NCBI RefSeq assembly: GCF_000256565.1
Contig: NZ_AJHH01000547.1
Location: 1-33,678 of the forward strand
Length of the DNA: 33,678 nucleotides
From: Herbaspirillum lusitanum P6-12
GTDB taxonomy: Bacteria > Pseudomonadota > Gammaproteobacteria > Burkholderiales > Burkholderiaceae_D
Direction of reading: 5' to 3'
In this document: positions 1 to 33,678 of the stretch, one piece after another
Layout of the letters: every line of letters starts with the position of its first letter
How positions within the stretch are numbered: position 1 is the first letter of the stretch
Program-made: the position numbers and the translations under genes
Notes under the pieces: generated by a model
The model's input: only the letters and a program-made list of their open reading frames with translations
What the model was told of the DNA's origin: nothing
Database searches by the model: none

Positions 1-19
1 CCCCCGTCGGCGGGTTTTT
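1..19 (+). terminator. Right arm of a probable intrinsic terminator cut by the window edge
   Basis: The window opens with a C- and G-rich run (CCCCCGTCGGCGGG) followed directly by TTTTT, which looks like the 3' arm and U-tract of a rho-independent terminator for a gene to the left. The left arm lies outside the window, so the stem cannot be confirmed. Confidence 0.3.
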
Positions 20-1145
20 GAGTGCATTCCGAAAGCACTCGACTCAGGCATCCGCGACCGTCAGCGCCAACTTCAGCGCCGGACTCTATGAATGGGAGTT
101 GATGGTACGCGGCGAAGCTGCCGCAGGTAGAATGAGCCATGCTGCGCTCGCGAATGCACAACAAAAACTACAACAATTGTATGCGCAATATTCCGTCGCC
201 CTGCCGGAAATCGCCCGGCTGCTTGCCAATCTCAGCGAACTGAATCGATTGCCGCAACAAGATCTCTATACGTCTGAACGCTTTAGGACGGATCTGGCGC
301 ATGCTCGCGCAGCAGTGGAGTCGCGCGTCGCCGTGCGCAGAAAAGGACCTCGCCCGCCACAGCAAAAAATTTGCGCCGTATGTAATCAATCTGTCGCGCA
401 ATGGCTGCCGCACCCCGATGCCGGCGGCGACCGGACATTCATGAGGCAAGTCGAAACAGTCGGCTCAACGCTTCAGAATTATTTATGTCCGAGTTGTGGC
501 TGTAATGATCGAGACCGCCATCTTTGGCTGTATTTGACTCATACAAAAATTCTCGAAAACGCGGGCTCAAAACGCATTCTGCATATTGCACCGGAGGCGG
601 CGCTCGAGCCATTGATATTCAGACTACATCCTCGTGAATATGTCACAGGAGATCTTTTCCCGAAAATTGCACACCATCGCAAAATCAATGCTGAACAACT
701 GGATTTCCCCGACGGCTATTTCGATTTGATCATTTGCAACCATGTGCTTGAGCACGTGAGTCGGCCCGAAACGGCAATCGCTGAATTCAGCCGCTGCCTT
801 GCGCCGGGCGGCCATTTGATTGCGCAGACGCCGTACTCTCCGGTGTTGTGCAAAACATTTGAACTAACCAAACCCATCTCGGAGGCGTTCGCCACGCAAT
901 ATTTTGGACAAAACGATCATGTCAGATTATTTGGCGCTGACATTCTCGATTATTTCCGCAACTCAGGCCTGGCGGGAGATCTTTATCCCCATACGACAGT
1001 ACTCGGAGAAATCGATGCAGACACATACGGCTGCAATGGGCGTGAGCCATTCTTTTTATTTGCAAAAGGGCCGGTACCAGTCTTCACGAATGAAGGAGCG
1101 GATAGGATTATCCGCAATGAACCTACAACGCCGACTTTACGCTGA
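18..1145 (+). CDS. Zinc-ribbon class I SAM-dependent methyltransferase
   Basis: A predicted 375-residue cytoplasmic methyltransferase. The N-terminal 110 residues are helical and unassigned. A zinc-ribbon-like segment follows, with Cys119/Cys122 and Cys157/Cys160, and then a class I SAM-binding fold: an ILHIAPE strand near 189, the acidic YVTGDLFP strand, an LDFPDGYFDLIICNHVLEHV motif (post-motif region typical of the Methyltransf_11 group) and LAPGGHLI. The acceptor is unknown; with glycan genes downstream, a sugar or a modified surface polymer is a reasonable guess. The start is uncertain: the TTG at 18 lies in the U-tract of the putative terminator, and the ATG at 102 (Met29) is an alternative. 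The 3' end overlaps the convergent next gene by 9 bp. Confidence 0.75.
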   Translation: MSAFRKHSTQASATVSANFSAGLYEWELMVRGEAAAGRMSHAALANAQQKLQQLYAQYSVALPEIARLLANLSELNRLPQQDLYTSERFRTDLAHARAAVESRVAVRRKGPRPPQQKICAVCNQSVAQWLPHPDAGGDRTFMRQVETVGSTLQNYLCPSCGCNDRDRHLWLYLTHTKILENAGSKRILHIAPEAALEPLIFRLHPREYVTGDLFPKIAHHRKINAEQLDFPDGYFDLIICNHVLEHVSRPETAIAEFSRCLAPGGHLIAQTPYSPVLCKTFELTKPISEAFATQYFGQNDHVRLFGADILDYFRNSGLAGDLYPHTTVLGEIDADTYGCNGREPFFLFAKGPVPVFTNEGADRIIRNEPTTPTLR

Positions 1146-1913
1146 CTTACCTAACATGCTCTTCCAATAGTCATTCTGTTGAACCGATTGCATCAAGATC
1201 ATGTTGTCTTGTATGAACTTAATATCTATGTTGATGGCCAAGTAATCCGCCATTAATTTTTCATCGCTTATAAATTTCGGCCAACTATTCGCGGAAAGAA
1301 ACATACTGTTATATCCGGGAAGTGAGAAGACGAACTTAAAATCTTTTGTCAGAGATTCCGTCATCTCTTTTTGCACGTTCTTTTGCGTGTTTAGTGAATA
1401 TATGCCATTTTCGTTTAGGCTATTTTTCAGAAGAGATGAAAATTTGCCGGAGGTAACAAACTCCGGGATATCCAGGCTCTCCGTCCATATGTCACAGCAG
1501 ATGTAGTCGTATTTCTTGGCCGATCTTTTGATAAAGCTATTTGCATCTTCGTGAAATAGCTCTACGTTATTTGCATCGATATCAAAAAAATAACTGTGAG
1601 CGGCTTCGAACAGATCCCGATTGAGGTCAACTATATCAATCTGCGCATCAGGATACATATCGCGAACCGCCTGAATTGCAATGCCGGCACCCAATCCCAG
1701 GAATAAGGCATTACGAACGCCGCCAGGAATGCACAGCGCTCCGTACGATAAATTCTTGGTGAATACATGCACATGAAATTTGGGTTGATTCAGCTTTATC
1801 GCTCCTTGGACGCGATTGAAGGGAGGCCCAATAAAAAGCTGTCTTTGCGTGTCGCCATCGGCATCTGCTACTTCGATAATTTTAACGTTGGGTGACTCGA
1901 AAAGTATTGTCAT
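1137..1913 (-). CDS. Spermidine-synthase-like SAM-fold protein
   Basis: A 258-residue protein of the polyamine aminopropyltransferase/spermidine synthase-like fold. The nucleotide-binding loop GLGAG, the acidic residue ending strand 2 (IDIVDLN), a later HEDANSF segment and the YDYICCDIWTES motif (the D-x-[YFW]-like active-site strand) are all visible. Many family members without the full polyamine-binding set have unknown roles, so true spermidine synthase activity is not claimed. The ATG at 1913 is chosen because GGAAGAA stands about 7 nt upstream; a TTG at 1940 would add nine residues. It is flanked by methyltransferases on the other strand and probably has its own promoter in the AT-rich stretch 1914-2039. 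Confidence 0.7.
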   Translation of the reverse strand: MTILFESPNVKIIEVADADGDTQRQLFIGPPFNRVQGAIKLNQPKFHVHVFTKNLSYGALCIPGGVRNALFLGLGAGIAIQAVRDMYPDAQIDIVDLNRDLFEAAHSYFFDIDANNVELFHEDANSFIKRSAKKYDYICCDIWTESLDIPEFVTSGKFSSLLKNSLNENGIYSLNTQKNVQKEMTESLTKDFKFVFSLPGYNSMFLSANSWPKFISDEKLMADYLAINIDIKFIQDNMILMQSVQQNDYWKSMLGKSA

Positions 1914-2039
1914 GCTATTTTCTTCCAAAAACGAATGCAAATTAGGGCCGAACGGGCGGCATACTATCGGTATGCATGTAGTCTGAGGCTTGGATTCTGC
2001 TTCGCATCGGCAGAATAAAGCGAGAATTCCGGCTTAATC

Positions 2040-2864
2040 ATGCGTCGCGAACCAAGCGCAAATACGGTATCATTTTTTCAGCCATTCATAAAAAGCAAAG
2101 CGACACGAACTGCTACTTTCTACTCTTTTACAAACACAATGCCATCCTCCCCACGCAATTATCCGACCGTCGATTACGATACCCATGCTCGGACCTGCGC
2201 TCCTGATGCTTTTTGGGCGCAGGTAAAACGCACCGTGCACGGCAAACCGGTACCGGACTCGCAGATCGAACTCATTGTCGCTGAAATAAAACGCCAGTTG
2301 GCCCTTTCGACTCAAGACAACCTGCTCGATCTCGCCTGCGGCAACGGAGCGTTGTCGCACCTCCTCATAGACTCGTGCGCAACCTTGGCCGGCATCGATA
2401 TATCGGCATATCTGATCGATGTCGCGAAAAAGCATTTCGCGCAAGCACCGCGCGTCACATTTATCGAAAACGATGTGACAATGTATTTGAGCACCGAGCC
2501 AGCCCCGTTACGTTTTACGAAAGTACTTTGTTACGGCAGCTTTATGTACTTCCCGGACGATGTAGCACATGCGACGCTACGCCTCATCGGTGAACGCTTC
2601 AGCAACGTGCAATCGATCTTCATCGGCAACCTGCCGGATCGTGATCGTGTGAGCGCTTTTTATACACAACGAGATCCCATGCCCAATGAGCTTGACGATC
2701 CTCAGGCACAAATCGGCATCTGGCGGACCAAGGAAACGTTTTCTGCGATGGCGGCGACCGCAGGATGGAGGACTAGCTTTTCAAATATGGCAGATGAATT
2801 CTATTCCACTCACTACCGCTACGATGCACTGTTGCATCGCCGAGATATAACCGTCACGCGCTAG
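2040..2864 (+). CDS. Class I SAM-dependent methyltransferase
   Basis: A small-molecule or sugar methyltransferase candidate of 274 residues from the ATG at 2040, or 241 residues from the ATG at 2139, where a methyltransferase-like sequence starts (PSSPRNYPTVDYDTHA). Motif I is clear (LLDLACGNGALSHLL), followed by the acidic strand (AGIDISAYLIDVAKKHF) and a motif II/III region (KVLCYGSFMYFPDD). Neither start has a strong Shine-Dalgarno sequence, so the first 33 residues may be untranslated. The last 4 bp overlap the convergent wbqC-like gene. Its substrate may be the glycan built by the operon to its right; this is inference from position only. Confidence 0.7.
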   Translation: MRREPSANTVSFFQPFIKSKATRTATFYSFTNTMPSSPRNYPTVDYDTHARTCAPDAFWAQVKRTVHGKPVPDSQIELIVAEIKRQLALSTQDNLLDLACGNGALSHLLIDSCATLAGIDISAYLIDVAKKHFAQAPRVTFIENDVTMYLSTEPAPLRFTKVLCYGSFMYFPDDVAHATLRLIGERFSNVQSIFIGNLPDRDRVSAFYTQRDPMPNELDDPQAQIGIWRTKETFSAMAATAGWRTSFSNMADEFYSTHYRYDALLHRRDITVTR

Positions 2865-3577
2865 ACGAGCAACTGCGAATTGGTCTGCAAGGCGTTCCGC
2901 ACTGCTTGCGGATCATTCCACATCAGGACATCAAGAATGGACAAATGCGGTTCAAAGATGAAGCCACGGGTGTCATAAACCATCGGACTGAATTCCAGAA
3001 AGCGTAATTCAATACTGCGGTCTTCAAAGCTGCTGGGATTAAAAATATTACGACCGCCTGCAGGATTCACATACATATCGGCGCCCATCAGCGCACTGAT
3101 ATGCGGAGCCCAGTCCCCTGCCCCCATTTGTTCTGGCAAGGGAAACATTTGCTGCGATGCGATCGTATAGTTGAACGGCAACTCCAGATAATCGCAAACC
3201 GCTTTCAATCCACGGACATTCAAGCTCACCAAAGAGTCATCGCACGTGTCGGAGATTGCCGCAATAACCAATGCCTCCACTTGCGCAAAATAAGGCGCTC
3301 TTTTTCGATAGTGACTGAGTTTCCCCAACGTGCTGAGGCGAGAGTCGGCCATATTCGACACTCTTGCTTCATGCGTTTTTATCCTTATAGAGCTATTCGA
3401 TAAGGCGACATTGACATAGTTGACTCCGCCGGAAGGATGCAATACACGATTACGGCTCATCCAGCTCTTCGGGGTATATTGAGTGATATCAAAAACCACC
3501 CACGCATCGGTATGCGAAATCAGCGCAAAATGCCCCAGATAAGGGAAGAAATAGGGTTGCATAATCCCTAGTTTCAC
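2861..3577 (-). CDS. WbqC family protein
   Basis: A 238-residue member of the WbqC-like family (PF08889), recognised from the N-terminal IMQPYFFPYLGHF signature, the DAWVVFDITQYTPKSWMSRNR segment and the C-terminal PNPSSFE/SIEL... region. The family recurs in O-antigen, capsule and flagellin-glycan loci and is thought to take part in modification of nucleotide-activated sugars, possibly acylation, but the reaction is not settled. It is the last gene of a leftward operon: its ATG overlaps the stop of the upstream DegT gene by 4 bp (ATGA), which indicates translational coupling. The intact family length and coupling suggest a working gene. Confidence 0.85.
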   Translation of the reverse strand: MKLGIMQPYFFPYLGHFALISHTDAWVVFDITQYTPKSWMSRNRVLHPSGGVNYVNVALSNSSIRIKTHEARVSNMADSRLSTLGKLSHYRKRAPYFAQVEALVIAAISDTCDDSLVSLNVRGLKAVCDYLELPFNYTIASQQMFPLPEQMGAGDWAPHISALMGADMYVNPAGGRNIFNPSSFEDRSIELRFLEFSPMVYDTRGFIFEPHLSILDVLMWNDPQAVRNALQTNSQLLV

Positions 3578-4776
3578 CCCAGAGCCTCCACGACATTACG
3601 TACGCGATCAGCTTGTATATGTGCTTGCCGGATGATATCGGCAATCAATGCGACTTTATCGGCATCCGTCTTGGCGCCAATCGGCAGCTCCAGCAAACTT
3701 GCACATAAACTGTCAGCAATCGGCAACGCACCTACCGACACCGCATGCGTACCATGACGATACCATCCGGACGCTAGACGAGAACTGCTTTCAATGTTCT
3801 CGGCTCGCAATACCTTGCGTAAGGCCTGCGCACTTAATCCGAATTGAACCTCATCGATTGCCAACATCAGGCATTGCTGATTACTCCGGTCAACACCGAC
3901 TGCTTTACGAATGGTCACACCCGGTATCCCCGACAAGGACGCCGCATAGCGTGCTGCCAACAATCCATTATTGGCAATATGAATCTCCAAATCGTCGAAA
4001 CTCATTAAAGCAATCGCTGCCTGCGCTTCGGAAAAACGGCCATTGCTGGTTTTGACAACCGGCACCGGCCGGCCCATACCGTAGTTACTCCGGATATTAC
4101 GAACATGCGCAGCCAGGTCATCATCGTTCGTCGCGATAAAAGCACCCTCGCCGCAACTCAGCACATGCGCCGACTGCAACGAAAATACCTCCAGCCGTCC
4201 TCGTCCGCCTAGGCTCACACCATCAGTCGAGGAACCAAAGGCTTGGGACGAGTCGAAATAAAGCGGAATATCGTAACGGTCGGCAAGCTCCTGCAATGCG
4301 CTTGCATCGGCCGCCCCGCCCCAGGCATTCACCGCCAAAATCGCATTGATGCCGCCCTTCTCCAGATGAATTTTCGCAGCCTCTGCGCTCAACATGCCGG
4401 TATCGGCATCAACATCGCAAAAAACCGGCTCTGCATCGGCCCAGGCAAGCGACTGGGCAGTGAAGATATCGCTAATCCCGGGTACCAGAACTTTTCCATG
4501 CAATCGCAGCGCCTGCGCTGCAAGACACAAAGCGATGGCCTCGTTTGTAATACACATCGCATGAGCGACGCTAAGATATTCAGCAAGGCGAGCTTCCAAC
4601 CTTTGCGCCAACGGCCCGTGATTCGTGTAGTACTGTCGAGTGAAAATATCCCTGAATGCAATCTCATATCGAGACCATTCAGGAAAATATTCCTGTCCCG
4701 GACGCAATAGCTGCGGCATCGCAGGCGCCGCTCCAAATACGGCCAGATCCTTGCCAACATTGCGGATGGTGCTCAT
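3574..4776 (-). CDS. DegT/DnrJ/EryC1/StrS-family PLP protein with His at the Schiff-base position
   Basis: A 400-residue fold-type I PLP protein of the sugar aminotransferase family. The cofactor region is conserved: PLYFDSSQAFGS gives the pyridine-binding Asp175, and FSLQSAHVLSCGEGA aligns with the usual FS-x4-K-x4-GEG block. The catalytic lysine is replaced by His204. In the same family, His at this place is the hallmark of PLP/PMP-dependent sugar 3-dehydratases such as ColD and the E1 enzymes, which remove a hydroxyl instead of transaminating. A ColD-like dehydratase for a keto-deoxy sugar is therefore a better guess than an aminotransferase. It overlaps its paralogue upstream (4 bp) and wbqC downstream (4 bp), so the three are probably co-translated. 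Confidence 0.8.
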   Translation of the reverse strand: MSTIRNVGKDLAVFGAAPAMPQLLRPGQEYFPEWSRYEIAFRDIFTRQYYTNHGPLAQRLEARLAEYLSVAHAMCITNEAIALCLAAQALRLHGKVLVPGISDIFTAQSLAWADAEPVFCDVDADTGMLSAEAAKIHLEKGGINAILAVNAWGGAADASALQELADRYDIPLYFDSSQAFGSSTDGVSLGGRGRLEVFSLQSAHVLSCGEGAFIATNDDDLAAHVRNIRSNYGMGRPVPVVKTSNGRFSEAQAAIALMSFDDLEIHIANNGLLAARYAASLSGIPGVTIRKAVGVDRSNQQCLMLAIDEVQFGLSAQALRKVLRAENIESSSRLASGWYRHGTHAVSVGALPIADSLCASLLELPIGAKTDADKVALIADIIRQAHIQADRVRNVVEALG

Positions 4777-5972
4777 GCAAAACCTCGCTGTTTAATATCC
4801 TGTGCATGCTTCTGAATAAATGCGAGGAAATGCGCGATCTGCTCGACATCGGCTTCGCTGACAAAATAACCACAAGGCAGTAATAGGAATTTTTTCGCCA
4901 GTCGCTCGGTCTGTGCCAGATCGCCCCACAACATGGGATATCCGGTCGACTTTAAATGCAATGGAGGTGAATAATAAGGACGGCATAGCATATTTTCCGC
5001 ATTGAGCAGACTAATCGTCGCCTCCCTGGTCAATGGCCAATCGTCGAGCAACTCCACCAGGATATTTTTAAAACCGCAACGCTCGCTTTCGTCAAACTCA
5101 CGTAGCTTAATCCCCGGCACCGTCGCCAAACAACGTTGATAAGCACGATAACGCTGGAGATTCGCCGCCATTTGTTCATCAACATCATCAAGGCAAGCCA
5201 ATGCCATTGACGCATGCATTTCATTTTGCTGCACACCCAGTGCGCATACCTCATCGGGGATGCCATCCGCTCCGACGCCAAAATCACGCATCGTGCGCAG
5301 ACGCTCTGCCAGCACGTCGTCGTTCGTGGTGACGTAGCCGCCTTCGAAGGCATTGAATAATTTGCTCGACTGCATGGAAAAACATTCGGCCCGCGCGCAA
5401 GATCCGATCTTCCTTCCCTTGTAAGACTCGTATACAGACTCCACTGCATCTATCAACAATGGAATGCCCGTACGTTCAGACAAAGCTTCCAAACCATCAA
5501 TGTCACAACAGTTGACTATGGGGTGCACGCCCAAAATCAAGGCGGTATTTTCGTTAATGCAAGTTGCCGCCGTTTCCCCTGTAATGCACAACAGATCGGG
5601 ATCAACTTCGCAGAAATGCGGCGTCAATCCGGCCCAGGCGACAATATCGGCGAGACGACGATAGGTTAGCGACGGCATCACGACTTCCGTGCGCCCCGGC
5701 AACGCCAAGCACTTCATCGCCAGCACCAATCCCCAAAATCCACCGCAAAATGAGACGCAGTGACGCGCTTCATGAAACTCAGCAAGACGCCGCTCCATCA
5801 GCGTTTCCACCGGCCCATGCCCGGTACTGGTTTGCGCATCGAAGAATTTACGAGAATATTTAAGAAACGACTCAATGTCCGGCCGCACCAGATTTGAAAC
5901 GGATTTAATCTGCTCAAATAACGGCTTTCCGCCGCCTAAAGCCAGATCGTTCAGCTCTACTTTTATTGCCAT
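4773..5972 (-). CDS. DegT/DnrJ/EryC1/StrS-family sugar aminotransferase
   Basis: A 399-residue paralogue of the next gene in the operon, with the same spacing of key residues. It keeps the Schiff-base lysine: FSMQSSKLFNAFEGGY places Lys204, and PLLIDAVESVYES places the pyridine-binding Asp175. The family transfers an amino group from glutamate to a keto group of a nucleotide-linked sugar, in the cytoplasm. The block K-LFN-FEGG resembles a DegT subgroup with a K-FFN-FEGG signature. It lies 39 bp after the GT31-like gene and overlaps the following DegT gene by 4 bp. The pair may supply 3-deoxy and amino changes to one sugar, or act as a heteromer in which the His paralogue needs this partner; both are inference. 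Confidence 0.85.
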   Translation of the reverse strand: MAIKVELNDLALGGGKPLFEQIKSVSNLVRPDIESFLKYSRKFFDAQTSTGHGPVETLMERRLAEFHEARHCVSFCGGFWGLVLAMKCLALPGRTEVVMPSLTYRRLADIVAWAGLTPHFCEVDPDLLCITGETAATCINENTALILGVHPIVNCCDIDGLEALSERTGIPLLIDAVESVYESYKGRKIGSCARAECFSMQSSKLFNAFEGGYVTTNDDVLAERLRTMRDFGVGADGIPDEVCALGVQQNEMHASMALACLDDVDEQMAANLQRYRAYQRCLATVPGIKLREFDESERCGFKNILVELLDDWPLTREATISLLNAENMLCRPYYSPPLHLKSTGYPMLWGDLAQTERLAKKFLLLPCGYFVSEADVEQIAHFLAFIQKHAQDIKQRGFA

Positions 5973-6011
5973 GACTCAGTTACCCCGTATTAGCATCATT
6001 TCTCGTTATTA

Positions 6012-7010
6012 CTACTTGATCGACGTGATCTTAAGCGAGGAGCCGGTAACATCCAGATGCTTGGTCGGCTGAGTAGAAAAAGCAGCCTGCTTGGGAGAAG
6101 CCTCGACGGCACCCGGCCAACTCAATCCGAATTCGTTGACGTCCTTCATTTCGGTAAGATCGGTATTTTCGAAGAGCAGGACGTCGCCGACCAGCTTATC
6201 TTCATAGTATTCGCCTTCGAACAAGCCGGGAAACCGCAAGAGTGAAAGCACCAGCTTTTCGACCGCCTGGGGTCCCAGATAATAGGCTTCGCCGGAGGCC
6301 CATGGACGCAATACCGGACGACCATAGACACGCCTGTTCAAATCTTGGTCATGACACAAGCCCCAATGCAGACAACGATCATGCGAAAGGCTGGCCGAAG
6401 GTACTCCGACGTAGGTGTTTTCATCGATGAACTGCGCGAGGCGCTGACGCAATTTCTCCCCGTCTTGCAAGACCATTTCGTCATCAACTTTCATGATGCC
6501 GACATTGTTTCCGATATTTTCATATGCCCAGGTGAAGGCAGCCGCAACCTTTTGAGGACGCGACTCATATCTGTCGGACGCATCCACTTGCAATGCACGG
6601 ACATGTCCAATTGATGGCGCATCAGATCCACTGACGATCATATATTCGATATTCGCCTGATCGAATTGCGCCGCCAATTTCAAGGCTTGCACTTCATTTT
6701 TCTTGCTTGCAATAATCAGCGTCAGTTTTTTAATCCCCGACGTTTTTTTCACCAGTTCTTTGTAGTCGCCAAGAATCTCGTTGTTATAGGGTGCTGTCGA
6801 GATTGCCGATTTCAAATACCTCACCGACATGCTGTGATTGCCGCGCGCATGTTCGACCTGAAAACGTTTGTAGTCCAACGACCATTTATAAGCCGATGGT
6901 ATATGCAAGAAATCGGCTTCAAGTCTGTCGCATTCTTTTAAAATGCTATCCCAAGTTAGCGGTGCAATCGGCAACTGCAGAAGGGTAGTGGCTCGTTGGT
7001 TGAAATTCAT
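6012..7010 (-). CDS. GT31-like (beta-1,3-galactosyltransferase-type) glycosyltransferase
   Basis: A 332-residue protein with an N-terminal helical segment (1-95), possibly tetratricopeptide-like, followed by a glycosyltransferase A domain. Landmarks match the galactosyltransferase 31 pattern: GIMKVDDEMV with the metal-binding Asp176/Asp177, SGEAYYLG (240-246) in the position of the GT31 G-x-Y-x-x-S strand, and YYEDKLVGDVL (268-278) in the position of the E-D-V-x-x-G motif that carries the catalytic acid. No signal peptide or membrane segment is seen, so it should work in the cytoplasm. The start codon overlaps the stop of a small upstream ORF as ATGA. It heads the leftward operon with the DegT pair and WbqC. 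Confidence 0.6.
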   Translation of the reverse strand: MNFNQRATTLLQLPIAPLTWDSILKECDRLEADFLHIPSAYKWSLDYKRFQVEHARGNHSMSVRYLKSAISTAPYNNEILGDYKELVKKTSGIKKLTLIIASKKNEVQALKLAAQFDQANIEYMIVSGSDAPSIGHVRALQVDASDRYESRPQKVAAAFTWAYENIGNNVGIMKVDDEMVLQDGEKLRQRLAQFIDENTYVGVPSASLSHDRCLHWGLCHDQDLNRRVYGRPVLRPWASGEAYYLGPQAVEKLVLSLLRFPGLFEGEYYEDKLVGDVLLFENTDLTEMKDVNEFGLSWPGAVEASPKQAAFSTQPTKHLDVTGSSLKITSIK

Positions 7011-7150
7011 TTTTTATCCAATCCGATTCTGACGATGTCTGTGGTGAAACTCATCTCATAAATATAGTCGCGAGCGCGAACGGTTCTGCCTGGAAGATCA
7101 TGCAAGAGGAAAAAAGCAGCGTTCATCATCCCAAAGGAATCTTCATACAT
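7007..7150 (-). CDS. Small hypothetical ORF coupled to the GT31-like gene
   Basis: A 47-residue open frame beginning MYEDSFGMMNAAFF and ending DIVRIGLDKK. Its stop overlaps the next gene's start as ATGA, the pattern used throughout this operon. The residue mix looks coding. The start is unclear: GAAGGAG abuts the ATG at 7150 with no spacing, and a TTG at 7159 or a later ATG could be used. The frame is closed upstream by TAG, so it could instead be the 3' remnant of a longer gene. No family was recognised. Confidence 0.4.
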   Translation of the reverse strand: MYEDSFGMMNAAFFLLHDLPGRTVRARDYIYEMSFTTDIVRIGLDKK

Positions 7151-7159
7151 CTCCTTCAA

Positions 7160-7506
7160 AAATCGCTTCCGTTTCGATTTATTGCTGCCAATCCTGCGTT
7201 TATTCTATGTTGCTGATACAGTGGCCGAATTTTACGCACGAAGGATGCATGAGTAAGTTGCCATCTTAAAGGCAAGACAAGCAGTCAAAGGGACGATAAC
7301 ATGCCGATTTAACCCTCAACTTCGCATTTGGACAAGGTCCCGCCGAAGCCTGAGCACAGATTGCCGGTGTTTTTCTGATCGGCCAAAAGAGGAAAACCCC
7401 ACGCTTGCACCTCTGCAAGCCAAGAAGTATATAAATAAATCAACAAAAAGACGTCCAAAAAGCAGGGTTTTCTCCCCTTGTCTCTTGATGTTTCATTGGC
7501 ATACTT
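7160..7506. other. Intergenic region upstream of the leftward glycan operon
   Basis: No convincing gene is present. It holds a perfect 7-bp hairpin GCTTGCA/TGCAAGC at 7403-7420 (loop CCTC), then an A+T-rich stretch around 7428-7450. The leftward operon promoter should lie here, but no clear -35/-10 pair stood out. Confidence 0.4.
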
Positions 7507-7767
7507 TCAATGAGAGAATCGCTGAATCAGCTTGGATAATTGCTCGCTGCAGTGGAACATATGCTGCAAAGCGAATAGCAGTGTGACCTTGAACCGGGAT
7601 GATAATCGACACACGATCAGTGCCGCCCCGTCAAGAACAGCAAACAGAGGTCCGATCCCGAATGCCTCAGGCGCGCCAAAGCTAATATCCATTAGGTTAC
7701 TGACCAGCGATTCACCTGTTGCGACAGCTTCTGCTCCAGTCACAACGCATTGATTCATCCTAGGCAT
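7507..7767 (-). CDS. Doubtful hypothetical ORF
   Basis: An open frame of 86 residues from the ATG at 7767. The composition is mildly hydrophobic in the middle (GIGPLFAVLDGAALIVC), which could be one membrane segment. No good ribosome-binding site, no recognised family and no operon partner. It may be chance. Confidence 0.2.
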   Translation of the reverse strand: MPRMNQCVVTGAEAVATGESLVSNLMDISFGAPEAFGIGPLFAVLDGAALIVCRLSSRFKVTLLFALQHMFHCSEQLSKLIQRFSH

Positions 7768-7866
7768 CAAACACTAGGGACGTCGCAGGAGAGACGATTG
7801 GATCAACCGCCCGCAAACAATCCGTAACCGAAAATGACTTTAACGTTTCGAAAGCCGACTTCAATA

Positions 7867-8595
7867 ATGAACCGAATTCGTATTATCAACCTGGACGATG
7901 CCGTAGCCAGAAGGTCGATTTTTGCAGAGCAAAATCAGCATCTCGATTATGAATTCGTCAATGCCATCAGGGGGGCATCTGTGGATGCGCAGGTATTGTC
8001 GGATCCCAATCTTTTTGGAACCGGCCTGCAATATACCAAAGGGGCATACGGATGTGCACTTTCCCATTTAACAGCCTGGTTTGATGCGATAGATAGCAAC
8101 GAAGTCATCACGATCGCTGAAGACGATGCCATCTTTAGGTACGATTTCCAATTAATGCATCAGCATCTACTGAACAATCTGCCGCAAGATTGGGATATCG
8201 TAATGTGGGGCTGGAATTTTGATTCAATCCTGTCATTGAATGCCATGCCTGATGTTTCATCAACCGTCCTTTTTTTCGATCAGAATCAACTGCGGAATAA
8301 AACCTACGAATTTCAACTATCCAAGCAAGCCCCGGTCCTACTGCCTCTGGACAAATGCTTCGGCACGCCGGCATATAGCATTAGCCCCAAAGGCGCTGAA
8401 AAATTTGTCAAAGGATGCTTCCCGCTGGAACATTTTCATTTATATTTCCCCGGTATCAACAGGGAGCTTCCCAATAACGGCATTGATATAGCGATGAACA
8501 GGATTTACGCATCCACAAATTCATACGCCTGCTTCCCGCCACTGGTCGTTACAAAAAACGAGCACGAGATTTCAAGCGTCCAGACTAATCGATAG
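7867..8595 (+). CDS. Glycosyltransferase family 25 (LPS biosynthesis type)
   Basis: A 242-residue GT25 protein, the group that includes LPS galactosyl- and glucosyltransferases such as Lex1/LgtB. Signatures are the N-terminal RIRIINLDDAVARR strand, the GAYGCALSHLTAW motif (about 60-71) and the acidic AEDDAIF metal-binding motif (about 84-90), followed by DWDIVMWGW. It should transfer a hexose to lipopolysaccharide or another surface glycan at the inner face of the membrane. The ATG at 7867 gives the family's usual N-terminus; the ATG at 7834 would add 11 residues, and neither has a strong ribosome-binding site. It stands alone on the plus strand, with glmU following after 124 bp. Confidence 0.8.
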   Translation: MNRIRIINLDDAVARRSIFAEQNQHLDYEFVNAIRGASVDAQVLSDPNLFGTGLQYTKGAYGCALSHLTAWFDAIDSNEVITIAEDDAIFRYDFQLMHQHLLNNLPQDWDIVMWGWNFDSILSLNAMPDVSSTVLFFDQNQLRNKTYEFQLSKQAPVLLPLDKCFGTPAYSISPKGAEKFVKGCFPLEHFHLYFPGINRELPNNGIDIAMNRIYASTNSYACFPPLVVTKNEHEISSVQTNR

Positions 8596-8608
8596 AACTC
8601 ATTTGTTA

Positions 8609-8637
8609 TTTTCCTTGGCAAGCCCCGGGTGTATACT
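8609..8637 (+). promoter_or_regulatory. Candidate sigma70 promoter for glmU
   Basis: TATACT at 8632-8637 matches the -10 consensus in five of six positions. A weak -35 (TTTTCC, 8609-8614) sits 17 bp upstream. TTGGCA at 8615-8620 is a better -35 hexamer but lies only 11 bp from the -10. glmU starts about 80 bp downstream. Confidence 0.35.
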
Positions 8638-8719
8638 TTCGGCCCCATTTCTGCGTTCGTGAAATCAGCCCTCCGTAGCCCCGTGCTACACTTTTCGCCT
8701 TATTTTTCGAACGCCAATC

Positions 8720-10078
8720 ATGAACATCGTCATCCTCGCCGCCGGCATGGGCAAGCGCATGCAGTCAGCGCTTCCGAAAGTCCTCCACCCTATCGCCGGC
8801 AAACCGCTGCTGCGCCATGTCGTCGATACCGCCAAGGTACTGGCGCCGACGAAACTGTGCGTGGTCTATGGCCACGGCGGCGACGCCGTTCCTTCCAGCT
8901 TTGCTGACAATACGCTGTCATTCGCGCTGCAGGAGCCCCAGCTCGGCACCGGCCACGCGGTGGCGCAGGCGCTGCCCTTCATCGACGATAACGCGCCCAC
9001 GCTGGTGCTGTACGGCGACGTTCCGCTGACCACGCCCGCCACGCTGCAACGACTGCTGGCCGCCGCCGGCGAGGACAAGCTGGCGGTGCTGACAATCACC
9101 GTGGCGGACCCGACCGGCTATGGCCGCATCGTGCGCGAAGACGGCAAGATCACCCGCATCGTGGAGCAAAAGGACGCCAGCGAAGCCGAACGCGCCATCA
9201 GTGAAATCAACACCGGCATCATCGCCGCTCCCACCGCCCGGCTGCGCGCCTGGCTGGCAGCGCTGTCCAACGACAATGCGCAGGGCGAGTACTACCTCAC
9301 CGACGTCATCGCTGCGGCGGTTGCCGACGGCGTCGAAGTCGTCTCGGCCAACCCCGTCGATATCACGGAGACGCTCGGCGTCAACAGCAAGGTGCAACTG
9401 GCCGAGCTCGAACGCGCCTACCAGCGCCGCGTCGCCAATACGTTGCTGGAACAGGGTGTCACGCTGCTCGACCCGGCCCGGCTGGACGTGCGCGGCACGC
9501 TCTCCTGCGGCCGCGACGTCAGCATCGACGTCAATTGCATCTTTGAAGGCAAGGTCGAGATCGAAGACGGCGCCAGCATCGGCGCCAACTGCGTCGTCAA
9601 GGACGCGCGCATCGGCAAGGGCGCTCAGATCAAACCGTTCTCGCACATCGACGGCGCCGTGGTCGGGGCAGCCGCCCAGGTCGGCCCATACGCGCGCTTG
9701 CGTCCAGGCGCCGAACTCGGCGAAGAAGTGCACATCGGCAATTTCGTGGAAGTGAAGAAGAGCCGCATCGCCGCGCGCAGCAAGGCCAACCATCTGGCCT
9801 ACATCGGCGACGCAGTGATCGGCTCGGGCGTCAACGTGGGTGCAGGCGTGATCACCTGCAATTACGACGGCGTGAACAAATTCGAAACGGTCATCGAAGA
9901 CGACGCCTTCATCGGCAGCGACAGCCAGCTGGTCGCCCCGGTGCGTGTCGGCAAAGGCGCCACCATCGGCGCCGGCACCACGCTGACCAAGGATGCGCCG
10001 GCGGGCCAGCTGACGCTGTCGCGCGCCAAGCAACTGTCGCTGCCGGGCTGGACGCGTCCGGTCAAGGTCAAGAAGTAA
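8720..10078 (+). CDS. glmU: Bifunctional N-acetylglucosamine-1-phosphate uridyltransferase / glucosamine-1-phosphate acetyltransferase
   Basis: GlmU makes UDP-GlcNAc in two steps: acetylation of glucosamine-1-phosphate with acetyl-CoA, then uridylyl transfer from UTP. It acts in the cytoplasm and feeds peptidoglycan and LPS. The 452-residue protein has normal family length. The N-terminal pyrophosphorylase domain shows [26 protein letters not shown] (nucleotide-binding loop) and VLYGDVPL. The C-terminal half is a left-handed beta helix of hexapeptide repeats containing [20 protein letters not shown], with the acetyltransferase His in NHLAYIGD. The G+C content and codon bias are clearly higher than in the glycan genes to the left. 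It converges on the Lrp-type regulator gene. Confidence 0.98.
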
Positions 10079-10115
10079 TCAGAGACGCACGTCGCCCGGA
10101 CCGCTCCGAACCTGT

Positions 10116-10580
10116 TCAGACTGCGATCCGGGTTTCGAACTTGCTGCGATGAATTGAGAAATAGCTGCGCACATTGCGCACGTTCTGATGTGTGGCAAAC
10201 AGGCGATGCGCCAGCGCGTGATAGGCCGGCATGTCCGCCACCTGCACCATCAGCACGAAATCCGGCCCCGGCGACACGCGGTAGCACTGCAGCACCGCCG
10301 GCTCCGCCGCGACAATCCCCTCGAACTCCACCTGCCGCTCGTCGCCCTGCTGGTCCAGCGTGATTTCCACGATGGCAGTCAGCGCCGGACCGAGTTTTTC
10401 CGGCGCCAGGATGGCGACCTGACGTGTAATCACCCCCGCTTCGACCAGGCGCTTGACCCGGCGCAGACAAGTCGGCGGCGAGGCATGCACATGCTCGGCC
10501 AGCTGGAAATTGGTTTGCGCAGCGTCTTCCTGCAAGGCGTTGAGAATGCGCCGGTCCAATTCATCGAGATTGATCTTCAT
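10116..10580 (-). CDS. Lrp/AsnC family transcriptional regulator
   Basis: A 154-residue regulator of full family length. Residues 1-60 form the winged helix-turn-helix (LDELDRRILNALQEDAAQTNFQLAEHV, then SPPTCLRRVKRLVEAGVI), and the rest is the RAM/AsnC ligand-binding domain (GPDFVLMVQVADMPAYHAL). Such proteins bind amino acids and act as octamers on palindromic A+T-rich sites. It is divergent from glmS; the 148-bp gap is strikingly A+T-rich and holds two inverted repeats, so it may regulate itself and perhaps glmS. Which amino acid it senses cannot be read from the sequence. Confidence 0.92.
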   Translation of the reverse strand: MKINLDELDRRILNALQEDAAQTNFQLAEHVHASPPTCLRRVKRLVEAGVITRQVAILAPEKLGPALTAIVEITLDQQGDERQVEFEGIVAAEPAVLQCYRVSPGPDFVLMVQVADMPAYHALAHRLFATHQNVRNVRSYFSIHRSKFETRIAV

Positions 10581-10603
10581 ATTAATAAATTTATCAATTA
10601 ATT

Positions 10604-10618
10604 TGAAATATTATTTCA
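10604..10618. promoter_or_regulatory. Palindromic operator candidate, site 1 (Lrp/AsnC type)
   Basis: TGAAATATTATTTCA is a perfect 15-bp palindrome with 7-bp arms, lying 24 bp before the regulator's start codon in an A+T-rich intergenic region. Lrp-family sites have this look (A+T core flanked by G/C-containing arms). Confidence 0.45.
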
Positions 10619-10663
10619 CATTGAATATTGGAAGCAATAATAATCCAAATTAATTAAAATTTA

Positions 10664-10676
10664 GAAATCTTATTTC
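10664..10676. promoter_or_regulatory. Palindromic operator candidate, site 2 (Lrp/AsnC type)
   Basis: GAAATCTTATTTC has 5-bp arms around CTT and resembles site 1. Its centre is about 59 bp from the centre of site 1 and 59 bp before the glmS start. Paired sites on one DNA face would fit a wrapped octamer. Confidence 0.4.
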
Positions 10677-10728
10677 AATACCGCTAGCCTAAGATGACGC
10701 CATCCACTTATTTTAGAAAGTCACCCCC

Positions 10729-12412
10729 ATGTGCGGTATCGTCGGCGCAGTTGCGCAACAAGATGTCACCCCGGTTTTGCTCGAAGGCCTCAAGCGTCTC
10801 GAATACCGCGGCTATGATTCCTGCGGCGTGGCCGTACACATGGACGGCAAACTGCAGCGCTCGCGCAGCACCGCGCGTGTCGCCGAGTTGCAAAAGCAGG
10901 TCGCCGAAACCCGCTTGGCCGGCTTCACCGGCATCGCCCACACACGCTGGGCCACGCACGGCGCACCGGCTACGCACAACGCCCACCCGCATTTCTCGCG
11001 CGACCGCATCGCGCTGGTCCACAACGGCATCATCGAGAACTACGAAGAACTGCGCCAAGAGCTGCAAGGCGTCGGCTACGTCTTCGAAAGCCAGACCGAC
11101 ACCGAAGTCATCGCCCACCTGGTCGATCACATGTATACCGGCGACTTGTTCGAGACCGTGCAGCAAGCCGTGCGCCGCCTCACCGGCGCCTACGCCATCG
11201 CCGTGTTCTGCGTCGACGAACCGCACCGCGTGGTCGCCGCGCGCCAGGGTTCGCCGCTGATCGTCGGCGTCGAGCGTCGCGCGCGAAGTCAAGACCGTGC
11301 AAGCCTTCACCAGCGCGGTCGAGCTCGGCCCCTATCAGCACTACATGCAGAAGGAAATATTCGAACAACCGCGCGCCATTGCCGACACCCTCGAAGGCGT
11401 CAGCGGCATCATGCCGGAACTGTTCGGCGACGGCGCCCACAAGGTGTTCAAGAGCGTCGACTCCATCCTGATCCTGGCCTGCGGCACCAGTTATTATTCC
11501 GGCCTGACCGCCAAATACTGGCTCGAGTCGATCGCCAAAATTCCGGTCAACGTCGAGATCGCCAGCGAATACCGCTACCGCGACAGCGTGCCGAATCCGA
11601 ATTCGCTGGTGGTCACGATTTCACAAAGCGGCGAAACCGCCGACACCCTCGCCGCGCTCAAGCACGCACGCGCACTGGGCATGCCGCACACGCTGACCAT
11701 CTGCAACGTCGCCACCAGCGCCATGGTGCGTGAATCGCAGCTGGCCTACATCACGCGCGCCGGCGTCGAAGTCGGCGTCGCCTCGACCAAGGCCTTCACC
11801 ACGCAACTGGCCGCGCTGTTTCTGTTGACGCTGGCGCTGGCGCAAACACGCGGCCTGCTCAGCGACGAGCAGGAAGCCGAACATCTCAAGGCCATGCGCC
11901 ACCTGCCGGCCGCGCTACAAAGCGTGCTGGCGCTGGAGCCGAACATCGCCGCCTGGGCCGAAGCCTTCGCCCGCAAGGAAAATGCCCTCTTCCTCGGCCG
12001 CGGCCTGCACTACCCGATTGCCCTCGAAGGCGCCTTGAAGCTCAAGGAAATCACCTACATCCACGCCGAAGCCTACGCCGCCGGCGAACTCAAGCACGGC
12101 CCGCTGGCGCTGGTGACGGAAGAAATGCCGGTGGTCACGGTCGCGCCGAACGACGCGCTGATCGAAAAACTGAAGTCCAACATGCAGGAAGTGCGCGCAC
12201 GCGGCGGCCAGCTATACGTCTTCGCCGACGCCGGCTCCAGCATCGCCTCCAGCGAAGGCGTCCACGTCATCCGTTTGCCGGAACATTACGGCTTGCTCTC
12301 GCCGATCCTGCACGTGGTGCCGCTGCAATTGCTGGCGTATCACACGGCGCTGGCGCGCGGGACAGATGTGGACAAGCCGCGGAATCTGGCCAAGTCGGTG
12401 ACGGTGGAGTAA
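10729..12412 (+). pseudogene. glmS: Glutamine--fructose-6-phosphate aminotransferase, broken by an internal deletion and frame change
   Basis: GlmS converts fructose-6-phosphate and glutamine to glucosamine-6-phosphate, the first step of UDP-GlcNAc synthesis. The first frame (from 10729) starts [10 protein letters not shown] with the nucleophile Cys next to Met and keeps glutaminase motifs [14 protein letters not shown] and [11 protein letters not shown], but leaves the family sequence after GSPLIVGV near 11271. The second frame resumes at about 11273 ([17 protein letters not shown]) and runs through both SIS isomerase domains to the C-terminal [11 protein letters not shown]. The total span of 1,684 nt would give about 561 residues against about 605 for the family. 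Roughly 45 codons plus a frame change are missing from the end of the glutaminase domain. This is either a real lesion or a sequence/assembly error. Confidence 0.9.
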
Positions 12413-12582
12413 GGACGGCAATCACTATTGACTACACCTACATGCGGCAGATTAATGCAAGCGCATTCTCGATAAGTAGAAGCTTAGAGTCCTGTTAGCT
12501 GTTCAGTGCTGGGTTCAACAGACCAACTTTATTCATTTTAGTCAGCGCCAGGTTGTTGCCGGCGTCGAATAATGCCCAGTCT
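12413..12582. other. Gap between glmS and glsA with a coding-like remnant
   Basis: On the minus strand, just after the glsA stop and in another frame, 12495-12577 reads as a plausible protein end (DWALFDAGNNLALTKMNKVG then LLNPALNS and stop). It has no start of its own. Its DNA contains AATAAAGTTGGTC (minus strand, 12521-12533), a string found again near 21.84 kb. No clear terminator is visible between the convergent genes. Confidence 0.3.
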
Positions 12583-13500
12583 TTATGCGAATACCGTTTT
12601 ATGCATTTCGATGGCGAACAGTTCAACCGCCTTGATAGCCGCAATCGAAGTCCCTGTCTTATCTAAGGGTGGCGACCAGGCGCATACTGCACCAAATCGA
12701 GGAATCACTGCCAGGACACCTCCGCCAACGCCGCTCTTAATCGGTAAGCCAATGCTGAAGGCGATTTCGCCTGAAGCTTCGTAAGTACCGCTGCTCATCA
12801 TAAGCGCGCAGACTTGTTGCACTTGGCGAGATTGAAGAATCTGTCTACCGTCACGATCAATACCGGCGTTCGCCAGGAAGAGTGCCGCAACTGCAAGGTC
12901 TCGACAGCTAGCGGCGATCGCGCACTGGGCACAATACGCATTTACCACCTCATCGACTGTGTTGTGGAAGTTGTTAAAGCTTTTCATCAGGTAGGCAGCG
13001 GCCTTGTTGCGATGAGCACAAGCGAATTCGCCTGCCGCCACTTCCATGTCATAGTTAATACTTGGATTGCCAGAGAGCTCACGCATGAGTGAAATGACCG
13101 CCCGCTCCATTTGCGTATTTCGGCTATAGAGCAAGTCCGATACAACTAACGCCCCAGGATTTAAAAATGGATTGCGCGGCTTGCCAGACTCCAGTTCCAA
13201 CTCCAGCAATGAGTTGAACTGGTTTGAGCTAGGCAGCCTGCCGACACGCATCCACAACGAATCTCCCTCACGACTCGAAGCCAACACCAGAGCGAAGAGC
13301 TTTGAAACGCTTTGAATGGAGAACGGTTCATCTGCATCGCCTGTCGTATAGACATTTCCATCCAGGGTAGCCACGGCAAAACCAAATTTGGATGGATCTA
13401 CACGCATCAGTGCAGGTATATAGCCGGCTAACTGACCTTGCATTGCGAGCGGCCGGGATTGGATAGCGACCCGGTTAATACAGTCTTGAATATCATGCAT
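12583..13500 (-). CDS. glsA: Serine-dependent glutaminase
   Basis: A 305-residue glutaminase of the beta-lactamase-like GlsA family, which hydrolyses glutamine to glutamate and ammonia. The S-x-x-K motif is present as Ser64-Val-Ser-Lys67 (FSIQSVSKLFAL), and the conserved Asn lies in NPFLNPGALVVSDLL near 114. The later Tyr-containing region and GGGVLAVIPRFGAVCAWSPPLDKTG loop are typical. The usual GREPSG-PFNS segment reads GRLPSSNQFNS and the usual INAGA reads LNPGA, so the substrate pocket may be somewhat altered. It lies 138 bp after the M20 amidohydrolase on the same strand. Together with the nearby amino-acid importer this suggests use of glutamine as a carbon/nitrogen source. Confidence 0.93.
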   Translation of the reverse strand: MHDIQDCINRVAIQSRPLAMQGQLAGYIPALMRVDPSKFGFAVATLDGNVYTTGDADEPFSIQSVSKLFALVLASSREGDSLWMRVGRLPSSNQFNSLLELELESGKPRNPFLNPGALVVSDLLYSRNTQMERAVISLMRELSGNPSINYDMEVAAGEFACAHRNKAAAYLMKSFNNFHNTVDEVVNAYCAQCAIAASCRDLAVAALFLANAGIDRDGRQILQSRQVQQVCALMMSSGTYEASGEIAFSIGLPIKSGVGGGVLAVIPRFGAVCAWSPPLDKTGTSIAAIKAVELFAIEMHKTVFA

Positions 13501-13638
13501 CTGGTAATAGGCTTCACTTTCCAGCTGTCGGATGAAGCGAGCCCTGCGGTCGCTTCGCAGAACTCTGAATCTGATCTCTTACTGGCTTAAACATAAATCT
13601 ATTGACATCAATGGGCCTTACATCGGCGTTACCGGATG

Positions 13639-14874
<1,236 letters not shown>

Positions 14875-15092
14875 GCTGTCAAGGTCATTCCGGCATCACA
14901 TTTCACGCATGTAAACTTGTCGATGCGTTTCAGATTCACCTGAAAAATAACCGTCGCACCAAGTAAAAACAGTACTATCTGGGCAAGAATGAACGCCGAA
15001 AAATAAGACGGGAAGAGCCGGGATTGGAAAGTCTGGGGGCGATTGTAGGTACGTTGCCTGGACTTGAAAATTACTGTTTTTGTATAGATAAA

Positions 15093-15107
15093 ATACCTTC
15101 AAGGTAT
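15093..15107. promoter_or_regulatory. LysR-type operator (T-N11-A palindrome)
   Basis: ATACCTTCAAGGTAT is a perfect palindrome with 7-bp arms and contains the LysR-family T-N11-A core. It ends 10 bp before the LysR ATG, so binding would block that gene's own promoter or translation start; the AAGG of the right arm is also the only ribosome-binding-like sequence. It lies about 220 bp from the divergent M20 gene start. Confidence 0.55.
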
Positions 15108-15117
15108 ATCGCTCATC

Positions 15118-16017
15118 ATGGAAATCCGACATCTTCGCTACTTCCTAGCCGTCGCCGAACACGGCAGTGTGGCCGAAGCGGCGCGCAAACTGAATATCGT
15201 CCAGCCGGCGCTCAGTCGCCAGATTCACGATCTGGAAGAGCAATTGGGAACGCAATTGTTCCAACGCAGCATCAGGGGCACCCAGCTCACGGTAGCCGGC
15301 GTGCAATTCATGAAGGATTGCAGCAAGTTGTTGATCGATCTCGAGGACGCCAAGAAGCGCGCCCTGCGCGCCGCTTCCGGCAAGCTCGGCTCGCTGCGCA
15401 TTGGCATCTCCCCCAATCACACCGCCCATCCTGAATTATTAAAACGGCTGCGACGATTCCGCGAGATCTGTCCCGATGTTGCACTAATGCTGGAACCGGC
15501 ATTGTCGCCACGACAATTGCTGGACGTCAAAGAAGAACGTATGGACGGAGGCTTTATCGCGTTTCGCGATCTTGCCGACAAACAGTTATCCGGGATAAAG
15601 GTCTTGCGCTCGGGGCTGATGCTGGCGGTTTCGAGCGATCATAAGTACGCTGAACAACCACCCGATCGACTCAGCGAAATGAAGGATGAGCCTTGCGTTT
15701 GGTTTCCCCGCGACCGCGCTCCCGAGTATCACGACTATCTGATTCAGCAATGCATGGCGGCAGGTCTGACGCCCAAACAAATTCTTGTCGGCACCGACGT
15801 TGGCACTACCCTGGGTATGGTTGCGGCCGGCATGGGCTACTCCATCGTGTCGGAAGCATCGAAATACAATAGCCCTAACGGCGTCGTACTGCATCAGCAC
15901 GCCGACATACCTGATATCCATGACGTTGAATTCATTTTCCTCAGCGAAAACGATTCGCCTATTTTGCGCGCCTTCGCGGAAGTCATGAATGATGGCGGAT
16001 CCGATAGCCAGTCTTAA
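15118..16017 (+). CDS. LysR family transcriptional regulator
   Basis: A 299-residue LysR regulator. The winged helix-turn-helix is at the N-terminus (MEIRHLRYFLAVAEHGSVAEAARKL, then PALSRQIHDLEEQLGTQLFQR), followed by the two-lobed periplasmic-binding-protein-like effector domain from about residue 90. It is divergent from the M20 amidohydrolase and upstream of the amino-acid ABC genes, so either could be its target. A T-N11-A palindrome sits just before its start, consistent with autoregulation. The effector cannot be deduced; an N-acyl amino acid or amino acid fits the context. Confidence 0.93.
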   Translation: MEIRHLRYFLAVAEHGSVAEAARKLNIVQPALSRQIHDLEEQLGTQLFQRSIRGTQLTVAGVQFMKDCSKLLIDLEDAKKRALRAASGKLGSLRIGISPNHTAHPELLKRLRRFREICPDVALMLEPALSPRQLLDVKEERMDGGFIAFRDLADKQLSGIKVLRSGLMLAVSSDHKYAEQPPDRLSEMKDEPCVWFPRDRAPEYHDYLIQQCMAAGLTPKQILVGTDVGTTLGMVAAGMGYSIVSEASKYNSPNGVVLHQHADIPDIHDVEFIFLSENDSPILRAFAEVMNDGGSDSQS

Positions 16018-16587
16018 AACATCGCAAGAGCGACTCGCATCGCACCAAGTGACCGTCCAGTGCATCGGTAGCAATGTCCTTTACCAGCTCGCCCCGACTG
16101 GAGGCCGGGAGGCCACCAGCATGACACTCTCATCACTCTCACCGGCTATGGCTGACGCCAAACATCTATACTTAACAAGCATAGAAGCAATAGAAAAACA
16201 GTAATTTTCAAACCTCCAACTTCTGCATATCCTCTCATCACAATGAAAAATATTGCGATATCGGCAGATTGCAAAAGGGCCTGAGTCTTTACCTGGCATT
16301 CATCTTTTTTCAATCGTTTCCGGTCAGCACAGGAGACCGATCAACGAGAAAATATCGAAACGTGCTCTGCCCGCTCTTGCCGTGAGTCAGGACTTTTCCC
16401 ATTTCCCATTACATTTTTTGCTTCATTCATTTGAATGAAACCCAGTTCATGACCGGGGGGCGTTACGGCCTATGGATGCGGCTACAAGTCTCCTCCAATC
16501 GTCGTTGGCGGAGAAGCTTGAGCGCTCGGGAATAGACACGTCTGAAGATTGAAAATGCCGGATAACATTTACCTAGCGAGAAGTTTG
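16018..16587. other. Intergenic region before the ABC importer
   Basis: No gene supported. A stem-loop with 9-nt arms and one A-A mismatch (CTGGAGGCC/GGCCACCAG, loop GGGA) lies at 16098-16119, about 80 bp after the LysR stop; it has no T-run. The importer promoter should lie in 16300-16540 but no clear hexamers were found. Confidence 0.4.
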
Positions 16588-17301
16588 ATGATTTACCAGT
16601 TCGATTTTTCTTCCATCCTCGAGTATGCAAAGGTACTTGAACGAGGCGTGTTGATGACGATACGACTAATCGTCATCGGCGGTGTTGCAGGCGTCGCACT
16701 TGGTATCTTCGGTGCCTGGGCGCGCACTCAAGGGCCACGCTGGCTCAAGCCGACTATCAGCGCTTATGTAGAGTTGATCCGCAATACTCCTTTTCTGGTT
16801 CAACTATTTTTTATCTTTTTCGGTCTGCCTAGTATCGGCGTGACGATCACCGAATTACAGGCGGCGATTATCGCCATGGTGATCAACCTCGGCGCATACA
16901 GCACTGAAATCATCCGAGCCGGCGTATCCGCAATCGCCCGCGGTCAGATTGAAGCAGCGCTGAGTCTGTCTATGACGCGACTACAGGTGTTCCGATATGT
17001 CATCCTGCGCCCCGCTTTGCAAAAAGTCTGGCCGGCACTGTCGAGCCAGATTGTCATTGTCATGCTCGGCTCATCGATCTGTTCACAAATTTCAGTGGAA
17101 GAATTGTCGTTTGCTGCCAACTTCATCCAGAGCCGCAACTTCCGCGCCTTCGAAGCCTATCTGGTCACCACCCTTATCTACCTGATCATGGCGATTCTGC
17201 TGAGACAGATTTTGCATTACATAGGAAGACGTTTTGTGTTTCATCGACCCAGTATCGTTGCCCCGAAATCCATTGCCATTCTCAAGGGAGGCCAGGCATG
17301 A
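16588..17301 (+). CDS. Polar amino-acid ABC transporter permease (HisM/GlnP type)
   Basis: An inner-membrane permease of a polar amino-acid uptake system. From the ATG at 16588 (GAGAAG four bases upstream) it has 237 residues and starts MIYQFDFSSILEYAKVLERG, the usual N-terminus for this group; TTG 16549 or ATG 16555 would extend it. Several membrane helices are evident (TIRLIVIGGVAGVALGIFGAW, LVQLFFIFFGLP, YLVTTLIYLIMAILL). The cytoplasmic EAA loop that docks the ATPase is GQIEAALSLSMTRLQVFRYV. The gene overlaps the second permease by 4 bp. With that gene and the ATPase it forms one operon. Confidence 0.92.
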   Translation: MIYQFDFSSILEYAKVLERGVLMTIRLIVIGGVAGVALGIFGAWARTQGPRWLKPTISAYVELIRNTPFLVQLFFIFFGLPSIGVTITELQAAIIAMVINLGAYSTEIIRAGVSAIARGQIEAALSLSMTRLQVFRYVILRPALQKVWPALSSQIVIVMLGSSICSQISVEELSFAANFIQSRNFRAFEAYLVTTLIYLIMAILLRQILHYIGRRFVFHRPSIVAPKSIAILKGGQA

Positions 17302-17954
17302 TCGGCTTCACAATCTGGGACATTGTCCGCAACTTATTACTGGCGCTCCGTTGGACAGTGGCGTTGTCGCTGCTGTCGTTTTTGATGGGCGGCACACTAG
17401 GTATCGTGCTGCTGTTCATGCGCAACTCCAGATATCGCATCCTGCGCGACATCATCCGCGTCTACATCGAAGTGTTCCAAGGTACGCCGCTGCTGATGCA
17501 ATTGTTCCTGGTGTTCTTCGGTATCGCACTGTTCGGTATCGAGGTGCCTGCGTGGCTCGCCGCCGGCGTTGCGCTAACGTTGTGGAGCGCCTCCTTTCTC
17601 GCAGAAATCTGGCGCGGTTGCGTCGATGCCATTCCACGTGGCCAATGGGAAGCTTCAGCCTGTTTGGCGATGAATCGCTTTCAGCAAATGCGCCATATCG
17701 TCCTGCCGCAGGCACTGCGTATTGCGATTCCCCCCACAGTGGGCTTTGGCGTTCAAATCATCAAGGGAACAGCGGTGACCTCGATTATCGGATTCGTCGA
17801 GTTATCCAAGGCCGGCACCATCATCACCAACGCCACGTTTCAACCGTTCATCGTCTTCGGCTTGGTCGGTCTTATGTACTTCGTGCTGTGCTGGCCACTG
17901 TCAAAATATAGTCAATTCTTGGAAAGGAAGTTCAATGTCGCTCATCGTCATTGA
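17298..17954 (+). CDS. Polar amino-acid ABC transporter permease (HisQ/GlnP type)
   Basis: A 218-residue second permease, expected to form a heterodimer with the preceding one in the inner membrane. Helices include LLLALRWTVALSLLSFLMGG and LMQLFLVFFGIALFGI. The EAA loop is GQWEASACLAMNRFQQMRHI followed by VLPQALRIAIPP. It overlaps the upstream permease by 4 bp and the ATPase gene by 20 bp, so all three are probably translationally coupled. Confidence 0.93.
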   Translation: MIGFTIWDIVRNLLLALRWTVALSLLSFLMGGTLGIVLLFMRNSRYRILRDIIRVYIEVFQGTPLLMQLFLVFFGIALFGIEVPAWLAAGVALTLWSASFLAEIWRGCVDAIPRGQWEASACLAMNRFQQMRHIVLPQALRIAIPPTVGFGVQIIKGTAVTSIIGFVELSKAGTIITNATFQPFIVFGLVGLMYFVLCWPLSKYSQFLERKFNVAHRH

Positions 17955-18666
17955 GAACGTCAAAAAGAGTTACGGGAACAATGCTGTCCTCAGAGGCATC
18001 GATCTTGAAATCAATCCCGGTGAAGTCATTGCCATCATTGGCAAAAGCGGCTCCGGAAAAAGCACACTACTACGCTGTATCAACGGGTTGGAAACCATCG
18101 ATGAAGGTTTGATCAGCGTCGGCGATGTTCTGCTCGGCCGCAGTGAACGCGAGTTGCGCGAATTGCGTCTGCGGGTGGGCATGATCTTCCAGCAGTTCAA
18201 TTTGTTCCCCCATCTGAGCGTAGGCCGCAACGTCATGATCTCTCCGATTATCGTCAAGGGCGCGAAAGAGCAGCAGGCGCGAGAAATCGCACAACAAAAT
18301 CTGACACGTGTCGGCCTCGCGGAAAAATTCGACAGTTATCCCGATCAGCTCTCTGGCGGCCAGCAGCAGCGTGTCGCGATTGCACGAGCACTGAGCATGC
18401 AACCGAAAGCCTTGTTATGCGACGAAATTACCTCGGCGCTTGACCCGGAGCTGGTCAACGAAGTATTAGGTGTAGTGCGCAAGCTTGCTACCGAAGGCAT
18501 GACGCTGGTCATGGTTACGCATGAAATGCGCTTTGCACGTGAAGTGTGCGACCGCGTGGTATTCATGCACCAAGGAAGAGTGCATGAAATCGGGCCACCG
18601 GAAGAATTTTTCAGCAAACCAAAGACCCCTGAGCTCCAACAATTCCTCGGTATGGTCAGCGTCTGA
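17935..18666 (+). CDS. Polar amino-acid ABC transporter ATP-binding protein (GlnQ/HisP type)
   Basis: A 243-residue ATPase that powers the importer made with the two preceding permeases. Walker A GKSGSGKST (36-44), Q-loop FQQFNLFPHLSV (Gln86), signature LSGGQQQR (139-146), Walker B ALLCDEITSALDP (Asp163, Glu164) and switch His196 are all present. The Walker B tail has Ile where most family members have Pro (DEPTSALDP), a mild variant. A strong intrinsic terminator follows 40 bp after the stop. The binding protein for this importer is not in the operon but lies at 20933-21730, beyond a chemoreceptor gene. Confidence 0.95.
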   Translation: MSLIVIENVKKSYGNNAVLRGIDLEINPGEVIAIIGKSGSGKSTLLRCINGLETIDEGLISVGDVLLGRSERELRELRLRVGMIFQQFNLFPHLSVGRNVMISPIIVKGAKEQQAREIAQQNLTRVGLAEKFDSYPDQLSGGQQQRVAIARALSMQPKALLCDEITSALDPELVNEVLGVVRKLATEGMTLVMVTHEMRFAREVCDRVVFMHQGRVHEIGPPEEFFSKPKTPELQQFLGMVSV

Positions 18667-18705
18667 TCTCCTGAATAGACACGGAACAAAGGCCATTTTT
18701 TCAAC

Positions 18706-18737
18706 GCCGGCATTCATGAGGATGCCGGCATTTTTTT
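18706..18737 (+). terminator. Rho-independent terminator of the ABC importer operon
   Basis: A perfect 8-bp stem GCCGGCAT/ATGCCGGC with loop TCATGAGG is followed by ATTTTTTT. It ends the plus-strand operon; read from the other strand there is no T-run. Confidence 0.9.
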
Positions 18738-18773
18738 AGATGAAGCCAGGTTGAAACGGATTGGCGACAGGTA

Positions 18774-20444
18774 TCAAGCGCGCAATAGTCTTCTGTGACT
18801 TGCTCCATTCTTCGGTGCAGACAATGCGGGCGAGGCTGGAGATGCTTTTGTCGCCATATGCGATGCCGCGACATTGCTGTCGGCAACCGGCGCTGATGAA
18901 TCTGTGATGAACACGCTAACCAGCTTGGCCAGATTGGCCGCTTGCTGTTGCATTGCGTCGGCAGCCGATGCAGCTTCCTCCACCAGCGCAGCATTTTGCT
19001 GCGTCACATGATCAAGCTGCGTGACGGTATCATTGACTTGTTCTATACCTTCGGCTTGCTCCTGGCTGGCCTCGCTGATTTCATGCACGATGGAGGTTAC
19101 GCGCTTGACGCTGGAGACAACATTGGCCATTGTGGCGCCGGCGCGTTCCACTTGCATGCTGCCGTTGCTTACCCGCTTGACCGAATCATCGATCAGCGCT
19201 TTGATTTCTTTGGCGGCGGCTGCCGAACGCTGTGCCAAGCTGCGCACTTCAGATGCAACTACAGCAAAACCTCTGCCCTGCTCACCTGCACGCGCGGCTT
19301 CCACGGCCGCGTTCAAGGCAAGGATATTGGTTTGGAAAGCGATACCGTCAATCACGCTGATGATATCAACGATCTTCTTCGAAGATGCATTGATTTCCCC
19401 CATGGTCTGCACCATGTTGTCGACGGCATTACCTCCTTCGATCGCGATGCTTGAAGCGGAACTGGCAAGCTCACTGGCTTCGCGAGCGTTATCCGCGTTG
19501 CTACGTACGGTCGAGATCAGTTCCTCCATCGCAGATGCTGTCTCCTCAAGTGCGCTGGCTTGCGATTCGGTGCGAGAGGACAAATCCATGTTTCCTGCTG
19601 CAATCTCGCGCGACGCTGTCGCGATGGTCACGGTGCCGGTACGCACGTTATTGACGATATTCCGAAGATTGGTATTCATGCCCTGCAATGACATCAGTAA
19701 TTGTCCGACCTCATCCGTCCTCTTGATCTGGATCTCCGTAGTCAAATCTCCATCAGCTACTTTTCTCGAGATTTCCACTGCCTGCCTGAGAGGCCAAACT
19801 ATGCTCCGTGTGAGCAGCCACGCACACGACACGCCAAAAAGCAGCGCAGCGACCTCTACAATCAGCAACAGAATACGGCTTTGGGCGGCGATGACATCAA
19901 TCTGCAGAGAAGTCTTGTCGATTTCGGCTTGCTCCCATTCGAGCAGCTTTTGCAATGTTGCCTGATAGCGCTTGGAAGCAGGTACGAATTCTTGCACCAG
20001 AATCTGATTTCCTTCCTCGGCGTCGCCATTGGATTTTAGCTCCATCAAATGGAAATTGATTTTGGCGTAGTTGACCTGCTGTTCCAGCACCTGCTTGTAG
20101 AGCTGTTTTTCTTCGTCGCTGACCAGCAAGGGTCCAATCTGCTTTTGCAAGGCGATGGCATCTTTTTTTGCGATCAAATCTTCATTAAGAAAAAACGCAT
20201 TGAGCATTTGGTCCGTGCTGCGCAAAATCGCGATCGTACGCAAAATCCCTCCGCGCAGATTCGTGTTGAGGGACGAGATCAATCGTTCCTTGCGTACCGA
20301 TTCGTCAACCATGGCGCGCGTGACCTTTGACACTACCTGCATACGCCAGATGCCGATGCCGGTACTGACGATGGATAACGCCAGAATGATGGCAAAGCCG
20401 ATGGCGAGACGATCTCCGATTTTCATGTTGCTCAAGCGTTTCAT
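18774..20444 (-). CDS. Methyl-accepting chemotaxis protein
   Basis: A 556-residue inner-membrane chemoreceptor of the Tar-like layout. A first membrane helix (about 12-33) is followed by a periplasmic four-helix-bundle sensor (about 34-190), a second helix ([21 protein letters not shown]), a HAMP domain and the long signalling coiled coil. The hairpin tip that binds CheA/CheW is intact ([20 protein letters not shown], then [20 protein letters not shown]). No NWETF-type pentapeptide is seen at the C-terminus, so it may depend on other receptors for adaptation. AAGGAGGA precedes the ATG at ideal spacing. It sits between the importer operon and its likely binding protein, on the opposite strand, which suggests that it senses the same class of amino acids. 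Confidence 0.95.
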
Positions 20445-20932
20445 TCTTCCTCCTTGATATTTGATGCAATTGCTGCGTTGAGTGACCTCCGGCTCAACGT
20501 TGCGTAGCGATCTGCATCACATTTCCCCCGATCTTTTTACGTATGTGAGAAAGATGGAAATGGTTTTCCCGATCATTTCAGCTGCATCAACTTGGCACAG
20601 ATTTGCCATCACCAATCACTAAAATGGAGCACTGACGATTTGAGCCGGTTCGTAATACTTATAAGGGTTTCAAGGAATTTTTGCTTATACTTTAAAAACA
20701 TGAAATCTATGCTTAAACGGTAGTTTACATGGCGCTATCGCACTCCTAGACTTGCCACCGCAATAACGAGAAATCGAATTTCAGGTGCTTATCATGTCGC
20801 CTGGTTGTTGCGGTTCTTTTTGATATCTTTGTGGTTGTTTTGCTTTGGCATTACTTTGTCTTTCTTGCTGTTACTAACCGTGCGCATCATTATTGGAAGT
20901 GCATTTACTGCATGATTAATTTGGGGGAAGAA
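20445..20932. other. Divergent intergenic region between chemoreceptor and binding-protein genes
   Basis: No gene supported. It contains the chemoreceptor leader with a perfect 7-bp hairpin (CGTTGAG/CTCAACG, 20476-20499) and, nearer the binding-protein gene, an A+T-rich stretch with TATACT at 20686-20691. A matching -35 was not found. An open frame extends upstream from the binding protein to 20831, but signal-peptide position and ribosome-binding site favour the later start. Confidence 0.4.
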
Positions 20933-21730
20933 ATGAAATTCGCAAAAATTTTAGTACTTTGTTCTACCATTTCACTAGCTTTGGCTGCTTTCGGTGTACG
21001 TGCCGATGCGCTATCCGACATCACGAAGTCCGGTACCATCCGCATCGCGGTTCCCCAAGATTTCCAACCATACGGCTCGGTCAATTCTGATTTGCAATTG
21101 CAAGGACTCGATATCGATGTTGCGCGACTCGTCGCTAAAGGTCTCGGCGTCAAGGTGGCCTTGGTTCCGGTTGCTAGCGCTAACCGTATTCCTTATCTGC
21201 AAACGCATAAGGTCGATTTAGTGATTTCGACACTCGGCCGCAACGCCGAACGTGACAAAGTGTTGGACTTTACCCAGCCATATGCACCATTTAACAATAG
21301 TCTGTTTGGCGCTCCGGAGATCAAGGTTAGCGGCCCTGCCGATATGGCTAACCAGACCGTAGGAGTGGCACGCGGTACTTTTGAAGATATTCAGTTGACC
21401 AAGACTGTTCCGTCGAGCACGGTGATCAAGCGCTACGAAGACAACAATACGTTAATCTCCGCCTATGTTTCTGGCCAGGTAAAGCTGATAGGCACCGGTG
21501 ACTTTGTGGCGATCACGCTCGGCGAAAAGGATCCTGACCACAAACCTGTCTTTAAATACACGATTCAGGAATCGCGTTGTGTGATCGGCCTCAACAAGGG
21601 CGAAGCGCTTCTGCAAGCCAAGGTCAATGAGATTCTGACAAAATCCAAGAAGTCAGGTGAACTTAGTGCTCTCGTCAAGAAGTGGTTGAATGCGCCGCTG
21701 CCGGAAAAGCTGGCAACGACCTATGAGTGA
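20933..21730 (+). CDS. Polar amino-acid ABC transporter periplasmic binding protein
   Basis: A 265-residue solute-binding protein family 3 member. The ATG at 20933 follows a GGGGGA ribosome-binding site and begins a clear signal peptide (MKFAKILVLCSTISLALAAF, cleavage probably after VRA near 24). The mature protein shows family landmarks: SGTIRIAVPQDFQPYG, LQGLDIDVARLVAKGLGVK, DLVISTLGRNAERDKVLDFT and VGVARGTFED. It probably delivers substrate to the importer encoded at 16588-18666, which lacks its own binding protein. Whether the ligand is glutamine, glutamate or another polar amino acid cannot be read directly. Confidence 0.92.
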   Translation: MKFAKILVLCSTISLALAAFGVRADALSDITKSGTIRIAVPQDFQPYGSVNSDLQLQGLDIDVARLVAKGLGVKVALVPVASANRIPYLQTHKVDLVISTLGRNAERDKVLDFTQPYAPFNNSLFGAPEIKVSGPADMANQTVGVARGTFEDIQLTKTVPSSTVIKRYEDNNTLISAYVSGQVKLIGTGDFVAITLGEKDPDHKPVFKYTIQESRCVIGLNKGEALLQAKVNEILTKSKKSGELSALVKKWLNAPLPEKLATTYE

Positions 21731-22110
21731 CGCCATGTAAGTGATGAGCACTCACGATATTTTTGGACCGAACAGCCACTCTTTGAGTGCAGTGCTCAAG
21801 TCTTCCCAAACCGGCCAAGTGCGGACTTTCATGTACGACCAACTTTATTTGTGGCGTCTGTCATTAGCCGGAGCTACGTAGACCATCCCGACCAACTTTG
21901 ACTAAAAGCACTATGCCCAGTAAATCGATCAGTTAGCCGCCATACTCCCGACCGACTTTATTCGCTGCAGTCAACCATGACCACGCTGCATGCCATCGCG
22001 CTAAGACGATCTTGATCGGGGAGATGTTGCCGTCGGTTTCTCCCGAAACACTCTCCAGGTCGACCTGTTTGCAATGACCATTCATCAGGAGTGCACGGCA
22101 TAGGGCCCGC
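21731..22110. other. Degenerate left flank of the heat-shock unit
   Basis: No intact gene. It holds a small hairpin (CACTC/GAGTG, 21777-21789), a distant inverted repeat GAGCACT/AGTGCTC (21746-21752, 21791-21797), and three imperfect copies of GACCAACTTTATT at 21837, 21890 and 21950, the last two each preceded by TTAGCCG. A 50-residue open frame on the minus strand (21933-22085) begins at an ATG that overlaps the hsp20 stop (TGATG). It has coding-like residues (ISPIKIVLARWHAAWSWL) but no recognised family. The stretch looks like decayed mobile or foreign DNA. Confidence 0.35.
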
Positions 22111-22510
22111 CTTTGAAACGCGCCTGGACCTTATCCGCTTGAACTGCAGAGGGCAGCCTGAGACGGCGCTCAAACTGTCCGGAAAAGAACTCGCTGAACA
22201 GCGCGTCTTGATGCTGGTTCCTTTTTTCGCCTTTTATTACCAAAACATCGTCATCTAGAAACGTTTCAACATCCTTCTGCTCGAGCCCTGCCAGTTCAAC
22301 GGAGATCTGGAATTCGTCTTCGTTTTCCTGTACTGCGATCGCAGGCCAGTTCAGTCCCCCTCTTCGACTTGGCAACCCGTCAAAGCCAGACCACAATTCA
22401 TCGAAGAGACGATTGATGTCCCGATGCAATAGCTGAAAAGGTTCCCGTTGTGCCGGACTCACAGCTACGTCGCGATTTTTACTCCAAGGGAGTAAATCAG
22501 TCACATTCAT
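22085..22510 (-). CDS. Small heat-shock protein Hsp20, C-terminally truncated (copy A)
   Basis: A 141-residue alpha-crystallin-type chaperone that would hold unfolding proteins in the cytoplasm. The start at 22510 follows GGAGGT at ideal spacing (MNVTDLLPWSKNRDV). The alpha-crystallin domain runs from about residue 60 (NWPAIAVQENEDEFQISVEL, then AGLEQKDVETFLDDDVLVIKGEKR) to RRLRLPSAVQADKVQARFK. There the family sequence stops at the edge of the repeat unit, replaced by GGPYAVHS. The last beta strands (usually an FKDGVLTLTLPK-like segment) and the C-terminal I-x-I motif needed for oligomer assembly are missing. It may still fold poorly or be a relic. A sigma32-like promoter and a structured leader lie upstream. 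Confidence 0.85.
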   Translation of the reverse strand: MNVTDLLPWSKNRDVAVSPAQREPFQLLHRDINRLFDELWSGFDGLPSRRGGLNWPAIAVQENEDEFQISVELAGLEQKDVETFLDDDVLVIKGEKRNQHQDALFSEFFSGQFERRLRLPSAVQADKVQARFKGGPYAVHS

Positions 22511-22615
22511 GAGATACCTCCATAAAGGAATAAGAACGCCGTAAGCGGTCGTATTACGGCCAAAAAGTCCCGCTTGGGCGCCGACCCTGCGCCCCGCATC
22601 ACTTTCTTGTGATGC
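22511..22615 (-). promoter_or_regulatory. Candidate ROSE-like RNA thermometer in the hsp20 leader (copy A)
   Basis: The leader can form four hairpins in order: GCATCAC/GTGATGC (22596-22615, 6-nt loop), GGGCGC/GCGCCC (22576-22594, 7-nt loop), GCCGTAA/TTACGGC (22538-22560, 9-nt loop), and ATTCCT/AGGTAT (22514-22531) with a U-U mismatch. The last covers part of the GGAGGT Shine-Dalgarno sequence just before the ATG. Several hairpins ending in an imperfect one over the ribosome-binding site is the ROSE layout. The sequence of the last hairpin is not the classical ROSE motif. Confidence 0.6.
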
Positions 22616-22619
22616 TATT

Positions 22620-22648
22620 AAAATAGTTCGTGCTCTCAAATTTTCAAG
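22620..22648 (-). promoter_or_regulatory. Sigma32-like promoter of hsp20 (copy A)
   Basis: On the minus strand CTTGAA (22648-22643) is followed after 16 bp by CTATTTT (22626-22620). This fits the heat-shock sigma factor -35 (CTTGAA) well and the -10 (CCCCATNT) loosely. It would start the transcript at the first leader hairpin. The groES promoter has a very similar CTTGAA...CTATTTT arrangement. Confidence 0.55.
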
Positions 22649-22719
22649 ACCTCTGTACCGCCCTCGCGGTTGCTGATACGAAGAATTGGAATTCATTTTT
22701 TTTCTTGGAGATGCCACCG

Positions 22720-23457
22720 ATGAAAACTTTCAATGCAGTTTCTGCACAGATAAAATTAATCAATCTTCCTTTATATGCCGTCAGTGCCACGGCAGTAAAT
22801 ATCTCTGATAGCCCCCTCTTGGTTTTCCTTCATTGGCACGGCTTTCGTCGTAGCACGCCACTCAACATTGAGGGCGTAAAAATTCCTTCCCGGGCGGTTC
22901 CCAGCTCGGCGCTGCAGTTCAGGGGGCCTTGGTTGAACCGAACTTCGCAAGAAGAAGAGTTGCTTGATCTTGCCTGGCGATTAGGGGCTTGGAGCGTGGA
23001 GCGCTTGCAACTTCGACCTTGCAACGAACCAGGTGCTCCGACGAGCGAAGCCTACGCATGCCGTATCGCCTTTGGTGAAAATCCTGCGGACTATCCATCT
23101 GAAGTTACGCTTGCCGACGAGGTACCGGAGCGCCGTGAGCTGATGGAATTGGCGGCCAGGAAAGGCTATGTCCGATGGCTGTTTCATCCGGTCAAAGGAG
23201 GTCTCTGGAAGGGCGTCGGATATACCGATGATTCGCTGGATATGGACGGTGGCCGGGGGACGGATTGCCCTGTCAGCCCTTTAGCCACGCGAAATAAGCG
23301 TCGCTTTCTCTTTGAAACGCGCCTGGACCTTATCCGCTTGAACTGCAGAGGGCAGCCTGAGACGGCGCTCAAACTGTCCGGAAAAGAACTCGCTGAACAG
23401 CGCGTCTTGATGCTGGTTCCTTTTTTCGCCTTTTATTACCAAAACATCGTCATCTAG
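22720..23457 (+). CDS. Unknown protein, copy A, with C-terminus read into antisense hsp20
   Basis: A 245-residue frame from the ATG at 22720 (GGAG nine bases upstream). Residues 1 to about 195 are identical to copy B; the last 50 come from reading the reverse strand of hsp20 copy B after the repeat junction (LFETRLDLIRLNCRGQPETA onward), so this end is an artefact of the duplication. No family was recognised. The shared part starts MKTFNAVSAQIKLINLPLYA, has SPLLVFLHWHGFRRSTPLNI and a Trp/Arg/Glu-rich middle (LAWRLGAWSVERLQLRPCNE). No signal peptide or clear membrane helix. It overlaps hsp20 copy B by 177 bp tail to tail, which could cause antisense interference. Confidence 0.55.
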   Translation: MKTFNAVSAQIKLINLPLYAVSATAVNISDSPLLVFLHWHGFRRSTPLNIEGVKIPSRAVPSSALQFRGPWLNRTSQEEELLDLAWRLGAWSVERLQLRPCNEPGAPTSEAYACRIAFGENPADYPSEVTLADEVPERRELMELAARKGYVRWLFHPVKGGLWKGVGYTDDSLDMDGGRGTDCPVSPLATRNKRRFLFETRLDLIRLNCRGQPETALKLSGKELAEQRVLMLVPFFAFYYQNIVI

Positions 23458-23709
23458 AAACGTTTCAACATCCTTCTGCTCGAGCCCTGCCAGTTCAACG
23501 GAGATCTGGAATTCGTCTTCGTTTTCCTGTACTGCGATCGCAGGCCAGTTCAGTCCCCCTCTTCGACTTGGCAACCCGTCAAAGCCAGACCACAATTCAT
23601 CGAAGAGACGATTGATGTCCCGATGCAATAGCTGAAAAGGTTCCCGTTGTGCCGGACTCACAGCTACGTCGCGATTTTTACTCCAAGGGAGTAAATCAGT
23701 CACATTCAT
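23281..23709 (-). CDS. Small heat-shock protein Hsp20, C-terminally truncated (copy B)
   Basis: Identical to copy A from the start at 23709 to QARFK, then EKATLISRG and stop, read from the end of copy A of the unit. At 142 residues it lacks the same C-terminal strands and I-x-I motif as copy A. That both copies break at the same base is unexpected for a simple tandem duplication, where the outer copy should remain whole. It has the same GGAGGT ribosome-binding site, thermometer-like leader and sigma32-like promoter, so both are probably transcribed on heat shock, away from groES. Confidence 0.85.
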   Translation of the reverse strand: MNVTDLLPWSKNRDVAVSPAQREPFQLLHRDINRLFDELWSGFDGLPSRRGGLNWPAIAVQENEDEFQISVELAGLEQKDVETFLDDDVLVIKGEKRNQHQDALFSEFFSGQFERRLRLPSAVQADKVQARFKEKATLISRG

Positions 23710-23814
23710 GAGATACCTCCATAAAGGAATAAGAACGCCGTAAGCGGTCGTATTACGGCCAAAAAGTCCCGCTTGGGCGCCGACCCTGCGCCCCGCATCA
23801 CTTTCTTGTGATGC
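23710..23814 (-). promoter_or_regulatory. Candidate ROSE-like RNA thermometer in the hsp20 leader (copy B)
   Basis: Same four hairpins as copy A, shifted by 1,199 bp: 23795-23814, 23775-23793, 23737-23759 and the Shine-Dalgarno hairpin 23713-23730. Confidence 0.6.
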
Positions 23815-23818
23815 TATT

Positions 23819-23847
23819 AAAATAGTTCGTGCTCTCAAATTTTCAAG
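23819..23847 (-). promoter_or_regulatory. Sigma32-like promoter of hsp20 (copy B)
   Basis: Same CTTGAA (23847-23842) and CTATTTT (23825-23819) pair as in copy A. Confidence 0.55.
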
Positions 23848-23918
23848 ACCTCTGTACCGCCCTCGCGGTTGCTGATACGAAGAATTGGAATTCATTTTTT
23901 TTCTTGGAGATGCCACCG

Positions 23919-24548
23919 ATGAAAACTTTCAATGCAGTTTCTGCACAGATAAAATTAATCAATCTTCCTTTATATGCCGTCAGTGCCACGGCAGTAAATA
24001 TCTCTGATAGCCCCCTCTTGGTTTTCCTTCATTGGCACGGCTTTCGTCGTAGCACGCCACTCAACATTGAGGGCGTAAAAATTCCTTCCCGGGCGGTTCC
24101 CAGCTCGGCGCTGCAGTTCAGGGGGCCTTGGTTGAACCGAACTTCGCAAGAAGAAGAGTTGCTTGATCTTGCCTGGCGATTAGGGGCTTGGAGCGTGGAG
24201 CGCTTGCAACTTCGACCTTGCAACGAACCAGGTGCTCCGACGAGCGAAGCCTACGCATGCCGTATCGCCTTTGGTGAAAATCCTGCGGACTATCCATCTG
24301 AAGTTACGCTTGCCGACGAGGTACCGGAGCGCCGTGAGCTGATGGAATTGGCGGCCAGGAAAGGCTATGTCCGATGGCTGTTTCATCCGGTCAAAGGAGG
24401 TCTCTGGAAGGGCGTCGGATATACCGATGATTCGCTGGATATGGACGGTGGCCGGGGGACGGATTGCCCTGTCAGCCCTTTAGCCACGCGAAATAAGCGT
24501 CGCTTTAAGTATCAGTTGGGCCGGACTGATCGCATCATTATTTCTTGA
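23919..24548 (+). CDS. Unknown protein divergent from hsp20 (copy B)
   Basis: A 209-residue protein with no family that I recognise; start at the ATG 23919 with GGAG nine bases upstream. The first 195 residues match copy A, and the last residues (KYQLGRTDRIIIS) come from the unique right flank, so this copy may have the original C-terminus. Residues are mixed, with Trp/Arg-rich segments (HWHGFRRS, LAWRLGAWSVERLQLRP, GYVRWLFHPVKGGLWKG) and no signal peptide. It is divergent from hsp20 and co-directional with groES, 144 bp upstream of it. Position suggests a role in protein quality control or stress, but nothing in the sequence names one. Confidence 0.6.
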   Translation: MKTFNAVSAQIKLINLPLYAVSATAVNISDSPLLVFLHWHGFRRSTPLNIEGVKIPSRAVPSSALQFRGPWLNRTSQEEELLDLAWRLGAWSVERLQLRPCNEPGAPTSEAYACRIAFGENPADYPSEVTLADEVPERRELMELAARKGYVRWLFHPVKGGLWKGVGYTDDSLDMDGGRGTDCPVSPLATRNKRRFKYQLGRTDRIIIS

Positions 24549-24581
24549 TACATTTTGTTACAAAACGAGCGTTAAGGGACT

Positions 24582-24609
24582 CTTGAAAAAATTTTAGGGG
24601 AAACCTATT
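24582..24609 (+). promoter_or_regulatory. Sigma32-like promoter of groES-groEL
   Basis: CTTGAA (24582-24587) and CCTATT (24604-24609) are separated by 16 bp, close to the heat-shock sigma factor consensus. No CIRCE element (TTAGCACTC-N9-GAGTGCTAA) was found in the leader, so HrcA control is not indicated. Confidence 0.6.
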
Positions 24610-24692
24610 TTTCAATTCGCCGAAATCCCGGCTAGGACATCAAGCGTCCTATTCACTTTCAAATGATCTGTAACCACTTTGGAGATTGAAAA

Positions 24693-25010
24693 ATGAAAAT
24701 TCGTCCCCTCTATGACCGGGTTATTGTTAAGCGAATTGAACAGCAGCGCCAGACAGCCTCAGGAATTGTTATTCCGGATGCGGCCTCCGAAAAGCCGGAG
24801 CAAGGCGAGGTACTTGCCGTCGGTAACGGACGGGCTCTGCAAGATGGCACTATTCGTCCTCTTCAAGTCAAGGTCGGAGATAGCGTCTTGTTCGGAAAAT
24901 ACGCCGGTCAAACTGTGAAAGTTGACGGTGAGGAGCTTCTGGTCATGCGCGAGGAAGACATTTTTGGCGTCCTGAAGCAGGATAAAGAAGCATTGAAGAA
25001 AGCTGCTTAA
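24693..25010 (+). CDS. groES: Co-chaperonin GroES
   Basis: GroES caps the GroEL ring in the cytoplasm. At 105 residues it is slightly longer than usual (about 97), the extra being a C-terminal [11 protein letters not shown] extension. The N-terminus [18 protein letters not shown], the mobile loop ([20 protein letters not shown]) and [20 protein letters not shown] are typical. GGAG precedes the ATG. groEL follows 30 bp after the stop, in one operon under the sigma32-like promoter. Confidence 0.97.
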
Positions 25011-26660
<1,650 letters not shown>

Positions 26661-26695
26661 ATCAGCTCAAGGCACAAGCCCAAGGCGGCTTTGCT

Positions 26696-26727
26696 CCGGC
26701 GTCCGGGATTCCCGGACGCCGGTTTCT
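26696..26727 (+). terminator. Hairpin terminator after groEL
   Basis: A perfect 12-bp stem CCGGCGTCCGGG/CCCGGACGCCGG with loop ATT, followed by TTTCT. The T-run is short, but the stem is very strong. Confidence 0.7.
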
Positions 26728-26789
26728 GAGCGATACGTTGATGACGTGATTAACCCGTTCCGCCGTCGGGTTCATAAGTTCAGGAGAAC

Positions 26790-27083
26790 ATGATGAACAT
26801 GGATTTTTCTGAGAAATTTGAAGAAATTTATGCATGCATCTCGCATATTCGTGCATTGGCGCCTGCTACTCAACTAAGGCGCAGCATCATCATGGCAGCG
26901 ACACAAATTGCCAAAGCGATCGACAAGGATTTTCCGATAAACGAAGGCGACGAATTTGACCTGGGAAATACGGGGAACGCAAAATTCGCAGACTGGGCAG
27001 AGCAAAAAATAAAGTGGCTCTCGGCAGAACTGGAGAGTAAACATCGCGCGGACAGCCCGACATCCCGAAAGGCAGTCCTTTAG
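26790..27083 (+). CDS. Small hypothetical protein
   Basis: A 97-residue protein from an ATG preceded by AGGAG. No family recognised. The N-terminal half appears helical (FSEKFEEIYACISHIRALAP, then QLRRSIIMAATQIAKAID) and the rest is charged. No signal peptide. It lies behind the groEL terminator with its own ribosome-binding site. Confidence 0.55.
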   Translation: MMNMDFSEKFEEIYACISHIRALAPATQLRRSIIMAATQIAKAIDKDFPINEGDEFDLGNTGNAKFADWAEQKIKWLSAELESKHRADSPTSRKAVL

Positions 27084-27191
27084 CGATGGGGCCACATTTT
27101 GTACATCCTTGACGGGCATTTCCCGGCGAGATGTACGATTACTGGTCCATCGACGGCGGCCTCCCCGATAAGATTTTCGTAGAGTACTTAT

Positions 27192-27208
27192 CGCCGGCAA
27201 AACCGGCG
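27192..27208. other. Inverted repeat between convergent genes
   Basis: CGCCGG/CCGGCG with loop CAAAA lies between the small hypothetical gene and the convergent LysR gene. It may help end transcription, though it has no T-run on either side. Confidence 0.3.
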
Positions 27209-27237
27209 CACGTCCGGCGTGGTGTCTGGCATAACGC

Positions 27238-28161
27238 TTAGCGCGCCCCTTTTTCGAAATCCGCCTTCAAGGTTTGCATGCTGCTCTCTTCCTTTGCCTG
27301 AGCGGCACGCGCAATACACTCCATCAGCGTGGACACCACGACGCTTGACGTCGGCGTCACACGTTGCAAAACACCGATCTCCCTGAAAAAACCACCCCCT
27401 TCCAATGGCAAGACACGCACTTTCCGGATGGAAGCGCCGGCGGCAAGGTCATAGGGGATGATCGCTACGCCCAGTCCCTTTCTCACCATCTCGATAATGA
27501 CCATCGGTTCATCCAGCTCCATCGTGTCATTCACCTGCAAACGGGTGCGTTTCAGATAGCGATCCACCAGTTGCCCACCGTATGACCTGCGGCTATAACG
27601 CAAGAACGGATGCGACTCCAGCAAGGACTTTATCGAGGTCTCACGCGCAGATGTGGGAGCAATGACGACATAGGTTTCGCGCAGCATGGTCGTCCATTTC
27701 AGACCCTTTGTCATTTTGAGATTTGGACGAATCATGACTGCCAATGACAAGTCATTGCTGTCGATCTGGGACATGAGCTGCACCGAGGTTCCCGGCACCA
27801 CGTTCACTTCGACCAGCGGCAGTTCCTTGCAGAAATCGGCAAGCACGGCGGGGAGCAATCCAAGCTGCACGGTGGAGATCGCGCCGATATCGATCTTTCC
27901 TCGCGTGGCCGCAACGTCTGTCTGTCCTTTCATGGATTCGAAGAGCCGCACGATTTCTTCTGCGGTGACGAATAGTTGTTTGCCGTGCTCGCTGACAGCG
28001 ACCGTCTTTCCCACGCGCGTGAAAAGCTCGCAGTTCAACTCATCTTCGAGCCGCCTGATCTGCATGCTCACCGCCGACTGCGTCAAACCGAGCCTGGCGC
28101 CCGCCGTCGAGAAGGAACCGAGCCGCGCAGCGGCAATGAATGTTTTCAGATAGCGAATCAT
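27238..28161 (-). CDS. LysR family transcriptional regulator
   Basis: A 307-residue LysR regulator. The helix-turn-helix is MIRYLKTFIAAARLGSFSTA followed by GLTQSAVSMQIRRLEDELN; the effector domain starts near residue 90 (RGKIDIGAISTVQLGLLPAV). It is divergent from the VOC gene at 28331 and the binding-protein gene behind it, with 169 bp of A+T-rich DNA between, and probably controls them. No perfect T-N11-A palindrome was found in that gap. Confidence 0.93.
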   Translation of the reverse strand: MIRYLKTFIAAARLGSFSTAGARLGLTQSAVSMQIRRLEDELNCELFTRVGKTVAVSEHGKQLFVTAEEIVRLFESMKGQTDVAATRGKIDIGAISTVQLGLLPAVLADFCKELPLVEVNVVPGTSVQLMSQIDSNDLSLAVMIRPNLKMTKGLKWTTMLRETYVVIAPTSARETSIKSLLESHPFLRYSRRSYGGQLVDRYLKRTRLQVNDTMELDEPMVIIEMVRKGLGVAIIPYDLAAGASIRKVRVLPLEGGGFFREIGVLQRVTPTSSVVVSTLMECIARAAQAKEESSMQTLKADFEKGAR

Positions 28162-28330
28162 GCTTATGAAAAATATGAATATGAAATACGAAAATACAGA
28201 ATTTTACATTACAAATTTATGTATTTAGACTGCCTCAATCCGTTACCACCCACAAGGTCACGTGCCGTATCAGCATTCACGCTGCGCATTGCCTGGCAGC
28301 ATCAAACCAACATCAACAGAAGGATTGAAA

Positions 28331-28753
28331 ATGACATCGACGTCGTTGTTCCACTTGGCTTTTCCCGTCAAAGACATTGCCGAGGCGCGCGCTTTCTATG
28401 GCGATTTACTGGGCTGCCCGGAAGGTCGCAGTTCTGAAAAATGGGTGGATTTCAATTTTTACGGTCATCAGCTGGTAGCACATCTGGCACCGGAAGAAAC
28501 TGGCTTCAGCGTGAGCAATTCGGTGGATGACCATGACGTGCCATCCCGTCATTTCGGTGCGATCCTGGCATTGCCGGAATGGGAAGCCCTGGCGGAAAAA
28601 TTGAAGGCCGCAAAGATCAAATTCATCATCGAGCCGTACATCCGCTTCAAGGGTGAAGTGGGCGAGCAGGCCACGATGTTTTTCCTGGATCCGTCCGGCA
28701 ATGCGCTTGAGTTCAAGTCCTTCGCCAACATGGACTACATCTTTGCAAAGTAG
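28331..28753 (+). CDS. VOC superfamily (glyoxalase/dioxygenase-like) protein
   Basis: A 140-residue vicinal-oxygen-chelate protein. The ATG at 28331 follows AAGGATTG and begins the family strand [20 protein letters not shown]. Possible metal ligands are the first-strand His of LFHLAFPV, the Glu of the final strand ([12 protein letters not shown]) and a central His. It resembles the COG3565 group of predicted extradiol-type dioxygenases. The reaction is unknown. It is 34 bp upstream of the binding-protein gene and probably in one operon with it. Confidence 0.85.
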
Positions 28754-28787
28754 TCATTGAGTCATTGAAATTTCAAGGAAAAAGAAA

Positions 28788-29741
28788 ATGAAGAAAATCG
28801 TCATGGCGCTCTGCCTCATGAGCAGCCAGGTAGCACATATTGCCCACGCCGCCCCGGATGAAGACTTGACCGGGACACTGAAGAAGATCAAGGAAAAGGG
28901 CGTCCTGGTGCTGGGCGTTCGTGATTCGACGAAGCCATTTTCTTACCTGAATGACAAACAAAGCTATGAGGGCTATGCGGTGGACCTGTGCCTGGCCATC
29001 GCCAAGAATATTCAACGCAAGCTGGGCGTGTCGCAACTGACCATTTCAATGTTGCCGGTGACCTCTTCCAGCCGTATCCCGTTGATCCAGAACGGCACCG
29101 TTGACATCGAATGCGGCAACACCACCAATACCGCTGAGCGTCAAAACATCGTGGAGTTTTCACCGACCTACTATGTGAGCGGTTCCCGTATCCTGAGCAA
29201 GCGCAGCAGCAACATCAAGACGCTGGCAGATTTGCGCGGGAAGAAGTTGGCCATCAATAGTGGCACCACCCACATCAAAATGGTCAGCACCCTCAATGAC
29301 GAACAGAAACTGGGTATCGACATCATCGCCTCGCGCGATACGGCGGAAGGCATGTTGCTGGTGGAAACCGGCCGGGCCGCGGCATTCATCAACGACGATA
29401 TCGTATTGGCATCGCTGGCGGGCGGAAGCAAGATCAGCAGCGAACTGGTGGTCGGCAAGGAAGCGTTGTCGGTCGAACCGTTCGGCTTGATTTATCGCAA
29501 GAACGATCCTGCATTCAAGCAAATCGTCGACACGAGCATCAGCACCATCTTCAAGTCCGGCGACATCAACAAGATTTACGCGAAGTGGTTCCAGTCTCCG
29601 GCGCTGCCCCATGGACAAAACCTGAACTGGCCGATGAGCCCGGAGACACAGGCTGCCATCGCCAAGATCACGAACTCACCGAATCCGGCTGACTACGCAG
29701 CAATACCAAAGGAACAGCTGTCGACGATCAAGAAAAAATAA
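28788..29741 (+). CDS. Amino-acid ABC transporter periplasmic binding protein (GltI-like), orphan
   Basis: A 317-residue solute-binding protein family 3 member, with signal peptide MKKIVMALCLMSSQVAHIAHAA. The mature part has GVLVLGVRDSTKPFSYLNDK, EGYAVDLCLAIAKNIQRKLG, NGTVDIECGNTTNTAERQ and VEFSPTYYVSGSRIL, like glutamate/aspartate-binding GltI; the ECGNTTNT and SRIL features are typical of that subgroup. No permease or ATPase gene is next to it in the window, so it must use a transporter encoded elsewhere or act in sensing. It follows the VOC gene by 34 bp. Confidence 0.92.
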   Translation: MKKIVMALCLMSSQVAHIAHAAPDEDLTGTLKKIKEKGVLVLGVRDSTKPFSYLNDKQSYEGYAVDLCLAIAKNIQRKLGVSQLTISMLPVTSSSRIPLIQNGTVDIECGNTTNTAERQNIVEFSPTYYVSGSRILSKRSSNIKTLADLRGKKLAINSGTTHIKMVSTLNDEQKLGIDIIASRDTAEGMLLVETGRAAAFINDDIVLASLAGGSKISSELVVGKEALSVEPFGLIYRKNDPAFKQIVDTSISTIFKSGDINKIYAKWFQSPALPHGQNLNWPMSPETQAAIAKITNSPNPADYAAIPKEQLSTIKKK

Positions 29742-29798
29742 AAGCGGGGTCAGGCTTCGAGATAACATAGCCGTTCAGTGAAGACGGCCTGATATCGA

Positions 29799-30296
29799 AT
29801 GAGCAGAACCCCCCTCCTCCAAAGCCCCGAGTTATTGCGCCGCCTGCTTCGTGCAAAGGATCGGATGGACGCCGCTTCGCACGAAGACTGGCCCGTTGAG
29901 CGGCTGGCAAGCGTGAGCCACGTATCCGAGGCGCATTTCGCCCGCGCCTTCAAAGAAGCATTCGGCACTCCGCCACATCGCTATTTGCTTACCCGGCGCA
30001 TCGAACGCGCAGCCGCCTTGCTGCGCGACAGCGAACTCCCGATCACGGAAATCGCCTTCCGGACCGGTTGGCGCAGCTTGGGCACATTCGGGCGCATTTT
30101 CCGCGAAATCACCGGGGACAACCCCGGCACCGTGCGCAAGCAGGCACGGATCGCCGCGCAGGAACTGAGCAGCGTGCCGGCCTGCATCGTCAGCGCCGCC
30201 CATCGCCCGGACCTCAAGACCTCAGTTTTGGAGAAGCGGCGGCTATCGGGCGACGGTATAAAGGAGACCCAACCAAAGGAGATCGACAATGAGTGA
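29799..30296 (+). CDS. AraC family regulator, DNA-binding domain only
   Basis: A 165-residue protein that consists mainly of the two AraC helix-turn-helix motifs (PVERLASVSHVSEAHFARAF, KEAFGTPPHRYLLTRRIERA, then ITEIAFRTGWRSLGTFGRIF), with no effector-binding domain. Such short members act alone or respond to redox or small ligands. It overlaps the following VOC gene by 8 bp, so the two are co-translated and the VOC protein may be its sensor or target enzyme. Confidence 0.88.
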   Translation: MSRTPLLQSPELLRRLLRAKDRMDAASHEDWPVERLASVSHVSEAHFARAFKEAFGTPPHRYLLTRRIERAAALLRDSELPITEIAFRTGWRSLGTFGRIFREITGDNPGTVRKQARIAAQELSSVPACIVSAAHRPDLKTSVLEKRRLSGDGIKETQPKEIDNE

Positions 30297-30696
30297 CGGA
30301 GTACAAGTAGCAGGTCTGTATGTGCGGGACCAGGATGAAGCGCTGACGTTCTATGTGGACAAGCTCGGCTTCCGGGTTCACACCGATGTGAAAAACGGCG
30401 ACTATCGCTGGCTGACCGTGCAACATCCGGATCAACCGGCTTTCCAGCTGGGCCTGTTCACCCCCGGCCCGCCGATGCATGACGCCGCAACCGCGCAGGC
30501 CTTGAAAGCGCTGGTGGCGAAAGGCGCGATGCCGCCGCTGGTGCTGGGTGTACGCGATTGCCGCGATGCCTGTGAACGGATGAAAGCGCAGGGCGTGGAG
30601 ATCACCCAGGAGCCGGTAGAACGCTACGGCACGGTTGACGCGGGCTTCCGCGATCCGTCGGGAAACGGCTGGAAGATGATTCAGGAACGACGCTGA
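30289..30696 (+). CDS. VOC superfamily (glyoxalase/bleomycin-resistance-like) protein
   Basis: A 135-residue VOC protein with AAAGGAG ribosome-binding site. The paired beta-alpha-beta-beta-beta modules are visible: VAGLYVRDQDEALTFYVDKL with GFRVHTDV, and PLVLGVRDCRDACERMKAQG followed by FRDPSGNGWKMIQ. The usual first metal ligand His is replaced in AGLYVRD and the final Glu ligand is replaced by Lys-Met (GWKMIQ), so metal catalysis is doubtful; binding and sequestering a small molecule is possible. AraC-VOC pairs are common in proteobacteria. Confidence 0.87.
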   Translation: MSDGVQVAGLYVRDQDEALTFYVDKLGFRVHTDVKNGDYRWLTVQHPDQPAFQLGLFTPGPPMHDAATAQALKALVAKGAMPPLVLGVRDCRDACERMKAQGVEITQEPVERYGTVDAGFRDPSGNGWKMIQERR

Positions 30697-30730
30697 ACTG
30701 AGCGAATCAACGCTTCCCGAAATGTGCCGC

Positions 30731-30751
30731 GAGCTGCGTCCTGCGCAGCTC
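30731..30751. terminator. Terminator-like hairpin between convergent genes
   Basis: A perfect 8-bp stem GAGCTGCG/CGCAGCTC with loop TCCTG lies between the VOC and the ABM genes. There is no clear T-run on either side. Confidence 0.4.
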
Positions 30752-30778
30752 CCTCCCGATCAATCCGCGTTCATTTTC

Positions 30779-31069
30779 CTAGGCAATCTGGGTCAGCTTC
30801 CTGATCCGGATCTCGGCAATCCCCCCGACAGCAGCAACAAGCGCCTGGAAATGCGGTGTCAACTCATGCTCTTTCAGTGCGGTGGCGTCCCGCCATTCTT
30901 CCAGCATGACAAACAACTCGGGATTCTCGTTGTCGGCGTGCAAATCATAGCGATGGCATCCGGCTTCGGCCCGGCTTGGCGGCACCACCTTTTCCAGCGC
31001 GGCTTTCAACGTAGCGCCATGGCCCGGTTTGGCCGTCAGCGTGGCGACAATGACTAGCTTTTGATCCAT
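30779..31069 (-). CDS. Antibiotic biosynthesis monooxygenase (ABM) domain protein, YgiN-like
   Basis: A 96-residue single-domain ABM protein of the quinol monooxygenase/YgiN type. Landmarks are VIVATLTAKPGHGATLKAAL, EAGCHRYDLHADNENPELFV (with the conserved Tyr and Asp) and EEWRDATALKEHELTPHFQ, with the His pair HE...H. These small dimeric enzymes oxidise quinol-like compounds or detoxify reactive products without cofactors. GAGAGAAG precedes the ATG. It lies downstream of the MFS operon on the same strand, but with 183 bp between, so it is probably separate. Confidence 0.87.
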   Translation of the reverse strand: MDQKLVIVATLTAKPGHGATLKAALEKVVPPSRAEAGCHRYDLHADNENPELFVMLEEWRDATALKEHELTPHFQALVAAVGGIAEIRIRKLTQIA

Positions 31070-31093
31070 TTTCTTCTCTCGTACAAGTAATCA

Positions 31094-31238
31094 AGTCTCG
31101 TACGCTATCCTATTTTTGCGGACGACGCTGATCTGATTATTCATCACCACCATCACGCCCTTGCCGTTGGCATCTGCCGTGGTGGCGATGCGGAGGGCCG
31201 GCATGTTGGAGAAATTGTCGACTTCACCGCAAACACGA
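31094..31238 (-). pseudogene. Possible protein remnant (asparaginase-like fragment)
   Basis: The minus strand reads an open stretch closed upstream by TGA and ending with TGA, with no start codon of its own before an internal ATG. It contains DANGKGVMVVMNNQISVVRK, reminiscent of the KGVLVVMND-I-x-x-R strand of type II L-asparaginases. The rest does not match well. It may be the decayed end of a deleted gene downstream of the MFS gene. Confidence 0.25.
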
Positions 31239-31252
31239 GGAAGTCAGGGACT

Positions 31253-32551
31253 TCAAGCCCGTTCGCCTGCCGTCTTCGATACCGCAATCGCAACGCCGCC
31301 GAGGAAAGCAGCCACGCCCAGCATCAGCAGCGACATCTTGTAATCGGGAGAAATCGAGCGGACGTAACCGACCAGCAGCGGCCCGAGGAATTGTCCTATC
31401 AGGTTGCCGACGCCGCTGACGAAGGCCACCGCCGGCATCGCCTTGCGCAATGGCAGGATCTCGGTCAGGCGAGAGAAGATCAACGGCATCAGCATCTTCA
31501 GCGTGAAGCCGATCAGGATGAACAGCGCGATCTGCACATAGAACAAAGACGCGGGAACGAATGCCGCCGCCGCCATCAGCAGGCCGGTGATCATGGTCGG
31601 TATGGCGGCGTGCCAGCGGCGTTCCTGGCCATTCCTGTCGGAGCGGCGGCTGATGTAATAGATGCCCAGCATCGACATGACGAACGGCGCGCCGGCGAAG
31701 AAGCCGATGGCGGTTTCGCTGAGCTGGCCATACGATTTCATTACGGTTGGCAGCCACAAGGTAATGCCATACAACAAGATGGTGTTGAGACCGAAACCCA
31801 GCGTCATGAGCCACACAGCAGGCTCATTGAAGATCGTCCACCACGGATCCGTTTCGGGCGCCTGGTGTGCGGCCTGCTCTTCGTCGAGCGTCCGCTTGAT
31901 GGTGTCGCGATCGCCGGCAGGAAGCCATGCCGCCGCATCGAGACTTTTCGGAATCGACTTGAACCAGATCAGGCAGAAAATCCAGGCAGGCAGACCTTCG
32001 GCGATGAGCATGACGCGCCAGTCGTAGTGCGCGATGATGGCGCCTGAAATCGGACCGGCCAGGAAACCCCCCAGCGGGGCGCCCAGATTCCAGATGCCGA
32101 ATGCGCGACCGCGCTCGGCTTTCATGAACCACTGTGCCAGCAGAATCGAGGTGCCGGCATAGACCGGACCTTCGGCCAGGCCGAGCAGGATGCGTACGCT
32201 CAGCACTTGCCAGAATGTGGTGGCGAGACCGGTCAGCATCGCGGCGGCGCCGAACAGCACCAGACAGACCGCAACCAGTCTGCGCGCGCCGAACTTCATC
32301 GCCAGGTATCCCGCCAGCAATTGCGTCAGCGCATAACCCCAGGCGAAGGCGCCGCCAATCCAGCCTCCCTGCGTCGAGGTCAGCCCGAGTTCCTTTGTCA
32401 TGTGCGGCAGCGCCATCGCGATATTGACGCGGTCGAAATACGACAGCATGTAGACGATGAACACGGTCGGCAGGATGATCATCCATCTGTTGCGCCCGAT
32501 ATCGGACCCATTGAGCCCGGTGTTGAGCTCGCCGCTTAGGGTTTTTGGCAT
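31253..32551 (-). CDS. MFS transporter, anion:cation symporter (sugar acid / aromatic acid) type
   Basis: A 432-residue major facilitator protein with twelve predicted membrane helices. The start at 32551 follows GAGGAGA at good spacing; the longer frame is rejected because its extra residues are not family-like. Signatures of the anion:cation symporter group are FIVYMLSYFDRVNIAMALPH, then the loop 2-3 motif GYLAMKFGARRLVAVCLV and LGLAEGPVYAG. Substrates in this group are organic anions such as galactonate, glucarate, tartrate or 4-hydroxyphenylacetate. It follows the tautomerase remnant and the dehydratase gene, so it probably imports their sugar-acid substrate. Confidence 0.9.
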   Translation of the reverse strand: MPKTLSGELNTGLNGSDIGRNRWMIILPTVFIVYMLSYFDRVNIAMALPHMTKELGLTSTQGGWIGGAFAWGYALTQLLAGYLAMKFGARRLVAVCLVLFGAAAMLTGLATTFWQVLSVRILLGLAEGPVYAGTSILLAQWFMKAERGRAFGIWNLGAPLGGFLAGPISGAIIAHYDWRVMLIAEGLPAWIFCLIWFKSIPKSLDAAAWLPAGDRDTIKRTLDEEQAAHQAPETDPWWTIFNEPAVWLMTLGFGLNTILLYGITLWLPTVMKSYGQLSETAIGFFAGAPFVMSMLGIYYISRRSDRNGQERRWHAAIPTMITGLLMAAAAFVPASLFYVQIALFILIGFTLKMLMPLIFSRLTEILPLRKAMPAVAFVSGVGNLIGQFLGPLLVGYVRSISPDYKMSLLMLGVAAFLGGVAIAVSKTAGERA

Positions 32552-32671
32552 GTTGCAGTCTCCTCTGTTCCTGCTTTTGGTGAACGCGCCAGCGGTCTCA
32601 TGTCGCCGGCGACAGATCCCTGCCGTCGCTGACGATAACCTGCCGCCTTGTCGCAATGGGCCAAGCTACTT

Positions 32672-32773
32672 TTAAAGCACTTCTTTCACGTCGGAATCGC
32701 GTTCCATCTCGACGATCCGTTGCGACAACTCCGTGCACATCGCCGGCGTGTATTCAACGATGAGATGCGGCAT
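32672..32773 (-). pseudogene. Tautomerase/CHM-isomerase-like remnant
   Basis: A 33-residue frame starting MPHLIVEYTPAM, the N-terminal signature of 5-carboxymethyl-2-hydroxymuconate isomerase and related tautomerases with the catalytic N-terminal Pro. The family is usually 115-130 residues, and after the first dozen residues the sequence ends quickly (LSQRIVEMERDSDVKEVL). This looks like an internally deleted relic in the operon, unless it is a new minimal form. It starts 25 bp after the dehydratase stop. Confidence 0.5.
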
Positions 32774-32798
32774 GGTTGCCTTCTGTTTTTTGGCTGAC

Positions 32799-33678
32799 TT
32801 ACTGGTCCAGCGGCGCGCCGTCGATGGTGCGGCGCATGGACACCAGACGGTGCAGCGGTGCACGCTTGAACTCGACTTCGTCGACCAGTTCGACGCCGAT
32901 GCCGGGGGCATCCGGCACGGCGATGAAGCCGGCTTGCGGCACCGGATGGCTCTTTACCAGATCGGAACCGAGCAGCTTCTGGCCCGACTTCAGGACCAGG
33001 TTTTCAAACCCGGTCGGGTATTCCTGGATGGCGAAGTTGGGCACGGCCGCGGCGACTTGCATGCAGGCCGCCAGGCTGATCGGCGACAGCGGATTATGGG
33101 GTGCCAGGTCGACGTTCTGGGCTTCGGCCAACGCCGCGATTTTCTTGGCGCCGGTGATGCCTCCGCATACGCAGACCGAAGCGCGGGCGTAGCGCACGCC
33201 GCCGCCGGCCAGCTGTTGCTGGAATTCCGCCGGGGTGCAGAAGCGTTCGCCGGTGGCGATCGGTACGCGAATTGCATGGCCCACCGTCGTCATCTGCGCG
33301 TAGAACTCCGGACGCAGCGGATCTTCCAGCCACATCGGCGTCAACGGCTCCAGCACCTGGCCGATGGCAATTGCCTCGGCCGGACTCAGGCGGCGATGCA
33401 TTTCGATCAGCAGGTCGACATCGGGACCGACCGCTTCGCGGAATGCCATCACGCGCTCCTTGGCATCACGCACCTTGCCGGCGTGCGAACGGAAATATTC
33501 GTGTCCTTCCGGTTCGTCCAGGAAAGGATTGATGTGGCCAACCGCAGTGAAGCCTTCTTCGCGCAGGCGGCGGCATTCGGACAAGACTTCTTCCAGGGTC
33601 TCTGCGTAAACATGGCCGTAGACCCGCAATTTGTTGCGGTAGGCGCCGCCCAGCAACTGCCAGACCGGCGGGACCCTC
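32799..33678 (-). CDS. Enolase-superfamily sugar-acid dehydratase (partial, runs off window)
   Basis: The C-terminal ~290 residues of a mandelate racemase/enolase-superfamily enzyme, close to the D-galactonate/mannonate dehydratase branch. Metal-binding carboxylates fall in DVDLLIEMHRRLSP, MWLEDPLRPE and IATGERFCTPAEF; the candidate base His is in VDLAPHNPLSP. Such enzymes dehydrate sugar acids to 2-keto-3-deoxy acids in the cytoplasm. The Arg-Arg after MH differs from the HGRL often seen. The start lies beyond the right edge. It is the first visible gene of an operon with the tautomerase remnant and the MFS transporter. Confidence 0.88.
   Translation of the reverse strand, partial: RVPPVWQLLGGAYRNKLRVYGHVYAETLEEVLSECRRLREEGFTAVGHINPFLDEPEGHEYFRSHAGKVRDAKERVMAFREAVGPDVDLLIEMHRRLSPAEAIAIGQVLEPLTPMWLEDPLRPEFYAQMTTVGHAIRVPIATGERFCTPAEFQQQLAGGGVRYARASVCVCGGITGAKKIAALAEAQNVDLAPHNPLSPISLAACMQVAAAVPNFAIQEYPTGFENLVLKSGQKLLGSDLVKSHPVPQAGFIAVPDAPGIGVELVDEVEFKRAPLHRLVSMRRTIDGAPLDQ

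Follow-up and report, generated by a model that had tools for sequence, protein, structure and literature searches.

Does the leader of the small heat-shock gene hsp20 of Herbaspirillum lusitanum P6-12 act as an RNA thermometer and, if so, to which class does it belong? The gene is located on the minus strand of the stretch of DNA analysed here (33,678 nt, in the following called the window). An earlier note had described its leader as a candidate RNA thermometer of ROSE layout, with three perfect hairpins behind a sigma32-like promoter and a fourth, imperfect one over the Shine-Dalgarno sequence (SD). The structured leader of a small heat-shock gene stands, but not the ROSE type, the SD-masking hairpin or a clear melting. 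A putative non-ROSE thermometer on this leader is possible, its specific support being limited to the gene context. From the promoter to the third hairpin, the elements are as follows (energies for each hairpin alone, at 37 °C):

22642..22648, minus strand: sigma32-type -35-like element CTTGAAA, 7 of 7 positions against the consensus used
22621..22627, minus strand: -10-like element ACTATTT after a 14-nt spacer, 110 nt upstream of the ATG, 5 of 7 positions against the consensus used
22596..22615, minus strand: hairpin 1, GCATCAC/GTGATGC, 7 bp, 6-nt loop, -9.4 kcal/mol
22576..22594, minus strand: hairpin 2, GGGCGC/GCGCCC, 6 bp, 7-nt loop, -11.2 kcal/mol
22538..22560, minus strand: hairpin 3, GCCGTAA/TTACGGC, 7 bp, 9-nt loop, -7.4 kcal/mol

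The combined site CTTGAAA-14-ACTATTT (22648..22621, minus strand) agrees at 12 of 14 positions with the sigma32 consensus used, which resembles the version in PMC3669281. Sites scoring at least 12 of 14 occur nine times on the two strands of the window taken together, and two of the nine are the two copies of the hsp20 site. By its agreement with the consensus, the hsp20 promoter is predicted to be of the sigma32 type, as had been proposed. Hairpin 1 begins 5 nt past the -10 element, so that from the presumed start site the whole leader would be transcribed.

All stems of hairpins 1–3 are perfect, which verifies the three hairpins of 7, 6 and 7 bp reported before. When the 105-nt leader was shuffled 5000 times with its dinucleotides preserved, three such hairpins never arose (two were found in 27 shuffles, one in 553). 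A 105-nt segment moved along the window in steps of 15 bases had three hairpins at 5 of 2239 positions, four of these five representing the leader and its second copy (see below). At 27 other gene starts of the window, with frames chosen by hand, three hairpins never occurred, and two of the starts had two. The only other 105-nt stretch in the window with three perfect hairpins of at least 6 bp starts at 13996 (about 13996-14100). The fold of the 121-nt transcript has -39.9 kcal/mol (z -2.55; 2 of 200 shuffles equally low). Without the coding bases the structural excess of the leader is smaller (z -1.65 with 100 shuffles; z -2.00, p 0.032 with 500 shuffles), and for the 5' domain, i.e. the leader with its last 25 nt removed, it amounts to z -2.54 (p 0.014). 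The hsp20 leader is real and has three strong hairpins after a heat-shock-type promoter. At 50 °C hairpins 1, 2 and 3 are still folded, with -6.4, -8.6 and -5.5 kcal/mol.

Inverted repeats of this kind could also be DNA operators for a repressor instead of RNA hairpins, and hairpin 1, as DNA a perfect palindrome of 20 bp, lies at the predicted start site, where an operator would usually be expected. Yet a genome-wide search (4.9 Mb) yielded no other exact copy of it and three with one mismatch (backward control 0), and an operator role for hairpin 1 was rejected on these grounds. Within the window, hairpin 3 does not recur at up to two mismatches, three dissimilar palindromes follow each other in a row, and the palindromes differ in the leaders of the relatives. 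We consider the operator explanation very improbable.

Membership in known thermometer families was examined with Rfam. At gathering score the window gave no match, and up to E 10 over 22450-22720 neither ROSE nor FourU nor any other thermometer family appeared, only weak irrelevant matches. As a positive control, the Rfam ROSE model (RF00435) matched 12 of 12 tandem loci with 50.7 to 72.1 bits. These are the loci L110-L115, L123-L125 and L128-L130, at which a relative of the window's hsp20 is preceded by another hsp20, and ROSE is located ahead of the first hsp20. ROSE was absent from seven relatives that have no neighbouring hsp20 within the stretch examined (L109, L036, L118, L126, L127, L131 and L134), from L148-L151, from 20 hsp20 loci in the family to which the window belongs and from the other hsp20 of the same genome (L001). 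The motif U(U/C)GCU, which pairs imperfectly with the SD and defines ROSE according to the available text of PMC3669281, is missing from the 105-nt leader. ROSE elements are further characterised by two to four hairpins before a small heat-shock gene, and three stable and one weak hairpin are found here. Thus, the hairpin count fits the proposed ROSE layout, but Rfam score and motif do not, and membership in ROSE was rejected; the earlier remark that this is not the classical ROSE sequence was correct. FourU was rejected as well, given the lack of an Rfam match and a sole UUUU run 56 nt before the ATG that is not paired with the SD in the minimum free energy (MFE) fold.

What remains to be considered is the region of the SD and of the start codon, the latter placed at 22510-22508 (minus strand), which corrects the earlier note:

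22517..22521, minus strand: Shine-Dalgarno sequence GGAGG, from the sequence
22514..22531, minus strand: the fourth hairpin proposed earlier, ATTCCT/AGGTAT, barely stable by energy evaluation
22506..22526, minus strand: weak alternative hairpin of the MFE fold, whose lower stem holds the start codon and whose upper part holds GGA of the SD, -4.6 (30 °C) and -3.5 (37 °C) kcal/mol

The fourth hairpin was said to mask the SD. Its stability is about zero, with -1.9, -0.5, +0.4 and +1.1 kcal/mol at 20, 30, 37 and 42 °C, and both a three-pair UCC/GGA register with -2.8 kcal/mol at 37 °C and the start-codon hairpin at 22506-22526 are favoured over it. In the MFE fold UUUAUGGA pairs with UC-U-CAUGAA, with the start codon and half of the SD engaged. 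Locally folded shuffles had the start codon equally or more paired in 99 of 2000 cases, which places it in about the top 5%, and the MFE of this local region is ordinary (954 of 2000 shuffles as low). To open the SD, 6.2 kcal/mol are needed at 30 °C and 4.7 kcal/mol at 42 °C. The supposed masking is at chance level for the SD (with the upstream part shuffled, 85 of 300 sequences were equally hard or harder to open) and likewise from SD to AUG (103 of 300). For five of the 12 ROSE leaders the same SD-opening test with shuffled controls gave 84 to 195 of 300; as even known ROSE leaders are not set apart by it, the test is no means of recognising a thermometer. A clear melting transition was not seen on folding at 15–60 °C, which did not distinguish the ROSE controls either. 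With 21 coding bases included, the mean unpaired probability of the SD is 0.27 at 20 °C and climbs to 0.47 at 60 °C; with 62 it is flat (0.33-0.38). SD accessibility separates neither the ROSE controls nor the window leader from shuffles and was discarded as a diagnostic for thermometers. The shallow predicted opening with temperature is a point against reading the leader as a thermometer.

At the DNA level, no real relatives of the leader were found beyond its own two copies, neither in 392 genomes of the family nor in the plasmid collection. The window's hsp20 has distant protein relatives only, the best of them with 42% identity among 300 genomes of the order and 48% among 249 of the phylum. 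In f186, a family of the same order (56 genomes), five loci (L147-L151) encode full relatives with 38-41% identity to the window's protein and no second hsp20 within the stretch examined; L152-L155 from the same search belong to another hsp20 type, with a match starting inside the gene, and were excluded from the leader counts. Each of the five is preceded by a sigma32-like site matching at 12-13 of 14 positions, and their leaders, 69-120 nt long, have strong 5' hairpins. Their 5' domains are more structured than over 95% of the shuffles (p 0.004, 0.022, 0.020, 0.046 and 0/500), and for the whole leaders the excess is less uniform (p 0.008, 0.014, 0.092, 0.084 and 0/500). The architecture of the window leader is found again in these five relatives, although their leaders cannot be aligned to it. 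Only L147 and L148 are near enough for mutual alignment, in which, as judged by eye, the pairing of hairpin 1 survives two one-sided changes. SD accessibility in L147-L151 lacks a common temperature response. Against a general pattern, other stand-alone relatives differ: the 29-nt leader of L036 has no structural excess (p 0.33), and neither have L134, L126, L127, L131 and L109 over the 105 nt before the ATG (z -0.35 to +1.95).

The SD may also be masked from the coding side. For 8 of 24 genes of the subfamily (L109, L111, L112, L113, L123, L134, L147 and L149) its pairing with the codons of the conserved N-terminal LIPW motif is stronger than in 95% or more of the versions recoded with synonymous codons; the mean rank is 0.33. 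These genes are mutually related, and the pairing is therefore only a lead; the window gene has no such pairing between SD and coding start (rank 0.97). In Burkholderiales, the genes of this hsp20 subfamily that stand alone might have a non-ROSE thermometer class of their own, unlike the ROSE of their tandem relatives, with a sigma32 start, a thermostable 5' domain of several hairpins without conserved sequence, and a start region masked by a local hairpin (window) or by LIPW codons (L147, L149). We regard such a class as quite improbable.

For the window leader itself we tentatively favour, with somewhat less than even confidence, a modest non-ROSE thermometer with control at two levels. A sigma32-type promoter would give rise to an hsp20 mRNA with a leader of about 105 nt and thereby switch the gene on, as the first level. 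Three stable 5' hairpins would stay closed over the physiological temperature range, and the weak structure downstream of them would cover the start codon and part of the SD. At the second level, this proximal hairpin, probably comparable to the single-hairpin thermometers of cyanobacterial small heat-shock (sHsp) genes more than to ROSE, would open with heat and modestly raise translation. The role of the 5' hairpins may be to insulate this proximal hairpin, to protect the mRNA at its 5' end, or both.

Alternatively, the hairpins would serve as a 5' structure that stabilises the mRNA or insulates it, without thermometer function, and sigma32 alone would provide the heat control. Stem-loops at the 5' terminus lengthen the life of an mRNA by protecting it against 5'-dependent decay. 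The folded state of hairpins 1–3 at 50 °C agrees with such a role, as does the finding that in the window and in the five relatives the structural excess lies in the 5' domain and not at the SD, the masking of which is at chance. On the other side, RNA thermometers are most commonly found on small heat-shock genes (PMC4166951, in the part available), and ROSE-type leaders, too, combine stable upstream hairpins with one labile hairpin (PMC3669281, likewise in part). A 5' structure without thermometer function is somewhat less probable than the two-level control.

The modest thermometer proposed here also has to be seen in the light of the organisation of the locus, the following features of which include two that the earlier note had missed, an exact repeat holding the leader and an hsp20 without its C-terminal end:

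22111..23307: first copy of the 1197-bp direct repeat
23310..24506: second copy, the same as the first in every base and separated from it by two extra bases
23710..23847, minus strand: second copy of promoter and leader, letter-for-letter the same as 22511-22648
22085..22510, minus strand: hsp20 frame of copy 1 (141 aa), without its C-terminal end, Pfam HSP20 match over positions 3-79 of 102
23281..23709, minus strand: hsp20 frame, copy 2, truncated at the repeat boundary
22720..23457, plus strand: orfX copy, 3' end cut at the repeat boundary
23919..24548, plus strand: orfX, 209 aa, divergent from hsp20, relatives annotated 'diguanylate cyclase'
24582..24610, plus strand: sigma32-like site CTTGAAA-15-CCTATTT ahead of groES, 13 of 14 by consensus match
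24693..26660, plus strand: groES (24693-25010) and groEL (25011-26660), the second groESL of the genome

The repeat comprises the promoter, the leader, the 5' part of hsp20 and most of orfX; the leader is therefore present twice. Both hsp20 copies are cut at the identical base, which is the repeat boundary. The Pfam HSP20 match stops at position 79 of 102, whereas in the one relative tested of the five, L147, with a full-length hsp20, it extends to 101. What is missing we take to be the C-terminal extension together with the last part of the alpha-crystallin domain, and with a truncated product the unit may no longer be useful in this genome. Hence, hsp20 and its leader could be the decaying remnant of a rearranged and duplicated stretch, now without function; besides the common cut and the lost protein end, the lack of any match to this hsp20 in 11 genomes of the same genus and of an hsp20 next to orfX at 12 other orfX loci would fit this explanation. 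But promoter, SD and 135 open codons are intact, the two copies are identical, and, as the assembly consists of 820 contigs, repeat and truncation may be an assembly effect. The repeat may be a true tandem duplication, circle-derived sequence or such an effect. We hold a functionless remnant to be unlikely. To the left of the repeat (21731-22110) no long open frame was found. A segment of 176 bp within it (21809-21984) contains AAAGTTGGTCG-type repeats and is 81% identical to the same-genus genome G563 (L135 1794-1965), without an obvious long frame there.

On the divergent side, orfX has no Pfam or NCBIfam match, despite the 'diguanylate cyclase' annotation of its relatives. It occurs in 12 other genomes of 392 and in nine plasmid records, and the order orfX-groES-groEL (23919-26660 here) recurs in both plasmid records inspected and in L067 of the same genus. 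The site ahead of groES has the top sigma32-like score of the window. The other groESL of this genome is on C660. GroEL of the window has matches of 81-84% on replicons of Paraburkholderia, Burkholderia, Caballeronia and Variovorax.

If the leader is heat-responsive, as the proposed two-level control would demand, a small heat-shock gene of Burkholderiales carries a thermometer other than ROSE, and within one hsp20 subfamily the leader differs with gene order, being ROSE in tandem pairs and another structured leader on genes that stand alone. If it is not, strong leader hairpins on a heat-shock gene are by themselves no evidence of a thermometer.

Compared with known systems, the window leader shares with ROSE (RF00435) the sHsp gene, the leader of about 100 nt, several hairpins, a weak structure at the SD and the type of heat-shock promoter. 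It differs in that its hairpins are perfect, whereas a perfect hairpin of at least 6 bp is lacking, by the same count, in 10 of the 12 true ROSE leaders, and in that ROSE precedes the first hsp20 of tandem pairs, whereas the window gene stands alone and resembles the second of a pair. With FourU it has in common the position on sHsp leaders and the pairing of the SD, and it differs by its only UUUU at -56, unpaired with the SD in the MFE fold. In contrast to the hsp17 thermometer of Synechocystis and the short sHsp thermometer of Anabaena, there are three additional stable hairpins upstream, the upper stem has only 2 bp, and half of the SD lies in the loop. The likeness to these cyanobacterial elements, which is one of predicted folds, consists in a single weak hairpin with the start codon in the lower and the SD in the upper part and a bulge between them. 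In the Anabaena thermometer it is mainly the start codon that is blocked (PMC4166951, in the part available). Furthermore, the window leader has a UCCU ahead of its SD, 19 nt before the ATG, and UCCU is the anti-SD of the hsp17 thermometer (PMC4477652).
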